NCBI GenBank assembly: GCA_945862295.1
Contig: CAMAXT010000003.1
Location: 1-64,000 of the forward strand
DNA from: Pseudobacteriovorax antillogorgiicola
Lineage (GTDB): Bacteria; Bdellovibrionota_B; Oligoflexia; Oligoflexales; CAIYRB01
Length of the DNA: 64,000 nucleotides
Direction of reading: 5' to 3'
Below are positions 1 through 64,000 of the stretch, in pieces (within the stretch, counting starts at the first letter, position 1; each line of letters opens with the position of its first letter). The notes under the pieces are model-generated. The model was not told where the DNA came from. It ran no database searches and saw nothing but the letters and a program-made list of their open reading frames with translations. Made by a program: the position numbers and the translations under genes.

Positions 1-104
1 TCCGGTTTTTGTTTGCCAAGATGTATGTAAATCCAGTTTTCGCCATTTCGATCGGATATCAAATCACGACAAAACGTTCCAATGACATCTCAGTCTTACG
101 AGAA

Positions 105-137
105 AGATCCCCGACGGCCTTCGGCCTGGGGATGACG
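105..137. repeat. GC-rich REP-like palindrome, copy 1
   Basis: A short imperfect palindrome reading ATCCCCGACGGCC-TTC-GGCCTGGGGAT followed by GACG. Near-identical copies lie at 804-836 and 893-925. It can fold as a hairpin with a GGCC core. It resembles dispersed REP-type intergenic elements. No transposase of the REP-associated kind is visible here. Confidence 0.7.
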
Positions 138-201
138 TGAGTCTGGCCAGTATCGCAGAAAAAAATCGCTATAGTGGGCATGTTCACTAGTATTCTTCTG
201 G

Positions 202-239
202 CAAATAGATATCGAAATACCAAAGGGCAAATTTCAAAC
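202..239. repeat. left arm of long inverted repeat around the four-helix-bundle gene
   Basis: These 38 bases are the reverse complement of 638-682, except for seven extra bases in the right arm. Beyond the arms similarity fades inward and is absent outward, so the ends of the unit are sharp at about 202 and 682. The two arms would pair to bring together the ends of a transcript containing the gene at 270-617. Confidence 0.85.
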
Positions 240-269
240 TGCAAGTCGGATTCGCAAATGTGTCGAAAG

Positions 270-617
270 TTATTTGGCTGTCCCTTTTGCGGTTGCGACG
301 GACTTTGAGAGAATGGCCCTGATCTGTCTTGCTTCATCTATAAGTGGATGAAGCTGAAGACTTGGCATGGATTTCTCCACGACCCTTAGCCAATAATGAG
401 CTTCGCGGATTTCTTTAAGTGCGATCTGAAATTTGTGAACAAAATCTGCTTTAGATTCTGCTCCTTGGGCTTCTTCATAGTTTGCTCCGACAGAAGTGGA
501 ACTTCGTAAGAGTTGGTCGCTTAGTTTCTTCACTGTCGTTTTCGCCGGTATCTTTTCGACCATTCGAATGACTTCGGAAGCAAAATCTACAAGCCGATCA
601 CTGATCTCATTTCTCAT
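270..617 (-). CDS. four-helix bundle protein, 23S rRNA intervening-sequence (S23) family
   Basis: A 115-residue all-helical protein. Family signatures are a conserved RSSTSVGANYEEAQGAES stretch near residues 38-56 and a C-terminal helix with LKEIREAHYWL. Length is normal for the family (about 115-125 residues). Relatives are encoded inside intervening sequences of 23S rRNA in Leptospira and Coxiella and also occur as stand-alone genes; their molecular role is not settled, though they are thought to bind nucleic acid or partner proteins. Here the gene stands alone between inverted repeats 202-239 and 638-682, the layout of such intervening sequences but outside any rRNA. The start is ATG at 615-617, with no strong Shine-Dalgarno. 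The family call is secure; the function is not. Confidence 0.88.
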   Translation of the reverse strand: MRNEISDRLVDFASEVIRMVEKIPAKTTVKKLSDQLLRSSTSVGANYEEAQGAESKADFVHKFQIALKEIREAHYWLRVVEKSMPSLQLHPLIDEARQIRAILSKSVATAKGTAK

Positions 618-637
618 ATTGCACTACCCGGTTTGCT

Positions 638-682
638 GTTTGAAATTTGATATTTGCCCTTTGGTATTTCGATATCTATTTG
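638..682. repeat. right arm of long inverted repeat around the four-helix-bundle gene
   Basis: These 45 bases are the inverse complement of 202-239 with one internal seven-base insertion (or deletion in the other arm). The arm sits just upstream of the start codon of the four-helix-bundle gene, so it lies in its 5' leader. Confidence 0.85.
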
Positions 683-750
683 ATTCAAGTTTAGCCAGCG
701 ACATCGATTGTCACGCAAAAGGAAATGAAACCTCAAAAAATACAGGTGAG

Positions 751-925
751 AAGTGCCATTCTAGCAACAATCTGGGACCCAAACCGCTATCAAAGTTCGC
801 AACAGATCCCCGACGGCCTTCGGCCTGGGGATGACGAGGAAGTGCCATTCTAGCAACAATCTGGGATCCAAACAGCTATCAAAGTTCGCGACAGATCCCC
901 GACGGCCCTCGGCCTGGGGATGACG
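751..925. repeat. 89-bp tandem duplication ending in REP-like palindromes
   Basis: Two head-to-tail units start at 751 and 840 with only a few mismatches. Each begins AAGTGCCATTCTAGCAACAA and ends with the GC-rich palindrome (804-836 and 893-925) also found at 105-137. The palindrome and its leader were therefore duplicated together. No coding capacity is credible here. Confidence 0.85.
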
Positions 926-1062
926 ATTTATAAGGTCTTTTAGAGGCGACGGAAAAACTGATCCGGGCGACCAATGACGAGGGGACCGGCGAAGCATCTG
1001 AGAAGGTATCAATCCCGCACGCAATACTTGCTTATCTTGAACTAAAAAGAAACTAAGGTTTC

Positions 1063-2244
1063 TCAGACTGGATGCACGATGGTCATATGGGAGCCTGTAA
1101 GCTTCGTACCATCGATCTCAAGGCTGTGTTTCCAGTCCAGGGTTTTCATATCAAGAAATTGCAGCTTGCCACCCCCATCGCTGATGACAACTAAATTCTC
1201 ATCTAAACAGACCGCGCTGCCCGTGGGATTTTTCTTTTGCAAAACCTGCTTAACTTTGCCGGAACTCATATCTGAAATGACAACAACATCAGCGGAGGTA
1301 ACAGTAGCAATGACGCTATTCGTTGGTTTATGCCATAAGATACTTAGATACTGGGAAGCTTGACCCTTAAACTTTTTGGCCAACTCCGCATCCGGCGCAC
1401 TAATTGATAATTTTCCCTGAACGCCTCGTTTTCCAAACATCATCTCCGCAGCAGGTTCCGCCTTTGATTCAGCATTTCCGTATCTACTCCAAGACCCAGC
1501 CAAAAACTCGCCATGATCATTCATCGCGAAATGACGCACGCCCGGCCCCAGCTTCGGAGGTGCATGCGATTCAATGACCTTATGGGTACTCATATCTATG
1601 AAGCAGAAATTTGTGTTCTTAAATTCAAATCCGCCGTTGGCGACAGCTAGAACTTTATCCTGATCCAAAAACTTTATTTCGTGTGGATAGACACCGCCGC
1701 TCGGGATGATGTCAATCACCTTTAGGGTCCGACCATCGCGGATACAAAGAAGACCAGTTTCGGCCTTCGGATCCGTCTCACTGGTAACAAAAATACTACC
1801 ATCGTGGTTAAAGCATCCATGCCCACTGAACATCATTCCCAGGCTTGCTTTAACTAGAACCTGATCCTTAAAATCTGATATCGAAGGAAAAACTGTTAGC
1901 TGATCTTGATCTTTCGCAACTCCGACTAACATTTGCAAATGCTTAGGATTTTGGACAACGCTGTGCACATCGTTTTGGACAGGAATTAACCCGGTCTCTT
2001 TTGCTGACAATTTCCGAACTGCAAGGAAATACTTAACAGTATCAATCTCGCGTCTTTTACCGTCTCTGTATCCGGCTGCATAAAATGCTTCTGCCAAAGC
2101 AGGGGAAGACAATGAGATGTCAGAAAACTGCAGAGCTAAAAGACCAAATGTAGTGCTCGTAAACATCGCGAGAAATTCCCGGCGATGTACGGGGACATTT
2201 CGGTCATTTATAGATGCAAACGTCCTCGGCGCAATCATAATCAA
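1063..2244 (-). CDS. DUF1513 family protein with twin-arginine-type leader
   Basis: A 393-residue protein of the DUF1513 family, recognised by the beta-propeller-like core with GHGCFNHDGSIFVTSE near residue 138, then PSGGVYPHEIKF and VLAVANGG. Near residue 22 it has RREFLAMF before a hydrophobic stretch, a twin-arginine signal, so export in folded form is likely. DUF1513 proteins are often encoded near imelysin-type peptidases and di-haem peroxidases in iron-linked loci; none is adjacent here. The biochemical role is unknown. The gene is alone on its strand with about 270 bp before the next gene, in which I see no clear feature apart from a TATAAT at 2501-2506 pointing right. Confidence 0.8.
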   Translation of the reverse strand: MIMIAPRTFASINDRNVPVHRREFLAMFTSTTFGLLALQFSDISLSSPALAEAFYAAGYRDGKRREIDTVKYFLAVRKLSAKETGLIPVQNDVHSVVQNPKHLQMLVGVAKDQDQLTVFPSISDFKDQVLVKASLGMMFSGHGCFNHDGSIFVTSETDPKAETGLLCIRDGRTLKVIDIIPSGGVYPHEIKFLDQDKVLAVANGGFEFKNTNFCFIDMSTHKVIESHAPPKLGPGVRHFAMNDHGEFLAGSWSRYGNAESKAEPAAEMMFGKRGVQGKLSISAPDAELAKKFKGQASQYLSILWHKPTNSVIATVTSADVVVISDMSSGKVKQVLQKKNPTGSAVCLDENLVVISDGGGKLQFLDMKTLDWKHSLEIDGTKLTGSHMTIVHPV

Positions 2245-2540
2245 TACCTTTTATTTCTGTTAGAAATTTGCACTTAGCTAAGTTCTGTACGAATTTGAAG
2301 GAGTTCTTTTTAATGCCCCAAATTTACCACATCCAAATCCGGAGATTGGTGGCAAAATTCATTCTATTATTAAGTTCTCGCGGGATTAGAGTTCTTCAGC
2401 AAGAATGCCAATTAAATTCTTTAAATACAAATAGTTATGGTAATGACGTAAGATTAAGAGTTAAACGACGGCCGGGGTCCAAGGCGTAAAAGCTATCTGA
2501 TATAATATTTAAAATGTTCAAACGAAAAACGGACGGTTTT

Positions 2541-3656
2541 ATGCACGGTTCTTCCCTTTGTCTTAAAATTATTTTGATCACTGCTTTTTTCGGACTTACT
2601 GCCTGCAGAACATCGAGTAACTCTGAACTAAAAACCGATTTGGGACCTGCAGGTAATTCAAAAGTCGTCGATCAATTCAAAAAATATCAGAGCAAAACAG
2701 AGCACTGTGACTCCTCAGGCACTGGTACACGCATCATGCTTACTGGTTTTGGTTTGTTCAGTTCGCCTCCGCGCAATTCCAAAAATGTCGCCTACAACAT
2801 TTCGGGCCTCATCAGCCGGTTCATGTCGACACCGGCTGTTTTCCCAAGTGTGGTAAACACGTCGACGTCAGTCGTAGCTAACAACTTTAAACACACGCAA
2901 TTTGCGCAGTACTCTCATATGCCCGCAAACGCCGAAGGTGCAAAGATCTCTCAAAGAGAACTGATTATTGATCAAAAGCCAGTCACCGTCTGTTTTATCT
3001 TGCTTGACGTGATTTGGGATCAAGCTGCAGCGATCATTCTCTACGAATCCACTCTTTTTAAGCCAGAACGCATCATTATGAGCGGGCTTAATGCCGGCGA
3101 AAAACAGTTTGGTATGTTCGAAGCAGGCGCTGTAAATAACGCGACAGCTTTTGAGGGATTCAAACCCAGCGGTACGCCAAACCTCGACAACATACCTATT
3201 GCTGATACAGCGGGCGACTCACCAGTTTTACCGCGCGGTGACCATGGTATAGAACAGACGATCACAATGACCTGGGATGCGAAAAAGCTTGCGACTTTCA
3301 CTGCCCCAGTCGCAGATGCCATCGTCCGCGACAAGAAAACAAAAGTATTCAATGTTAGAGGGGAAGATGCTGCTCGACCGTCAAACGACTATATCTGCAA
3401 CAATGTCAGCTTTGTTATATTGCACGCTATCAAGGGAGCAGAGATAAACCTCGCCGGTGGGAAGCTTAGATTTGGTCCGAGCCAAAACAGTCCTGCCGCG
3501 GGCTCCGGAATCGAATTTGTCGAAATACCGAAAGCCGTAGCGGACGGAATCAAATCAGCAGGATTTTTCCACTACCCTGACACTGCAACAGACGCTGGTC
3601 AGACCATGTTCGACTGGAGCAAGGTCATCGCAAAAGCGATGATCATAGGCCTTTAA
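2541..3656 (+). CDS. pyroglutamyl-peptidase I-like (C15) lipoprotein
   Basis: A lipoprotein of about 371 residues with lipobox LTAC (cysteine near residue 22) and a C15-peptidase-like domain. Counting from the upstream ATG at 2514, the domain shows LTGFGLFSSPPRN near residue 76, a Glu at 203 in the GLNAGEKQFGMFEAG region, Cys295 in DYICNNVSF and His353 in GFFHYP. These match the Glu-Cys-His triad of pyrrolidone-carboxylate peptidases, which remove N-terminal pyroglutamate. Classical enzymes are cytoplasmic and about 215 residues, so an exported, larger form is unusual. ATG 2541 is preferred because it gives a compact lipoprotein signal; 2514 sits almost on a TATAAT box. The next gene starts two bases after the stop, so they form an operon. 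Confidence 0.75.
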   Translation: MHGSSLCLKIILITAFFGLTACRTSSNSELKTDLGPAGNSKVVDQFKKYQSKTEHCDSSGTGTRIMLTGFGLFSSPPRNSKNVAYNISGLISRFMSTPAVFPSVVNTSTSVVANNFKHTQFAQYSHMPANAEGAKISQRELIIDQKPVTVCFILLDVIWDQAAAIILYESTLFKPERIIMSGLNAGEKQFGMFEAGAVNNATAFEGFKPSGTPNLDNIPIADTAGDSPVLPRGDHGIEQTITMTWDAKKLATFTAPVADAIVRDKKTKVFNVRGEDAARPSNDYICNNVSFVILHAIKGAEINLAGGKLRFGPSQNSPAAGSGIEFVEIPKAVADGIKSAGFFHYPDTATDAGQTMFDWSKVIAKAMIIGL

Positions 3657-3658
3657 AC

Positions 3659-5452
3659 ATGAATAAAGTCTCACTAGCGACCGCATTCTTATGCTTAATG
3701 CTTACTAATGAGGTTAGAGCTGATCTCCAGTCTGCACTCTGGGACACTGACATAGTCGAACGTTTGGAATCGAGTGGCCTAGGTCTTTCAGACTTGTTTC
3801 CAACTCCGAACCAACAGACAGCTGATTTAAAAAGAAATCCCTTCTACCTCAGCATTGTCGAACATCTCAAGAATGACCTAACGGCATTGCAAAAAGCAGA
3901 TCCCAAACTTTCTGTAACCATGGCAACTTCGCATCGTCTCTTCAATATCGCTTGGCTCAAAAGCAACAACAGTTTTTTTGAACTCGCCGGCATCGTCAAC
4001 CGTGCTGATCGTCAACCATTTCATCAAAGCAGTAGCTGTGGCGAAATCAGACTGATCTACCGGCTTGCTTACACTGTTTTAGAAAAAGGGCACGACATAC
4101 ATTCGCGTCTGCCCTTTACTATCAACATGGTTTTCGTTCCGCCCTCGGAATCGGTCTCATTCAAGGGCTGCGAAAAGCATGTGAAAAACTGGGAAACATT
4201 TTTACATTCAGCGAAAAAAGGAGAGACTTCCGAAATTAAACGCCTTCTCGGAATCGATTCCACTAGCCTAAAGTCTGTTGAAATCAATATGCAATCTGTG
4301 CGCTGGCCCTCAACAACTAGAGGGGATTTGGCAGCACATGCAGAGTACCTCCTGCGTGTTTTTCGAATAGTAGATGGACGCATGCAACTTGCATCACTGG
4401 AAAACACACCTGACGTCGACAGAATAAAAAGTACGCCGGCGCTGAAACAATCTTTAATATCCTGGATAAAAGAAAACCTCGAAGGCATCAATACCGGTAC
4501 CGCAACTGCTCCGGAAGAATTCCTAGCGAAAAAGGCAACGTCTGTTAGTCCCCGAGGACTTTCCCGACGCGCCAACCGGCCGTGGTCTGGTATTTTTAAG
4601 CCGGAGGACTTTGCACAGGTCGACTTTAAAAAACTTACCTACATTAAATCTCCTGCAGCATTGCTACGCCGACTTGATGACAGCAGCTGTGCTGGATGTC
4701 ATCAAAACCGCAGCGTTGCTGGTTTTCATCTTCTGGGAGTTGATCGCAAAGGGACTAGCGCCTTCAACTCACTAGCTGTTCCTGGGTCTCCGCATTTTAT
4801 GAATGACTTGAATAGACGGGCTGTCTACCTGGAATCTTTAAAAAACGGTGGTAAACCTGATATTTTTCGCCCCTTCAGCGAACGAACGTTGACTGAGGCT
4901 GGTGAAGCGGGAGCCCATTGCGGATTAGGCGACCCGGGTTTTTCAACATGGACATGTAGTGCAGAACTGCGTTGTCAATCCTACGGATTGGAGTCAGGGG
5001 ACAAAACCGTCGGTCAATGCTTCTCTGCCGGAAAAGTTAGCGACGTCGGTGAACCCTGCGAAATCGGCACGATGATACCTGATACAAACCCACATAAAGA
5101 CAAAGTGAAACATACTCAAAACCGTTCGTGTAGCAACAACGGCATCTGCGAAGAAAACTACGTCGGGTTTCCAGAAGGAATGTGTGCTGTGTCTTGCGAT
5201 TCTAAATCCAAGCAAATGAATTGTGGATCGATCGCTTTACTTTTTGAGTTCAACAATTGTTTGGGCAAAGGTTTACCGTTTACGAAATGCCTTGCTGAAA
5301 ACACTCGTCCTGCAGGTCTAAGAATTTGTTCTACCGACATCCCTTGCCGCGATGACTACATCTGTGCTGGGCCACCAGAAAAAGCAGGAACCTGTATTCC
5401 TCCTTATTTCCTTTTCCAAATGCGTGTCGACGGACACCCAAAGCCAACATAA
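3659..5452 (+). CDS. secreted Cys-rich protein with one CXXCH haem motif
   Basis: A 597-residue exported protein with a signal peptide ending near VRA (residues 1-21). The middle is unrecognised. Around residue 345 there is SSCAGCHQNR, a single c-type haem attachment motif, followed by a Cys-rich C-terminal third with many paired cysteines that suggest disulphides. The arrangement resembles secreted proteins of myxobacteria-like and Oligoflexia-like genomes, where a solitary CXXCH lies in a long extracytoplasmic protein. It follows the peptidase-like lipoprotein by two bases and is probably co-transcribed. The function is unknown; haem binding is inferred from the motif only. Confidence 0.7.
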   Translation: MNKVSLATAFLCLMLTNEVRADLQSALWDTDIVERLESSGLGLSDLFPTPNQQTADLKRNPFYLSIVEHLKNDLTALQKADPKLSVTMATSHRLFNIAWLKSNNSFFELAGIVNRADRQPFHQSSSCGEIRLIYRLAYTVLEKGHDIHSRLPFTINMVFVPPSESVSFKGCEKHVKNWETFLHSAKKGETSEIKRLLGIDSTSLKSVEINMQSVRWPSTTRGDLAAHAEYLLRVFRIVDGRMQLASLENTPDVDRIKSTPALKQSLISWIKENLEGINTGTATAPEEFLAKKATSVSPRGLSRRANRPWSGIFKPEDFAQVDFKKLTYIKSPAALLRRLDDSSCAGCHQNRSVAGFHLLGVDRKGTSAFNSLAVPGSPHFMNDLNRRAVYLESLKNGGKPDIFRPFSERTLTEAGEAGAHCGLGDPGFSTWTCSAELRCQSYGLESGDKTVGQCFSAGKVSDVGEPCEIGTMIPDTNPHKDKVKHTQNRSCSNNGICEENYVGFPEGMCAVSCDSKSKQMNCGSIALLFEFNNCLGKGLPFTKCLAENTRPAGLRICSTDIPCRDDYICAGPPEKAGTCIPPYFLFQMRVDGHPKPT

Positions 5453-5540
5453 CAGCTGTATTCACTCTTAAACGCCATGATATCGCTGACAAATCTCATT
5501 TTGAGGTAATTTTTGCGCAAAAAATGCCGAAACTATTGCT

Positions 5541-7880
5541 ATGAGCGATCAAGGCGAAAAACTTAAACTCACTTACCTACCGGCCCAAGCCCGCATCAGA
5601 CTTGTGCTTACAAAAGCCGCTTGTGACCGGAGTTTACATCCACCCGAAGATATCATCAAACGAGCTGTCGCGCGCCTCGACCAAGGTGTTCAAGACGGTA
5701 GTTTAGCTTTTTACAATCTATATAGTGCGCGATTAGAGCTACTCTGGCAACGCATGCGCAGTGCAAAATTCAAACCAGAAAAAATGATCGCTCTCACACT
5801 TGCAGCAGGTACACCGCCACTGCCGGAGATAAAAGTCATCCCTGGTCCGGCACCTTTTATCGCTTCACTGACAATCGATGCGACTACAGAAAAAGTTTCT
5901 ACCTGGCGCTTTGAATTTGTAAAACTCACAGTCCAGAGGCGGCTCGCAGAACTAGAGATCAACGCACATCCGGACTCTGCGATGCTCCAAGCAATTTTCG
6001 TCCGCGCTTTACGTGGCAAAAAGATAAACCACATGCCTCTTAGCGCTGCTCCGCCTCTATCAAAAAAACAAGGCGAACACTTCCATGTTCTCCCTCGCGG
6101 TGCAACAGGAGATCTAGTTCTCGTCATCAATAACATCTCATCTGTTGCTACGGAAGAAGCGCGAACTGCATTGCTGGACTGGCTTGGCAAATATGTTGCG
6201 GGCGCGGGCCTAAAGTCTGCCAGTAAAAACTATCTATTTCTAAAAGACGACATCGAGAACCGCTTAAAATCGTTTCTACGTGGACCAGAACGTCTTAACA
6301 TCGATCTTCCAGCTGTGATCTTGGCAGCCTTAGCTGAGCCAAAGCAGACCGTAGTGAAGGCGTTTTTGCCCAAGACCCGTGATCCTGAATCAGGATCAGG
6401 ATCAGACATCCAGGGCAAGGCAACGAAAAGAGCAATCATGCCGCCTAAACCGCAGGACGCGATCTCTCTCGACTTCAATAGAAATTCATTTTTCGAAATC
6501 ACGGTCGAACCAGACAAGATGAATGCAAAATTACATATTATCTCTGACCGTATCTACGATGACCCCTCTAGTCTAACATCCGAAAAAATAAACTCATTCG
6601 CTAAATCAAAAGGCATTGTTTTTGGCATCAAAATGAATTTTTTTGATGAGTTCAAGGCCGCAGTCACAGATCGCAAAGAAACCAAAATTTTTGATCTAGC
6701 CATAGGTAAGACAGCGATCACACCAAGTGACCCTTACCTGCACACTACCTACAAAGATGCTAAGAGTGATCAGAAGGGCGCAAACATTCGTGACCGTCAG
6801 CAAGGACACTTTGTAAAGAAAAACGATGTCATTGCAGAGGTCGCTTATAAGACAAAAGGCGAGAATGGCACTGATGTTTTTGGCAACATTCTTTCATTTG
6901 TACCTCCCGGCCTACCGGGTATTTCCTGCGGTAGCAACGTCGAAGTACGCGATAAATCAACGTTTATTGCTACAAAAGACGGCTTACCAACTGTGACCGA
7001 AAATGCTGTTTCAGTAGAGCCAGCTTATATTCACCAAGGTAACGTCAATCTAAGTACCGGTAACATCAATTTTGACGGACCTGTCGTGATTCTGGGTAAT
7101 ATCGAATATGGAGCAATTGTTTCGGCCAAAGGTGATCTCGAGGTCAAAGGAGTCATTGAAGAGGCCGTTATTAAGTGCGCAGGCACATTGCGGGCAACTG
7201 GTATAATTTCTGGTCCAAAAGGCTTGATCAAAGTTGGCGGTGATGCCCACGTTTCATTCATTAACAATGCCAAAGTCGAAGTTCAAGCGGATCTATTTGT
7301 TACTGGTAATATTTCCAATTCAAAAATATTAGTTGCGAGATCATTGACTATCACCAGTGAAGATTCCTCGATTGTCGGTGGCTCACTTTACTTTGGGCAA
7401 GTCTTAAATTGTAAAAATCTCGGAAAATCCGCTGGCCAAACGACAACTGTCAACGGTGGCTCAGATCCATTTTTAGAACGAAAGATCGCGATCAGAATCA
7501 ATAGACTCTCGAATCTTGAATCCATCAAGGACGATATTAAAAAAAGTAGCCGTCACCTGGGTGGCATCAAAGCCGCCTCCACCTCCAAACGGCACATCTC
7601 TCGCCGCGATAACCTAAAGAATGCTCTAGAACATATCACTAAGATTATCGAAAAAGTTGAAGAACAACTTGCTGCATTAAAAGCGCAGATGACTAGCTTT
7701 GACAACACGAAAATCAATGTCAAAGGAACTCTTTCACAAAACTGTAAAATTACACTCGACGGCAAGCATATCGTAGTCCCAGGTGATGTAATTGAGGTTG
7801 CAGTATTCAGTAAACGAGTAAAAGGTAGCTTCATTGTGGCACTTACGGAAACTAATGACTCAGGCCAGAAATCCGCGTAG
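5541..7880 (+). CDS. fapA: FapA family protein (DUF342)
   Basis: A 779-residue protein of the FapA/DUF342 family. The first 330 residues are poorly conserved. Residues about 330-680 contain the FapA core, including a repetitive parallel-beta stretch (GPVVILGNIEYGAIVSAKGD and LRATGIISGPKGLIKVGGDA). Residues about 685-730 form a charged helix, then a short beta tail. Family members are polymer-forming or cell-envelope/flagellar-associated cytoplasmic proteins of uncertain role. It lies 88 bp after the previous gene, and its last 26 bases overlap a possible ATG (7855) for the amine oxidase that follows, which suggests translational coupling. The symbol denotes family membership only. Confidence 0.8.
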   Translation: MSDQGEKLKLTYLPAQARIRLVLTKAACDRSLHPPEDIIKRAVARLDQGVQDGSLAFYNLYSARLELLWQRMRSAKFKPEKMIALTLAAGTPPLPEIKVIPGPAPFIASLTIDATTEKVSTWRFEFVKLTVQRRLAELEINAHPDSAMLQAIFVRALRGKKINHMPLSAAPPLSKKQGEHFHVLPRGATGDLVLVINNISSVATEEARTALLDWLGKYVAGAGLKSASKNYLFLKDDIENRLKSFLRGPERLNIDLPAVILAALAEPKQTVVKAFLPKTRDPESGSGSDIQGKATKRAIMPPKPQDAISLDFNRNSFFEITVEPDKMNAKLHIISDRIYDDPSSLTSEKINSFAKSKGIVFGIKMNFFDEFKAAVTDRKETKIFDLAIGKTAITPSDPYLHTTYKDAKSDQKGANIRDRQQGHFVKKNDVIAEVAYKTKGENGTDVFGNILSFVPPGLPGISCGSNVEVRDKSTFIATKDGLPTVTENAVSVEPAYIHQGNVNLSTGNINFDGPVVILGNIEYGAIVSAKGDLEVKGVIEEAVIKCAGTLRATGIISGPKGLIKVGGDAHVSFINNAKVEVQADLFVTGNISNSKILVARSLTITSEDSSIVGGSLYFGQVLNCKNLGKSAGQTTTVNGGSDPFLERKIAIRINRLSNLESIKDDIKKSSRHLGGIKAASTSKRHISRRDNLKNALEHITKIIEKVEEQLAALKAQMTSFDNTKINVKGTLSQNCKITLDGKHIVVPGDVIEVAVFSKRVKGSFIVALTETNDSGQKSA

Positions 7881-7921
7881 GATCTGTTCGATCAAACTCG
7901 AACCTAGACTCGGATCACCGT

Positions 7922-9220
7922 ATCAATACAAAGTCACAAAAAATCGCAATTGTTGGTAGTGGCGTCGCTGGGCTTGCTGCTGCATGGATTTTGGGTGAAC
8001 GCTACAACATCACACTATTCGAAAAAAAATCTGCACTTGGGCTTGGCCATCTTAGTTACAGAGTTTCTAAGGAAGACGGCGGACACAAAATCGATATACC
8101 GCCGCGCGTCATTAACGCAACCCACTACCAACATCTTTTCGAGTTGATTGGCGAGACCGGACTTACAACCTACAAGGTTCGACAACAACCGAGTTTTTCA
8201 TTCAAAGACGGCCAGACTTATTTAGCATTCAAGACTTACAATCTGTTTAACTCATCTGTTAGTCTCCCTAATTTTTCGCCGGTAACATTGCGCTGGCTGC
8301 TCTCGCATGGGTTGGAACTCAAGCGTTGGTTTTCCTTTATTAGGTCCGTCTCTACACAGGAACTTTCGGTTGACGTTCACCGCCAGAAGTCTAAGACACT
8401 ATCGGAATATTTGCGGGCTAAAGGCTACTCAGATGAGTTTGTTTTTGGATTCTTATTCCCGATGTGGTCGCTCATGTGTACATGCGATTATCCACATGTA
8501 GAAAATTTTCCAATCGTCCCTATTATAGAGCTCTTTCGTGATTTCACGGGCAGCGCGTCAACGAGACGCATCTTAGGTGGAAGTGAAGCTTTAGAAAATA
8601 AAGTCAGAACACGCATTAAAGATGCTCATTTTGAAGTAGGAGTCGAACAGCTAAGACAATCTGGAGACAAGATCATAGTCTGTAGCGAACTCGGCGAACA
8701 AGAATTTGATCACGTCATCATAGCAACTGAACCAACGCATGCCAAAAAATTGGCAGCAGCTGTCTACCCGGTCGAACACGATTTGATCGATAAAATCCCA
8801 ACATACGATACCCATATGGTGATGCACAGAGACTCTGCACTCATGCCAAAGAACCACGCTTCGTGGGCGCCAGTGAATATGTTTTGGGATCCCGTGGAAA
8901 ATAAATCATCGGCGACACTTTGGATGAATCAACTCGAGGCGCACAACGATTTACAGAACTCCATCTTTCAATCATGGGACCCTATTGTCGAACCAGATGA
9001 ATCTCTAGTCCTAGCTCGCCGCACCTTTCGGCGTTCACTTGCGTCAACCAAGTCTGAGAAGGCCACCAAAGAACTCCGCGAACGAATGACAACCATGGGC
9101 GACCGAAGGTTGTGGTTTGCAGGTTCTTATGTTTCCGCCGGCATCCCGCTGCTAGAAAACGGCGTCCATTCAGCCAAAATCGTATGTGCGCGCATCCTCG
9201 AACAGTTAAACCCGGCTTAA
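7922..9220 (+). CDS. FAD-dependent amine oxidase / protoporphyrinogen-oxidase-like protein, 5' end abnormal
   Basis: The frame encodes a flavoprotein of the amine-oxidase/NAD(P)-binding Rossmann type. It begins with KIAIVGSGVAGLAAAWIL (GXGXXG dinucleotide motif) and ends with the usual FAD-binding LWFAGSYVSAGIPLLENGVHSA. The domain start at about 7940 has no ATG, GTG or TTG upstream in frame back to the stop at 7856-7858. The first candidate (TTG 7991) would cut away the nucleotide-binding motif, so it is not the true start. An ATG at 7855 in the +1-shifted frame could join if one base were skipped at the A6 run 7938-7943. The coordinate given is therefore approximate. Close relatives work on polyprenyl, amine or carotenoid-like substrates; none can be assigned. 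Confidence 0.75.
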   Translation: MNTKSQKIAIVGSGVAGLAAAWILGERYNITLFEKKSALGLGHLSYRVSKEDGGHKIDIPPRVINATHYQHLFELIGETGLTTYKVRQQPSFSFKDGQTYLAFKTYNLFNSSVSLPNFSPVTLRWLLSHGLELKRWFSFIRSVSTQELSVDVHRQKSKTLSEYLRAKGYSDEFVFGFLFPMWSLMCTCDYPHVENFPIVPIIELFRDFTGSASTRRILGGSEALENKVRTRIKDAHFEVGVEQLRQSGDKIIVCSELGEQEFDHVIIATEPTHAKKLAAAVYPVEHDLIDKIPTYDTHMVMHRDSALMPKNHASWAPVNMFWDPVENKSSATLWMNQLEAHNDLQNSIFQSWDPIVEPDESLVLARRTFRRSLASTKSEKATKELRERMTTMGDRRLWFAGSYVSAGIPLLENGVHSAKIVCARILEQLNPA

Positions 9221-9240
9221 ACCAGATTAATGGTATGTGT

Positions 9241-9675
9241 CTAGTGTAGCTGGAGCGCAGATCCTGACGCACCACGGTAGAGAGCGGTAGCTGCTAGTTG
9301 CTTGTCAGCTGCCTTAGCCGCAAGATCTTCAACACCAATTATTCCAATTGGAGAATCATCTGCGTCAATCACAATGATGCGACGAAGTTGATGGCGCTCC
9401 ATGAGATTCACAATATGTCCGACCTCAGTCTCGGCCCTGCACGTTACAACATCCTGAGTCATGACAAGATCAACCTCAACAGTCTCTGGGTTGATACCTC
9501 TCGCCATGGCGCGGACGACTAAGTCGCGATCAGTGATAATGCCGATGAGTCTATTGCCGTCAACTACAGGGAGAACCCCAACATTATGATTGACCATTTT
9601 TTTTGCGGCCATAAGGAGTGATGCTCGCCGGTCAATAACCTCTAGGGACAGGGACATGATGTCTTTTGCCAACAT
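9241..9675 (-). CDS. CBS-domain pair protein
   Basis: A 144-residue stand-alone protein made of two CBS domains (about residues 5-62 and 70-128), with VLPVVDGNRLIGIITDRDLV typical of the fold and RIIVIDADDSPIGIIGVEDL in the second half. Such modules bind adenine nucleotides and sense energy or redox state. ATG 9675 is chosen because a perfect GGAGG lies six bases upstream; a longer reading frame to 9810 lacks homology. It converges with the amine oxidase gene. Confidence 0.88.
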   Translation of the reverse strand: MLAKDIMSLSLEVIDRRASLLMAAKKMVNHNVGVLPVVDGNRLIGIITDRDLVVRAMARGINPETVEVDLVMTQDVVTCRAETEVGHIVNLMERHQLRRIIVIDADDSPIGIIGVEDLAAKAADKQLAATALYRGASGSALQLH

Positions 9676-9906
9676 TACCAACCTCCAACAAGTTTCTGGA
9701 CATAGCCGAATTTTAAAAAGCAAGATTTGGACCAATAGAAACCGTTGATGTTTTTGCAGGCGATGGATCAAATCACGCGCCTGAATCAGCAAAAAGCTCA
9801 AACCACTCACAGCAAGCGGTACCAGGATTCCCGAATCTTACCAAATCAGCTTTGCAGGTCTTGAGAAAACGCCAACTTTTTACTAATCTGTATTAAATAA
9901 TCATTG

Positions 9907-10617
9907 GTGGACTCAAATTTGGAAAACTGTCCTTGGCAGGGATTTCAACCGGCCACGATAAAATTTTGTGAAGACCAACTCTGCTCGTGGGTAACCCAAC
10001 CAGCAAATACTTGGTCTAATATCGGTTTTGTTATCGTTGGAATTTTGATTTACCGGCGCGCTCAGGCAATGAAACAGGGTGGCCTGACGTTAATTGGCAT
10101 CAGCAGTGTTCTTGTAGGTGTTGGCTCTGGCATGTTTCACGCCAGTAGCACGTTTCTGTTCGAGGTATTTGATCTACTAGGCATGTTTATGATCAGCGGC
10201 ATCCTATTATGTTTTAATTTGCAGCGCCTCACTGGTATTTCAAACCGCATTAACACTGCTATCTATTTGGCTTTAAATGCCGCTTCAGCAGCATTGATGC
10301 TTATATGGCACCCATCAGGCATTGCGACATTTGCCGTGCAAATTGCAATAGCTTTAACCCTTGAGTTACTTCTCCATATCAGACGAGATGAGATATCCTA
10401 TCGTCCTTTTCTGTATGTAACCGGAATTTTCACACTATCGTTTTTAATTTGGGGTCTGGACATTAGTAAAATGGTTTGTGATCCACATAATCACATTCTC
10501 ACTGGCCATGCCGTTTGGCATCTACTTAACGCAGCTGCAATCTTTTTCATCTTCAAGTTCTACTCACAGTTCTCAACAACTAAAAAAGGACGTTTTAGTC
10601 TGGAGCCAAGAGCATGA
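9907..10617 (+). CDS. ceramidase-family (CREST) multi-pass membrane hydrolase
   Basis: About 236 residues with roughly seven membrane segments. The pattern fits the alkaline ceramidase/CREST superfamily: WxxxCE-like N-terminus (FCEDQLCSWV), then NTWSNIGFVIVG, a central GMFHAS with the first metal-ligand His, and a late HAVWHLLNA carrying the paired His residues. Members are zinc-dependent amidases or receptors in the membrane; the bacterial substrate is unknown. TTG 9904 or GTG 9907 could start it, with no clear Shine-Dalgarno. The stop overlaps the next start (ATGA), so the two are coupled. Confidence 0.75.
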   Translation: MDSNLENCPWQGFQPATIKFCEDQLCSWVTQPANTWSNIGFVIVGILIYRRAQAMKQGGLTLIGISSVLVGVGSGMFHASSTFLFEVFDLLGMFMISGILLCFNLQRLTGISNRINTAIYLALNAASAALMLIWHPSGIATFAVQIAIALTLELLLHIRRDEISYRPFLYVTGIFTLSFLIWGLDISKMVCDPHNHILTGHAVWHLLNAAAIFFIFKFYSQFSTTKKGRFSLEPRA

Positions 10618-10802
10618 TCGACCCATTAGTGCACAAAATACTTCTTGGCACCATTGCATACGGGATCTGCCTGTGTCTCACCGCGGGAGGGTTTCAACTA
10701 TATCGAAAAGAAAAAAAGAGCGCCATGTTTCTGCTATCAGCAGGAACAATGATGCTCGTTTTATCAATCACAGTCAGAATCATACGTTCTAACACTATGT
10801 AG
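10614..10802 (+). CDS. small two-helix membrane protein
   Basis: A 62-residue protein with two predicted membrane helices (about residues 9-29 and 37-56) separated by a basic YRKEKKS turn. It overlaps the ceramidase-like gene by four bases, which implies coupled translation and a related membrane role. I do not recognise a family. Confidence 0.6.
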   Translation: MIDPLVHKILLGTIAYGICLCLTAGGFQLYRKEKKSAMFLLSAGTMMLVLSITVRIIRSNTM

Positions 10803-10808
10803 ACAAAG

Positions 10809-12740
10809 TTAGCTTGGCTTCTGCGACTTGGCCCATTCGAGATTCTGCTTTAAAAAATCCCGCAACGCTTTGCCTTTAACAGCACGGTTATTCAAAAAAC
10901 TGGTCGAAAGACGAATGAGTTCGTCCCAACGTTCAAACTTCAGATTCATCGAAACACAGATTTCGATCGCAGATTTTCCGAGGTCCATCGCAGGAAAGTC
11001 ATTTGCGATTGCCTCCATTAATGGCAATGATTCGGTATAATGGCCGTAAGTAAATAGGTCATGAGCAATCTGGTAGCGAAGGTTAAGGGCATTCTCAGCA
11101 GTTGGAACGATCCGCAGGTAGTCATTTGCTGCGACTGCGAACCGAGCCTTCAATTCTGGCAGTGCAATTGGCTTTTTGACCTCGCCCGGCGGTGGAACTT
11201 CAGAGAATGTGCCCTCTTCAATCAATTTGACTAAAATCTTGATGCGCTCAAAGGCAGCGACCTCTAATTGATCGCCGGCTTTTGCGCCCATGGTAACGAT
11301 CGAATCTAGCTCATTAAGAGCGTCTTTCCAGCGTTCCTGGGCGAGCAGAGCTTCAGCTATCGACAAACGAATCGTCAGTAGTTTTGTACCATCTTTTTCT
11401 TTAGCAGCTTGTTTTTGGAGTTCAAGGATAGCTGCAGTCATGAGTTCTTTTTTTCGTTTAACATCCGGCTGCGCTTGGGCTGTGCTGAGTAAACGAAATC
11501 CTACCGTCGCTGGCAAAAGTTGATGCATCTTTACTGCGCGTGTCATGACAGCTTGGTTTTCATGATGCTCATCATACCAGTCGCCTGTCGTGTCGGTAGT
11601 CAACTTTATGATCGCATCGAGTTCTTTTTGCATAGCTGCAACATTTCCAGCTGCGATGTAGGCATGAGCTAAACGCAGGTGAATGTCTGGACGCTCAATA
11701 GTCTCAGGATCTTCTTTAAACTTAGCTTCGTAGTAGGGAACTGCTTTGTCGAGCTTACCTTTGACAATCCAATCGAGAGCCTGCATGTCTTTAAACTGCA
11801 CTATCTTCTTTTTCTCTCCGATTTTTTCGTAAAACGCCGTCGCCGCTGCTTCATCATCTAAAGTTGCCCAGAGCCAAGTCAAATCATTGATAGCTTCCTT
11901 GCGCAATTGAAAGAAAACTTCGGTATCTTCCTTCATCCCAATGACAACGAGCTGAAGTGCGGCCATTGCTTTTTTAAGATTGTCTTCTTTTTGTTTTTCC
12001 TCCGGTGTTAGGTACCGAATGAGGTAGGCCCATCCCAATCGGTAGGTCGCATAGTGCTTAAGTTCATCCTGTACAGGCTCTTTGCGTACGTCATCGTAAA
12101 TCCTGATCGCTTCATCTAATTTCTTTTTACTCATCAACAAGTCAGCATGTGACAGCGAAGCTTTTCGGATCCACTCCGGGGTTTTACTTTGTTGCTTGGC
12201 TAGCTTTAGGTACATCTCAATGTGTTCGTTGCCAACCCTTGCCATAGCGCTACCAGTCATCCAATTGACTTGCGCGGTACGCAAATCCTTGGGGAAATTT
12301 GCAGCAAATTCTCGCATTTTATTCGATATTGCTAGGAGTTGTTCATTGACGATGGTGAGTTTAAGTTCAGGTTTATTTAAAGTTTCACCAATCCACCAAC
12401 GGTCAAAATCCTGATTATAGGTTTCGATTGCTCTGTGCTGTAAATAATTAGCCCGTTCAGTATGATAACGACCTAATTCAAAAAGGTAGGTCGCTCCTTG
12501 GATGGTTGCTTTTTCTTGCTGATACTTTGCTTCAAGACCCGTGATGATCGCCTGTCTTTTTTTCTCCGCCTCTAGCAATTGCTTATCATCCAGATCATCG
12601 TCCCAAGGAAGCAGCGTCGCATGCAAGGTAAACTGATCGGGAGCAGCATCAATCAACTTCTCAGCCACCACACGTGACGATGATCCAAATGAAGGTGTTG
12701 TCAGACAAAAAACCGAAACAAAAAGAACAACAAAATTCAT
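10809..12740 (-). CDS. secreted TPR-repeat protein
   Basis: A large exported protein (about 643 residues) of helical TPR-like repeats, for example YEAKFKEDPETIERPDIHLRLA in the middle, preceded by a signal peptide (MNFVVLFVSVFC...PSFG). The repeats and lack of catalytic motifs point to a periplasmic scaffold. ATG 12740 is chosen because it directly begins the signal peptide; the open frame reaches 12830. It converges on the small membrane protein with a 6-bp gap. The function is unknown. Confidence 0.75.
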   Translation of the reverse strand: MNFVVLFVSVFCLTTPSFGSSSRVVAEKLIDAAPDQFTLHATLLPWDDDLDDKQLLEAEKKRQAIITGLEAKYQQEKATIQGATYLFELGRYHTERANYLQHRAIETYNQDFDRWWIGETLNKPELKLTIVNEQLLAISNKMREFAANFPKDLRTAQVNWMTGSAMARVGNEHIEMYLKLAKQQSKTPEWIRKASLSHADLLMSKKKLDEAIRIYDDVRKEPVQDELKHYATYRLGWAYLIRYLTPEEKQKEDNLKKAMAALQLVVIGMKEDTEVFFQLRKEAINDLTWLWATLDDEAAATAFYEKIGEKKKIVQFKDMQALDWIVKGKLDKAVPYYEAKFKEDPETIERPDIHLRLAHAYIAAGNVAAMQKELDAIIKLTTDTTGDWYDEHHENQAVMTRAVKMHQLLPATVGFRLLSTAQAQPDVKRKKELMTAAILELQKQAAKEKDGTKLLTIRLSIAEALLAQERWKDALNELDSIVTMGAKAGDQLEVAAFERIKILVKLIEEGTFSEVPPPGEVKKPIALPELKARFAVAANDYLRIVPTAENALNLRYQIAHDLFTYGHYTESLPLMEAIANDFPAMDLGKSAIEICVSMNLKFERWDELIRLSTSFLNNRAVKGKALRDFLKQNLEWAKSQKPS

Positions 12741-13058
12741 GGCAGTCCCAAATATAGATGGCATAAATATACTTAGATTATAGCAGATACTCGGTGTGTT
12801 TTTCTTAACCCGACCTCGCAGATTTAACAAAATAGGAAAAAAGACACGGAAAAACCCATGTTAATTCTCGTCGGGCAACACCATGCTAGCAAATTATTTA
12901 AATATTACAGCCCCTTACATGGACGGCGGTCAGCGGATCTTGTTGACACCCATGAGCCGATGTGGTTCCATTCTATTTCTCATATTCAGATGTGTAAAAC
13001 AGATCGCACCCATTCCCTTTGTTAGTCAAAAGGGTGAGACACTACAAGGAGCTACTCG
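12741..13058. other. intergenic region between divergent TPR and peroxiredoxin genes
   Basis: About 318 bp that must carry the promoters of both divergent genes. I see only the AAGGAG Shine-Dalgarno (about 13046) of the peroxiredoxin gene with confidence; no convincing -35/-10 pair or operator was found. Confidence 0.4.
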
Positions 13059-13640
13059 ATGGCAGTTTTAGTTGGAAAAAATGCACCAGATTTTAAAGCA
13101 ACAGCAGTTGTAAACGGCGATTTTAAACAAGTCAGCCTGAGCGACTACAAAGGAAAATTCGTCCTTTTGTTTTTCTACCCGCTCGATTTCACATTTGTTT
13201 GCCCAACTGAAATGCACGCATTTCAGGATAAAGCGGACGCTTTCAAGAAACTAAACACAGAAATCATCGGCGTTTCTGTTGATAGTCAGTTTTCTCACCT
13301 GGCATGGTTGAACACTAAGCGCGAAGATGGCGGTATCGAAGGCGTTAAATATCCGATCGTCGCTGACATCAACAAAACTATCGCTCGTGACTACGATGTT
13401 CTTATTCCAGACGCTGGTATCGCTCTTCGCGGCGCATTCCTCATCGACAAACAAGGTAAAGTTCGTCACCAAACAGTCAACGACCTACCACTAGGCCGTA
13501 ACATCGATGAATTCCTGCGTTTGGTTGAAGCACTACAATTCCACGAAGAGCATGGCGAAGTTTGCCCAGCTAACTGGAAAAAAGGCGACAAATCAATGAA
13601 GGCTGACCAAGCTGGTCTAAAAGCTTATTTCAAAAAATGA
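13059..13640 (+). CDS. typical 2-Cys peroxiredoxin (AhpC/Prx1 type)
   Basis: A 193-residue peroxidase that reduces H2O2 and organic hydroperoxides using thiols. The peroxidatic Cys48 lies in DFTFVCPTE and the resolving Cys169 in HGEVCPANW, as in typical 2-Cys enzymes; [12 protein letters not shown] and the [12 protein letters not shown] block confirm the family. Length and residues are complete. Start ATG follows AAGGAG. It is a single gene ending in a strong intrinsic terminator at 13660-13692. No AhpF lies next to it, so thioredoxin-type reductants are probable. Confidence 0.95.
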
Positions 13641-13659
13641 GCTATGTAAGTTAAATACG

Positions 13660-13692
13660 AAATCCCAACCCTAAAACGGGTTGGGATTTTTT
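13660..13692 (+). terminator. intrinsic terminator after peroxiredoxin gene
   Basis: A perfect 12-bp stem (AAATCCCAACCC / GGGTTGGGATTT), six-base loop and following T run, 19 bases after the stop codon. Confidence 0.92.
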
Positions 13693-13717
13693 ATGTCTAA
13701 GGAGCTGTTTAATAACA

Positions 13718-15388
13718 TTACTGAATCAAACTAATTCCAGGTTTGCCCTTTTGCATCGTCAACAAAAGAAGGGAGCAGATATCATCTGAGTTTATCTTTT
13801 CGGAATGGTTGCTATCTCCAAGTACCCCGATCACCTGCGTTGACGCCGTAAACGGCTTCCAATCTTCCCAGCCCGACCCTGATTGGACGTTGCCAGTGTA
13901 AGCAAAATGCGTCCAAAGTCTCCCAATTTTCTCTTGAAACTTTAAATGCGGACCGACTCCCGGCAACCATGCAAAGGGTGGAACCTGCTGAAACACATAA
14001 AAAAGTTCCATCCCATGAAAGCTACCTTTTACCCAGCGGTCCATGACATCAAAAATATTTTTTTCGAACTGATAGAGATAAACCGGTGAGGTCTGGGCAC
14101 TCGAGAAAAGCCCGGCGTAATAGCGAGCACGACAACCGAAATGGTAATCCGTTTTCAGTCTAGCTAGCAGTGGCTCGTAAGACTTAACCTTGCCTTGCTC
14201 ATAGTGAGCTTTAATCTTGGCTTTAGTTGTTTCATCTATTTTCCAGTTCTTAAAGAGCAATTCCCAGTTATCTTTTGAATCTTTCATCATAAAAGTCGGT
14301 ATCTCTTGTTGGTTCGTTCCGATGAGAATCGGGATATCCATATGGCGCTTTGCCTTGATGACTTCATCTGGATACTCAGTAAAAAATGCTCCGTCAAAGA
14401 CCGGCGAGAAATAGAAGTTATCTAGAGACGGTGATTGATAATCCATCTCAGGTTCTGCTTTAGAAATCCTTTCAAGAGACATCTCAACTAAACAAGACGC
14501 CTTAACCTTGCCGTCCGAATGTCGATTGCAGCCAAGTTTTTGAATCAGATACTTACTAACTTCTTTCGCGTACTCCGTTGATGAGATCCAACAGGTTCCG
14601 CTTTGTAAGATCGCTTTTTGGAAAAGCCCTTTCGCATCGGGATGAGCAATGAGATTACAAAGACTCATTGCACCTGAAGAAGAGCCAAAAGCAGTCACAT
14701 TGTTCAAGTCTCCACCAAAGGCACCGATGTTAGCCTTTACCCATGCGAACGCTTGTAACTGATCCAGGTGTCCTAAATTTCCTACAGCTGGTTCGCGCTG
14801 CGCCAAATCAGGGTCATACATGAAGCCGCTGGTGCCAGTTCGGTAGTTAATTGATACGACAATAACGTTACCAAGATCAGCCAAGCGTTCACCGTTGTAG
14901 ATCGGTAATCCAAATGGTGTCCAAGAGGACGATCCCACCTGAAAACCACCACCAGGCATAAAAACCATTACAGGTAGTTTTACAGTATCTTTCGTATGCA
15001 TCGCCTTCTTCGGAACCCATATGTTCAAATTCAAACAGTCAGGGCCACCAGAAAAACTGCGAGTAAACATCGCATCGGAATTAAATTTATCCATATGGGG
15101 ACAAGATGTTCCATACGAATGAGCTTTTAAGGTTTTATACTTTCCAACCAAAGTTGGTTTACGCCAGCGAAGATCATCAACAAAGGGAGCAGCATAAGGT
15201 ATGCCTAGAAAGGCAATTGCGTCAGCGCTTTCAAGACCGTTAACTGTACCATCAGCGATCACCACGTCGTGAGATTTCTTCAGTGCTTTCTTGGCAAAGA
15301 CATATGGACAATAAGCGATTACAACCGCTAATAGTAGGTATCGAAGACGAAAGAAAGACTTCACGGGAAAGACCCACCATATTGACAA
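13718..15388 (-). CDS. secreted type-B carboxylesterase
   Basis: A 556-residue alpha/beta-hydrolase of the carboxylesterase type-B family. Residues 146-148 (GGG in VFMPGGGFQVG) form the oxyanion hole, Ser237 in FGSSSGA is the nucleophile, GPDCLNLNIW is the family's second signature, and a late His sits in GSFHGMELFYVF. An N-terminal hydrophobic stretch (residues about 17-32) suggests export. It hydrolyses carboxylic esters; the natural substrate is not known. The gene stands alone, 39 bp downstream of the DUF4105 gene on the same strand, so it may share its transcript. Confidence 0.9.
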   Translation of the reverse strand: MSIWWVFPVKSFFRLRYLLLAVVIAYCPYVFAKKALKKSHDVVIADGTVNGLESADAIAFLGIPYAAPFVDDLRWRKPTLVGKYKTLKAHSYGTSCPHMDKFNSDAMFTRSFSGGPDCLNLNIWVPKKAMHTKDTVKLPVMVFMPGGGFQVGSSSWTPFGLPIYNGERLADLGNVIVVSINYRTGTSGFMYDPDLAQREPAVGNLGHLDQLQAFAWVKANIGAFGGDLNNVTAFGSSSGAMSLCNLIAHPDAKGLFQKAILQSGTCWISSTEYAKEVSKYLIQKLGCNRHSDGKVKASCLVEMSLERISKAEPEMDYQSPSLDNFYFSPVFDGAFFTEYPDEVIKAKRHMDIPILIGTNQQEIPTFMMKDSKDNWELLFKNWKIDETTKAKIKAHYEQGKVKSYEPLLARLKTDYHFGCRARYYAGLFSSAQTSPVYLYQFEKNIFDVMDRWVKGSFHGMELFYVFQQVPPFAWLPGVGPHLKFQEKIGRLWTHFAYTGNVQSGSGWEDWKPFTASTQVIGVLGDSNHSEKINSDDICSLLLLTMQKGKPGISLIQ

Positions 15389-15427
15389 CTAGACTTATTT
15401 ATTAGTTGCCCTGATAACAGAGCAATT

Positions 15428-18064
15428 CTACCACCGGTTCCACTCTACACCAAAACTGTAATGCACATAGGGTTCCCTCATCGAGACCTCATCTGCAAAT
15501 GGTAGCGTTCTGACTGCAGTAGCTGAAAGAAGGAACTCACTTGGCAACGACTCAGGCAGACGGTACTGCATCGAAAGGCTAGAGAGAGCCTCAAAATATT
15601 CTTGTCCCGCAATGTATTTCAAACGATGGTTGTATGCACCTCGCAGCTGCCAAGTCCGGGAGCTGCCAAATGTCGTTAGCCCCTCCAACCGAAAGGGCAG
15701 CACGAGAGCCGACTGTTGAGGCACAAATTTTTCAGTTCGGCTTTTTCGCCAGTTAACATCAAAATCAGCGCCGACGGAAAAAAACAGATAGTCTAGATAG
15801 AGTCGACTGGACGCCAAATTAAACAAAATGGAGCCACCTGCTACCGTGCTATGCATCATGTCTTGTTCGGAATCGTTCTTAAGATTTAACAGACTCAAAC
15901 CGATGCCAATTTTTCCCTGCTCGGAAAAGTAAGAGGGCACCTCATAAAGACGTTCTTTAAATTTTCTGATTTCAAGTGCCGTCAATTGCCATCTAAATGC
16001 ATCACCGCCGTCAGAATTAGGCATAAACGACTCGAATTTGAACTCGCCAAGTCGCACAGATGTCCCGCGCTGCATTGATTGACTAGCAACCGATCCAGCC
16101 TCCTGTTTATGCACAGCGAAGCCAACGAATAGGCCCTTATGCCGACTTTTTTCCGCATGTGCCACGCCTACAGAAACGGAAGATAACTGAGTATTTTGGG
16201 AGCCGGCTACGGCATCTGCACTTTCTTCATCGCGCACCGACTCACTAATCAGAACATTGGTATCAACAGTATCTCCATAGACGACATCACCATATTTACT
16301 AAACAGCTCTTTCTGGCTAGATCGCAAAAACTCGGTGACCTTCGACGTATAGTTTTCGCAGCGCTGGCTTCGGTCAAGATAGGAAAGCTCAGCGTCCTGT
16401 CCCAATGCAGCAAGTTGGTAAAATGCACCTGCTTGTTCTGGGGACACATCATGCCTTGATTTGAGTTTCTGCCAGCTAGAAAGGCGAAGAGCTTCTTTCG
16501 CTGCCATAACATCACCCAAACCAGAGGTTCCTAATCTGGCCCGGAGTTCTTCCTGGGCAATATGACCTTTCTTTCGGTAGCTATAAAAAGACGGGAATAT
16601 CTGTTCCGCCAAACCTTTGCGGATCATTAATGCAACAAGTGAATTGGGCGGCACAACGAAGGGATCAAATTCTGCAATCTCTCTGACACCTATACCCTCG
16701 CCAATGATCTGGACAAGAATAGAAGCGCAGTTGCGATCGAAAAAATAGTACTTCGATTTAAAATTATGTTTGGCGGTGTAAAGGCGATTGATCAGAGATT
16801 TTTTTTGTTCGTCAGAAAGATTGAGTTTGAACCGCAATAAATTTCTGTCTTGATCGATCGTGTATGTTTTTACTGCTTGATAAAGTGTCTGTCGATCATA
16901 GACTGTAAGAAATCCGCCACTCAATCCTTTCAATGCCTGAACTATCGACCTCATCGCGTCATGATCTTCACGAATAGCTTGGCCAAAATTGAACCATGAC
17001 TGTCGGCATTCAGCTGGAAGCGCATCCGTGCGCGCACTTGGTTTTGCCGGGCTATCGGATTCCGTATCTGCAAGAAAAGAGATGACTAAGTCGTTAGGAT
17101 TTTCGACACCGAGTTTTTCCGCTTCAGAGTTATTGCGCATCCGAACGCGTAAAATCAAGTGGCCTGCAATCTCAGCCGCATCGTTTACACCCGGGGTTGC
17201 ATAAAGTAGTTCGAATCCTTCAACGGTATCAGTATTAAACTGTCCCATCGGAATCCGTCGGCGCGTGATCGGATCAAGAAACGTAACGTCATCAAGAAAG
17301 CCGTCATCACTGGTTTGACAGGCCAGCTTCACCGCCTCTGCGAATGGCTCGAAACTCGGAAACTGAAGTTTAAAAAATTCATATTTATCAGCTATGCGGC
17401 ACTTAACTGAGTGTTCCGGGCTTGTCTCATTGTCGACGAAGAAAAATTCTCCAAACGTCGCGAAGTCTTCCTCTGGACTTGCCATCCCTTCATCACGCGC
17501 ATAATTACGCGGGTCCTGATTGAGGGCCTCTCGGGTAAAAGGAATCTTGATGCCAAAGTATTCCCGGTAACGCCAACCGCTGATATTGCGCCACTGATGA
17601 ATCCGGCTGATTTTTTGATCTGAATCATACAAATGCAGAAGGTGATGAACAATCTTACGCTTAAAGTACAATGTGAATTGGGTTGTCTCTAATTGATTTA
17701 GGCCGTCATCTGCCAGTTTCTTTGTCAAATGGTCTGCGTCATGCAGCTGAATTTTTATTTGAAAATTCAGCGGCCAGGGAGCTAGGTGGGTATCGGTTCT
17801 CCCAGGTTTGCCGTAAGACTTAAATAGTCGCGCTTTTGATCCTGGGACTTTCTTCGCAGCCTGTGACACCGATTCTGGAAGACTTGCTAAAAGTTCTTCG
17901 ACGGCGGCTATTTCAAAACTCTGCCAGCGGCCCGGCCCATCGGTATCGATAAGTGCGATACCGTATTTTGCTTCCACCTCATTACGACCAGCAAACGCTG
18001 TCGCACTGACAAGTAAAACGACAGCAGCGACTAATACCTTAGCTATTGAGATTTGGCACGACAT
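15428..18064 (-). CDS. DUF4105 (Lnb N-terminal-like) exported protein with beta-barrel-like C-terminus
   Basis: About 878 residues from ATG 18064, chosen because it opens a clean signal peptide ending ATAFA. The middle contains the DUF4105 hallmark YYFFDRNCASILVQI; the Cys in RNCAS is the conserved putative nucleophile of this papain-like family. The last 250 residues have alternating patterns and a final aromatic (NRW), as in outer-membrane barrels. It overlaps the upstream repeat-protein gene by 26 bases, which indicates a coupled pair. A protease, amidase or lipid-modifying role is possible, but the family is biochemically ill-defined. Confidence 0.7.
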   Translation of the reverse strand: MSCQISIAKVLVAAVVLLVSATAFAGRNEVEAKYGIALIDTDGPGRWQSFEIAAVEELLASLPESVSQAAKKVPGSKARLFKSYGKPGRTDTHLAPWPLNFQIKIQLHDADHLTKKLADDGLNQLETTQFTLYFKRKIVHHLLHLYDSDQKISRIHQWRNISGWRYREYFGIKIPFTREALNQDPRNYARDEGMASPEEDFATFGEFFFVDNETSPEHSVKCRIADKYEFFKLQFPSFEPFAEAVKLACQTSDDGFLDDVTFLDPITRRRIPMGQFNTDTVEGFELLYATPGVNDAAEIAGHLILRVRMRNNSEAEKLGVENPNDLVISFLADTESDSPAKPSARTDALPAECRQSWFNFGQAIREDHDAMRSIVQALKGLSGGFLTVYDRQTLYQAVKTYTIDQDRNLLRFKLNLSDEQKKSLINRLYTAKHNFKSKYYFFDRNCASILVQIIGEGIGVREIAEFDPFVVPPNSLVALMIRKGLAEQIFPSFYSYRKKGHIAQEELRARLGTSGLGDVMAAKEALRLSSWQKLKSRHDVSPEQAGAFYQLAALGQDAELSYLDRSQRCENYTSKVTEFLRSSQKELFSKYGDVVYGDTVDTNVLISESVRDEESADAVAGSQNTQLSSVSVGVAHAEKSRHKGLFVGFAVHKQEAGSVASQSMQRGTSVRLGEFKFESFMPNSDGGDAFRWQLTALEIRKFKERLYEVPSYFSEQGKIGIGLSLLNLKNDSEQDMMHSTVAGGSILFNLASSRLYLDYLFFSVGADFDVNWRKSRTEKFVPQQSALVLPFRLEGLTTFGSSRTWQLRGAYNHRLKYIAGQEYFEALSSLSMQYRLPESLPSEFLLSATAVRTLPFADEVSMREPYVHYSFGVEWNRW

Positions 18065-19502
18065 AGGTGAGTAACCTAACGAGTTCACTTCGAGTTGGAC
18101 GGTTTGGGACATGTTTCATAATGGTAACTGCCAACTGATCTGGAGTCACGCCCAATCGGCCTGCAAAAAGATTGAGCGTCGCACCGCGTCTACTAAATGC
18201 TTCCTGCACCAGGCGGTCCGCGACTTCAGGTTCGAGGGCTAAGTCTTTATCGAAAGACGTCAGCTTTGTAGTGCTTTCAAGAGACGAATCAAGGACAGCG
18301 CTGACCGCTAAAACGCCGTCGCCTAATTTTTCAGTTCCCACTGTTGTACTGCGGTAAGTAGCCACACCCGAACGTAAGGTAGCTCGCGAGGTATCGCCTG
18401 TCACAGCACTAGTTGATTCGCTAACACGGGTAGACGACGCCGCTGATGGTTTGGTTGAATTTTCATAGGAAAATCTCGCTGACGCCACAGTCGCATCAGT
18501 TGTCGATTTCGCAGTCACTTTGCTCGAGTGACGAGCTACATCGGAAGACGGCTTAGTCGAATAGTCATAGGAAGCCATCACACTGGCATTTGTCGCATTA
18601 CTGGATGACTCAGTCACGGTTGTCGAGAGGTTTGTTGTCGCACCGCTTGCGGCAGTCGTACCGTTAGTCGTCGGCTTGGCAGTGTTATTCCATGTGCTTT
18701 TACTTACGTCCGAAGTTGCATTTGCAGTCGCCATTGAGATATCGCCCGTTTTATCTGAGACTCTCGTTGTTAATTCACTAGCAGCCGTTGATGTATTTTT
18801 TGTTGGCGCAGTCGAGTATTTATGGGTGCCTTTGGTAGCATCAAAACTTACTTCGGTTGTAAAGTCAGTGGTATTAACCGAAGCCTTTGTCGCGACAGTT
18901 GAAACATCAGAGGTCGCATTACTGGCTTTCGTCGAGAACTCCTCAATCGGTTTAGTCGAGTTTTGATAGGTAAATGTTACGGTCGCCCCAGTGACATCAG
19001 ACACAGCGCCCGTAGTTGCACCGGTCGACTTAAGCGATGATTCAGTAAGTCTAGACGAGCCGTTCGAAGCTTTTGTCGTACCTTCAGAGGTTGCTTCAGA
19101 CACATCAGAAGAAAATTCGCTCGTCGGTTTTGATGAATTTTTATAGGTGGCAACAGTCGCATTTGACGTAAGATCGGATGTCGCATTAGATGCTTTCGAA
19201 GAATTCCGACTCGCATTTGTTGAAACATCAGAAGACGCGTCCGATGCTTTAGTCGAAAATTCTGCAGTCTGCTTGGTTGATTGGTCATAAGTGACGCGGC
19301 TCGTTGCCTGGCTGCCGTCGGTAGTCATTTCTGAAGTATTTGTTGTAGCGTTTGCGACAGGCTTAGTCGATTTTCTGTAAGTGTTATCAGTAGTCGAAAC
19401 GAACGAGTTACCGGTTATTGTAAAAGGTCCTGAGTAAGCTGTATGGCTCGTGAGAAGCATGACGACGGAAGTTGCGATCAGTGTGTTTCTTATAGTCTGC
19501 AT
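18039..19502 (-). CDS. secreted Ser/Thr/Ala-rich repeat protein
   Basis: A 487-residue exported protein (signal peptide to about residue 24). Residues 40-390 are low-complexity Ser/Thr/Ala/Asn repeats. Nine units are marked by an aromatic plus NSTKP-like box at Tyr42, Tyr72, Tyr120, Tyr179, Tyr229, Trp271, Tyr312, Tyr346 and Tyr383, spaced 30-59 residues, with helical ATSDVST-type filler between. The last 85 residues are ordinary globular sequence with two Arg-rich helices. I do not recognise the family. The composition suggests an extended, possibly glycosylated surface or periplasmic stalk. It is the first gene of the pair with the DUF4105 protein. Confidence 0.65.
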   Translation of the reverse strand: MQTIRNTLIATSVVMLLTSHTAYSGPFTITGNSFVSTTDNTYRKSTKPVANATTNTSEMTTDGSQATSRVTYDQSTKQTAEFSTKASDASSDVSTNASRNSSKASNATSDLTSNATVATYKNSSKPTSEFSSDVSEATSEGTTKASNGSSRLTESSLKSTGATTGAVSDVTGATVTFTYQNSTKPIEEFSTKASNATSDVSTVATKASVNTTDFTTEVSFDATKGTHKYSTAPTKNTSTAASELTTRVSDKTGDISMATANATSDVSKSTWNNTAKPTTNGTTAASGATTNLSTTVTESSSNATNASVMASYDYSTKPSSDVARHSSKVTAKSTTDATVASARFSYENSTKPSAASSTRVSESTSAVTGDTSRATLRSGVATYRSTTVGTEKLGDGVLAVSAVLDSSLESTTKLTSFDKDLALEPEVADRLVQEAFSRRGATLNLFAGRLGVTPDQLAVTIMKHVPNRPTRSELVRLLTYVVPNLNS

Positions 19503-19628
19503 GTGTCGGTCCTTTTAATAAGTCTACCTATACAGATACAAGCAAAGTGCCAAAGGGAATACCTGCGATAATAGGCAGTTGCCTGCCCGAACACTTCAAA
19601 TAGGTGTGTTCAAGAGGACGCAGTGTTA

Positions 19629-19659
19629 CAAAAAAACCCGCTTTGAAACAAAGCGGGTT
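19629..19659 (-). terminator. intrinsic terminator after LRR lipoprotein gene
   Basis: A perfect 11-bp stem (AACCCGCTTTG / CAAAGCGGGTT) with a three-base loop at 19635-19659. On the minus strand it is followed by a T run, ending transcription of the gene whose stop is at 19683. Confidence 0.9.
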
Positions 19660-19682
19660 GTCATTAAAAAATTTAAAATAGA

Positions 19683-20555
19683 TCAAGGGGTTTTTAAGCA
19701 GAATGCCTTAACAGCTTCGTTCGTCCCGGCTTTTGTTGGACAATTCGCTTCGGTTCTATTTGCCGGAATTGCAATCGGATTGCCGTCAAGGAAGAGATCC
19801 TTAATCGTTTTTGAACCCGCTAAAGGCGAGATGTCGCTAATCTTACCGTTTGATAAATCCAACCAACGGAGTGAGCCAAGGCTCGCGATACTTGCTGGAA
19901 TGTTGGCAATGCTGTGGCCTCTGATTTCCAAACCACGCAGATTGTTCAAACCAGAAAAAGGTTCCAAACGAGAAATGCGACTATTACCCGGAATTTCAAG
20001 CCAATCTGAATTCGTTAAAACTTCGGCAGCAGCACTGCAAGTTGTTTTCTCAGATATCTTGATAAGCTCCTTAATGACATAAAAAATCGACCCTTCAACT
20101 TCTGAGTCGTTACAGTAACTCAAAAATCCTGTCGAAAAATCTGCCACAACGACTTGCGGTACAGACACACATTTGGATTCGTCGTAAAATTTTCCCGCCG
20201 CCTCACACTCGACCTTAGCTTTGATCGAGCAAACTTCTCCGTGCCAGATGAGTTGAGAAAAACTGACACATGAGTCTTCAGGTAATTTAGAATAGTGGCT
20301 GCAAGTGCCAGCGAACCAATAGGCTTCTTTTACCCTTTCGCATTGAATTTCGGTCAGGCTACCGTCATCCAAAAGAAAACTGTCTTTCTGACATTTACCG
20401 TCGACCCAAGAAAAACCATCGGTTTCTTCGCAGAATTGTTCAGCGGTCTTATCAGAACGAACGTCTTCGTCTTCACCCCAGCCATCGCGAAATCCGCAGC
20501 TTGTTAGAAAAGGCAGAACGCTAAGTAATAGAGACAGTGAAAAGGTGAATCGCAA
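19683..20555 (-). CDS. leucine-rich-repeat lipoprotein
   Basis: A 290-residue lipoprotein: lipobox LTSC with Cys20, then a Cys-rich region (residues 40-130, about ten cysteines), then four leucine-rich repeats (about residues 185-265, for example LRGLEIRGHSIANIPASIAS and LRWLDLSNGKISDISPLAGS). The LRR face suggests protein binding at the outer membrane or cell surface. No enzyme motifs are visible. The gene is monocistronic with its own terminator. Confidence 0.8.
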   Translation of the reverse strand: MRFTFSLSLLLSVLPFLTSCGFRDGWGEDEDVRSDKTAEQFCEETDGFSWVDGKCQKDSFLLDDGSLTEIQCERVKEAYWFAGTCSHYSKLPEDSCVSFSQLIWHGEVCSIKAKVECEAAGKFYDESKCVSVPQVVVADFSTGFLSYCNDSEVEGSIFYVIKELIKISEKTTCSAAAEVLTNSDWLEIPGNSRISRLEPFSGLNNLRGLEIRGHSIANIPASIASLGSLRWLDLSNGKISDISPLAGSKTIKDLFLDGNPIAIPANRTEANCPTKAGTNEAVKAFCLKTP

Positions 20556-20727
20556 GGTCCACTCCTGTGATCAAATTGTTACCTTAGTCGGCACCGGTTT
20601 CACTGCTTATAGTCTGAGCAGGCGTCCGGAGCAACCTCCAGTTTAGATCAAAAGGCGACCAGAGCCAAAAGCTTTGGATAGACTTATGATTTCATAATCT
20701 TAAGGACCTTAAACGCGGCAAGGCTTG

Positions 20728-22521
20728 TCAAAATGCTAGAAAGCTTTCGGCCTTTAAATCCAGTTCATCAGCTAATAGGACTGGAACGCAAAAGTAATTG
20801 ACACTAATCGCCGGATTGTAACCGTCGGTCCTCGGATGCGGAAAAATTTTACGCGTGCGACTCGTGAACTGCTTCATAACCCGGTACCCGGCAATGGTCG
20901 CACACTTGCCCCAACTGTAGCGACCATCGGGGGCATCACCCCTATCGATGGCTGGACGCAACCCTTGCCCGGAAAGCTCATGCACATAGCGAAAGCCGGC
21001 ATGATAGGTGTTCCAACCAGTAGCTAAGAGGTCGGCATCCGAAAGGCCGGACTCTTCTGTAAATATCAAAACAATTCCTGCCTGAGCGTATTGGCGAAAA
21101 ACTTCGATCATAGCCTCATTGGTTTGACTTCTAACTTCATGAAAACCGTTGCCGACCATCATCACAGAATGTTTGACGTCAACACCAGCGCTTCGCACGC
21201 CTTCAATCGCCAGTTGTGGTTTGCCAATATCAGCATTGCGAATAAATTTCATGTTCGCTGGTAAGGCACCTGCCTTTTGTTGCTCGATCGCTGCATTGAT
21301 CGCGGCATCTTCCAAATCCGCGCCAAAATACTGAAGATTACTTTGTGATTTATTGAACCTCTGCCTCGTCGCTTCTCCTTGGCCCACCGCGTGCTCAATA
21401 AAAACAGCATATTTAAAGTTAGTTTCCTTACAAAAAAGATCGAGACTTTGATTTGCTAACTCGAAGGTTTTTCGGTTTGCGTCTTGACTAGCGGCAACGT
21501 TCTTTCCACGTTCAACCCAAACATCAGAGCTCTCGCCTTGAATCAGTTGGGAGAGCTTTGCCATGTAGGGATGATAGGCGTGAATTATTCCAAATGGCCC
21601 AGGACCTTTTGCGAAGACGCGGTCACCAAGTCTAGTCACGCAATCATTAGAATCAATGTACGCACTAGCCCGTAAAATAGCCTTCACAGGAGGCGGAAGA
21701 TCCACGACGACATCGCCAATTTTTTTACCAATGGCAAGGTCATCGGTTTGGTTATTGTAACGCAATCCAAGAACCACCGGCAAAACTTGGAAGCCCATAT
21801 CTATATCTGTAATCGTCGGCAACCATCCGGACTTCTCACTCTGACGTGGAACCGTCTGCAAATGCCGCTGAACAGCAATCCGGGAGTCTTGGTCCGGGAT
21901 TTTTTTTCCAAGAACATCAGCAAACGCATGGGTAACATCTGCAGGCAGATCTTTTGATACACTAGCGAAGTTTTTTACGATAAAAAGACCAGTTTCTGGC
22001 CGTGCCTCAACCATTTTTTCAGTAGTCACCGCCAGAATTCCGCGCGCCACCAAAAGTGACAGGTCATTATTAAAAAGGCGGTCATCAGCTTTAAGCAGCG
22101 TCTGCAATTTAGAAGCGGTCACACTTCCACCTGCAAGTACATCTAAAGCACCTTGGTTTTTCCAAACCGAAAGGACCCATTTTAGAGTCCAACAATCTGG
22201 AACGCTGGTAATCGCTGCAGTATAGATCACTGTCTCTATGACCCTGATCGATCCAACGATATCCTGCAGTTCCTCAGGCTGAAATACATCGAAGCTTAGC
22301 TGTGACCTAAAGGCACTGAGCCAATCGAGTAAAGTATTGCCGTCCGTAAACAAATGCGGCACATGTTTTTGAAAGTGTTCGAAAGCTTCTTCCGAAATAT
22401 AGGGAAATCCAGCGGAGGTTTTACCTGTCTTACCAGCTAGTACCAACGTCATCTCTTCTAGATGCTCAGGTAATAGCGTTAGGGCACATTTCAGGATCTT
22501 TTGCTCGATCTTTTTATTCAT
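20728..22521 (-). CDS. methyltransferase-like protein with helical N-terminal domain
   Basis: 597 residues with no signal peptide. Residues 1-350 are mostly helical and unrecognised. Residues about 370-545 look like a class I SAM-dependent methyltransferase fold: a motif-I-like strand and loop FIEHAVGQGEATRQRF, then FGADLEDAAI (acidic motif-II position), FIRNADI, and VMMVGNGFHEV with a later strand IVLIFTEESGL. The motif-I loop is atypical (HAVGQGEA rather than DxGxGxG). The substrate is unknown, and another Rossmann-like fold remains possible. The gene stands alone. Confidence 0.5.
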   Translation of the reverse strand: MNKKIEQKILKCALTLLPEHLEEMTLVLAGKTGKTSAGFPYISEEAFEHFQKHVPHLFTDGNTLLDWLSAFRSQLSFDVFQPEELQDIVGSIRVIETVIYTAAITSVPDCWTLKWVLSVWKNQGALDVLAGGSVTASKLQTLLKADDRLFNNDLSLLVARGILAVTTEKMVEARPETGLFIVKNFASVSKDLPADVTHAFADVLGKKIPDQDSRIAVQRHLQTVPRQSEKSGWLPTITDIDMGFQVLPVVLGLRYNNQTDDLAIGKKIGDVVVDLPPPVKAILRASAYIDSNDCVTRLGDRVFAKGPGPFGIIHAYHPYMAKLSQLIQGESSDVWVERGKNVAASQDANRKTFELANQSLDLFCKETNFKYAVFIEHAVGQGEATRQRFNKSQSNLQYFGADLEDAAINAAIEQQKAGALPANMKFIRNADIGKPQLAIEGVRSAGVDVKHSVMMVGNGFHEVRSQTNEAMIEVFRQYAQAGIVLIFTEESGLSDADLLATGWNTYHAGFRYVHELSGQGLRPAIDRGDAPDGRYSWGKCATIAGYRVMKQFTSRTRKIFPHPRTDGYNPAISVNYFCVPVLLADELDLKAESFLAF

Positions 22522-22708
22522 TGGTTCGTCTCGGTCAAAGCGTGCGTAAAGAAAGTCCCAGAAAACAAAGTCTTCTTGGATTTATACTTGTTAAGCTTTC
22601 GGAGGGGAATCTTAATACTCAACAAATATTTGCTTAGCTCACTTTAAATGCTGCTTTTCCAGTCAGTTGGATTATTTACAATAGCAGCCAACAATACGGT
22701 CAGTCTTA

Positions 22709-23152
22709 TCAGCATCGCGGCTTTGACCTGGCTGATACTGGACCTTTTAGCTCCATAGCACCGATGCGTTTTTGTCCTGAGATGCCAAATGAGTATTCGG
22801 TGGATTGACGAGCAGTTGCTCCGAGCTCCAAGTCAGCGAAGCCGCGGTAGTCGATACTGAAAAATGCGTAGCGCCTGCCAGGAGGAGCTTTGAGGGACAT
22901 ATTGATCACGCAGTTTTTCTGAACCACCGGATTTGGAGATTCAGATGAGTCTACGATGTAGGAATCAAAAAGAAGAGTGAGTGCGCGGTTGTCAGGTGAA
23001 ATGTTAGCGGCTACAGATCCGACATGGCACCCGCTTCCATTCGCTGAAAATGTCGCTAAAGTCACACTACCGACCGATGGAAACTCTTCAGCGCTAAGCG
23101 CTGTACCGGCCAAAACAGATGTTAGTAGTGCCAACATGAATAAATGTTTCAT
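22709..23152 (-). CDS. DUF4360 family secreted protein, short form
   Basis: A 147-residue exported protein with signal peptide ending ALSA. It shows DUF4360 hallmarks: GSGCHVGSVAANIS, a central KNCVINMSLKAPPGRRYAF and DYRGFADLELGA. Full-length members usually run to about 200 residues with a further Cys-containing strand region. Here the frame stops after SKPRC, so the protein is either a short variant or truncated. The function of the family is unknown. Confidence 0.7.
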   Translation of the reverse strand: MKHLFMLALLTSVLAGTALSAEEFPSVGSVTLATFSANGSGCHVGSVAANISPDNRALTLLFDSYIVDSSESPNPVVQKNCVINMSLKAPPGRRYAFFSIDYRGFADLELGATARQSTEYSFGISGQKRIGAMELKGPVSARSKPRC

Positions 23153-23434
23153 ACTATCTCCGGTTGTTTTTTTGATGCCCTAGGATCCCGCTAAAATCAC
23201 TAAGAGCAACGTATGTGCCGGCTGTCCGGCCGTCATGACGCCCACCGGAATTACTAGCTTTTTGCAGGCAATGTCCTCAGACAGCTACGCTCAGGTGGTA
23301 TCTTTTTGCTACCAAAACTTTTAATCCACTCGCAGAAATTCGCCAAAACCGCCTGAGAAATGGGCCAAAATGCTTGACGGAAATGCCTATGCTTCCTAAG
23401 ATCTCGCTAGATCCACAATAAAAAGGAGCCACCC

Positions 23435-24433
23435 ATGGGAATCACTAAGATATTCGGCATTCTGCTCGCGTGTTTTTCAGTCCAATCAGCGTCAGCCGCA
23501 GCTGCTGAGCTATACGAGTACCGGATGGAAAGCATTGCAAGCCGGTCTAACCAGGCTCAATGTGAAGCTTTTGTCCAAGATACGGCCCAGCGCTTCGCAG
23601 TTCGATCAGGTATCACGCCATTCGCTCATGGCTGTCGTTCGGACACAATCGATTCTGGTTCACTTGAAGGTGTCATCAGTTATTTCGCTGAAGAACGAAT
23701 CCAGTTTCTATCCTCTAAAGACCGCAGAGCTAGCGTTGATAGCGAAGGTGGCTTTGGGTCTGAACAGGCTTGCCAAGCAGCATTACCTGCACGCACCGCA
23801 CAGTTTAAAACCATCTACGGAGTTGAGCCTTTAGCTAGTTGGTGCTTCCGCCTCTATTCCATGTCTTCAATTCACGTCGCAAGGGTCGAAGCCGTTGGAA
23901 CCTCCGACATTAAATCAGTGATCGTTGGTTTTGACTTCTACGGTAGGTTTACCGTCCCGGCTCAAACCGTTCTAGCGACTATCAGAAATGCCGCTGAACA
24001 AAAATTCCCGGGCCATGTAGTCGATGCCAGTTTCGAAGGGAAGCTAGCTTACGCTCGCGCCACAGTTCGTTACTACAGCCCAATTCGCTATTTCATCGAT
24101 AACATGGACGAGATGAAATTCGCGACAACCGAAGCATGTGAAGAAGCTGCCCAAGACGTTATGACTATGTTTCAAGACTTAGCTGATAGGCCTGTTACAA
24201 CGTTCTGTACAGTTGACGGCCTAGCAGGCATCAGGGTCAATCTCATTTCATTTACAAAGCTCATTGGCGCCACCGATCTTTATACCCACTATCAAGCTCC
24301 ATCGTCTTTTCCAACAAGAGAGCAATGCCGTCAAAGTGCAACTCAAGTTGCGAACGATAACGATAAGGTCTTAGGGACCATTTGCACAGATGCTGTGCCG
24401 TCGGTGAAGCATGTTTTACTCAAGAAGGGGTAG
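23435..24433 (+). CDS. secreted Cys-containing protein of unknown family
   Basis: A 332-residue exported protein (signal peptide to about residue 22) with AAGGAG-like AAAAGGAG upstream of the ATG. It contains about four loosely repeated units ending in a Cys pair, such as QAQCEAFVQDTAQRF...GCRSD, EQACQAALPARTAQF...WCFR, EACEEAAQDVMTMF...TFCTVD and EQCRQSATQVA...TICTD. That implies a repeated fold with one disulphide per unit. I do not recognise the family. Confidence 0.65.
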   Translation: MGITKIFGILLACFSVQSASAAAAELYEYRMESIASRSNQAQCEAFVQDTAQRFAVRSGITPFAHGCRSDTIDSGSLEGVISYFAEERIQFLSSKDRRASVDSEGGFGSEQACQAALPARTAQFKTIYGVEPLASWCFRLYSMSSIHVARVEAVGTSDIKSVIVGFDFYGRFTVPAQTVLATIRNAAEQKFPGHVVDASFEGKLAYARATVRYYSPIRYFIDNMDEMKFATTEACEEAAQDVMTMFQDLADRPVTTFCTVDGLAGIRVNLISFTKLIGATDLYTHYQAPSSFPTREQCRQSATQVANDNDKVLGTICTDAVPSVKHVLLKKG

Positions 24434-25150
24434 ATTCTGATTTCTGAATTTCTTTTTTCAGTGATCTGACGTCACTAAAACGACTCTAGCTCCCGCGGGT
24501 TCGCTCATAAAATTTATGGTACTGTCGCTCAGGGCCACCGCATCTAAATGCCCGTGGACTTTGACTTCGCCATTGCCGTTGGCGTGATCTTGATCCTTGG
24601 CGGACCCGTAGCCTTTTGCTCATTTTTTCATGCGGAACCTGGACAGCAGGTCTAGGAGGCGCAGCGCATGACATGCATCGACGATTGCACCCGATTCTAG
24701 AGCGCTGCGCCGTGCAATTGCAAAATGCTTGGCGGTGTCACCTTTGTCTCCGGACTAAGTGTTACCTATGTATCAGGACTGAACACTGAACAGTCCATGG
24801 CAATATCTCTCGGCGATGATCACGATCACGCCTAAGGCTAGGCCAAGGTCAAAGGCTAAGACAACGACTTGTCATGTCGCCTCAAGCACATCCAAATTTT
24901 ATAATCTCGTGGACGCACCCCTGGCAAGACGGGGGAACAAAAGCATCAAACTAAAACGTAGGTGCGTCAGCTTTGACATCGAGTACCTTGAAAAAATAAT
25001 GAGGGGCGCAGGCCTTGGGACTCTAAAAATTTATATGCGGTGTCCCTGTACTGTTGCTTCAGCTTAAAATGAAACGCAACGAGGGCGAGTCTAGTGTTCT
25101 TTTGGGATACACACTGACTTCGCCCTCAGCTTCTTTCGCCGCAACGACTC
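24434..25150. other. 717-bp stretch without a convincing gene; possible decayed gene
   Basis: No intact gene is credible here. On the minus strand, between about 24880 and 24470, one frame is open except for three stops. It reads as protein-like segments separated by TGA, TAG and TGA (for example GDKGDTAKHFAIARR and, after the last stop, KDQDHANGNGEVKVHGHLD). A 35-codon plus-strand frame at 24548-24655 would encode a single hydrophobic helix but lacks a ribosome site. Either the region is a decayed gene or these are chance frames. The hairpin at 25081-25127 is listed separately. Confidence 0.35.
25081..25127 (-). terminator. long hairpin downstream of the 25151-25369 gene
   Basis: Sixteen base pairs in three blocks: GAGGGCGA/TCGCCCTC, GTC/GAC and AGTGT/ACACT around an 11-base loop. 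It lies 24 bases beyond the stop of the minus-strand gene. The following T tract is weak and interrupted, so terminator function is probable but not certain. Confidence 0.6.
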
Positions 25151-25369
25151 TTAAAAATTTTTATCGACCATTACAGCTCTAAAGACAGCGTCTTGGTTAT
25201 CAAAGACCCATTTCATTGGACTGTCGTTGTTCAATCCTTTAGTACGACAAAACTCATAGGCCTCAGGATACGTGCGTTTGGTGTAGGGAGCCGTTCCTCG
25301 CACGCTGCCCGTGAAACATTCTCTGATTTTTGGATTATTGATTGGGAATTCGCAGTAATATTTTTGCAT
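25151..25369 (-). CDS. small Cys-containing hypothetical protein
   Basis: A 72-residue protein without signal peptide or known motif; three cysteines (positions 6, 19 and 42). It starts nine bases after the stop of the preceding gene and ends before a hairpin at 25081-25127, so it is probably the last gene of that operon. It may be a fragment of a larger Cys-rich secreted protein. Confidence 0.45.
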   Translation of the reverse strand: MQKYYCEFPINNPKIRECFTGSVRGTAPYTKRTYPEAYEFCRTKGLNNDSPMKWVFDNQDAVFRAVMVDKNF

Positions 25370-25378
25370 GGTAGGAGT

Positions 25379-26113
25379 CTACTTAGCAGCGGCACCCGCA
25401 GCTTCACACCCGTCTCTTGTTGATTGGTCTTGATTAAACCTTGCTCTCGCAACTTTTGCAGCGGCTGTAACATCAGCTAGCGTTACTGCACGAGGGTTGC
25501 CGCTGTTATTTCCACTATTTCCTCCACCGGTAACACCACCGCCAGTGCCTCCCCCACCTGTTTGACCGCCGCCACCTGTACCAGGACGGCGTTTTTTGTC
25601 CGCGTCCATGCGAGCGAGGAGTGCTTCAAGGCGACGATTGATATCATCCAAACTGTCAGTCTGGCGCGCAGTGTTATCCACTGGAGTTGACGCGTTGATG
25701 AAGCAACCTGCTGAACTAGTGTCGTTATGTACAGACTCAATACAGGTCACACGCTTGAATGTTCGGGCATCGTAGCGTGCGTTACAAAGTAAGCGTGGGG
25801 ATGTTTTTACAGCCGCCACTTGGCATCTCACACCAGAAAGTTCTTGTTCAATTTGGCGAATACATCCTGGACGCATATCGGGGCCAAATAGATCTGGACT
25901 TTTTACCCACAAGCACCAACGGCCACTATCAAGCGCAAGACCTTCGGTACTTGCATCGGTAGATGGAACTGAAGCGATTTGTAGCAATTCACCTTTGCGA
26001 TCGTCAGCAGAGGACTTTAGAGAAAATCGTATCTGCTCTCTCTCACCCTTTGCTGGAACAAATAAATCTTTAAGGTCATCACCGAAATAGAACTCAAAGA
26101 CGCCATTCAGCAA
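25379..26113 (-). CDS. Cys-rich protein with Gly-rich linker, probably the 3' part of a frameshifted lipoprotein gene
   Basis: 244 residues beginning at a TTG immediately after an in-frame stop. Cysteines at several positions suggest an extracytoplasmic protein, yet it has no signal peptide. Residues about 180-205 are a flexible Gly/Thr/Asn linker, preceded by a short charged helix (SLDDINRRLEALLARMDADK). Its first residues overlap the end of the lipoprotein frame 26094-26378 by 20 bases. The two join naturally as one beta-rich domain, so a single ancestral gene broken by a frameshift near 26100 is likely. The family is unknown. Confidence 0.5.
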   Translation of the reverse strand: MLNGVFEFYFGDDLKDLFVPAKGEREQIRFSLKSSADDRKGELLQIASVPSTDASTEGLALDSGRWCLWVKSPDLFGPDMRPGCIRQIEQELSGVRCQVAAVKTSPRLLCNARYDARTFKRVTCIESVHNDTSSAGCFINASTPVDNTARQTDSLDDINRRLEALLARMDADKKRRPGTGGGGQTGGGGTGGGVTGGGNSGNNSGNPRAVTLADVTAAAKVARARFNQDQSTRDGCEAAGAAAK

Positions 26114-26378
26114 AAGTCATTGCGACGCGGTTGCTTGAACTATCGTATTTATATGGAGAATAAAAACCTGCCTCGCCATCCGGTCCACTGAACGCCAAGT
26201 TTTTGCCGTCAACAAACACCAAACTGTTTCCGAATTGATCCGCGTAGGTCAAGCCAATGAGACTGTCCCCAGAGGTTGCTAAATCCATACCGGCACTTAG
26301 GGTATCGCTGCCGTTCTGTTTCGTCCTACAGGCGATCGTAAACATCAGAGCGGTTACTATTAAGAAATTAAAGCGCAT
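26094..26378 (-). CDS. lipoprotein, probably the 5' part of a frameshifted gene
   Basis: 94 residues from ATG 26378, with lipoprotein signal MRFNFLIVTALMFTIAC (Cys17). The mature part has a beta-strand pattern ending MTFAEWRL at 26094, where the frame stops and the next frame continues with LNGVFEFYFGDDLKDLF. ATG 26378 is preceded by GGAGA-like sequence (TCTCC on the plus strand). The family is unknown. Confidence 0.55.
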   Translation of the reverse strand: MRFNFLIVTALMFTIACRTKQNGSDTLSAGMDLATSGDSLIGLTYADQFGNSLVFVDGKNLAFSGPDGEAGFYSPYKYDSSSNRVAMTFAEWRL

Positions 26379-26417
26379 ATTATCTCCAGAACAAAAGAAA
26401 GAGCCTTGGATCAGCAT

Positions 26418-26850
26418 GGATGGCTTCAGCGTGATAAAGATTGGTAATACCTATTATCTCGCTGGGATTGGCGCGCGGTCAATTAAGGTGAAACATAAGC
26501 CTATCGTCTAAATCGAGGGTGTTATGTCGAACAGCTGACAAACTGCTCACATTTGCACGAGAGACTTTCTCTATAAAATTTGGTGGGTTATAGAATTTCC
26601 GCCGCGATCAGTCACATTCTACTAACCCGCTGAATAAATTATCAAATCCGTTCATGCCCAGAATACGTACAAGGTCTTTTTTCCATTCTCCTCGAAAATT
26701 TTACAAAAAACTTACATTTAAAAGCCTGCTCATATATAGACATTTCGATCATCTAAAGCGACAATGCCAAGCGCTCAGCGTTTGGAGTTTTGAAAAAGCA
26801 GGCTCTCAGAAGCTGAGAGACCTAAACGCGGTCACTTCGTAATAATCAGG
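26418..26850. other. 433-bp intergenic region upstream of the lipid operon, with two hairpins
   Basis: No gene is credible. Two inverted repeats are visible: GGGTTA-TAGAA / TTCTA-C-TAACCC at 26585-26628 (11 bp, 21-base loop) and CTCTCAG-AAG-CTGAGAG at 26803-26819 (perfect, three-base loop), the latter 32 bases before the first lipid-operon start. The second could act on the leader or be an operator for a dimeric regulator. Confidence 0.45.
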
Positions 26851-27678
26851 ATGAATATGAAATACGGACAAAAAGACTGGTGGGCAGTAATACTTGGCGG
26901 ATCGAGCGGGCTCGGTCTTGCGACTGCTAAGAAACTAGCTTCATGCGGTATGAATCTATGCCTTGTTCATAAAGACCGCCGCGCCTCGATGGAAACCATC
27001 CAAAAAGAATTCGACGCCATTAAAGCTTTGGGCGTCAAGATCGAAACGTTTAATACCGACGCACTTTCGAAAGAAGGCGTCAACCAAGTCCTTACAGCAC
27101 TCGCGGACAAACTTGCTGGCGGCAAAGTTCGTCTAGTCTTGCATTCAATTGCTGCCGGAAACTTAAGAAACCTTGCCCCAACTAAAACTGATAAAACTCC
27201 CGAGGAAAAAGACTTTGAAAACCTCCTCGGCGCTGAAGAAATCAACGGCACGATCCACAACATGGCAATCAGTCTGGTTCCTTGGGTTCAAGAGATCATG
27301 AAACGAAAGATGTTCGCTACTGACGCCCGCGTCATTGGCTTAACATCAGAAGGCAGTCGCATTGCTTGGAACGGCTACGGTGCCGTTGCTTGCGCAAAAG
27401 CTGCTCTTGAATGCCTCATGCGCGGCCTCGCTCGTGAGTACGGACCACACGGTATCCGTTGCAACATCGTGCAAGCCGGCATCACACCAACTCCTGCTCT
27501 CAAAATGATTCCTGGTAGCGACAAAATGCTTGAATCAGCGATTAGGCGCAACCCACTCGGCCGCCTGACAACCCCTGAAGATGTCGGCAACGTCATCAGT
27601 CTATTGTGTTCAGACGAAGCGTCTTGGATCAATGGATCAATTCTCACTGCAGACGGCGGCGAGAGCATCAGCGGTTAA
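26851..27678 (+). CDS. enoyl-ACP reductase-like short-chain dehydrogenase (FabI/FabL type)
   Basis: A 275-residue SDR. GGSSGLG (residues 16-22) is the dinucleotide-binding loop in classical GXXXGXG form. Tyr176-X6-Lys183 in GYGAVACAKAA is the spacing seen in enoyl-ACP reductases (ordinary SDRs have YX3K). The combination resembles the FabL/FabI side of the family, so the likely reaction is NAD(P)H reduction of a trans-2-enoyl-ACP. As first gene of the lipid operon it would finish the elongation cycle. A 3-ketoacyl reductase role cannot be excluded. Confidence 0.75.
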   Translation: MNMKYGQKDWWAVILGGSSGLGLATAKKLASCGMNLCLVHKDRRASMETIQKEFDAIKALGVKIETFNTDALSKEGVNQVLTALADKLAGGKVRLVLHSIAAGNLRNLAPTKTDKTPEEKDFENLLGAEEINGTIHNMAISLVPWVQEIMKRKMFATDARVIGLTSEGSRIAWNGYGAVACAKAALECLMRGLAREYGPHGIRCNIVQAGITPTPALKMIPGSDKMLESAIRRNPLGRLTTPEDVGNVISLLCSDEASWINGSILTADGGESISG

Positions 27679-27693
27679 CTCTCAGGAGCTCAC

Positions 27694-28299
27694 TTGAACT
27701 ACAGCGATTTTTTGACGACACCATCTCTTACGAAACTGCATCTTTTGTCTTTGACTCAAGGCGCATTGATCAAAGATCCACCGTCGCTAGAAATGCCAAA
27801 ACTTCCAGCACCCCCTTTTTTGATGTTCGACCGCGTGGTCGAAGTCAAGAGAGACCGCCCGATGCGGATCGTGGCGGAACAAGATATTTTGCAAGACGCT
27901 TGGTACTTTCAGTGCCACTTTAAAGGTGATCCTGTCCAACCTGGTTGCCTCGGTCTTGATGCTGTTTGGCAACTTCTTGGCCTATTTTTATTTCTGAACG
28001 GCGGCGTTGGCTCCGGCCGAGCGCTCGGTGTTGGTGAGGTTGAATTTTTCGGTCAGATCCGTCCATTCGACAAAGTTGTTCGTTACGACATCAATATTCG
28101 TCGGCTGCTTAAAACAGAAGGCTCATCCATCGTCATCGGTGATGCAACGGTTCTCGTCGACGACGAAGCAATTTACACGGTAAAAAATGCGCGCGTCGGT
28201 TGTTTCGCTAACATGGCCTATACCGACTACCCGAATCCCGAATCCACACATGCACGTGGGGGGGTCATCGACAAATCCTCTCGGCTTAAAAAGGACTAG
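27694..28299 (+). CDS. 3-hydroxyacyl-ACP dehydratase, FabA type
   Basis: A 201-residue hot-dog enzyme. The catalytic His75 and Asp89 lie in CHFKGDPVQPGCLGLDA, nearly identical to E. coli FabA, followed by ALGVGEVEFFGQIRP. FabA-type enzymes dehydrate 3-hydroxyacyl-ACP and may isomerise trans-2 to cis-3. TTG 27694 is chosen because AGGAG stands five bases upstream. It is the second gene of the operon, 15 bp after the reductase. A separate FabZ follows directly, so the two dehydratases probably divide chain lengths or steps. Confidence 0.88.
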   Translation: MNYSDFLTTPSLTKLHLLSLTQGALIKDPPSLEMPKLPAPPFLMFDRVVEVKRDRPMRIVAEQDILQDAWYFQCHFKGDPVQPGCLGLDAVWQLLGLFLFLNGGVGSGRALGVGEVEFFGQIRPFDKVVRYDINIRRLLKTEGSSIVIGDATVLVDDEAIYTVKNARVGCFANMAYTDYPNPESTHARGGVIDKSSRLKKD

Positions 28300-28302
28300 G
28301 TT

Positions 28303-28779
28303 ATGGCCTCGCAAGATATTGCTACGCTAAGCAAGCACGTCATCAATCTGATGCCGCAGAAAAAACCATTTCTGTTTATCGACCGCATTACGGCGATCGA
28401 TAACGAAGGCATCACGGCTGAATATTATTTTGACCCGAAGCTCGACTTCTACAGCGGCCACTTCCCAGGTCACCCAGTTACTCCAGGTGTGATCCTGATT
28501 GAAGCCATGGCGCAAACGGCTGTCGTTGCGCACGGCGTCTGGCATATGCTGATGGAAAACGAAAAGAATCCCGAAGGAGTGATTGGTGCCACAACGTCTT
28601 TGTTTACCGAGACGCAAGCTGAGTTTTTAAAAACCGTGCCTCCGGGATCAAAAGTAAAAATTATCGGTAAAAAAGAATACTTCAGACGCGGCAAGATTAA
28701 AGCAAATGCCACCGTCATCCTTGAAAATGGAACTATCGCTGCAACAGCCACCCTGTGTGGAATGGGAGTTAAACTATGA
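28303..28779 (+). CDS. 3-hydroxyacyl-ACP dehydratase, FabZ type
   Basis: A 158-residue hot-dog dehydratase with catalytic His53 and Glu67 in SGHFPGHPVTPGVILIEAMAQ and the FabZ N-terminal motif LMPQKKPFLFIDRI. It removes water from 3-hydroxyacyl-ACP. It starts three bases after the fabA-like stop, and its own stop overlaps the ketosynthase start by four bases, so translation is coupled. Confidence 0.9.
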   Translation: MASQDIATLSKHVINLMPQKKPFLFIDRITAIDNEGITAEYYFDPKLDFYSGHFPGHPVTPGVILIEAMAQTAVVAHGVWHMLMENEKNPEGVIGATTSLFTETQAEFLKTVPPGSKVKIIGKKEYFRRGKIKANATVILENGTIAATATLCGMGVKL

Positions 28780-30050
28780 GCAATCGACGTGTTGTCGTAA
28801 CTGGTTTAGGCGTTATCGCACCCAACGCCCGTGGATTAAAAGAATACGAAGCTGCATTAAGAGCTGGTAAATCAGGCTTAAAATTTCAACCTGAACTGGC
28901 GGAACTTGCGTTTGGTTGTCACGTTGCTGGTGTTCCGGCAAGCGTCGAAGGCATCAAAGAACAATATTTCCGCGCAGAAGATCTCCTAGCTATGAATTCA
29001 CCGATGATTTTTGCCGGCATGGCAGCGATCGATGCATTCAAAGATGCCGGCTTAAAAGTTCCTGCATGGGACGAAGATTTACTTTACGAAGACACTGGCG
29101 CCATCATTGGCACAGGCATCGGCGGCATCGAAACATTTGCAGAAAAAATTTACCCAGCGGTCATTGCTAAACGTGTTCGCCGCCTCGGTAGCGCGATGGT
29201 TGAACAAACCATGGCGAGTGCTGTGAGTGCTAAGCTTTCCGGGCTCCTAGCACTAGGTAATCAAGTTACGACAAACAGCAGTGCATGTAGCACTGGTACC
29301 GAAGCTGTGATCATGGGCTATGATCGGATCAAAGCGGGATACGCTGACCGCATGGTTGTCGGTGGTACGGAAGGTGTGAGTCCTTACATCTGGGCTGGTT
29401 TTGACGCGATGCGCGTTCTGTCTGCAAAGTTCAACGACACACCTGAGAAAGCGTCGCGTCCGATGAGCGCAACATCCGCAGGCTTTGTTCCAGGAGCAGG
29501 CTCAGGGATCCTCGTAATCGAATCACTGGAAGCCGCTAAAGCTCGCGGCGCCCGTATTTATGCAGAGATCCTTGGTGCCTCAATCACCAGTGGTGGCATG
29601 CGCAAAGGTGGAACAATGACGGCTCAGTCCCCGCACAGCGTTCGCCGTTGTATCCGCGATGCCGTTACCAGGTCTGGAATTTCTGCCAAGGATATTCAGT
29701 ATATAAATGGCCATTTGACCGCGACCATGGCCGATCCATATGAGTTGGGCAACTGGTCAGCTGCGCTAGAACGTGGACCTGGAGCATTTCCTTATATTAA
29801 CTCAACAAAATCCATGATAGGACACGCTCTGGGCGCATCAGGGGGACTTGAGCTGGTTGCCACTGTTCTTCAGATGCACAAAAACTTTGTCCATCCGTCG
29901 ATCAACTGCGAAGACTTTAACGAAGAGATTAAAGACTTCGCCCAACATGTTCCCACTAAGACAAAAGAAACCGAGATCAATTACGCAGCGAAAGCTAGTT
30001 TTGGTTTCGGGGACGTTAATAGCTGTATCATCTTGAAATCCTGGAGGTAA
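28776..30050 (+). CDS. beta-ketoacyl-ACP synthase (FabB/FabF type)
   Basis: A 424-residue condensing enzyme. The Cys-His-His triad is Cys171 (NSSACSTGTE), His313 (INGHLTATMADPYE) and His350 (STKSMIGHALGASGG), with Lys345. The second motif departs from the usual NAHGTGT: Gly after His is Leu here, suggesting altered substrate choice. It condenses malonyl-ACP with an acyl primer. It overlaps fabZ by ATGA and precedes the ACP gene by six bases. It is probably dedicated to this operon rather than bulk fatty-acid synthesis. Confidence 0.88.
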   Translation: MSNRRVVVTGLGVIAPNARGLKEYEAALRAGKSGLKFQPELAELAFGCHVAGVPASVEGIKEQYFRAEDLLAMNSPMIFAGMAAIDAFKDAGLKVPAWDEDLLYEDTGAIIGTGIGGIETFAEKIYPAVIAKRVRRLGSAMVEQTMASAVSAKLSGLLALGNQVTTNSSACSTGTEAVIMGYDRIKAGYADRMVVGGTEGVSPYIWAGFDAMRVLSAKFNDTPEKASRPMSATSAGFVPGAGSGILVIESLEAAKARGARIYAEILGASITSGGMRKGGTMTAQSPHSVRRCIRDAVTRSGISAKDIQYINGHLTATMADPYELGNWSAALERGPGAFPYINSTKSMIGHALGASGGLELVATVLQMHKNFVHPSINCEDFNEEIKDFAQHVPTKTKETEINYAAKASFGFGDVNSCIILKSWR

Positions 30051-30056
30051 AAAAAG

Positions 30057-30305
30057 ATGACAACCGAAGCACTTTATAATGAAGTTGTTCAAATCATTTC
30101 TAAGTACTCACGAGCTGAGGAAGCGATGAAAGGTGTTTCTCGCGACTCATCGATCTTGGGTGACTTGAAAGTCAACTCAACACGCTTTGTCGACATCTTG
30201 ATTGAATTTGAAGATAAATATAATCTCCAAATCAGCGACGATGATGCAGATAAAATTGAAACAGTTGGCGACGCTGTTGATCTATTGAAGAAACTCATTC
30301 ACTAA
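30057..30305 (+). CDS. acyl carrier protein
   Basis: An 82-residue acidic helical carrier. Ser41 in GDLKVNSTRFVDILIEFE is the phosphopantetheine site; the usual Asp-Ser-Leu is Asn-Ser-Thr here. FEDKYNLQISDDDADKI is the acidic recognition helix. It would carry the chain made by the neighbouring enzymes and be activated by the transferase at 31127-31792. Confidence 0.88.
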   Translation: MTTEALYNEVVQIISKYSRAEEAMKGVSRDSSILGDLKVNSTRFVDILIEFEDKYNLQISDDDADKIETVGDAVDLLKKLIH

Positions 30306-30317
30306 TCAACGCTGCAG

Positions 30318-30334
30318 ATATCAAGATTTGATAT
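30318..30334 (+). promoter_or_regulatory. hairpin over the start codon of the acyltransferase
   Basis: ATATCAA-GAT-TTGATAT is a perfect 7-bp stem whose 3' arm contains the first two bases of the ATG at 30333. No Shine-Dalgarno is visible, so initiation probably depends on ribosomes arriving from the ACP gene, or the structure tunes translation. Confidence 0.4.
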
Positions 30335-31130
30335 GGCTCTAAATACACGGGAACAACGAAGTCTGGCCCTGCATCACTATGTTGCTTGGGTCAATTTCCT
30401 GTGGTTTGGATTCATCTTTGTCTTGATTCTTCGCTTTATGGCCCGCTACCGGATTCGCAATAAATCCGCGTTACGGGACAAAGCAAACCTCCTGATGTCA
30501 GAAGCGGGTGACCGTCCGACTATCATCTGTTCTAATCATTTGACTCTCATTGACTCAATGATCATCACCTGGGCAATCTGTCCGGCTATTCCTTCTATGC
30601 TAAATTTCAAACGTGTGCCTTGGCACATGCCGGAGTTTGCAAATTTTGCGAAAAACTTCGCGCTAAAATTTATGTGCTATTTAGGAAAGTCCATCTTCGT
30701 CAAACGCGGTGGTGGAGCAAAAGAACGCAGGAAGTCCATGGATCAGATTCACTGGCTTTTGGATAACGGACACACCTTTTGTATGTTTCCTGAAGGCGGC
30801 CGTTCGCGCAGTGGCAGAGTCCAAACGGATTCAGCGACCTACTCGGTTGGCGAACTGATTCAGCAGCATCCCAATGCGAAAGTTCTCACTATGTACATTC
30901 GGGGCGACGCGCAAAAAACCTGGGGCAAGTGGCCCGAGCTCGGCAGTACTGTCGAGGCTGACATTAGAGAGCTTCATATCGGAGAGATCGAGCAAGGACG
31001 CAAAGGCGCGAGAGATATTTCCATCCGCATTATCGAAGATCTAATCAAATTAGAGTCTGAGTATCTTGCCAGAGAAGCTGCCCGCAGCGCTCCGCATAGT
31101 GAGCAAAACCTTGCTGCAATATCCCGCTAA
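30333..31130 (+). CDS. 1-acyl-glycerol-3-phosphate acyltransferase-like (PlsC family)
   Basis: A 265-residue membrane-anchored acyltransferase. His69-X4-Asp74 (NHLTLIDS) is the catalytic box and FPEGGRSRSGR (residues 152-161) the phosphate/glycerol binding motif. One or two membrane helices precede them (residues 16-34). It would transfer the ACP-bound chain to a lipid acceptor. It is the last gene of the operon; its stop overlaps the stop of the convergent transferase gene. Confidence 0.85.
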   Translation: MALNTREQRSLALHHYVAWVNFLWFGFIFVLILRFMARYRIRNKSALRDKANLLMSEAGDRPTIICSNHLTLIDSMIITWAICPAIPSMLNFKRVPWHMPEFANFAKNFALKFMCYLGKSIFVKRGGGAKERRKSMDQIHWLLDNGHTFCMFPEGGRSRSGRVQTDSATYSVGELIQQHPNAKVLTMYIRGDAQKTWGKWPELGSTVEADIRELHIGEIEQGRKGARDISIRIIEDLIKLESEYLAREAARSAPHSEQNLAAISR

Positions 31131-31792
31131 GATATTGGCGTAATGTTTTCAATCTGCAAATATACCGTTTTATCATTGAGCTGCTCTTTAAGTTGCCTGA
31201 TACGCGCAGCCGTCAGAACACCTTCCGAAGCTAACGCAACAGCACAGTAACGACCGTGGTGGCTAAAACTCATCGCATAGGTCAGCTCGTCATCAATGTG
31301 CTGTGGCAACGGTTCGCCGCCCGGACCTTTTTCAAAAGAAAACTCGTCGACAGGAAAGCCAAAAATACTGCTGAGAACTAACTTAGCCAGTTCTCTGACG
31401 CCTTTCGACTCAATATCCGGGTCGGGAGTTACGCTGATCGGTAAAATAGCAACGGCACTAATTCTATGACCCTTAGTTTCTGGAACTGTGCAGGAATAAA
31501 AAAATTCATGATTGCGGAAAAAAGAAAAACGCATCTCGCTATCAACAGTCTTAGCAGTGAGCGCACTGAAGTCAATGTTGATGCTGCGGGGCTTTAGAGC
31601 ATACTTTGGATCAACCTGCCGCATGGATTTATAGAATGCTTCTTTAACACCAAAAAAACAAACTACAGGAGGTGCATCTTTCTTTAGAAGTGCCATGGCA
31701 GAGAGTTCATCCGAACTCATAGTGCGTTCAGCAAACCGCGCGTCGTCGCTTCGATCTATCTGCAGATCTATGATGTCGTTACCTATGTGCAT
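31127..31792 (-). CDS. 4'-phosphopantetheinyl transferase
   Basis: About 221 residues from ATG 31792, where the conserved GNDIIDLQI (metal-binding Asp) begins; a longer frame to 31942 has no homology. FFGVKEAFYKS is the second signature (W/FxxKExxxK). The enzyme loads phosphopantetheine from CoA onto carrier proteins. Its position converging on the lipid operon, with 4-bp overlap of stops, suggests it serves the ACP at 30057-30305. Confidence 0.85.
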   Translation of the reverse strand: MHIGNDIIDLQIDRSDDARFAERTMSSDELSAMALLKKDAPPVVCFFGVKEAFYKSMRQVDPKYALKPRSINIDFSALTAKTVDSEMRFSFFRNHEFFYSCTVPETKGHRISAVAILPISVTPDPDIESKGVRELAKLVLSSIFGFPVDEFSFEKGPGGEPLPQHIDDELTYAMSFSHHGRYCAVALASEGVLTAARIRQLKEQLNDKTVYLQIENITPIS

Positions 31793-32100
31793 GGCGCATT
31801 CCAATATTGTCGGCGTCGTAAAATCTGAAATACAACAAGTTTGCTGATAGGGAAAGTCATAATGACCACGGATTGGTGGCCAAAAAGGGGGGCTAAAAGT
31901 AGTCGCAGAAGGTCGGGACTTCACATTTTGACTTTTCAGCAACTTAGCCAGAAATCCCTGAAGATCTAGCAGGGCTACTCACACGCAAACGACAAAAAAG
32001 GTCCTCCAAAAACGCTAAGCTGCTGTTAACCCTTACATTTCTGGTCAAATAGCCGATAAAAAGAGCAGGTAAATACTCTAATCATGTTGGAAGATCAAAC

Positions 32101-34302
32101 TTGGCAACAGGCTGGTCAAAACTAAAAGCAAAAATAAACGGCTTCAGCGAATGGCTAGAGCAGCGTCTATTTGCCGGCAACAGAAAGAGTGACCGCAAGC
32201 AAAGCGAACCGAGCAGTAAACCCAGTCTAGTCACAGCAGCACAGAATCATTTACAAAACCTCATCGCCACGACCATCAGTCTAACTTTCATCGTCGCATT
32301 CGTATACGGTGTCTACTTCTATTCAAATACAATGAAGGAAATCGAACAGCATCCACTGGTAACGAACCTAGCAGAATCCAAAGCAATGACGCGAGTTCAT
32401 TTCGGACTACCACCGCAATGCTCGGCTACCAGTCCCCACTGCTGGGCAGATCCCAGCTTCGACGATACTCCATGGATCGCTGCAAGACTTCCTAGGGAGG
32501 ATTTACACACTCTTAAAAACTACGAAGATGGTGTTAAATCAGGGAATATCTTTTACCGTTTTGCGATCACGGCAACTCCTGATCAGCTAAAATCAGGTGA
32601 AGAACTCGCGTTCTCGCCGGTATTTGTATCACACAGTCGCTATACAGTTTTTGTAAATGGCAGAGTCGTGCAGACCGGTAGTTCTCTAAAAAGTTCCAGT
32701 GCAGCAATTGTCGTTTCCATTTCAAAGGATGACTTCAGCGGTGGACAAGCAATTGTCGGCATCCACGCTAGCCTCGAGAAAACAGACAAAGGTATTCGCC
32801 ATCCGAACGGCATTTACGTTGGCCCCAAAACCATACTAGACGATGTTTACGTTTTCAAAGAACGAGCACTATCGACATACTTTCTTTTGTTCTTACTCAC
32901 CAAGGGTGCTATTTTCGTCGTCTTCTCTCTGTTCTTTTTCTTCAGCATCGACCGCAGAGCTTTGTTTAACTTTTTGCTCTACGCAATTTGTGTGACATTA
33001 GAGAATGCGCTAGCAGGTAATTTCCTCGCTAATTTTCTTGGCGCCGTACCACGGGTATCGTTCTTCTTTATGTTGAAGATCGCGGCTATTTCTTGCCTCC
33101 TAAATTTCTTTGTAGAAATCTTTCAGGCAGCAAGGGCCCGACGGAAAGTTCGGATCTGGAATGCAATCCTCATGTTCGCAGTATTCATCATGGTCATTGA
33201 TTTTGGGTATGGAACGCGAACCGTCACAGGCACGACTTTGTTTCAAGTTACCAACTACCTCCTAGGTCTAAGCTTAGCTTTTGGCATCGGTACCGGACTT
33301 CTTGCGATCCGTCTGTGGACGCGCAACCAAGTGGAGCCGCGCAAGATTGCGAGTCTCAGACTATTCGTGGCGGTGATTAGTATATATCTCGCATTGATTA
33401 TCTGGGAGTTTGTTTTCAACACCTTTGTTGGGTTTGACAATAGAGCAGTCTTTGACCTTATGTTCTTCATTTTCGTTGCATTCATTACAGCCAAAGAATT
33501 CGGTTTCAATGCAGGTCAAGTCACGACGCTTGAATCACACATGCAGGAAAAAAGACGCATGGAAGCCGAGTTGCAAGAAGCAGCAGAGATCGCGAAAGCG
33601 TTTTTACCTGGTCAACTTCCTAAATGGGACTTCTGCGATATCGGCATCTATCATAAAGCGCTGTCTGAATCTTCTGGCGACTGGTACACCTTCGAAAATT
33701 CACCTTCAGGGAGATTCTGTCATTTTATCCTTTGCGACATCACCGGTCATGGGGTGCAAGCAGCGCTTGTAGCTTCGACATGCAGGACGGTATTGAGCGC
33801 AATGAAACTTGAGAATACTGCGTGTGTCGAAAAGCCGGAGTTTATTACTGACTACGCTCGTGCGTTGAATCACATCTTGTACCATCAAGGTGGTGGCCAT
33901 CACGTGTCGACATTCCTCGGCCTCAGTTTCGATATGCAGAATAATAAAATGCACTATGTGTCTGGCGGACATCCGAATCCTTTGGTTATCTCAACCAACG
34001 CTGAAGGTGTACGTAACATTAAACCACTACCTTCGCGCCATTCCGTTCTTGGTACGTCACCGACGATCGATCACACACTTAAGTCTATTGATCTCGGTAT
34101 CAACGATGAAGTCCTGGCGTTTTCAGACGGCTTACCTGTCGGATCAAATCTAAAAGTACTGCGCCAGATGATTCAGTCTCAATATCCAATGAATACTGCC
34201 GCTACTACACTCTATGTTGATATGTGGAAGCACGAGCTGGAAAAGAACGGCAAAAAGCCAGACGACGATGTTTCCGTCCTCTGGCTTCGTCGCGTTGCCT
34301 AA
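32101..34302 (+). CDS. 7TM-sensor SpoIIE-type (PP2C) serine phosphatase
   Basis: 733 residues. An N-terminal membrane helix (about residues 57-75), then a periplasmic domain resembling the 7TMR-DISM extracellular type, about seven membrane helices (residues 255-465), a short coiled coil (HMQEKRRMEAELQEAAEIAKAF) and a C-terminal PP2C/SpoIIE domain with FILCDITGHGVQAALVAS (metal-binding Asp and GHG) and EVLAFSDGLP. It would dephosphorylate an anti-sigma antagonist or partner in response to an outside signal. Start is TTG 32101, because the nearby ATG 32084 is out of frame. The neighbouring genes give no target. Confidence 0.85.
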   Translation: MATGWSKLKAKINGFSEWLEQRLFAGNRKSDRKQSEPSSKPSLVTAAQNHLQNLIATTISLTFIVAFVYGVYFYSNTMKEIEQHPLVTNLAESKAMTRVHFGLPPQCSATSPHCWADPSFDDTPWIAARLPREDLHTLKNYEDGVKSGNIFYRFAITATPDQLKSGEELAFSPVFVSHSRYTVFVNGRVVQTGSSLKSSSAAIVVSISKDDFSGGQAIVGIHASLEKTDKGIRHPNGIYVGPKTILDDVYVFKERALSTYFLLFLLTKGAIFVVFSLFFFFSIDRRALFNFLLYAICVTLENALAGNFLANFLGAVPRVSFFFMLKIAAISCLLNFFVEIFQAARARRKVRIWNAILMFAVFIMVIDFGYGTRTVTGTTLFQVTNYLLGLSLAFGIGTGLLAIRLWTRNQVEPRKIASLRLFVAVISIYLALIIWEFVFNTFVGFDNRAVFDLMFFIFVAFITAKEFGFNAGQVTTLESHMQEKRRMEAELQEAAEIAKAFLPGQLPKWDFCDIGIYHKALSESSGDWYTFENSPSGRFCHFILCDITGHGVQAALVASTCRTVLSAMKLENTACVEKPEFITDYARALNHILYHQGGGHHVSTFLGLSFDMQNNKMHYVSGGHPNPLVISTNAEGVRNIKPLPSRHSVLGTSPTIDHTLKSIDLGINDEVLAFSDGLPVGSNLKVLRQMIQSQYPMNTAATTLYVDMWKHELEKNGKKPDDDVSVLWLRRVA

Positions 34303-34307
34303 TTTAC

Positions 34308-35780
34308 TTATTCGTAAGAAAAGTTTTTCACTTTGGTACTGAGATCGATCAGCATCTTTTGCATATTAGGTGCTGTCGGTTTTTCTAACCAATGGAAATA
34401 AATATTGTTCCAGTCGTAGCTACGGTACCAAAGAGAACCTTCAGCCGAATATCCCGCTTTGAACGCAGGCCGCAGGTAACGAACCAAATCTAAAAGTGGT
34501 GTTGTGTCACCGATGGTACCGCGAACGCGCGATTCGCAGCTTTCCATATTCAAAAAGGATAGTTCCGCTTTGTACTCACCGACAGTGGCTGCCTTCAGCG
34601 CTGTTCCGAGCGAGGCGAAATAAAGCTTCGTCGTCATACCAAAGTGATTGTCAGCGCCAAGCCCTGGCGAGTCGACACCCAATCCAACGATATCAGCATT
34701 GAGGCCGACAATATCAGCATTGAGCCCGACAATATCGGCATTGAGACCTACGATATCAGCGTTGAGTCCTGGGATATCTGCATTCAGGCCAGGAATATCT
34801 GCGTTCAAGCCTGGGATGTCAGCATTGAGACCAGGAATATCGGCATTGAGAGTCTTCGACGCTGGCGATCCAGTGGGAGCTGGTGCCGCTACGTAAGAAT
34901 GCTGAGGTTTTCCGCGAGGACGGAGTTGACCAAGCCAGAGTTTACCAAGAAGAATGTCTTGAGCTTGAGTAACATTTAGACCGACTTCACCTTCTTTGAG
35001 GTTTGAGACGATATCAAATTTCATCTGGCTAAGAATTTTGCTTTGATCTTTTACTTTCTTTTCTAGCTGCGCTTCGGTCAAACCAGTTAGAGCGAATTTA
35101 GAACCACCGTGCCCCTTAATCGTTACAAAGTACGAATATTCCTTTGCACTAAAAATTTTTGTCATTGCAAAGGTCATGATTGTTTTCATGATTTCAGGAT
35201 GGATAAACGGCTGCGTTTCATAAGCTTTATTAAGTGATGCTGGGTGGGCAAGAGCCAAGTCCGCATCAAATAGTTTCTTGCGAGGGTCGGCAGTGTCTTT
35301 CAAAGTTGGATCAAATTTCTCGTCGCTGATCGCCTTGATCTTCTCGTCGAGATTCTCGATGGCGTACTTTTCTTTACTGAATTTACCTTCTACGCACTTA
35401 AGATAGGACTTGTTCCTATAATGAGAGTTTACAAAAGCAACCCAGTTTACATGCTTATTACTACAAGCCTCAAGGAGCGAACGAATCTCATGGGCAACCG
35501 CACCTTGCATGTACGGCTCTGCCGTATCAGCAAAATAGAAAATTAGTGCTGTTTTTCTTTTATTGGTCTCAGGCAAGGATTCCCTTACTAGAGGGGCATT
35601 ATCGATGAGTTTGATCTTCTTGCCATCAGCCGTAGTGTCGCTGACACCAAGAGGTTCGCTCTCTTTTTCTTCTTTCTTTTCTGGCTTACAACCGGAGCCG
35701 ATGATCATCACACTAAGGAAAGCAATCAAAGGAATGATGCTTAGAATCCGCAACGCGGGACGATGACAATGAGCGGCCAT
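34308..35780 (-). CDS. clostripain-like (C11) cysteine peptidase lipoprotein with heptapeptide tandem repeat
   Basis: A 490-residue lipoprotein (lipobox IGSGC, Cys31). The C11 features are IKGHGGSKF with His224 and NMESCESRV with Cys415; in known C11 peptidases these are the catalytic pair with Arg/Lys specificity. Between them lies a 190-residue insert containing eight perfect seven-residue units, four LNADIPG then four LNADIVG (residues 311-366), and two degenerate units (to 375). The usual Asp before the catalytic Cys is Glu/Met here, so activity is not certain. The linker position corresponds to the activation-cleavage region of the family. It is monocistronic, converging with the phosphatase gene. 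Confidence 0.7.
   Translation of the reverse strand: MAAHCHRPALRILSIIPLIAFLSVMIIGSGCKPEKKEEKESEPLGVSDTTADGKKIKLIDNAPLVRESLPETNKRKTALIFYFADTAEPYMQGAVAHEIRSLLEACSNKHVNWVAFVNSHYRNKSYLKCVEGKFSKEKYAIENLDEKIKAISDEKFDPTLKDTADPRKKLFDADLALAHPASLNKAYETQPFIHPEIMKTIMTFAMTKIFSAKEYSYFVTIKGHGGSKFALTGLTEAQLEKKVKDQSKILSQMKFDIVSNLKEGEVGLNVTQAQDILLGKLWLGQLRPRGKPQHSYVAAPAPTGSPASKTLNADIPGLNADIPGLNADIPGLNADIPGLNADIVGLNADIVGLNADIVGLNADIVGLGVDSPGLGADNHFGMTTKLYFASLGTALKAATVGEYKAELSFLNMESCESRVRGTIGDTTPLLDLVRYLRPAFKAGYSAEGSLWYRSYDWNNIYFHWLEKPTAPNMQKMLIDLSTKVKNFSYE
34656..34850. repeat. 21-bp coding minisatellite (GLNADI repeat)
   Basis: Eight in-frame 21-bp units at 34683-34850 plus two degenerate ones, in the peptidase gene. 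The period is exact at protein level, with synonymous differences between units, so unit number can change by recombination without breaking the frame. Confidence 0.9.
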
Positions 35781-35971
35781 AGGTCGACTCCCTTTTCAAT
35801 AAAACAATAATCAATAAAACTAGGTGTATTTGGTATGTATAAGGTTACCCTAACTCATACAAAAGCCCGAGCAAATATCGTTTGTTTCCATGTTATTGAT
35901 AAAGAACTTATCGGCAAAACCGAAAAAAACCTGAGGAATATCTGGAAATGTCAATAGTTACAGGGCCGATT

Positions 35972-36766
35972 TCAAAAGGCGCGAAAAGCGTCGCAAAGAA
36001 GTTTAAATGGGGTACTAAGCGCTACGGAATGAGGTGCGACGGCACAAATATAATGAGACGCAATCGGTATCTGTGCCTTGCCTTCGGGTCGTAATCTGTA
36101 AAGTCCTTTTGGGTTTCTGGCAGCGACATGTTCCGGTAGGAGCGCAAATCCTAGGCCGGCTCTAACAAATTCAACTGCAACTTCAAAACTATCTACCCGA
36201 TTGAGAGTTTCGAAAATAAAATGCTCTCCTATCTGAGAAACCGCGAAACTTGCATTTAAATCAACATCTAAGTTGACTCTTGCGTTCTCAAACAAAAAGA
36301 GCGGGCGCTCAGTTGTTTTTTTTCCCCTTGCTTTGCTTTCAATGTCTTTTATTCCTTGATCGGTCGGAGAGCAGTATAGATAGAATTTATCTTCAAAAAG
36401 GATCTCACGCTTCTGTGTTAGTAAAATGCTTGGATCCACAGCGATTGCGATATCTAGTTCACCGACATTCAGCCGACTAAGCAAATGTTCTGTTCTTCCG
36501 GTATGAAGTTCAAATTCTTGGGCTTCTTTCCCTTCCCCAACCAACCGTAACGAATGTCTCAATTGCTCCTGAACTCTTGGCCAGGCATAGATAGCAATAC
36601 TTTCAAAAATTCCTATACGCAGACGTTGCCTTCGTTCGTAAAGGTTGGCATTTAGCTGCATGCCAAGCGAACTGGCTTCCTTTAAAATACGCAAAGCCGA
36701 TTCATAAAATAGTTTGCCAGAAGGTGTTAGTTCTACCCCTTCACGACTTCGGTGCTCTCTACGCAA
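35972..36766 (-). pseudogene. LysR-type regulator, N-terminal DNA-binding helix-turn-helix missing
   Basis: The frame starts inside the winged helix-turn-helix: its first 14 residues give the wing (GVELTPSGKLFYESALRIL), so the first 45-50 residues, including the recognition helix, are gone. The effector-binding domain (about residues 45-250) is intact, with features such as GELDIAIAV and LGFALLPEHVA. Without the recognition helix it cannot bind DNA like a normal LysR protein. The 5' end abuts the remnant of a cytochrome c peroxidase gene on the other strand. The residual frame may still be translated from TTG 36766. Confidence 0.75.
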
Positions 36767-36932
36767 TATAGATAAAACAGGACCGTATTTTCACAATGGA
36801 TCGGTCGCTAGTTTAGACGATGCTATAGAGTTTATGGCCTATTACCAGCTCGGTAAAAAAATTGGCGCAGAAGAAAAAGACGATCTAAAAGCTTTTTTAG
36901 CGACTCTAACTGGACCGTTGAGCTTGAAATAA
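36755..36932 (+). pseudogene. C-terminal remnant of a di-haem cytochrome c peroxidase (MauG/CcpA family)
   Basis: About 58 codons matching the end of the di-haem peroxidase family: LRNIDKTGPYFHNGS carries the conserved Tyr/Phe-His of the second domain, and FLATLTG is the typical C-terminus, followed by TAA at 36930. The haem-binding CXXCH domains and signal peptide are absent. Homology begins at about 36757, inside the 5' end of the LysR frame on the other strand, so both genes were truncated by the same event. No good ribosome site remains. Confidence 0.75.
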
Positions 36933-37150
36933 ATTGGCAGTCAAAATACAAGAATCCGTTTGAATCTATAGGACCATTACAACACAGCTTCAAGTTAGCT
37001 CTGTCGTTTATTTAAGGCTTTTTCTTCATTTGTGCCACTGTCCTGGTTGGAATTGCGAAGCTTATTAAAGTGATGCGTTACTTTGGTAAGTATCGCTATC
37101 GCCTGAGACCACGCCCAATAGCAAAATGCTTGCTGGAGGGCGACGGAAAA

Positions 37151-37885
37151 TCAGTCGCCCAAATTGATCCCTTCACAACTTAAGAGCTCCATCGGCTGGG
37201 GAAGTGCAGCACTTTCAGCGCAGAATCGTTGCCATTCTTCTACAGACATTTCACCAAATATAGTTAATCCGACCGAGCCCCTCATTCGCATAAGTTCCTG
37301 AATACGCGCAGCTGATGGTGGGCCATCCGTAGCTATATCGTATTTCAAGATCAATTGACGCGGCAACCTCGTATGAATTGGAGTCGCCTCGGCTGTCGGA
37401 TTCGGTCCGACCTGAGGCTTATCTTGGATTTGTGTTTGCTGTACTTTCAAGAAAACCTTAGGTTCCCATATGCGGTCGAGTCTCGATCTTTGCCTACCTT
37501 TGTATTGAAGTTCGTAGCCTTGACTTTCTATCCAACTATCAAATGCTATGGAACTAAGAAGAAGCGGCATTGCATAAAGAATAGTTTTTCCCATTTCTAT
37601 CAGCATACTGGACGTAAAAGGCGCGAAACCATTAAATTCCGGGGGCTGAGGGTAATAGCCGAACAGACCAACCACGAAAATAAGCGGCGCAATAGATAGG
37701 AAAAACCATAAATAAAAAACAGTAGCGTCACCGCGGTGTATTGCCGCAACTGGCTCCCAAACGCTACCCAGTACAGCTGCAATCCCGATTGCGGTTAGGA
37801 TGAATCGCCAAGTAAAACCGATCCGGTGTATTGTTAATGTTGCTTTTGGATGTGGTTTTTCGCTTCGCTTTAGCTTTCTTTTCAT
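37151..37885 (-). CDS. membrane protein of unknown function
   Basis: About 244 residues from ATG 37885, where a basic leader (MKRKLKRSEK) precedes three to four membrane helices (about residues 28-150), then a soluble C-terminal part containing IWEPKVFLKVQQTQ and SVEEWQRFCAESA. No known family is recognised. The stop overlaps a perfect inverted repeat GGGCGAC/GTCGCCC (37138-37160). Confidence 0.55.
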   Translation of the reverse strand: MKRKLKRSEKPHPKATLTIHRIGFTWRFILTAIGIAAVLGSVWEPVAAIHRGDATVFYLWFFLSIAPLIFVVGLFGYYPQPPEFNGFAPFTSSMLIEMGKTILYAMPLLLSSIAFDSWIESQGYELQYKGRQRSRLDRIWEPKVFLKVQQTQIQDKPQVGPNPTAEATPIHTRLPRQLILKYDIATDGPPSAARIQELMRMRGSVGLTIFGEMSVEEWQRFCAESAALPQPMELLSCEGINLGD

Positions 37886-37974
37886 ACTCAACCTTGTGCG
37901 AGAGATCTTGAGCAAAGAATAGGAAAAACGGCTGGAAAAAGTCAACTCCGAAATCGTAAACGAAATTCACTATG

Positions 37975-38017
37975 AAAAATCCCCGACGGTTTTGGACGTC
38001 GTGCCTAGTTGGGGACT
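37975..38017 (-). terminator. probable terminator after the alpha/beta-hydrolase gene
   Basis: On the minus strand: CCCC, a nine-base bulge, CGACG, eight-base loop, CGTCG, GGGG and then TTTTT. It follows the hydrolase stop (38022). Part of it resembles the start of the REP-like palindrome at 105-137 (ATCCCCGACGG). Confidence 0.55.
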
Positions 38018-38021
38018 CAAA

Positions 38022-38729
38022 CTAGCTGCGTTGACTAAACAGCCACGGGAATAGAGTGTCATCACGGAACGCGTACTCCCAAGCATTGTGTCCAACCTGA
38101 TCTAACTCGAAATACTCAAAGGTTTTAAGTCGAGCGCTTAGAGCGCTTTCAATTGCACGCGATTGACTTACGGATACAACTTTATCTTTATTGCCGTGGT
38201 AAACTCGAAGAGAGATATCTTTTATTTTTGCAATTGCTGACGTATCGGCCCCACCACAAATTGCAACTGCTGCAGAAAAAAGCTCTGGACAGCGAATTAG
38301 TAATTCGTAGACGCCGAAAGCACCCATGGAAAGTCCTGTAAGGTAGACGCGACGGGAATCGACATCCGGACGCGCTAGAAGACTCATCACTAACGCAGCG
38401 ACTGCTTTCAAAGACTCAGTCGGCTGCGGTGCAAGCTTGACGCTGCTTTGACCCCAATCTTGAATATCAACCCAGCGGTTATCGTCCTGAGACTGAGGGG
38501 CTACTATTTGACAAGGATATTTTGCTAACGATGCAAGCGAGAACACCGAGGTTTCATCGTTAAAAAAGGGATACCAAAGTTGACTCTCGTTATCTGAACC
38601 GCACTCACCTACCCCGTGCAGAAAAATAACCAGTGGCAACTTCTGTTCAGTAGTTTTCGATTTGAAATGCCTATACGGCAGGCTTCCGAACTTGCCCTTG
38701 GTAAATTGGTCGGTAAACCGCACTGACAT
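38022..38729 (-). CDS. alpha/beta hydrolase (dienelactone-hydrolase/esterase type)
   Basis: A 235-residue cytosolic hydrolase: oxyanion motif FLHGVGECG, nucleophile Ser in GLSMGAFGVYE, catalytic Asp region YHGNKDKVV and His in VGHNAWEYAF. It has the layout of predicted serine peptidases/esterases of the COG4099 type, which act on esters or small peptides. It overlaps the exonuclease gene by TAATG, so it is the second gene of that operon. The substrate is unknown. Confidence 0.82.
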   Translation of the reverse strand: MSVRFTDQFTKGKFGSLPYRHFKSKTTEQKLPLVIFLHGVGECGSDNESQLWYPFFNDETSVFSLASLAKYPCQIVAPQSQDDNRWVDIQDWGQSSVKLAPQPTESLKAVAALVMSLLARPDVDSRRVYLTGLSMGAFGVYELLIRCPELFSAAVAICGGADTSAIAKIKDISLRVYHGNKDKVVSVSQSRAIESALSARLKTFEYFELDQVGHNAWEYAFRDDTLFPWLFSQRS

Positions 38730-40459
38730 TATGGTCCTCGGGGAGGAGGAGAATTGAATTCGACTTTTTCTTTTTCAAGTTCTGGAAGCGGAAAGAACCG
38801 GCTCTCACTGCGACCGTTATAGATCATCCAAAGGGCGGCGTTTATTTTGTGGGATTCGCCCTGCTGCACAGTATCACCGATGCGCGCCGACGATAGGCGT
38901 TCTTTTAAATTTGCTAATTGCTTGGGCTCGCGCAACTTCGCATCAAGATCACCTTTGATTGCGAACGGTTCGAGTGGACGGCCCTTTTCGATAGGAAAAA
39001 GCGTCCAGTTGCCTCGGTTTTTGCCTTCGCCAACAGCTAGAACACCTGTTTTATTTAGCATCAACTCCGCACGTAGGAGATGAGGGACTTTTTCCAAACC
39101 TTCCATAAGATCGATCTGCGTATCAAGAACTTTTCGAGTCGATGGGCTAAACCACAGTTTGAGTGATTTACGTTTTCTCTTCTCGGTATCAATGACTTGT
39201 TTTAAATCGCCGGTGAGGCTTGTCTTAACAAGTGCAAATTCTTCCGGGGATAATATGACACCGGCTTTCGTTACTTCTTTTCTAAATACTGCTGCAACTG
39301 CTTCGACGTACTCTGATGCTTGCCTGCGGTCACGGACAGGACCGACGGCAATCGTTACGCCAGGCTCAAAGTTACCAACAAACATCCGGTAACCCTCAAT
39401 GTCTTTATAAAACATGATGCCGAACATCAGCCTTTGGTGCCAAGAATAGGGATCAAATGCTAATTTCTGTTTTTCAAGAAGCTGGGCCTCAGCAAGCATC
39501 GCCGCAAAAAATGTCGGTTGCGGGTCATAAACGATGTCATACGACTTCAATGCCACGCGCAACAAACCGCGAGGCAGCTGATCAAAAAGGCGGATCTTTC
39601 TGATCTCACGGTCCAAGTGATATGAGCTGCTAGCGAATAGAACTTTTTTTTCTAAATCGAGCATTTGAAAAACGCCGGGTTGCTGCGGAACATTCTCTAA
39701 ACACTCTGGAGGAACACCCCAACCCAAGCGGACACCCGAATCAAGATCGCCCTGCAGACGGATAGCTTCTTCAACCAAGACAATATTGCGCTCGAGAAGT
39801 TTTGCCTTCAGCACTTTGAAAAGATCTAACGTTACGTAAGCGTCGGCTTCAGCACGGTGTAAATCACCGGAGTCCAACTGAAAATGCTCTGCCAACCCAC
39901 GGAGCGACTTATCTGGAGCTTCTTTGGCCAATTTTTCGACAAGTAAGTGGGTGCAGAGAAAGAAGTTGCCCATCTCAACATCACAAACGGCTTTCGCAAA
40001 GTACCTGAGGAACTTCATGTCGCCGATTGTGTTGTGGCTTACTAAAATGCCGTTACCAGCATACTCAATAAACCCAGGCATCACCTGAGCGATAAGTGGT
40101 GCGTCACGAACCGTTTGGTTATTGATACCGGTCATGCGGCGCACGATCGGAGGGATCGGAATCTGTGGATTCACCAGGCTATAGAATGTTTCACCTGGCT
40201 CGCCGTTCTTGTATTTGACGGCAAAGATTTCGGTAATGCCGTTTTTCTCGGGGTTGCCGCCGGTGGTTTCGATATCAAAAACAATGTATTCGGCATCATC
40301 GAGGGATGAGCGAACACTTAAAAGCGAAGCTTCATCAGGTGCCGGACCACCAACCTGGGGCTTGCGACGGCGTTTTTGTCCGCGACGCTGACTGGACCCG
40401 CCGCTGCGTGGAGCGTTTCCAGGTCCGTTATTCTTATCATGCGGTAATTGTCTCGACAC
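38729..40459 (-). CDS. DnaQ-like DEDDh 3'-5' exonuclease with degenerate GIY-YIG region
   Basis: A 576-residue protein. After a basic, Gly-rich, disordered N-terminus (residues 1-38) comes an exonuclease domain: Asp62-Ile-Glu64 in VFDIETTGG, an SHN motif in VSHNTIGDMKFL and a late HRAEADAYVTLDL with His and Asp. This removes nucleotides 3'-5' in proofreading or repair. Residues about 240-300 (VPQQPGVFQMLDLEKKVLFAS) resemble the UvrC/Cho GIY-YIG fold without the catalytic GIY. The rest is unrecognised. Start is GTG 40459. It lies directly before the hydrolase and after dihydroorotase, all co-directional. Confidence 0.78.
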   Translation of the reverse strand: MSRQLPHDKNNGPGNAPRSGGSSQRRGQKRRRKPQVGGPAPDEASLLSVRSSLDDAEYIVFDIETTGGNPEKNGITEIFAVKYKNGEPGETFYSLVNPQIPIPPIVRRMTGINNQTVRDAPLIAQVMPGFIEYAGNGILVSHNTIGDMKFLRYFAKAVCDVEMGNFFLCTHLLVEKLAKEAPDKSLRGLAEHFQLDSGDLHRAEADAYVTLDLFKVLKAKLLERNIVLVEEAIRLQGDLDSGVRLGWGVPPECLENVPQQPGVFQMLDLEKKVLFASSSYHLDREIRKIRLFDQLPRGLLRVALKSYDIVYDPQPTFFAAMLAEAQLLEKQKLAFDPYSWHQRLMFGIMFYKDIEGYRMFVGNFEPGVTIAVGPVRDRRQASEYVEAVAAVFRKEVTKAGVILSPEEFALVKTSLTGDLKQVIDTEKRKRKSLKLWFSPSTRKVLDTQIDLMEGLEKVPHLLRAELMLNKTGVLAVGEGKNRGNWTLFPIEKGRPLEPFAIKGDLDAKLREPKQLANLKERLSSARIGDTVQQGESHKINAALWMIYNGRSESRFFPLPELEKEKVEFNSPPPRGP

Positions 40460-40476
40460 AGCTTACTCGATTCCGG

Positions 40477-41814
40477 TCATTTGCTTAAAAAAACGCACTT
40501 ACCACGATTCCAAGTGCCCATTATTTTTATTGGTAAATTAAAACCATCATAGGGGGTCCAGCCACACTTGGAAACAACTTCCTCGTTGCGGACCAAAAAG
40601 TTTTCACGCTTTATCCAGACAAAGTCGCCATCAAATCCATTGGCGATCGTGCCCTTTTTATCGAATCCAAAAAGCTCCGCTGGACGCGACGCGGACATTT
40701 CCAAGAGGCGGTGATGAGACAGGCCGGTCATTTCAGCAATCTTAAACACCAGAGGATAGAAAAACTCAATCGCAGGCACTCCAGACGGGGATTTGGCGAC
40801 TTCCTGATGTTTCTCGGAAAGAAGATGCGGGGCATGGTCGGTGGCGAAGATATCAACCGCCCCCTGACCGACCAATTTGAGGAGGTCCTCTTTCTCTGCA
40901 CGTGAGCGGAGTGGAGGATTCATTTTTACTAACGGACCGAGGCGTTCGTAATCATCGGTCGAAAAAAGTAGGTGATGGGGTGCCACTTCGCAAGAGACAG
41001 GCAGGCCTTTGGCCTTATAAGCCTGAACCATCTCCACCTCTAGGGGCGTACTAACATGAGCGATATGAACTGGCCGGCCGGAGGACACCGCCCATTCGAG
41101 AATAATCTTGGTCGATGCGTGTGCCGTTGCACTATCTCTGATCAACGAATGAACTTCAAAATCTCGGTTAGCTCGCGAGTGCGTCCGCCCCGAATACTTC
41201 GCCTGATTGACGTCAACGCCGCACTGGTCTTCAGAATGAAAGACAATCAGCTTTTTGCAATCACGAGGCAGGCTCTTCCCGAGCTTATTAAGATCATCGT
41301 ACATGAGGTCGCCGGTGCTGCGACCGTAAAAGACCTTTAATGCTGCAAGTGGCAAATCTGGAGACGTGAGAAGCTCAGCGACTTGATTAATGTTTCCGGC
41401 ACCGACACCGAGCTGTAAGGTGAATTCGAGGCCCGAGGCTCTTGCGATCTCTGCTTTCTCAAGTACAGCAGCGCGGGTCATCGTTGGCGGGATCGTGTTA
41501 GGCATATCAGCGACAGCAACTACGCCACCGCGCCAAGCACCTTTTGCTAGTGAGTTCCAATCTTCCTTGGCAGTCAAACCTGGGGACCGGCTATGGACGT
41601 GCATATCGAGAGCGGCTGGTATGATCAGCTCTTGCTCGGCATCAATGATAATGTCGGTTTGCTTTGGATTTTCAAGTGCTGCTCTATTTGAAATAGAAGT
41701 CGCGTTGGGTTCGGATAATGTTTCAGATTGAATCTTCAGATTTTGAATGACGCCTTGATGGACATCAAAACTAAACTTATCTCCGTCGAGATTCCTTGCA
41801 TTGATAATGCGCAC
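40477..41814 (-). CDS. pyrC: dihydroorotase (class I)
   Basis: A 445-residue metal-dependent amidohydrolase that forms dihydroorotate from carbamoyl-aspartate in pyrimidine synthesis. His72-X-His74 in DMHVHSRSPG bind metal; further ligands are in VFHSEDQ, VHIAHVST and FATDHAPHLL. Length and motifs match class I enzymes. It is the first gene of a run with the exonuclease and hydrolase (17-bp gap). I prefer dihydroorotase to allantoinase or hydantoinase by overall motif pattern. Confidence 0.85.
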   Translation of the reverse strand: MRIINARNLDGDKFSFDVHQGVIQNLKIQSETLSEPNATSISNRAALENPKQTDIIIDAEQELIIPAALDMHVHSRSPGLTAKEDWNSLAKGAWRGGVVAVADMPNTIPPTMTRAAVLEKAEIARASGLEFTLQLGVGAGNINQVAELLTSPDLPLAALKVFYGRSTGDLMYDDLNKLGKSLPRDCKKLIVFHSEDQCGVDVNQAKYSGRTHSRANRDFEVHSLIRDSATAHASTKIILEWAVSSGRPVHIAHVSTPLEVEMVQAYKAKGLPVSCEVAPHHLLFSTDDYERLGPLVKMNPPLRSRAEKEDLLKLVGQGAVDIFATDHAPHLLSEKHQEVAKSPSGVPAIEFFYPLVFKIAEMTGLSHHRLLEMSASRPAELFGFDKKGTIANGFDGDFVWIKRENFLVRNEEVVSKCGWTPYDGFNLPIKIMGTWNRGKCVFLSK

Positions 41815-41913
41815 CAGGTTTATTCCTTATACGACCGGTAGACTGGCTGACCGGTTCTGTCAGCGCATAGGTTATATAAGTCTAACTGCGCCAATGCCAT
41901 TAAAAAATGGATA

Positions 41914-42360
41914 TTATTGCCATTTTTGCGCATGACAGAGGTAGCAGGAGGGTCTTTTTAGACCATTCGACACGTTGCCTTCTAGGGCTGGGCCGTGACA
42001 TTCAATGCATGTTTGTGAAGGGGTTAATAAACCCGGGTGATGCCGGAAACCCTCTTTGATTTCAGTATGGTCGGCAGGTGCTACCGAAAGGTTCGGGTCA
42101 TCATCCAGCCAGTTTTTTCCGTGGCAGGTCAGGCAAGCAGGCTCTTTTCCGGCCCCTCCTACAAGGTTTTCGCCGTGGCAACGGGTGCAGTAACGTTCAG
42201 CTCTTTCAGCACCTGTTCCGTGAGCGATACCGCTAAATAATTGTGTATGCCCGAGAATTTGGCGCGGTTCCGGCTCGTCTCTTGAGCATGAGAAGAAGGC
42301 CGCTAAAGCGAGCACGCCGGTGAGCAGTGTTAGAAAGGCGAACTTGATGGTATGCTCCAA
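41914..42360 (-). CDS. tetrahaem c-type cytochrome lipoprotein
   Basis: A 148-residue exported protein with four CXXCH sites: CTRCH (58), CLTCH (76), CIECH (118) and CYLCH (139). Cys25 after AFFS may be a lipobox, giving an outer-membrane-facing electron carrier. Spacing with few residues between haems suggests a compact multihaem relay. It diverges from the haem/barrel gene at 42475, so the two probably act together. Confidence 0.85.
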   Translation of the reverse strand: MEHTIKFAFLTLLTGVLALAAFFSCSRDEPEPRQILGHTQLFSGIAHGTGAERAERYCTRCHGENLVGGAGKEPACLTCHGKNWLDDDPNLSVAPADHTEIKEGFRHHPGLLTPSQTCIECHGPALEGNVSNGLKRPSCYLCHAQKWQ

Positions 42361-42474
42361 TTAATAACTATGACTGCAAAATTAAACTGGTAATGCTTCG
42401 TCTCATTGTACCACGGGCGAGAGTTAGCCGCATTATGACAGCCAATCCTTGGGCCGCAGAACATAAGGGGCAGT

Positions 42475-43686
42475 GTGCACTATTTAAAACATCAAACATT
42501 ACGCTTAATTTTTCTTTTCTTTAGCATGGATTTTGTTTGTTCGATGGCGGCTCAGGCCACTCCAATATTAGCGCTTAATGAAGCTCAGAACTGCCAAGGC
42601 TGCCATAAGCCCGGTCGTGCTCAGCGGCCATTTTTGGAAAGACGCTGCACGCTAGATTGCCAAGGTTGCCACATCGATCCGTCCGGCGCGGGCCCAAGAA
42701 ATGCTTGGGGTAAATATTACTCGCAAGCCGAACTGAACACCGTCAAGTTTACGAATCCAGAAGATCCCTTGGCCGACACTAGTCGCTTCGATGTCCACTA
42801 CGATGGTCGAGTGATTACAAGATACTTTGAAGATGAGTTGCGACGCTTTCCGATGAGCAACGAACTTAGCGCACGCGTGCGACCATTTGTGAACTACCTG
42901 CACTTAACATATCAAGCTGTGCTTTTTGGTCGCGTCGGTGATCAAAGCATCAGAGCGACACGAGACGATAGCAGAAGATTCCGAGAAAAATATTCGATCA
43001 TGGTCGATCAACTCCCTCTCAATCTCTATGCTCGCGCGTACCGCGGTCAACCCATGTACGGTGTCAGAAGACCAAATCACACGCTCTGGATCAGAGAGCG
43101 AATCGGACTTGATCAGTTTGCAACGACGGAAGCAGTGGAAGTCGGGGGGACGCCGAATGTGCCATTTATTAGGGGTTCCATCATGCAGGGCGACCCTTAC
43201 TCCAATAAGGAAGATCGGCAAAAAGGTTCAAGCGTCCACGGCGGATTCCGTGGCGTAACATTAGCTTGGCACATCAACGGAAGTTCTTGGCAAACCGAAT
43301 CTGAAAAGGCCGACATCAAAATGCGTGCTCTCGGCGTTGGCCTCAAGCCTTGGAAATTTATTCTAATGGCCGAAAGAAACTGGCGAAAGGTTGAGGAAAA
43401 AGAATACCCAACCAATGCCGCAGAATTCGAATCCCAAGCGATCAGACTGCATCCTTCATCAGAGATCACTGAGTACAGTGCCGCCGTTGATGTCTACCGC
43501 GGCATCCTTGCCGGCGTCGTCTTGGAAGAATTGCACGATGCGCGCAGTGACAGCCTAAGGCGCAGTGTGTTCGCTGATTTCCATTTGATTCCATGGCTCC
43601 AATTTGAAATCTGGCGCCGCTTTGAAACTGGCACCCGCACCGCCGCCGACACTCTCAGCGTCCTTCATGCTTACTTCGATTTTTAG
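42475..43686 (+). CDS. exported dihaem protein with C-terminal barrel-like domain
   Basis: 403 residues. The signal peptide ends near residue 28, followed by two CQGCH haem sites (Cys40-43, Cys62-65) and a glycine-proline rich loop PSGAGPRNAWGKYYSQ that repeats the CTSCH-protein pattern seen at 44871. Residues about 110-403 alternate polar and hydrophobic as in outer-membrane barrels, ending in Phe (HAYFDF). It may pass electrons across the outer membrane. GTG 42475 starts it, with GGGG upstream. Confidence 0.7.
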   Translation: MHYLKHQTLRLIFLFFSMDFVCSMAAQATPILALNEAQNCQGCHKPGRAQRPFLERRCTLDCQGCHIDPSGAGPRNAWGKYYSQAELNTVKFTNPEDPLADTSRFDVHYDGRVITRYFEDELRRFPMSNELSARVRPFVNYLHLTYQAVLFGRVGDQSIRATRDDSRRFREKYSIMVDQLPLNLYARAYRGQPMYGVRRPNHTLWIRERIGLDQFATTEAVEVGGTPNVPFIRGSIMQGDPYSNKEDRQKGSSVHGGFRGVTLAWHINGSSWQTESEKADIKMRALGVGLKPWKFILMAERNWRKVEEKEYPTNAAEFESQAIRLHPSSEITEYSAAVDVYRGILAGVVLEELHDARSDSLRRSVFADFHLIPWLQFEIWRRFETGTRTAADTLSVLHAYFDF

Positions 43687-43950
43687 AAAATGAGGATAGC
43701 CTTCTATCTTCATCACTCTTCTTCACCCCAAACCAACTAAAACCTACCCATCCTCCTAAAACTACTGAAATATTGTGATTCTATGACTCACAAATTAACC
43801 CCCTCATTGCCCCTCAAAAATCTCAGCAGGCAAAAGTACAAACGAGTCGTGACCTTCCCTATAACTAATCATGAGCCAATTGCGGAAACCCTGACGCACG
43901 GCGAGATAAGCAATCGATAACCAAATCAAACGTCAATGGGAGTCTTAGGA

Positions 43951-44874
43951 ATGAAAACAATCCTGATACTTTTGGGAAGCATGAGCTTAGTTTTAAGCTG
44001 CAACTACTCAAGGGTCAAAACAACAGCCGCACCGCCGAGTGAAAATCAACCTGGCTCAATCACTGACAGCCAATGGCTAACGCAGAACTTATTCCAAGCC
44101 CGTTGTGCCAGTTGCCACAATAGCGGCAGGCAACCTGGCGGACATAAATTCGAAACAGAAAAAGACCTACTAGACAACGTCGTTAGAAAGACAATCGTTG
44201 CTGGGTCTCCATCTACAAGTTCTATATACACAATTATAGAAAGCGGCGCGATGCCGACACGCGGCGACAAAGCTACTCCAACAGAACTCTCAGTCCTATC
44301 ATGCTGGATCACTGAAGGGGCTACAGCGGATTCAACAACCTGCGTACAAAAATTTGGACTAAGCGGCACTGCAAATCCGGGTGGAAACCCAGGGTCAGGA
44401 ACCCCAACACCTATCCCAACATCTACACCAACACCTACTCCATCACCTACACCTGACCCAGGGAACGACGACGGTGGAGGTGACGACAATGGCGATGATG
44501 ATGACAACGGTGATGACGACAACAACGGCGAAGATGATAACGGCGGTAATGACGATGACGGCAATGGCGAAGGCGGCGGCGATGGTGGAGAGGTTCCGGT
44601 TGTTATGTTCTCAGAAATCCAGCAACCAATTCTTACAGACCGTTGCGCCGGTTGCCACGGGTCTGAAAATCCCGCTGCACACGTCGTCCTTTTAAGTCTC
44701 GAAAATATTAAAAATCCCACTACTGGTCCTGCGTTAGTACAGTGCGGAAACGCAAGCGCGAGTTTGCTTTATACAGTCGTAGCATCTGATGACATGCCGG
44801 CATTTTCTGAAGCTCTGTCACCGGATCTGAAACTTAAATTGAAAAACTGGATCGATGGTGGGTGCCAACCGTGA
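43951..44874 (+). CDS. dihaem lipoprotein with Pro-Thr and Asp-Gly linker
   Basis: About 307 residues from ATG 43951 (GGGAG eight bases upstream). Lipobox VLSC then two cytochrome-like halves, each with one CXXCH: CASCH near residue 52 and CAGCH near residue 235, of the kind found in planctomycete-type cytochrome c domains. Between them lies a linker of Pro-Thr repeats followed by an Asp/Gly/Asn-rich acidic stretch. It probably tethers an electron carrier at the outer membrane. The stop overlaps the next start (GTGA), so the genes are coupled. The 264-bp gap before it holds no clear regulatory motif. Confidence 0.8.
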   Translation: MKTILILLGSMSLVLSCNYSRVKTTAAPPSENQPGSITDSQWLTQNLFQARCASCHNSGRQPGGHKFETEKDLLDNVVRKTIVAGSPSTSSIYTIIESGAMPTRGDKATPTELSVLSCWITEGATADSTTCVQKFGLSGTANPGGNPGSGTPTPIPTSTPTPTPSPTPDPGNDDGGGDDNGDDDDNGDDDNNGEDDNGGNDDDGNGEGGGDGGEVPVVMFSEIQQPILTDRCAGCHGSENPAAHVVLLSLENIKNPTTGPALVQCGNASASLLYTVVASDDMPAFSEALSPDLKLKLKNWIDGGCQP

Positions 44875-46007
44875 GCTACATCAAAAATTTTTCTCATACT
44901 ATAATTGCAGCTGTCTTCAGCCTATTTATTGGCCAAAGCCACGTTGCGCAAGCATTCCCACAGTTTTCGGGAGACGGCTACTTCAGCTGTACCTCTTGTC
45001 ATGTTAGCACAAGTGGCGGCGACGCTCTCACCGCCTATGGTCGCTCATTTGCTGAAGAAAAGTTAACCACCTGGAGTTTCGAAGGTGAAGGTAAAACTCT
45101 GCATGGGAGCGTGAACATTCCAGAATGGTTACTCGTTGGCGGGCATGTCCGAATGATCCAAGTACACTACGAAGACTCTAAAATTTCTCAAGGAAACTTC
45201 TTCGTAATGCAGCGAGAAGTCGACCTTGGCTATGCCGGCGACGCCCTAAAATTTTACATCACTGTCGCAAACGAGCGTGATGAAGCCGGCGAATACGATA
45301 CGAAAACCGTCACTATGCCGAAGTGGGTTGTGCGTTACGACATATTAGAAAAATTCTCTATTAGGGCAGGAAAAACCCCACCGAAATTCGGCTTAAACAT
45401 TGCCGATCACAATGCTTACATCAGACGAAACATTGGCCTCGGAACAGAAGCGGACGAAAATCTTATCGAAGCCTCCTATTTTTCTGAAACCATCGAAGTT
45501 AATATCTCTCAGTCAGCAGCGTTTTTGCCTGCTGTGAAAGAACCGAACGAGGTAGACCCAGGTAGCTATTCAAATACCTATGCAAACTTGTCATACTTTT
45601 TTCTCGAAAAGCAGAGGGTTTCGACCAGCTTTCTTCGTCGCAAGAAAGTAGAAAGCTTGGAACAGATCGGCTCTGTGTCCTTGGCATTGACTCCAGCTGA
45701 AAAAGTACGAGCGCTCTTTGAGTATAACGCGGGCGAACGAGAAGTCAGTGACGTTAAGACGAAACTTCAAAACAGCTTCAGTCAGGTCATTTTTGAATCG
45801 TTCAAAGGTGTCTTTCCAAATATCACCTACCATTATCAAACTAGTAAATCAGGTGCTGAAGAGTCAAGAGGCGACAAAATTGCCGCTGGCTTAGCTTGGC
45901 ATCCTCGCCCCCATTTCGAGTTCTCAGGATCCTTCGGATCGGTTCGAAATCTTAAGACATATACGTACGGTCACTCAGGTTTCTTAATGTTTCACTATTG
46001 GTTATAG
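44871..46007 (+). CDS. exported monohaem protein with outer-membrane barrel-like domain
   Basis: About 378 residues from GTG 44871, which overlaps the previous stop and is preferred to GTG 44862. Signal peptide, then CTSCH at about residue 40 in the sequence GDGYFSCTSCHVSTSGGDAL, with a conserved YGRSF that resembles the 42475 protein. The rest is strongly beta-alternating, ending with aromatic HYWL, typical of an outer-membrane barrel. It may dock the dihaem lipoprotein. ATG of the next gene lies 8 bp after the stop. Confidence 0.72.
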   Translation: MSYIKNFSHTIIAAVFSLFIGQSHVAQAFPQFSGDGYFSCTSCHVSTSGGDALTAYGRSFAEEKLTTWSFEGEGKTLHGSVNIPEWLLVGGHVRMIQVHYEDSKISQGNFFVMQREVDLGYAGDALKFYITVANERDEAGEYDTKTVTMPKWVVRYDILEKFSIRAGKTPPKFGLNIADHNAYIRRNIGLGTEADENLIEASYFSETIEVNISQSAAFLPAVKEPNEVDPGSYSNTYANLSYFFLEKQRVSTSFLRRKKVESLEQIGSVSLALTPAEKVRALFEYNAGEREVSDVKTKLQNSFSQVIFESFKGVFPNITYHYQTSKSGAEESRGDKIAAGLAWHPRPHFEFSGSFGSVRNLKTYTYGHSGFLMFHYWL

Positions 46008-46015
46008 GAGAAGAA

Positions 46016-46588
46016 ATGAAAGTTCGAATTTTTCCACTATTAATGACGGCGGCAGGGTTTTTTCCGCAAGCAAAGAGTGCTTCAGCTGCTCAGCAGTATG
46101 AAGTCGTAGAATCCGGATCATCGGTTGGTTTTCTGGCTGTTGGTAAGCCAGGATTTCTAAAGATCAGAGGTGAAGGCGGCACCATAAAAGGTAATGCGGA
46201 AGTAGAAGGCAATGGCTTCAAAGGGACATTCAATGCGAAGCTTCCGGCGATAAAAACAGGTATCGACCTTCGAGACGAGCACATGCACGAAAAATACCTC
46301 GAAACAGGTAAGTATCCGGAAGCTATCCTCACTCTTTCTGAAGTTAAATTTGAAAACGGCATTGCTGGAAAATGCTCGTTCAAAGGCGAACTCACCGTTA
46401 AGAACGTCGCCAAGCCGATCACTGGTGACTGCACTATCGACGGTCTCACTGGTGACACGGTCTCTGTCAAAGCGGCTACTGAGATTAACATAGAAGACTT
46501 CCCGATCGGTGTACCATCGCATTTGGGTATCAAAGTCGCCGACAAGATCACAATCTCAACTGAGTTCCAAGCTAAGAAGAAATCATAG
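46016..46588 (+). CDS. YceI family lipocalin-like protein
   Basis: About 190 residues from ATG 46016 (AGGAGAAGAA just upstream), with signal peptide. The YceI pattern is clear: SSVGFLAVG, TGIDLRDEHMHEKYLET and LTVKNVAKPITGDCTI. These periplasmic barrels bind polyisoprenoid or ubiquinone-like lipids. As the last gene of the haem operon it may supply a quinone-type carrier, which is inference. It is followed by the palindrome region 46627-46775. Confidence 0.88.
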   Translation: MKVRIFPLLMTAAGFFPQAKSASAAQQYEVVESGSSVGFLAVGKPGFLKIRGEGGTIKGNAEVEGNGFKGTFNAKLPAIKTGIDLRDEHMHEKYLETGKYPEAILTLSEVKFENGIAGKCSFKGELTVKNVAKPITGDCTIDGLTGDTVSVKAATEINIEDFPIGVPSHLGIKVADKITISTEFQAKKKS

Positions 46589-46795
46589 TTTGTAGTTATG
46601 GGGGAAGTGATGATGCTTCACTCAATTTAATCCGGGTCCACCCGTGTTTAATCCGGGTCCACTCGAATTACGGATTACCAAACAAGAAAGAATCCCGAAG
46701 ACCGCGAAGTCTTCAGGGGGTTCTTGAAATGCGTAATCAGTCGGGAGACCCGGGCTCTCGGGTGGATCCGGATTAGTAGCGGATTAGTAGAAAAA
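46589..46795. repeat. intergenic nested palindrome region
   Basis: Between two convergent genes: TTAATCCGGGTCCACCCG at 46627-46644, a direct second copy at 46647-46665 and an inverted copy at 46759-46775 (one mismatch), enclosing a hairpin at 46683-46726 (outer CAAGAA/TTCTTG and inner GAAGAC/GTCTTC stems). The whole could fold as one large cruciform and would terminate both genes. It resembles a dispersed intergenic element, but no other copy is in the window. Confidence 0.6.
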
Positions 46796-47284
46796 TTAGT
46801 TGCGAACGCGGGCGGTAAGAATACCAGCGGCTTCATGCATAATAGATTGCTGAGCTTTTTCCATTAGAAGAATTTTTTCTGGCGAGTAGTTTCTTGAAGC
46901 AACGTAGGCTTTAGCTGCTTCAATGTTGATAGGGAAAATATCCTGATTATTTTTCTTGAAAAAGATTGAGCACTCTATGTCTTTAGCCACTTTCGTACAA
47001 GTTGCGTTGCTCTCTGGTCCAGATAGAGTTAAAGGGTCACTCGAGCTAACAGAATCAAGTTCGATCCACCGAGGATCAGCGCCATCAATTTGTTTTGGTA
47101 GCTTGTATCTTAAACTGATGAGGCCATTATTTTCGTTCCAATAAACATTTGTTGAGCGAAGAAGGACATCAACCTCTAAAAATTCACCAGCCGGAATTTT
47201 ATAAACACCGCCGTCAGCAGCGAACGATGTTGTTGCACCGACTAATAAAAAAGCAGCTACTGGAAGCGCACGTAGAATACTCAT
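46796..47284 (-). CDS. secreted protein of unknown family
   Basis: A 162-residue exported protein (signal peptide ending SFA), with two cysteines likely disulphide-bonded (about residues 95 and 108). It overlaps the regulator gene by four bases, so it is co-expressed and may be its target or sensor partner. The family is not recognised. Confidence 0.6.
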   Translation of the reverse strand: MSILRALPVAAFLLVGATTSFAADGGVYKIPAGEFLEVDVLLRSTNVYWNENNGLISLRYKLPKQIDGADPRWIELDSVSSSDPLTLSGPESNATCTKVAKDIECSIFFKKNNQDIFPINIEAAKAYVASRNYSPEKILLMEKAQQSIMHEAAGILTARVRN

Positions 47285-49206
47285 ACATTCTCCTTTAAAC
47301 CATCTGAGGATCGATAAAATGTGGCTCTACCTGAGCCGCATCGTTGAATAGCACCTAATTCGACCAGCTTAGAAAGATCTCTAGTTGCTGTTGCGTCGGA
47401 TACTTTCAGCCTGGCTATGAGATCCTTTGGCTGTATTTTTTCACCGCTGCCGGTCCATTTCAATACTTCAATTTGCCTGATATTTAAATGGGCCATAATG
47501 ACACTCAACCGAGAATTCTCATCAGCATCTTTTTGGTCATTCACCAGATCGAGATCATTTAACAATACGGGCGTATCTGCTAGATCGACAGGCGAATCAA
47601 CATCCCCGTCGTGTCCGGTTTGGTCGCCAATTTGGCGGAAAGATACCAGTCCGTTTTTGACTTTTACACTTTCCTGTAACCGGTAACCTACCTCTGATAC
47701 TTCAATCCATCTGCTAAACGGACCAAGTAGTTTTCTCGTCCGGGCGATCAACCCATATATTAGAGCATCATGCCTAAGAGGATTGTAATTTTGGCCCCAA
47801 AGCTTAGCCGTTAACTCGTCTTTCGTCAGGTCTCCAGCATTCGCGAGTGTGCATAGAAGCTTGCGAATAAGATGACTACAGCCTTCTTTTTTATGCTCGA
47901 CGTGACCGTTTGAAAAAATAGTCAAGGATCCAGGCTCGAGATCAAAAACAATGAGCATCTGCTCAGGATCGATACTCAGAGCGTTGCGAAGTAGACCAAT
48001 CCAACCGGTCGCAAAGATGTCTTCAATCGCACCTGGATTGCGCATTTGAATATCATCAATCAAATCGCCAAGTGGGTCTTCGCCACGCCGGAATTCTGAA
48101 ACTTGATATTCCTGGCGTGCAAGAATACGGCGCGCAACATAGCCACCAGTCTTGAAAGAGAGGACTCGCAATGTCGAAAAAATACCAGTCCGCTCACGGT
48201 GCATGCCGAGCTTTTCTAAAATGATCGCCTGCAAGCCAAGAGATTTAATAACAGAAGGGATGTGGGTCCGCTCTTGTGCTCTCTGGGATGCGTTGCGAGC
48301 AATCGAAAGCGCTACCGAATAACTACCCCTTTGCATCTGAACGGTCGCGAGACCAAGGTTATAGATCGTCTCAAGATAAGGATTGTCGACTTGATAAACG
48401 AGCGGACTAGCTTTATCTAGCAACTTAGAAGCTTCCTTGAGGTCGCCTTTCAGAGTCATAATTTTTGCGAGATGTACGTAGAGTGATGCTTTGGTGTAAG
48501 AGTCTTCGTAGCGGCATTTAAACAATGCGTCATTTAGTTCGGTAACAATTTGATCGGCGTGCGTGAGACCGTAGGTTGCACGGTAGAGGCGTTTTGCTGC
48601 ATCGAAAGTTTGTGTTAGTGCGCCCTGTCCGAGTTTCTGCGCTTTCGCTGCAGAAATCTCTAGGCTCTTCAGCCCTGCTCTTATCTGTCCCAATTGCAGT
48701 TGGACATGACCGCATAATTCATGAGCAAGTGCAGCACCATAAGCATAGTTGCCGCCGGTCGCTGCTTTCAATGATTTAACAACCCAGAAGTTCGCTTGAT
48801 GGAAGTATCCAGTGGTGTACCGGAAAAATGCTAAACCTTGAAAAACATAGAACTGAATTTTATCGATATCACTTTGCGACGCAGAATTTGAATTTATCCA
48901 AACGGACCCTTGCTTTAGATTTCTCAGGAACAGCTGCTGCGCCGTTTTCGTTCGCCGCTCTCTACAAACAGCTAAGGCATAGAAAAATCTCGCTATGATC
49001 AGATCAGGGGCGGCCAGCTTGTTTTCATAGCTCTCATAAAGCCCTTCAGCTTCCGCGGTCCGACCGAGAAAGGAGAGAGCTCCAACAATCCATGGAATGG
49101 ACGGCAGATCAGCAACAAACGCTGGCGAATCAATGGTTTCGGCCAGGATTTCATTGTATCTTCCAGCTGACTGGAGGGATTCAAGTTTTGAGCTTATAGA
49201 TTCCAT
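47281..49206 (-). CDS. TPR protein with two winged-helix DNA-binding regions
   Basis: 641 residues. Residues 1-390 are TPR-like helical repeats. Residues about 420-510 form a winged helix of OmpR/PhoB or Lux-type character (LWGQNYNPLRHDALIYGLIARTR), and residues about 570-641 another helix-turn-helix (LIARLKVSDATATRDLSKLVELGAI), DeoR-like. It is a cytoplasmic regulator that probably senses a ligand or partner through the TPRs. It reads through into the secreted protein gene. No operator is visible. Confidence 0.72.
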   Translation of the reverse strand: MESISSKLESLQSAGRYNEILAETIDSPAFVADLPSIPWIVGALSFLGRTAEAEGLYESYENKLAAPDLIIARFFYALAVCRERRTKTAQQLFLRNLKQGSVWINSNSASQSDIDKIQFYVFQGLAFFRYTTGYFHQANFWVVKSLKAATGGNYAYGAALAHELCGHVQLQLGQIRAGLKSLEISAAKAQKLGQGALTQTFDAAKRLYRATYGLTHADQIVTELNDALFKCRYEDSYTKASLYVHLAKIMTLKGDLKEASKLLDKASPLVYQVDNPYLETIYNLGLATVQMQRGSYSVALSIARNASQRAQERTHIPSVIKSLGLQAIILEKLGMHRERTGIFSTLRVLSFKTGGYVARRILARQEYQVSEFRRGEDPLGDLIDDIQMRNPGAIEDIFATGWIGLLRNALSIDPEQMLIVFDLEPGSLTIFSNGHVEHKKEGCSHLIRKLLCTLANAGDLTKDELTAKLWGQNYNPLRHDALIYGLIARTRKLLGPFSRWIEVSEVGYRLQESVKVKNGLVSFRQIGDQTGHDGDVDSPVDLADTPVLLNDLDLVNDQKDADENSRLSVIMAHLNIRQIEVLKWTGSGEKIQPKDLIARLKVSDATATRDLSKLVELGAIQRCGSGRATFYRSSDGLKENV

Positions 49207-49267
49207 ACAATTCCATGTTAAGTCGAGACACTTTTAAAACATTCTAATAAAAAAGTCAATTTGCCCC

Positions 49268-50269
49268 CTATTTTAAACTCGAGGCCCTCCACATCGTTTT
49301 TTCCATTTGAGATCGGTAAGATAGGATCAAAATGCCTCCCCATACCAAAAGCATATAAGCCAGACTTATAGCTGGTAACCCAGTAAACAAACCCGTCCGT
49401 AAGGCTGCCATTTCCATGAACGGCGCACAGGCTACCATCAGATATTTCGCAGACTTATCGAGTTTGTCGAACTTAGCTTCACAAGCGATCACCGCAAACA
49501 CCGCCGGAAAGATCGTCAGCCCGCTCATCACCACCCAACCTTCAAACCCAACTAACCAACCAATCAAAAGTGAATACAGAGCTGCGAGTGCAATCTCGTG
49601 TGCAATTTTCCAAAACCGCACAGACAAGATTGCAAACACGACGATGCCTAGCGCTTCGCTTTCAATAAAAAATATTTCTGAGAAGCCACGAAAGTAAGCG
49701 GTCGTTAACGCTGCAAAACTTACTGACTCGACAACCTCACCCGCTGGCAAACGAAACCAGTGAATAACACTTCCAGCCGAGACATACCAAAGTACCCACA
49801 CAGTAAAGATGTAAGGCAAAACCAGAATCGGCAGATTCCAAGGTAGAAGAAGTCTTTTCGAAATCAACGCGAACATACTAACCAAAGCTGGAGCGATCAG
49901 ACACATTGCAAAGAGTGACGTTAAACTCGCAGAAAAAGCTGCCAAAGCGAGCCCTAGAAAGATACCGTTAACTGCTAAGGATGAGTCAACAATGCCGGCA
50001 CGATCGGTTTTTAAAAGGCGGCCGTACTGAATAGCTAAGAAGGCGCAGATAAAACTTGCAGCAGCATGCTTAGGCGAGAATGCAAAGAGCGCGATGCCAA
50101 GGGTAATAGCAAATATTTTGCTGTTATTAAAAAATGTGTTGCTCAGGCCATCCAAGAAAGGACACGCAACGACTTCAAAAGCTTGCTTTGCAATTCTTGA
50201 AACAGGCGATGCCACCTTTGTATTTGGCAGTACAGCACTAATATCATTTATTCTTAAAGACTGACCCAT
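49268..50269 (-). CDS. urea transporter (UT family)
   Basis: About 333 residues with some ten membrane helices. UT features are VVACPFLDGLSNTFFNNSKI near the start, the internal LPILVLPYIFTVW repeat motif and NGIFLGLALAAF. It is a channel for urea or a similar small amide. ATG 50269 is set by a perfect GGAGG six bases upstream, so the start overlaps the preceding gene by 16 bases. It is the last gene of the ligase-decarboxylase operon and may move its small product or substrate. Confidence 0.85.
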   Translation of the reverse strand: MGQSLRINDISAVLPNTKVASPVSRIAKQAFEVVACPFLDGLSNTFFNNSKIFAITLGIALFAFSPKHAAASFICAFLAIQYGRLLKTDRAGIVDSSLAVNGIFLGLALAAFSASLTSLFAMCLIAPALVSMFALISKRLLLPWNLPILVLPYIFTVWVLWYVSAGSVIHWFRLPAGEVVESVSFAALTTAYFRGFSEIFFIESEALGIVVFAILSVRFWKIAHEIALAALYSLLIGWLVGFEGWVVMSGLTIFPAVFAVIACEAKFDKLDKSAKYLMVACAPFMEMAALRTGLFTGLPAISLAYMLLVWGGILILSYRSQMEKTMWRASSLK

Positions 50270-50865
50270 TGAAAGCCTCCTAGGGTTTGATGCTGCCACT
50301 GCAAAACTTCTGATGACTCTACGCGTACTGCAAAATGCCCGTTGTGACCTTTTGTGATATCTGCGTCAAGCCAGACACCGTCAGTTGGATCGTAAAGTTC
50401 GCAGCGACTGTCAGACGTTTTTACAGCACAGATCTCGTGATAGACGAAATTCTTAGAAACCCAAGGAAGGGAGTTTGCCGCGCCGTCCCAGCGTTTTTGC
50501 CAATGACTCGTGGCGGACTGTTGCTGAAGACGTAGCACCTGCGCATCAAAGCACTCGATACCTTTCGCAGCAAAGATTAGATTTGCAAAGGCTCGAAATA
50601 GACCGCAATCGATAACCGGCAAACTAACTGCTTCACACCAGTATACAGGCCATGCGGATGGTCCCCATTCATAAAAAGTTTTTAGCCATCCAGGTCCCGC
50701 GAGGCGCGCCCCATCGGTGACGCTGAAATCAAAGGACCTCGCCATAGCAACCAGCCAGTTCCGTGCGTTCTTGCAACAATCCTTTCCCGCGTGCGACTGC
50801 ACGTCAGGACAATTGTTTCTTATGATCAAGTTATTTTGTTCAATAACCGCCGCGGCCAAATTCAT
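50254..50865 (-). CDS. transglutaminase-like cysteine protein
   Basis: A 203-residue protein with a likely catalytic triad of the transglutaminase-like superfamily: Cys87 in IDCGLFRAFANLIF, His143 in VYHEICAV and Asp159 in ELYDPTDGVWLD, spaced as usual. No signal peptide. Relatives cleave or form amide bonds. Start ATG 50865 has GGAG eight bases upstream; it overlaps the fusion-enzyme gene by 26 bases and the urea-transporter gene by 16 bases, so all three are translated together. Confidence 0.65.
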   Translation of the reverse strand: MNLAAAVIEQNNLIIRNNCPDVQSHAGKDCCKNARNWLVAMARSFDFSVTDGARLAGPGWLKTFYEWGPSAWPVYWCEAVSLPVIDCGLFRAFANLIFAAKGIECFDAQVLRLQQQSATSHWQKRWDGAANSLPWVSKNFVYHEICAVKTSDSRCELYDPTDGVWLDADITKGHNGHFAVRVESSEVLQWQHQTLGGFQWVSL

Positions 50866-53086
50866 AACTCATGCTCCTTTCGTAAGCGCCTGCATCACCA
50901 ATAATAATTCTGTCACCGATGGCAATGTCATCTGGCAAATCAAGACCGTTTGAGACGATGTCGTCTTCCATACAGATCCGGCCAAGAACTTTGGTTCTGC
51001 CATTGCCGATTTTTACCAGGGTTTGCCCTGGTTTCTGCAAAAAGAATCGGTGCGGATAAACACCAATCAGAGGAAGCTCAGCGATACAAGTGTCAACAAC
51101 AATCTCAACCGGGAGATCGCCAGTACGACGAACGTCAACAATTGTCGTTACCAGTGCCATCGCATCTTGCGTCATCGCTCGGCCAGGCTCAATGATGACA
51201 CGCTCGACGTGTTCTAAACTTTGCCGCATGAATGCTACGATCTCAGTCCAAGGAATTGTGAAAAGATCTCTCGGGTGGTAGCCGCCACCCATATCGATAA
51301 CTGATACCTTCTTGCTCGTGGCCGCTTCGATGTTAAGCGCCCAAACAAGCATCGACTCAACAGCATCCTGCCAATGACTATTGCCGATAAGGTTGCTGGC
51401 TAGGTGCAGATGCACGCCGAATTTAATATGGCTAGGGATCTCTGAAATCACTTGGCACAGTTCGTTGAATTTAGCCGGCGTGTCAATTTCAATGCCAAAT
51501 CTAGATTTAAAACCGGGAATCTTTAAACGAACACCCCAGACTTGGTCGCTTCTATTTGATTGAATTAAGCGCTTAAGTTCTTCAACAGAGTCGGCGAAGA
51601 CAGCGTAGAGACCGTCAAAAGACTCCATACTCATCGGCCACCACTTCGCAGGACCGTTTAAAATAATTTCAGATTTATTCCAACCAGTCTCTACCGCTCG
51701 TTTGACCTCGAGCATACTGATGCATTCACCAAGCATACCGGCGTTGCGAGCAGATTTACAAAACACTTCGTCAGGATTTGTTTTAATACTGTAACCGGCC
51801 ACAAAACCGATCGACTTATTTTCTATAAGAAACTCTTTGATCGCCGAAAAATTCTTTTGCAGCATGCCCGGTAAGACCAATCGCTCAGGCGTTGGTCGCG
51901 CTTCAGAGATTTCGTCTCTAAGGTATGGCTCGACATCAGAGATCAGAATCAAATCATCAGCCTCAGATACAGCTGCAGCGAACTTATGTTCAACCTCACG
52001 AGAATCCTTGTCGATAATATCAACCAAACTCGCCATTCCAGCGCCGTATTTTCCTGACATTGAAATTTGCCCATGCAGCGGCTCAGAAACCAAAGGTAGA
52101 GGCGTGTGCTCAAGCACCGGAATCTCTGTCACCACGCGGGTGAACTGATTGCTGCGCGGCGATGACGTCACCTCTGGCTTGAGACCGGTGAACGCTTCGA
52201 AAAGCATTGCTGGTAGATTTATTCCTGCGATCGCCGTACCAAAGATCCATGCTGGAAACCTTGGGTTCATTTCCATAAACCAAAGCTTGCCGTCACTGTC
52301 TTTTAGCAACTCAATTTCAGCGCCGCCGCTCCAATTAATGTTCTTAACGGCGACTGCTAGGTGTTCTCGTAAGTATGTTTCCAGAGGCTCGATCTTTCCT
52401 GACCAGGTCTTGCCATCAGGAGTCGTGACACGCTTGCGCATATATACGGCGTCTAGGAGTTGTCCTTCCTTTGCAGAAAAGCAGATGCTTTCCTCGACAC
52501 CTTTTTTATGGGCTTGGAGAAAGAGCTTATCTGAAGACCATTTCATACTGAGGTGGCTTCTTTGCGCGGAAAAAGTCTGCCAATTTCCTATGAAACTGGC
52601 ATCGTGGTATGGACCTTTAAGCCAAAGACGCCACGCACTGCGACGACAGAAATCATGGATCTCGGTCTCATGACAATTGATCGTAAGAGTTTCCGGAACA
52701 CCGAAAGGCAAAAACTCAGTGACTGATGCATAGGGTTTGCTCGCTGCCCTTAATGCGGACGTTGCTGGTGACAGCAGTCGCGGGTGATAGCCGATATTTT
52801 TCGCTAGCCATATAGTCTCAAGATCTAACGTTGGAATGTAGTACCCGCCTTCATCCAGAACTGTCTGAATAAAAGTTTTGTGCGTATCTAAGTCCATCAA
52901 ATCCCAACTAGGATGAACAATAGTTTCATCAAATACATCGTGGTGCAGACCAGAACTTCCCGCCCAATAATCCATTCCTATGATTTTAATATTGGGATAG
53001 GATTCGCGAATTGCGCGGGCGACACCTATGCCCGCCGAAGGGCTTGGACCTGAGTAGAGACCTGAAATTAAAAGTTTGTTCGTCAT
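50840..53086 (-). CDS. ATP-grasp ligase fused to a fold-III PLP decarboxylase
   Basis: About 748 residues from ATG 53086, where an ATP-grasp domain begins (TNKLLISGLYSGPSPSAG). Its ATP/Mg site is around WFMEMNPRFPAW, similar to PylC-type amino acid ligases. Residues about 400-748 are an alanine-racemase/DAP-ornithine decarboxylase-type domain: AGYSIKTNP (PLP Lys), IDMGGGYHP, IIEPGRAM and the end GDAGAYERSMSYEFGRGG. The active-site Cys region is DTCIAELP. The protein could join a carboxylate to an amine and decarboxylate an amino acid. Its start could also be 53146, but that lacks homology. Confidence 0.85.
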   Translation of the reverse strand: MTNKLLISGLYSGPSPSAGIGVARAIRESYPNIKIIGMDYWAGSSGLHHDVFDETIVHPSWDLMDLDTHKTFIQTVLDEGGYYIPTLDLETIWLAKNIGYHPRLLSPATSALRAASKPYASVTEFLPFGVPETLTINCHETEIHDFCRRSAWRLWLKGPYHDASFIGNWQTFSAQRSHLSMKWSSDKLFLQAHKKGVEESICFSAKEGQLLDAVYMRKRVTTPDGKTWSGKIEPLETYLREHLAVAVKNINWSGGAEIELLKDSDGKLWFMEMNPRFPAWIFGTAIAGINLPAMLFEAFTGLKPEVTSSPRSNQFTRVVTEIPVLEHTPLPLVSEPLHGQISMSGKYGAGMASLVDIIDKDSREVEHKFAAAVSEADDLILISDVEPYLRDEISEARPTPERLVLPGMLQKNFSAIKEFLIENKSIGFVAGYSIKTNPDEVFCKSARNAGMLGECISMLEVKRAVETGWNKSEIILNGPAKWWPMSMESFDGLYAVFADSVEELKRLIQSNRSDQVWGVRLKIPGFKSRFGIEIDTPAKFNELCQVISEIPSHIKFGVHLHLASNLIGNSHWQDAVESMLVWALNIEAATSKKVSVIDMGGGYHPRDLFTIPWTEIVAFMRQSLEHVERVIIEPGRAMTQDAMALVTTIVDVRRTGDLPVEIVVDTCIAELPLIGVYPHRFFLQKPGQTLVKIGNGRTKVLGRICMEDDIVSNGLDLPDDIAIGDRIIIGDAGAYERSMSYEFGRGGY

Positions 53087-53205
53087 GTAGTTTTTGCTCA
53101 CAGAATTAAAGGCTACCAATGTCCTCACGACCGAGTTTAGGGACATGCGGGAAGGGTTGGTACTACCTTGAGCTGCGAAGAATGAGGCGATCTGAAGAGA
53201 TATAA

Positions 53206-53652
53206 ATGATTAGAATCAAAGAAAAAAAGCGACCAACGGCCTTTCGGCGGGCGGTAGTGCAACGCCACCCAATGGGTTGCGCAGTGGCATGTGTGGCCTT
53301 TTCACTAGGCCTTTCTTACGACAAAGCTCTTAATTTTTTTCGCATAAAAAAAAATGCCTGGCTCAACGGTTTCATGTGCCCTGAGATCACCGCCATATTA
53401 AACGCCTCAAGCCAAATCGACTACAAATGGCGTCAAGTGAAAGGACCTCAAAGTAGTAAGTCATTGGCTCCAATGACCATCGTCTTCTGTAAACCTTCAA
53501 GGCACTATCCGCACGGACACTTCCTAGTTAAACGAAAAGAAGGTGAATTCATGAATCCCTGGATTAATTTTCCAGAGATCGCACCCGCCAAAGCCGGATT
53601 TCAGTCTAAGTTGCCATCTAAAATTAGCTACGTAATCGAGCCATCTACCTAA
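53206..53652 (+). CDS. C39-like cysteine peptidase, single domain
   Basis: A 148-residue protein with peptidase C39-like features: Gln19 and Cys25 in VVQRHPMGCAVACVAF, then His105 in YPHGHFLVKRKEG, followed by NPW where an Asp is usual. No ABC transporter domain is attached, unlike bacteriocin exporters. It diverges from the ATP-grasp/decarboxylase operon with 119 bp between starts, so it may share control and act on the product. The third catalytic residue being Asn makes activity uncertain. Confidence 0.68.
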   Translation: MIRIKEKKRPTAFRRAVVQRHPMGCAVACVAFSLGLSYDKALNFFRIKKNAWLNGFMCPEITAILNASSQIDYKWRQVKGPQSSKSLAPMTIVFCKPSRHYPHGHFLVKRKEGEFMNPWINFPEIAPAKAGFQSKLPSKISYVIEPST

Positions 53653-53807
53653 TATGTCGATGAAAACCTAATTGGACTCGAAGCTCCGTTGACTTAAGAG
53701 ATCGGTTTCCACAATACTGTGGCGCAAGGTGCTAGATATGCCGGCCGTCAGGGTCGGCAAGGTCGGTCGCCACGATTTTTTTGCATCCCCTTACATGAGG
53801 CAAAATA

Positions 53808-54509
53808 GTGAAAAAAAGCACAAAAACAGAACGCTTTCTTCTCGCAGGAGCGACGCTTCTACTTTTACCAATGTTGTCCTACACCGTGTATCTCACGCAC
53901 ATTTCAATGATCGAAGGAGAGATCTACAAAAACGCACCATTGATCAACCCCCAAGACGGCACCACAGTTACTCCAGAATACGGGGTTTTCTATCAGGCGC
54001 GTGGTAAAATTTCTGGACCCCTTCTTAACCCCCCTGAGCATCCAGAAATCAAAGATGGGCTACAAACCATCATCACTCGTGAAGCTTTAAATGCGGAAAC
54101 GCAAACCTGGAAGCAGGTTGATAAAAAACCGTCTTGGATTAGAGCAAATGATTTCTCGATCGGTGATCAGCCAATCAAGGTCGCTGTCGCGTCAAGACTG
54201 ATGATGGAGACGAAAACAGAAACTGTCCAGCGCACTGATACGGAACGGTTCATCATCGAACAACAGATCGCGCAACCTGTCGACTACGTGGTCTTCGGTA
54301 TGTTTGTTACCGGCTTTCTTCAAGACGGTCACCACGAAAGACTGGTCATAGCACCCCTATCAGAGATTGATAACGTCCTTGCCTACATTGCCGATTCCGG
54401 CAGGAAAAAAGCTACAGTCATGGCGATTTTATCAAGCATTATTATCATCCTAATCGGACTAACAATTAAGGGTGCTTTGTCTAGTCCACAACGAGTCGTC
54501 GCTAGGTAA
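53808..54509 (+). CDS. membrane protein with large extracytoplasmic domain
   Basis: A 233-residue protein with one N-terminal helix (residues 11-32), a soluble middle of about 160 residues and a C-terminal helix (residues 206-226). The middle has beta-strand-rich segments (PIKVAVASRLMMETKT). GTG 53808 is the start; no clear ribosome site. I do not recognise a family, though the layout recalls TMEM43/GIDE-like membrane proteins. Confidence 0.55.
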   Translation: MKKSTKTERFLLAGATLLLLPMLSYTVYLTHISMIEGEIYKNAPLINPQDGTTVTPEYGVFYQARGKISGPLLNPPEHPEIKDGLQTIITREALNAETQTWKQVDKKPSWIRANDFSIGDQPIKVAVASRLMMETKTETVQRTDTERFIIEQQIAQPVDYVVFGMFVTGFLQDGHHERLVIAPLSEIDNVLAYIADSGRKKATVMAILSSIIIILIGLTIKGALSSPQRVVAR

Positions 54510-54629
54510 AATTTTCACAACTATCTGCGACTTTCGCCCCAAAAATCATCACTGGCCAGGGCATAATTGCATCGTCTATTGATGTGGATGTATCATTATA
54601 GACAGCTAACCACTAAGGAAGGACTTTGT

Positions 54630-55022
54630 ATGGCGTTTAAGCTTTCACGCGCTTCTAGTTTTATTGGTGCTCTTGTCGTAACCAGTGCCGTTGCGCTCGG
54701 TGCGATGTCTTGCGGAGAAGACAGCAAAAAAGAAGAGGCTGCTGCGCCTATTACTACTACTACTACTATTAAGTATGCTGACGTCTCAACATTCGTAAAC
54801 GCAAACTGTGCAAACTCTGGATGCCATAATGCAACAACCAAAGCTGGTTCTTACGATATGTCTACAATAGTTGGCATTGCTGCAAAGGCAAGTAAATCAG
54901 TAACTCGAATCGAAGAAAAGACGATGCCGCAGGTTGGTTCAGCGCAGAAAACCGCGTTCGATGCCGATAAAACCAACTCTGCAAAAGTCCTCGAATGGCT
55001 GAAGGCAGGCGCACCTGAGTAA
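54630..55022 (+). CDS. lipoprotein with CX4CH haem-like motif
   Basis: About 130 residues from ATG 54630 (AAGGAAGGA upstream). Lipobox GAMSC; a run of six Thr codons (ACT repeat, 54752-54766) in the linker; then NANCANSGCHNA, which has four residues between the cysteines instead of two, a variant seen in some multihaem and planctomycete-type cytochromes. It probably binds one c-type haem, or is a degenerate relative. It ends with a strong terminator. Confidence 0.72.
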   Translation: MAFKLSRASSFIGALVVTSAVALGAMSCGEDSKKEEAAAPITTTTTIKYADVSTFVNANCANSGCHNATTKAGSYDMSTIVGIAAKASKSVTRIEEKTMPQVGSAQKTAFDADKTNSAKVLEWLKAGAPE

Positions 55023-55045
55023 GTTGTTCCTCAAAAATTAGCCCA

Positions 55046-55074
55046 AGCCTCAAGATCTCGCTTGAGGCTTTTTT
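55046..55074 (+). terminator. intrinsic terminator after CX4CH lipoprotein gene
   Basis: Perfect 9-bp stem AGCCTCAAG/CTTGAGGCT with a six-base loop, followed by six T. Confidence 0.92.
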
Positions 55075-55156
55075 ACTACCAACCCACCATAATAACTTCA
55101 CTTTATATCCATTTAGAGATTTCGACAAAGCTCCGATAAGTAGATATGGAACCCGG

Positions 55157-56134
55157 ATGCAACGAGCCATATTGAAGAGCGCACACATTACAACTGACAA
55201 AACACTACTCCAGGCAAAACGCATTCTGACAATGTCTGTAGGCGTTTGTCTTTTGTTTTTTACAAGCTGCGGTAAGGCTGAAAAAAAATCAGAGGATCAA
55301 CCAATCGACACCGCCAAGGTCGAGGAAGAAACCGATAAGAACGTTGCTCCGATTGATTCAAACGATCCAAAAAACACCACAGAAAAAACCGACAACATAT
55401 CTAGCATCACACCAGTTGTTCTTTTTCTAGGTGGCTACACCAGCTGCCCGCGAAATGCTGAAGGTAATGAAGACCCAAGAACTATGGATCTCATTTCTAT
55501 GTTTGATGGAGCAAAGGCCGGTGTCGCAGATATCAGCGGCCTCAATGAAACTAGATACCTACTTTCATGTTACGGCTTCGATCCTGAGTCGATCAGTTAT
55601 GTGCTGTCCAGTGAACCGGACAAAGTTCGCTTTAAAAAAGTGGCTGACATGGAAGCTGATTTCGCAATGTTAATTAAAGACCTCCCGAATCCCGTCATAT
55701 TTGTAACCGGTCACTCTTACGGTGCTTACACCGCCTTAAAACTAATCTCAGGTGCGGCCAAGGAAACAACGTTCGCTGGACTTGTGACCTTAGACGCTAT
55801 TAGCAAAGTCGGTTGCACACCGGCGAATGCTCTCCCTGCCATTCTCGGCGGGACACCTGTACCCAAAGAATGTTTGGAGGCTCCTGCAGATATCAACACT
55901 GAAGAACAAAAGTTGATCCTCTCGAAATCACCGACTTGGCTGAACTACTACCAGACTGACTCAATAATTTTACATTCGAGTGAATTTGCTTCCGCTCAAA
56001 ATTTCAAAATGCATTATGAAGGCACCGGAATCAATCCACACATGGAGGTACTCTATGATGAGGCAGTAGAGAACTCAGTTGTCGATTTGATCGTCTCCAA
56101 AACGAAAGCTGCTGCCGAACAAACGGCTGATTAA
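55157..56134 (+). CDS. alpha/beta-hydrolase-like lipoprotein
   Basis: A 325-residue lipoprotein: lipobox FTSC (Cys38) after a basic leader, an acidic linker, then a hydrolase fold with FLGGYTSCP (oxyanion region), FVTGHSYGAYTAL (GXSXG nucleophile) and a possible His in GINPHMEVLYDE. It may be an esterase or lipase at the outer membrane. ATG 55157 is kept because the signal peptide needs the upstream basic residues; ATG 55232 is the alternative. About 190 bp precede the next gene, with no clear motif. Confidence 0.72.
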   Translation: MQRAILKSAHITTDKTLLQAKRILTMSVGVCLLFFTSCGKAEKKSEDQPIDTAKVEEETDKNVAPIDSNDPKNTTEKTDNISSITPVVLFLGGYTSCPRNAEGNEDPRTMDLISMFDGAKAGVADISGLNETRYLLSCYGFDPESISYVLSSEPDKVRFKKVADMEADFAMLIKDLPNPVIFVTGHSYGAYTALKLISGAAKETTFAGLVTLDAISKVGCTPANALPAILGGTPVPKECLEAPADINTEEQKLILSKSPTWLNYYQTDSIILHSSEFASAQNFKMHYEGTGINPHMEVLYDEAVENSVVDLIVSKTKAAAEQTAD

Positions 56135-56326
56135 ACGTAGTCGAACTGAGCTAACCTCCGGTTATAAAATATCTAAATATCTAACACCGACCAGTTTATC
56201 GACAGCGTCAGGTGCCTCACCCGTGATGGTAAGATCCTGAAATATATAGATAAATTTATCACCAGGTCATGGCATACACCTTGAATCCGATAAGAAACGA
56301 GCGTCAATAAAGGAAATGAGGACACT

Positions 56327-57019
56327 TTGAAAACAGGCCTAATTCTTAAAAGTCTAATCGTAGTAATGGCAGTAGCTTTTGTCGGTTGCGCCAGTAGCTC
56401 TTCCCAAAAAGGTCAGGCTCCTGCGAAAGAAAGCGACACTCCCGACGATCTAAAAAAAGATGACACAAAGATTGATCCAAATAAAAAAGGCACAACAACT
56501 GTTGATGGCAACGTTTGTGACGGCGAAGGCCTTGGCTTTACCCAAGGCAAAACAACTTTCGATGGGACAAATCGCAGTGGAAAAACCTTTCTGTATACAG
56601 GTCGCGACAAAAATGAAAAGTCCTTATGCGAAGTTCTAAAGAGTACAGGCAAAAAAGCAGCTATCTTTCAATTTGCAGGTTGGTCCTGCATCTCATGTAT
56701 GGACGAAGCGAAAGACCTTCAGAAGTTTGTTAAATCAAGCAAGGGCAAAGACATTGCGCACATCTTAGTTTTTACTGATTTATTTGTAGATTCTAAAAAC
56801 GAAGATTTCCAAGATTTTGTTACTAAGTACGCTCCGGATGCGACCGTTGTCTATGACGAAGCAAAATTGTGGAAAAAATACTCAAAAGATTCGGCGCTTC
56901 CTTCCAGAGCGACTATTATGACGATGAATCTCAATGCTGACGGCCATGTTCAAAACGAAGAAGACCAATATGCTAAAATCAAAGATGCAGCAATCGAACT
57001 AGCTGAGAAGATAAAATAA
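56327..57019 (+). CDS. thioredoxin-like lipoprotein
   Basis: A 230-residue lipoprotein (lipobox FVGC, Cys21) with a lysine/aspartate-rich linker and a thioredoxin-fold domain containing GWSCISCMDEAKDL (Cys121 and Cys124) and a later SRATIMTM cis-Pro-like region. It would reduce or oxidise thiols in the periplasm. Start is TTG 56327, with GAGG seven bases before. The stop overlaps the next start (TAATG), so it is the first gene of the four-gene unit. Confidence 0.8.
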   Translation: MKTGLILKSLIVVMAVAFVGCASSSSQKGQAPAKESDTPDDLKKDDTKIDPNKKGTTTVDGNVCDGEGLGFTQGKTTFDGTNRSGKTFLYTGRDKNEKSLCEVLKSTGKKAAIFQFAGWSCISCMDEAKDLQKFVKSSKGKDIAHILVFTDLFVDSKNEDFQDFVTKYAPDATVVYDEAKLWKKYSKDSALPSRATIMTMNLNADGHVQNEEDQYAKIKDAAIELAEKIK

Positions 57020-57513
57020 TGAGACTGGGCATAACAAATTTATTCGTAGTGGCGGCCCTTTCCGGGTTTGCGATGCAGGCTCAAGCTGAAACGATTAAAC
57101 TACCAGCTAAGATCGATCTTTCGGCTATCGAGGGCAGCGACCGCCTGACAAATGCGTCAATCAAAGACAAAAAAGTTCTCATTCAGTTCTGGGCATCGTG
57201 GTGCGTTGGTTGTAGCAAAGTCATGGAAGATATGATTCCCATCACAAAGCTATCAGACAAAACCAAGTACCTTTCGATCAGCCTCGATGAGACAAAAGAG
57301 CGAGCTAAAGGTTACTTCAAGTTTCAAAACGAAACCGTTAAAAAACTTCTTTCAAGCTCATGGATTGATCCTGACACAAGTTTAGCCAGTGCGCTGAACA
57401 TCAAGTCCCTTCCTGCTCTTATACTGATCGACAGCCAAGGATCAGTCATTGAAAGCATGTACGGACATCCAAGTGCAGAGCAAATGAAGAAAATCGAAGA
57501 ATTCTTTAAGTAA
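57019..57513 (+). CDS. TlpA/ResA-like exported thioredoxin
   Basis: A 164-residue exported thioredoxin-fold protein: signal peptide ending AQA, active site FWASWCVGCSKVM (Cys62, Cys65) and SLPALILIDSQG with the cis-Pro. It is the second redox protein of the unit and probably delivers electrons to, or takes them from, the lipoprotein thioredoxin or the DUF4266 protein, which is inference from the operon. Confidence 0.88.
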   Translation: MRLGITNLFVVAALSGFAMQAQAETIKLPAKIDLSAIEGSDRLTNASIKDKKVLIQFWASWCVGCSKVMEDMIPITKLSDKTKYLSISLDETKERAKGYFKFQNETVKKLLSSSWIDPDTSLASALNIKSLPALILIDSQGSVIESMYGHPSAEQMKKIEEFFK

Positions 57514-57530
57514 AAGTTTTGGGGTGATTT

Positions 57531-57755
57531 ATGAAATCAGCATTGGCATTCATAGTACTCGTATTCACACTAAGTGGCTGCGTGCATCCCCAAGTCAAAT
57601 TTCGCAAAACAAGACTACTCGATCCGATGATGGATCCTGCTAAAACCGACGGACTGCACACAACTCTTCGGAACGAGCCAGGCGTTTGGAATGAGCGCGG
57701 AACTGGTGACGTAGGTGGTTCATTGGGTGGTTCTTGCCCAACCTGTGGGACCTAA
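57531..57755 (+). CDS. DUF4266 family small lipoprotein
   Basis: A 74-residue lipoprotein: lipobox LSGC (Cys17), then conserved DPMMDP and HTTLRNEPGVWNERGTGDVG, ending GGSCPTCGT with a C-terminal CXXC. DUF4266 proteins usually end in a Gly/Cys-rich tail, as here. They commonly sit beside a DUF3570 protein and thioredoxins; the function is unknown. It starts 17 bp after the thioredoxin stop. Confidence 0.85.
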   Translation: MKSALAFIVLVFTLSGCVHPQVKFRKTRLLDPMMDPAKTDGLHTTLRNEPGVWNERGTGDVGGSLGGSCPTCGT

Positions 57756-57758
57756 GCC

Positions 57759-58787
57759 ATGACAATGAAGCAGGCTACCGCATCGATCCTACTAGCCATC
57801 TCAGGCACAGCATTTTCTGATGATTCACACCTTCCAGGAAGTGCAACTTTTGGTGTCGCACGCTACGAAGACATTAACGTTGATTCAAACGTCATCTCCA
57901 GCGGCCTTAGTAAAACGTTTGCTCTAAAAGAAGGCCAAGGCTACGAAACCTCAGCTGCGATCTCTGGAACAAAAAAATATATCTTGTTTAAAGAACCTGC
58001 TGATCTTTTACAGAAGCAGCTCAAAGGAAAAACAAAGATTGAGGAAGACTCCGCCTCAGGTACTTTCACTCAGGGCTTTGGCATTGGTCACACCATTGGC
58101 ATATTAGGTGGCACCAATAAAAGTCCGCTTTCCAAAAGCAAGTTTGTCGGTCTTCGACTAGGACTTTGGTGGTTAGAAGAAACACTGCAATCAGTCATCG
58201 AACATCGCAAGACCGACCTCGAACAAGCGGTACTAGACTTTGTTGATACTGATGGCAAGAGAGTGATCACTCCTGAAGATCTCGACGGAAGAAATACCAG
58301 TCTAACTTTAACTCACTTTACGACACCATCGACCATCCTGCGCAGCGCCTACTCTTTCACATCTAGATCAGACCGCCCAGCTGCTTGGTCAGCCAGTGGT
58401 GAGATTAGACAGTTTATTGAAGCTACAGATAGTGCCGTGCATGTTGCGGCTGCCCACTACGAAAACATTGGCGAGATCAAAGCCAAGACTACTTTTGGTT
58501 CGGTCATTTCAAACACCCTCCGGGCTGAATGGCACCAAAAGCTATTCGAAAAATCTACGGGGGCAATTGGCTACCGTTACTACCTCGAAAAAGAAGATCC
58601 ACGGGCCTTTGACGCTCAAGACAATCAGGTTGGAACGGATTCTGTATTCGCCTCCTGGCGCTGGCGCTTCGATAATGTCGCATGGACGGCAGAATCATCC
58701 GAGCTCAGCATGTTTGTTAACAGCTTCCGTGCCAATTCTGGCATCAACGGCATCCTGGTCGGTTCAAGTATCAGTTATACGTTTTAA
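57759..58787 (+). CDS. DUF3570 family outer-membrane protein
   Basis: A 342-residue exported protein with signal peptide to about residue 20. Aromatic and beta-alternating, ending SISYTF with C-terminal Phe, as expected for an outer-membrane barrel. The ARYEDINVDSNVISS segment and position next to DUF4266 and thioredoxins identify the DUF3570 family. It starts three bases after the DUF4266 stop. Possibly the surface partner of the lipoprotein. Confidence 0.75.
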   Translation: MTMKQATASILLAISGTAFSDDSHLPGSATFGVARYEDINVDSNVISSGLSKTFALKEGQGYETSAAISGTKKYILFKEPADLLQKQLKGKTKIEEDSASGTFTQGFGIGHTIGILGGTNKSPLSKSKFVGLRLGLWWLEETLQSVIEHRKTDLEQAVLDFVDTDGKRVITPEDLDGRNTSLTLTHFTTPSTILRSAYSFTSRSDRPAAWSASGEIRQFIEATDSAVHVAAAHYENIGEIKAKTTFGSVISNTLRAEWHQKLFEKSTGAIGYRYYLEKEDPRAFDAQDNQVGTDSVFASWRWRFDNVAWTAESSELSMFVNSFRANSGINGILVGSSISYTF

Positions 58788-58807
58788 CTACCTCGGTCAT
58801 TTGTACT

Positions 58808-59239
58808 TCAGATGTTTAAACGCCATCCCAGCTCGGCAGAGAGGTGACGCATTCGGTAAGGGGGAGATTTCACAGCGCCTGTTTCATAAAAAAACGGCAT
58901 CTCTTCTGCAAACATAACCTTCAACATCGGACCAGTGAGAAGTAGACTGCGCGTCAATTCCAACCCCATATGATAACCAACCGTTGATACGAACCCGGTT
59001 CTTTGCTTTTGCTCACCTGTTTCTGGATCCGAATATTTCATTGAGGAATACCCCTGATCTAAACCAAACACTAGTCCGAAACTAATATAGTCTGTGGAAA
59101 GTGGATATGATGTCAGCGTGATCGCACCGCCAAAATTATGAAAATGCGAACGGCTGTTTCCGTAAACCAGTGGATTACGATCGGCCACTACTGATCTACC
59201 AGTAGCGGCTTCCCCGCGACGGACTTGGCGCAGGTGCAC
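58808..59239 (-). CDS. C-terminal part of an outer-membrane-like protein, probably from a broken gene
   Basis: 143 codons (GTG 59239) without a signal peptide, ending in alternating strands (LSAELGWRLNI) typical of an outer-membrane barrel end. The frame begins inside protein-like sequence; the matching N-terminal part lies in another frame at 59196-59399. It is probably not expressed as a complete protein. The gene converges on the DUF3570 gene. Confidence 0.5.
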   Translation of the reverse strand: MHLRQVRRGEAATGRSVVADRNPLVYGNSRSHFHNFGGAITLTSYPLSTDYISFGLVFGLDQGYSSMKYSDPETGEQKQRTGFVSTVGYHMGLELTRSLLLTGPMLKVMFAEEMPFFYETGAVKSPPYRMRHLSAELGWRLNI

Positions 59240-59399
59240 CGGCCTCTACGGAAATCAACACGTCTTCCGCATCGACAATTTCGTTGGCTGATGTCGTCGA
59301 CATAAACCTTACGGTCATTCCATTGACGACGGACGTGACCGAGCTAGCTGTCGACTGGAAACAGCAAGTTGCGCCGCCTCCGTTAGTGCTTGGCGCGCC
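59196..59399 (-). pseudogene. upstream fragment of the broken outer-membrane gene
   Basis: A 67-codon frame with no start codon, protein-like (GGGATCCFQSTASSVTSVV then NEIVDAEDVLISVEAGAP), closed by stops at both ends. It overlaps the 58808-59239 frame by 44 bases in a different frame. Together they look like one gene disrupted by at least one frameshift and lacking its 5' end. Confidence 0.45.
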
Positions 59400-59485
59400 T
59401 TAATAGAAATGTTTGAACTGGCTCCTTTGAGTGTTGTTAAACATAGCTACGGGCCCGTAAACACGAATAAAAAGCTTATTTACGC

Positions 59486-59518
59486 AAAAAACCCTCATGT
59501 CACCTGCTGACACGAGGG
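59486..59518 (-). terminator. intrinsic terminator on the minus strand, no protein gene upstream
   Basis: Stem CCCTC-A-TGTCA / TGACA-C-GAGGG (10 pairs, one mismatch) with a five-base loop, followed on the minus strand by TTTTTT. No minus-strand protein gene ends just before it, so it may end an RNA gene. Confidence 0.7.
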
Positions 59519-59681
59519 GCAATTCTGAATAATTACATTGCAGCAGTAATCTACTAGCGAACTACCATCAACACTAAGAGGGGCCAGTTCAAAAGAGTTT
59601 CACAACGAAGATACAGCTCTGACAAGCCATGGACAATTACCCTAGGTACTTCTTACCTATGTCGGGCCAATCGCCTCTCCC
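59489..59681 (-). ncRNA. candidate small RNA (about 190 nt)
   Basis: Bounded by TTGTCT-16 bp-TATAAT (59688-59715, minus strand) and the terminator at 59486-59518. The 5' part can pair (CGGGAGAGGCG with a later CCCG run) and an ATTAC-GTAAT stem lies before the terminator. It has no usable open frame. The length would suit a 6S-type or trans-acting RNA, but I cannot identify it. Confidence 0.4.
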
Positions 59682-59687
59682 GATATA

Positions 59688-59715
59688 ATTATATATACGC
59701 TAGAACTTGAGACAA
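59688..59715 (-). promoter_or_regulatory. sigma70-like promoter for the candidate small RNA
   Basis: On the minus strand TTGTCT (59715-59710), 16 bases, TATAAT (59693-59688). Predicted start is about 59681. Confidence 0.5.
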
Positions 59716-59728
59716 TTAGGACTTGGTG

Positions 59729-60745
59729 GTGAAGCCTTCTTCTTTAATTTTCGCGACACTTACCATGATGGCAATGTCATGGTTGATGCTTACCTTTGCC
59801 TACAGATCTCAGAGAGTCTCGGCGCTAAATCCGACGACAGCAAACTTCAACGTTTACATCAACGACGAAGAAGGCAGACCGGTCGCCAACTACGCAGTGC
59901 GTCTTGATGGGCGACTGATTGGTAAAACAAATAGCGGTGGGACTGTTTCGAAAGAAGATATTGCTATCGGCAATACCTCAAACATCACATTAAATATTAA
60001 ATCCGTGGAATTTCACTACGAGACTCCTCGCGAAGCAATTTTAGATCTACCACACTATGTAGACATGGATGGACCAGACTTCACAATTACCGCGACTCTC
60101 TGTTTTGAATTCGTAACGTGCGAGGAAGACCGTTTTACAATCGCTCTTAGCCCTCCGTCAAAACCAAAAGCTGAGCAACCCGCCCGTAACCCCGATCTTT
60201 TGACGGCCAAATCTTATGAGTTTAACTTCATCCGCGCCGCAAATCAGGGACCAAAAATCTTGACTGTGATCTCAGAAATCGAGCGCATTCAGAAAATCTC
60301 AAAGACCGGAAAGGTCGCCGGCACACCTATAGACGTCTTATTCTCCCACATTAGTTCAGACCAACACGGCCAGATGCTTCGCATAATCGGCAGCAACCCA
60401 AAGTCTGATACAGCTGAAAACGAGTTCGCACTTCTACTACCTTTGAAACCACAGCTGCAAGCATTAGCACACGAAGTCGCAGCTTATCTACGAGATCTCA
60501 CTCCCGAAAAAAACCTAGTCAGCGCTCGCAAGTCACTTAAACTCAGATTTCAGCAGCCGCTAAACAAAAGCTATGAAGTTTACGCAGGTGGGTTTTCCGG
60601 AGTGCCAATCACCCCTGACTCCTGGAATTTAGCTGTACCTAATTCTGGGAAATTTTTTCTGACCATTGTAAAAAAAGGTCAGATCGTTGCACGCAAATTC
60701 TATGATGCCGGCGATGCAGCGCAAATAGATTTCGATGAAAAATAA
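59729..60745 (+). CDS. membrane-anchored protein with carboxypeptidase-regulatory-like domain
   Basis: About 338 residues from GTG 59729 (AGGA seven bases before). One N-terminal membrane helix, then a beta-sandwich-like stretch (DEEGRPVANYAVRLDGRLIG) as in carboxypeptidase regulatory domains. The remainder (about residues 130-338) is unrecognised. Its stop overlaps the EamA gene start, so they form an operon. The role is unknown. Confidence 0.6.
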   Translation: MKPSSLIFATLTMMAMSWLMLTFAYRSQRVSALNPTTANFNVYINDEEGRPVANYAVRLDGRLIGKTNSGGTVSKEDIAIGNTSNITLNIKSVEFHYETPREAILDLPHYVDMDGPDFTITATLCFEFVTCEEDRFTIALSPPSKPKAEQPARNPDLLTAKSYEFNFIRAANQGPKILTVISEIERIQKISKTGKVAGTPIDVLFSHISSDQHGQMLRIIGSNPKSDTAENEFALLLPLKPQLQALAHEVAAYLRDLTPEKNLVSARKSLKLRFQQPLNKSYEVYAGGFSGVPITPDSWNLAVPNSGKFFLTIVKKGQIVARKFYDAGDAAQIDFDEK

Positions 60746-61685
60746 CGCTCAACGACCGGAAGACCAAAAACAATCAAATCTGAAGTGGTATCTCGCGGCA
60801 ACTGGCTCGGCTGCTCTTATTGCACTTGTAACCATTGCAACCAAGGCCGGTATCACCATTATCGGCAAAGATTGGTTTCTCGCTTTTATGTTTGCCGCCT
60901 CGGTTCCTTTTCTTATCCCCTACAAACCCATCGCAACAACTGGAATCACCTCCGTTTTGGCCAAAACAGGCTCGAAACGTGACTTCCTTTGTCACGCCTT
61001 ATGCACTGGTAGTGCGTGGATCTTATACGTTAGTGGAGTCTCACTGTTGTCAGCTTCTGTCGCTGTTTTCGTTAGCCGCACGGAAGGCATTTTGATCATC
61101 ATCTTTGCCGGAATATTTTTAAAAGAGCGCCTAGGTTTTAAGGTTCTGCTGGCGGCTTTCATTGCTGTAGTTGGCATTATCCTGATCGATCAAACAGATC
61201 TCTCGTTGGAAGCTTCGCTATCTGGAAGTGCTGATTTGCGTCGAGGGATTATCTTTATCGTCGCTAGCGCCGTGATGTTTGCTGGTGGGGAGATTTTTGC
61301 TCGGAATGCAATCGATACCTGGGACCCACAAATATTTACACTGATAAGAAATCTTCTGATGCTTCCAGTGTTTCTTGCCTTTGCAATGCTGTCTGAAACT
61401 AAGTTGATCTGGGATCTTAAAGCAATTGGTTGGTCAACTCTCGCGGCTGTTTGTGGACCCGTTGGAGCCCGTATCCTCTATCTCAACTGCATACGGCACA
61501 TACCCGTAAGTCATGCAGCGGTGATGACCAATAGCGAGCCGATTTTCGGGTTTATCTTGGGTTTTTTAGTGTTTGCCGATCGACCTAGTATGGGTCAAAT
61601 CGCTGGGGCAACGTTGATTGTCGCAGCAATATTGACCCTAGTGACCTACGGTTCGAAGAAAGAAGGCAGCTTAGAGAACAGTTAA
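60735..61685 (+). CDS. EamA-type drug/metabolite transporter
   Basis: A 316-residue protein with about ten membrane helices in two EamA repeats (SRTEGILIIIFAGIFLKERL and TNSEPIFGFILGFLVFADRP are the paired helix motifs). It exports or imports small metabolites; the substrate is unknown. It starts 11 bases before the stop of the previous gene. Its last 15 bases overlap the end of the cupredoxin gene on the other strand. Confidence 0.88.
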   Translation: MKNNAQRPEDQKQSNLKWYLAATGSAALIALVTIATKAGITIIGKDWFLAFMFAASVPFLIPYKPIATTGITSVLAKTGSKRDFLCHALCTGSAWILYVSGVSLLSASVAVFVSRTEGILIIIFAGIFLKERLGFKVLLAAFIAVVGIILIDQTDLSLEASLSGSADLRRGIIFIVASAVMFAGGEIFARNAIDTWDPQIFTLIRNLLMLPVFLAFAMLSETKLIWDLKAIGWSTLAAVCGPVGARILYLNCIRHIPVSHAAVMTNSEPIFGFILGFLVFADRPSMGQIAGATLIVAAILTLVTYGSKKEGSLENS

Positions 61686-62045
61686 AGTCCCACCAACGTG
61701 TGCTGGATGCAGCTGACATTTAAACGGAAAAATTCCTGCTTTTGTTGGACTGATAGTGACACTCTTGGATTCGTTTGCAAGAACAACGATCGCCTCGGTC
61801 AATCCTGGCACTTCAAAACCATGGGGTTCAGCCAGGGTGTTTTTGAGAACGATCTCGTATTTTTTTCCGTGTGTTAGTTTTGCATCAGCTGGTTGCCAAA
61901 CTTTTTTGTCACCGACGAGAACGTTCGTAAACTCAACCTTTTCCATTTCCGGTGCAGCAACTTTCTTTTTATCGTTACCTGATGCCATTGCAAATGAACT
62001 CACAATCGCAAAAAATAAAACCATTAATCCTGTGCGTCGCAGCAT
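61671..62045 (-). CDS. cupredoxin (type I copper) protein
   Basis: A 124-residue exported protein. Predicted copper ligands are His75 (AEPHGFEV), Cys110 and His113/His116 in FKCQLHPAHVGG. No Met axial ligand is obvious. It may carry electrons or hold copper in the periplasm. Signal peptide ends SFAMA. It overlaps the EamA gene end convergently. Confidence 0.85.
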   Translation of the reverse strand: MLRRTGLMVLFFAIVSSFAMASGNDKKKVAAPEMEKVEFTNVLVGDKKVWQPADAKLTHGKKYEIVLKNTLAEPHGFEVPGLTEAIVVLANESKSVTISPTKAGIFPFKCQLHPAHVGGTLTVL

Positions 62046-62274
62046 ATTGAAACTCCCCAGCTATTGATTGAATTGTCTCGAAGTATAGCAGCGAGGTGCA
62101 CTTTCTCCCAGGAATTGTGAATTTCGCCTCGCTCAATGCAGTATAACCACCTGATTTAATGCAAGTAATTTCAAGCGCCCGGCCGACTTGACGCCTACTG
62201 CGGTCAACCGCTATGTTAACGAGGTTCTGAAGTCAGAATATCCGACTAGCATTACTATTATGAGGCTGACCTAT

Positions 62275-62592
62275 ATGGGTGAGAAAGAAGCGCACGCGCA
62301 AATCAAAGAAGCAATTGAATCCAATGACATCACTGTCTTCATGAAGGGCACGCCAGCTGCACCACAGTGTGGGTTTTCAGCGCACGTTGTTCAAATTCTA
62401 AATAGCTATGGCAAAACTTACCACACCATCAATGTCCTCGATGATTGGGATCTGCGTGAAGGCATCAAATCCTTCGCAAGCTGGCCAACTATTCCTCAGA
62501 TTTATGTCAAAGGAAAGTTCATCGGCGGCTGCGATATCACTGCCGAACTGCACCGTAAAGGCGAACTAAAAACCATTCTCGATCAAGTCTGA
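62275..62592 (+). CDS. monothiol glutaredoxin (Grx4/GrxD type)
   Basis: About 105 residues from ATG 62275 (GAGG nine bases upstream), the normal length of the family. PQCGFSAHVVQ with Cys32 is the CGFS active site, and ASWPTIPQIYVKG and GGCDI complete the glutathione site. These proteins carry and deliver 2Fe-2S clusters. A longer frame to 62188 has no homology. Confidence 0.92.
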   Translation: MGEKEAHAQIKEAIESNDITVFMKGTPAAPQCGFSAHVVQILNSYGKTYHTINVLDDWDLREGIKSFASWPTIPQIYVKGKFIGGCDITAELHRKGELKTILDQV

Positions 62593-62638
62593 TTTGCTAT
62601 ACTAGAGTTTTATTAAAACACAGGGTAGGGAGACGACG

Positions 62639-63790
62639 ATGGCCATTGATAAGTCTTTTTTTACAACAGCGGTGCATGCCGGCGCCCACCCTGAACAAGT
62701 AACCGGAGCGGTTATGCCTCCGATCTTTATGTCGACGACTTTTGCCCAAGAAGCTCCAGGCGAACATAAAGGCTTTGACTACTCTCGTGCTGGCAACCCT
62801 TCACGAGATGGTTACGAAGAAGCATTATCCGCATTAGAAGGCGCGAAACACGGCTTAGCGTTTGCTTCTGGACTCGCAGCAGAACAGGCAGTCGCGCAGC
62901 TTTTAAATCCTGGTGCCCGTGTCCTTGTTTGCGATGATGTCTACGGTGGTACAGGTCGTCTTTTTAGAAAACTCTACGCAAAATACAATCTGGATTTCAA
63001 TTTTATCGACATGACTAGTCTAGCAGAAGTCAAAGCAGCTGCTGCTGCCGGTCCAGTCGATCTTATCTGGGTCGAGACGCCAACTAACCCAACCATGAAG
63101 ATCATCGATATCCGCGCTATGGCAAAGATCGCTAAAGATAAAAAAGCGATCCTTGTTGTCGATAACACATTCGCTACGCCGCTTTTTCAGTCACCACTCA
63201 AACTCGGTGCAGATATTGTCGTTCACAGTACGACAAAGTATATCGGTGGCCACTCTGATGTCATCGGTGGTGCACTGATGACCAGCAACGACGAGCTCCA
63301 CCAGCAGCTCCGCTTTATTCAATTCGCTGCCGGCGCTGTGCCGTCACCGTTCGAATGCTTTATGCTGCATAGATCTGTAAAGACTCTCGCAATCAGAATG
63401 ACTCAGCACGAAAAAAATGCCCTCGCTGTTGCAGAGTTCCTTTCCAGTCATAAGAAAATGAAAAAAGTCTATTATCCCGGGCTCGCAAAAGATCCGGGCC
63501 ACAACCTTGCTAAAGAACAGATGTCAGGATTTTCAGGTATGGTCAGCTTTGACCACACAGGAAATTACAGCGAAGTCGTAAGTTTTCTAAAAAAATTGAA
63601 GGTCTTTACTCTTGCCGAAAGTCTTGGCGGTGTAGAGTCATTAGTTAATCATCCAGAGAAAATGACGCATGCTTCTGTGCCTGAGGAACTGCGAAAGAAA
63701 TTAGGGATCGGTCATTCGCTCGTCCGTCTATCATGCGGCATCGAGTCAGCTGACGACCTTATCGCTGACCTTAAGCTAGCGTTGGAATAA
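62639..63790 (+). CDS. cystathionine gamma-synthase / gamma-lyase (Cys/Met PLP enzyme)
   Basis: A 383-residue PLP enzyme of the Cys/Met metabolism family. Lys200 in HSTTKYIGGHSD binds PLP; SRAGNPSRDGYEEAL and the SLVNHPEKMTHASV region are family hallmarks. It may make cystathionine or cleave it; the sequence does not decide. AGGGAGA precedes the ATG. A GCGGCC/GGCCGC inverted repeat (63796-63815) follows, without a T run. It is a single gene 46 bp after the glutaredoxin gene. Confidence 0.88.
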   Translation: MAIDKSFFTTAVHAGAHPEQVTGAVMPPIFMSTTFAQEAPGEHKGFDYSRAGNPSRDGYEEALSALEGAKHGLAFASGLAAEQAVAQLLNPGARVLVCDDVYGGTGRLFRKLYAKYNLDFNFIDMTSLAEVKAAAAAGPVDLIWVETPTNPTMKIIDIRAMAKIAKDKKAILVVDNTFATPLFQSPLKLGADIVVHSTTKYIGGHSDVIGGALMTSNDELHQQLRFIQFAAGAVPSPFECFMLHRSVKTLAIRMTQHEKNALAVAEFLSSHKKMKKVYYPGLAKDPGHNLAKEQMSGFSGMVSFDHTGNYSEVVSFLKKLKVFTLAESLGGVESLVNHPEKMTHASVPEELRKKLGIGHSLVRLSCGIESADDLIADLKLALE

Positions 63791-63836
63791 GCCCGGCGGC
63801 CCAACAACTGGCCGCAATCAATCTTAGTCAGTCTTC

Positions 63837-64000
63837 TCAAATATACGGGGGATCAATCGGAAGCCGAACATGAAAGGTCGAACCCGCACCAAGCTGACTT
63901 TCGACAGTCAAAGTCCCGCCGTGTGCCTCAACAATGTGCCGACTAACCGACAAGCCAAGACCTATACCTGGAATGGTACCGATCGTTGCCGACGACCTTT
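63837..64000 (-). CDS. sensor histidine kinase, C-terminal end only (cut by window edge)
   Basis: The minus strand, stopping at 63837-63839, encodes the last 54 residues of an HATPase domain: [18 protein letters not shown] (G2 box) and [11 protein letters not shown]. The gene continues beyond 64000. Its stop faces the cystathionine enzyme gene. Confidence 0.9.

Follow-up and report, generated by a model that had tools for sequence, protein, structure and literature searches.

In butirosin biosynthesis, the ATP-grasp ligase BtrJ acts first and the alanine-racemase-fold decarboxylase BtrK then works on the joined glutamate. UT channels are known for urea, and lasso-peptide B1/B2 systems pair a PqqD-like RRE with a transglutaminase-like protease. 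In the rhizoferrin pathway, the NIS synthetase FigB and the N-citrylornithine decarboxylase FigC carry out an ATP-dependent amino acid-carboxylate ligation followed by decarboxylation of the conjugate by an alanine-racemase-fold PLP enzyme (PMC7857480). The amino acid decarboxylated by FigC, SbnH, AcsE, MccE and BtrK is in each case already joined to another moiety (PMC7857480).

The locus described here resembles each of these systems in part and differs from each. It lies in a 64,000-nucleotide stretch of Pseudobacteriovorax antillogorgiicola DNA (the window) and comprises the following features.

50840..53086, minus strand: ATP-grasp ligase fused to an alanine-racemase-fold PLP decarboxylase, 748 aa (768 aa from the ATG at 53146)
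52112..53086, minus strand: ATP-grasp domain of the fusion, residues 21-345 in the 768-aa numbering
50840..51913, minus strand: PLP decarboxylase domain of the fusion, about residues 412-768
50254..50865, minus strand: transglutaminase-like (TG) protein, 203 aa, with Cys87-His143-Asp159
49268..50269, minus strand: UT (urea transporter) family channel, 333 aa counted from the ATG preceded by AGGAGG
47281..49206, minus strand: TPR/winged-helix (DeoR-like) regulator, kept with the cluster
46796..47284, minus strand: secreted 162-aa protein, function unassigned, kept with the cluster
53206..53652, plus strand: C39-like (papain-like) cysteine peptidase-type protein, divergent, with a G033 orthologue at the same place
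46694..46717, minus strand: terminator-like hairpin of 10 pairs with a T-rich tail, from a pattern scan

The fusion and TG genes overlap by 26 bases (50840-50865) and the TG and UT genes by 16 bases (50254-50269), in agreement with the initial annotation of these three genes as to reading frames, strands and ends. Strong RBSs were found for both downstream genes, AAAGGAG for the TG start within the fusion gene and AGGAGG upstream of the UT ATG at 50269 within the TG gene. The start of the fusion was set at the Met at 53086 over the longer ATG at 53146 because orthologues begin at that Met. The trio is real and the operon extends beyond it, being larger than the three genes originally named. 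The hairpin lies 3' of the last gene of this strand, in a region where the pattern scan gave no more matches than in shuffles, and sites found by a promoter scan of the locus were likewise no more numerous than in shuffles.

The same cluster was found in two genomes (G033 and G037) from another family of the same order. Identities to the window proteins were 47-48% for the fusion, 37-38% for the Cys-His-Asp protein, 24-30% for UT, 32-33% for the regulator and 27-30% for the secreted 162-aa protein, and the C39-like protein was 45% identical between the window and G033. The trio genes overlap in both of these genomes too, there by 4 bases between TG and UT if the aligned ATG is taken as the start, and G033 has a near-identical sequence ahead of its TG start. 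The regulator is at another position on the opposite strand and the remaining flanking genes are different ones; unbroken inheritance of a long segment would therefore not by itself account for the linkage. An internal TGA that would have made the G037 fusion a pseudogene is, by its coordinates, upstream of the start codon, and this interpretation was rejected.

Across the 58 genomes of the phylum, UT occurs in six, always within this cluster or within a split form of it in which ligase and decarboxylase are separate genes (hypergeometric p 7e-7), and the Cys-His-Asp family occurs once each in three, exactly those with the fusion. The linkage of the trio is not due to chance. In a plasmid collection, the sole full-length homologue of the fusion was on a Streptomyces zaomyceticus plasmid (32% identity), and an independent search of that collection for the TG-like protein returned one record (E 1e-9), the same plasmid, where the TG-like gene is directly 3' of the fusion homologue with a 4-base overlap. 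No UT was found on this plasmid. The expected co-occurrence of the fusion with its companions holds in all three fusion genomes of the phylum, which have TG and UT genes alongside, but only for TG on the Streptomyces plasmid. A search of viral contigs gave no match, and a contig scan with a single protein as the query matched only biotin carboxylases, which were set aside.

In the N-terminal domain of the fusion, K177, E279, E292, N294 and R296 are invariant among the fusions. The Pfam score for ATP-grasp was sub-threshold, and the predicted structure (pLDDT 80) matched 2pn1, a carbamoyl-phosphate-synthase-like ATP-grasp protein, with a Foldseek E of 2.6e-15, which confirmed an ATP-grasp fold at the level of the model. 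The domain thus has the fold, the Lys and the E-x-N-x-R metal/phosphate motif of ATP-grasp ligases. Of the PylC-like ligase originally proposed, the ATP-grasp fold was retained but the PylC assignment was not, as a Pfam search with the window fusion protein gave no PylC match and a relative gave an E of 0.036 at most.

Both decarboxylase Pfam domains scored above cut-off in the fusion, and the motif set of alanine-racemase-fold PLP decarboxylases is complete in its second domain. The predicted PLP-binding Lys (K455, in SIKT), HxH, GGG, EPG[RK], the loop Cys and GAY are kept in all four fusions, which upholds the Lys on which the initial reading of this domain depended. The label 'DAP/ornithine type' given to it proved imprecise: the specificity-helix Arg and the CES loop motif of diaminopimelate decarboxylase (DAPDC) are absent, and the active-site loop is C725-M726-x-x-D729, the C-M-x-x-D form of the N-citrylornithine decarboxylase FigC. 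The fusion scored 88.9 bits (2e-25) against the lysA model, with an NCBIfam equivalog cut-off of 297.9, and 69 bits against NCBIfam FslC, with a cut-off of 500 bits. By these scores, its decarboxylase is a relative of FigC/FslC and not a member. Among PDB matches, the window domain was about equally close to FigC (7e-15) and DAPDC (3e-15), and the split decarboxylase that was tested matched FigC (5e-57) far better than DAPDC (9e-42), with BtrK at 2e-29. In a tree, the split decarboxylase family grouped with FigC (97/92), and the fused domain was very divergent and was not placed as the sister of the split family. Taken together, the sequence and structure searches support a decarboxylase of the FigC/BtrK group, acting on ligated amino acids, and not a diaminopimelate decarboxylase.

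A plain diaminopimelate or ornithine decarboxylase with an attached ATP-grasp domain, serving lysine or polyamine biosynthesis, would fit the lysA match, which is nevertheless far below its cut-off, and the PDB matches to DAPDC. We regard it as very unlikely, since the DAPDC Arg and CES motif are missing and a separate LysA-like gene (G000:C91) is present in the window's genome, so that the role of lysine enzyme does not fall to the fusion. Least credible of the alternatives is a citrate-based, rhizoferrin-like siderophore pathway, to which FigC, the best match to the split decarboxylases among solved structures, would point. The window ligase is a fused ATP-grasp domain and not an NIS synthetase, neither an NIS synthetase nor an MFS exporter was recognised adjoining the fusion, and a TG-like protein and a UT channel are present where FigB/FigC has a siderophore exporter. 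In addition, the citrate-contacting residues of FigC are not retained in the window; the position of its loop residue H357, close to the citryl group, is occupied by Asp there and by Ile in the split decarboxylases.

For the second protein of the trio, annotated as transglutaminase-like on its Cys87-His143-Asp159 triad, the triad was borne out more firmly than the fold. C87, H143 and D159 show no variation among four homologues, Streptomyces included, and follow the Cys-His-Asp order of the transglutaminase-like superfamily. Pfam and PDB sequence profiles gave no match, and the predicted structure had a pLDDT of 47, with a Foldseek list in which transglutaminases and NATs were frequent, yet at E > 0.2; homologues were too few for a confident model. 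In this low-confidence model, the Cys is at a helix start and the His and Asp are on adjacent strands, an element order that, with the conserved triad, hints at a transglutaminase-like fold.

Active-site residues are thus complete in both enzyme domains of the fusion and in the Cys-His-Asp protein. With an ATP-grasp domain in the same chain and the common theme of the FigC group, ligation followed by decarboxylation would be the natural reading. The ATP-grasp domain would activate a carboxylate with ATP and join it to an amino-acid side chain, and the fused PLP domain would remove the alpha-carboxylate of the conjugate to leave an acyl-amine. The TG-like enzyme would then transfer or hydrolyse the acyl/amide group, releasing the final small product, and the UT channel may let either this product or a small precursor through the inner membrane, with the TPR/HTH protein as the putative regulator of the operon. 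We give this scheme, a dedicated biosynthetic system that ligates before it decarboxylates and has a membrane channel to itself, slightly better than an even chance, the TG release step and UT passage included. The genes are found together in different families and in at least two phyla, and a search of an open-access library gave no description of this gene system, which strongly supports the original proposal of an undescribed dedicated pathway.

The third gene was confirmed as a UT channel by a near full-length match to PF03253 (80 bits, cut-off 25; 2e-22). Unlike UT urea transporters, it is without urease linkage, has relatives fused to M23 and has replaced pore Gln residues: in an alignment to human UT, both GQV-type Gln positions of the pore region are Asn/Glu in the window protein, the Thr of the first half is kept and that of the second half is Ser. 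With this altered pattern, urea transport is not assumed. Of the six UT genomes in the phylum, five (G000, G033, G037, G015 and G018) yielded no urease, absences being soft in the window's genome, a MAG 78% complete; four of the five urease genomes of the phylum are without UT. Both observations argue that UT does not serve urea assimilation. A role in urea nitrogen metabolism, in which UT would import urea and its neighbours would be incidental, is consistent with the family membership and extremely unlikely in view of this distribution, the Asn and Glu at the pore-region Gln positions and the joint occurrence of UT and ligase in two phyla. The guanidine or urea-like compound of the initial annotation was accordingly a guess that the urease search and the pore residues did not favour. 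Co-occurrence with ureohydrolase (arginase) was uninformative, as this enzyme is present in 55 of the 58 genomes. The UT pore is 2-3 Å wide (PMC10541013), which restricts its passengers, so a co-substrate or by-product, and not the product, may be what UT carries.

In five genomes of the window's own family (G015-G019), the split cluster consists of a PqqD-like gene, an ATP-grasp gene, a PLP decarboxylase gene and a UT gene fused to Peptidase_M23, with M23 joined to a different membrane domain in place of UT in G016 and G019. The association recurs in a second phylum, that of record L003, which we take to be possibly Myxococcota, and nearly all UT genes there lie in this split cluster. There, the ligase was found in 21, UT in 22 and both in 20 of 237 genomes (p 9e-26). 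In a larger sample of this phylum, 35 of 43 UT places adjoin a decarboxylase gene, another two are UT::M23 genes at contig ends, and the remaining UT genes are plain, broken or EF-hand-fused. Genes downstream in the second phylum code, among others, for TPR and TPR/beta-barrel-like proteins whose N-termini resemble signal sequences.

Every readable split decarboxylase carries, at a fixed position, an N-terminal tag of the Y-x-x-P-[hydrophobic]-x-[K/R] type, and lasso-type PqqD domains are known to recognise a YxxP motif (PMC12710340). Each split genome tested had one full-strength PqqD match, inside the cluster. This PqqD-like protein is probably an adaptor that brings the separate ligase to the decarboxylase via the Y-x-x-P tag, the binding being predicted. 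The fusion genomes G000, G033 and G037 and the Streptomyces plasmid gave no PqqD match, which would be explained if enzyme fusion makes the adaptor dispensable, and a scan of the fusion linkers for a vestigial Y-x-x-P tag found none. The split clusters thus share the PqqD-like RRE and the tag, and the window variant a TG-like Cys-His-Asp protein, with lasso-peptide B1/B2. They differ in having no precursor peptide and no cyclase and in bearing the tag on an enzyme, and PqqD and TG-like genes were not found together in these clusters.

These RiPP-like parts bear on an alternative in which synthesis is carrier-bound, as in butirosin or PEARL-like systems: the ATP-grasp enzyme would load an amino acid on a carrier peptide or protein, the PLP enzyme would decarboxylate it there, and the TG-like or C39-like protein would release it. 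It would fit the RiPP character of PqqD and the Y-x-x-P tag and the two papain/TG-type cysteine enzymes that flank the fusion. The close relatives of the split decarboxylases with solved structures also include BtrK, whose substrate is Glu bound to a carrier. However, no conserved small carrier ORF of at least 60 aa was present among the neighbours, the tag is on the decarboxylase itself, and the fusion genomes yielded no PqqD; relative to BtrJ/BtrK, the window further has a UT channel and both enzymes in one chain, with no acyl carrier protein seen. We therefore consider this alternative unlikely, though it carries some weight.

The M23 fusions suggest another possibility, cell-envelope modification, in which a diamine or amine produced by the decarboxylase would be attached to peptidoglycan or an envelope peptide and the TG-like or M23 enzyme would act on the wall. 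Besides UT::M23, it would accommodate the TPR and TPR/beta-barrel-like proteins of the split clusters and a pseudomurein endoisopeptidase among the weak fold matches of the TG-like model. M23 is missing from the window's operon, and no signal peptide is evident in the TG-like protein. Because both termini of structurally characterised UT channels face the inside, M23 may lie in the cytoplasm when fused to UT. Envelope modification appears improbable. Returning to the ligate-then-decarboxylate system, a more specific version would be that ATP-grasp ligase and PLP decarboxylase form one unit, either fused or RRE-docked via the enzyme tag, with the product leaving through UT, in an undescribed system that crosses phyla. 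We advance this version tentatively and rate it clearly below an even chance.

A large set of bacterial UT genes belongs to a ligase/decarboxylase system, so the annotation 'urea transporter' is probably misleading for them. The split and fused forms together offer a testable example of a PqqD-type recognition domain that may link two enzymes as an adaptor. If the proposal is true, UT channels would have a biosynthetic role and an RRE would act as an enzyme-enzyme adaptor, each of which would, to our knowledge, be the first of its kind. What the system makes may turn out to be a small natural product not seen before, or a component of the cell envelope, in phyla that have been little studied.

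Opposite the ATP-grasp ligase/PLP decarboxylase fusion, the following gene was found in the window and is kept in G033, a genome of another family of the same order that carries the same fused cluster:

53206-53652, divergent from the fusion: C39-like protein with a Q-x5-C..H..N pattern

This protein may serve the pathway as a second cysteine enzyme. Elsewhere in the window, a gene at 43936-44874 encodes a haem-motif (CxxCH) protein, whose two CxxCH segments are separated by a long PTPTP/GDDDN low-complexity spacer.

On a Streptomyces zaomyceticus plasmid, the fusion and transglutaminase-like genes are followed by another enzyme gene, a hint as to the acyl partner:

L031, 14926-16443: fatty acid desaturase

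The urea-transporter-family (UT) channel was joined to a Peptidase_M23 domain at three loci and about 35 further ones:

L026, 7253-9367: UT-M23 fusion
L064, 8934-11138: UT-M23 fusion
L067, 8628-10826: UT-M23 fusion

The M23 domain of these fusions retains the HxH and other histidine motifs and, should the UT topology be the standard one, would be cytoplasmic, an odd placement for a wall enzyme. In G016 and G019, both of the window's own family, a different membrane domain replaces UT ahead of the same M23 domain, and ABC transporter genes adjoin:

L029, 5720-7783: non-UT membrane domain-M23 fusion
L030, 12587-14677: non-UT membrane domain-M23 fusion

Two UT genes located outside the ligase/decarboxylase cluster encode a C-terminal EF-hand pair:

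L063, 8655-10316: UT channel with EF-hands (Pfam)
L119, 6560-8167: UT channel with EF-hands (alignment)

These EF-hands hint at a bacterial urea channel under calcium-linked control.
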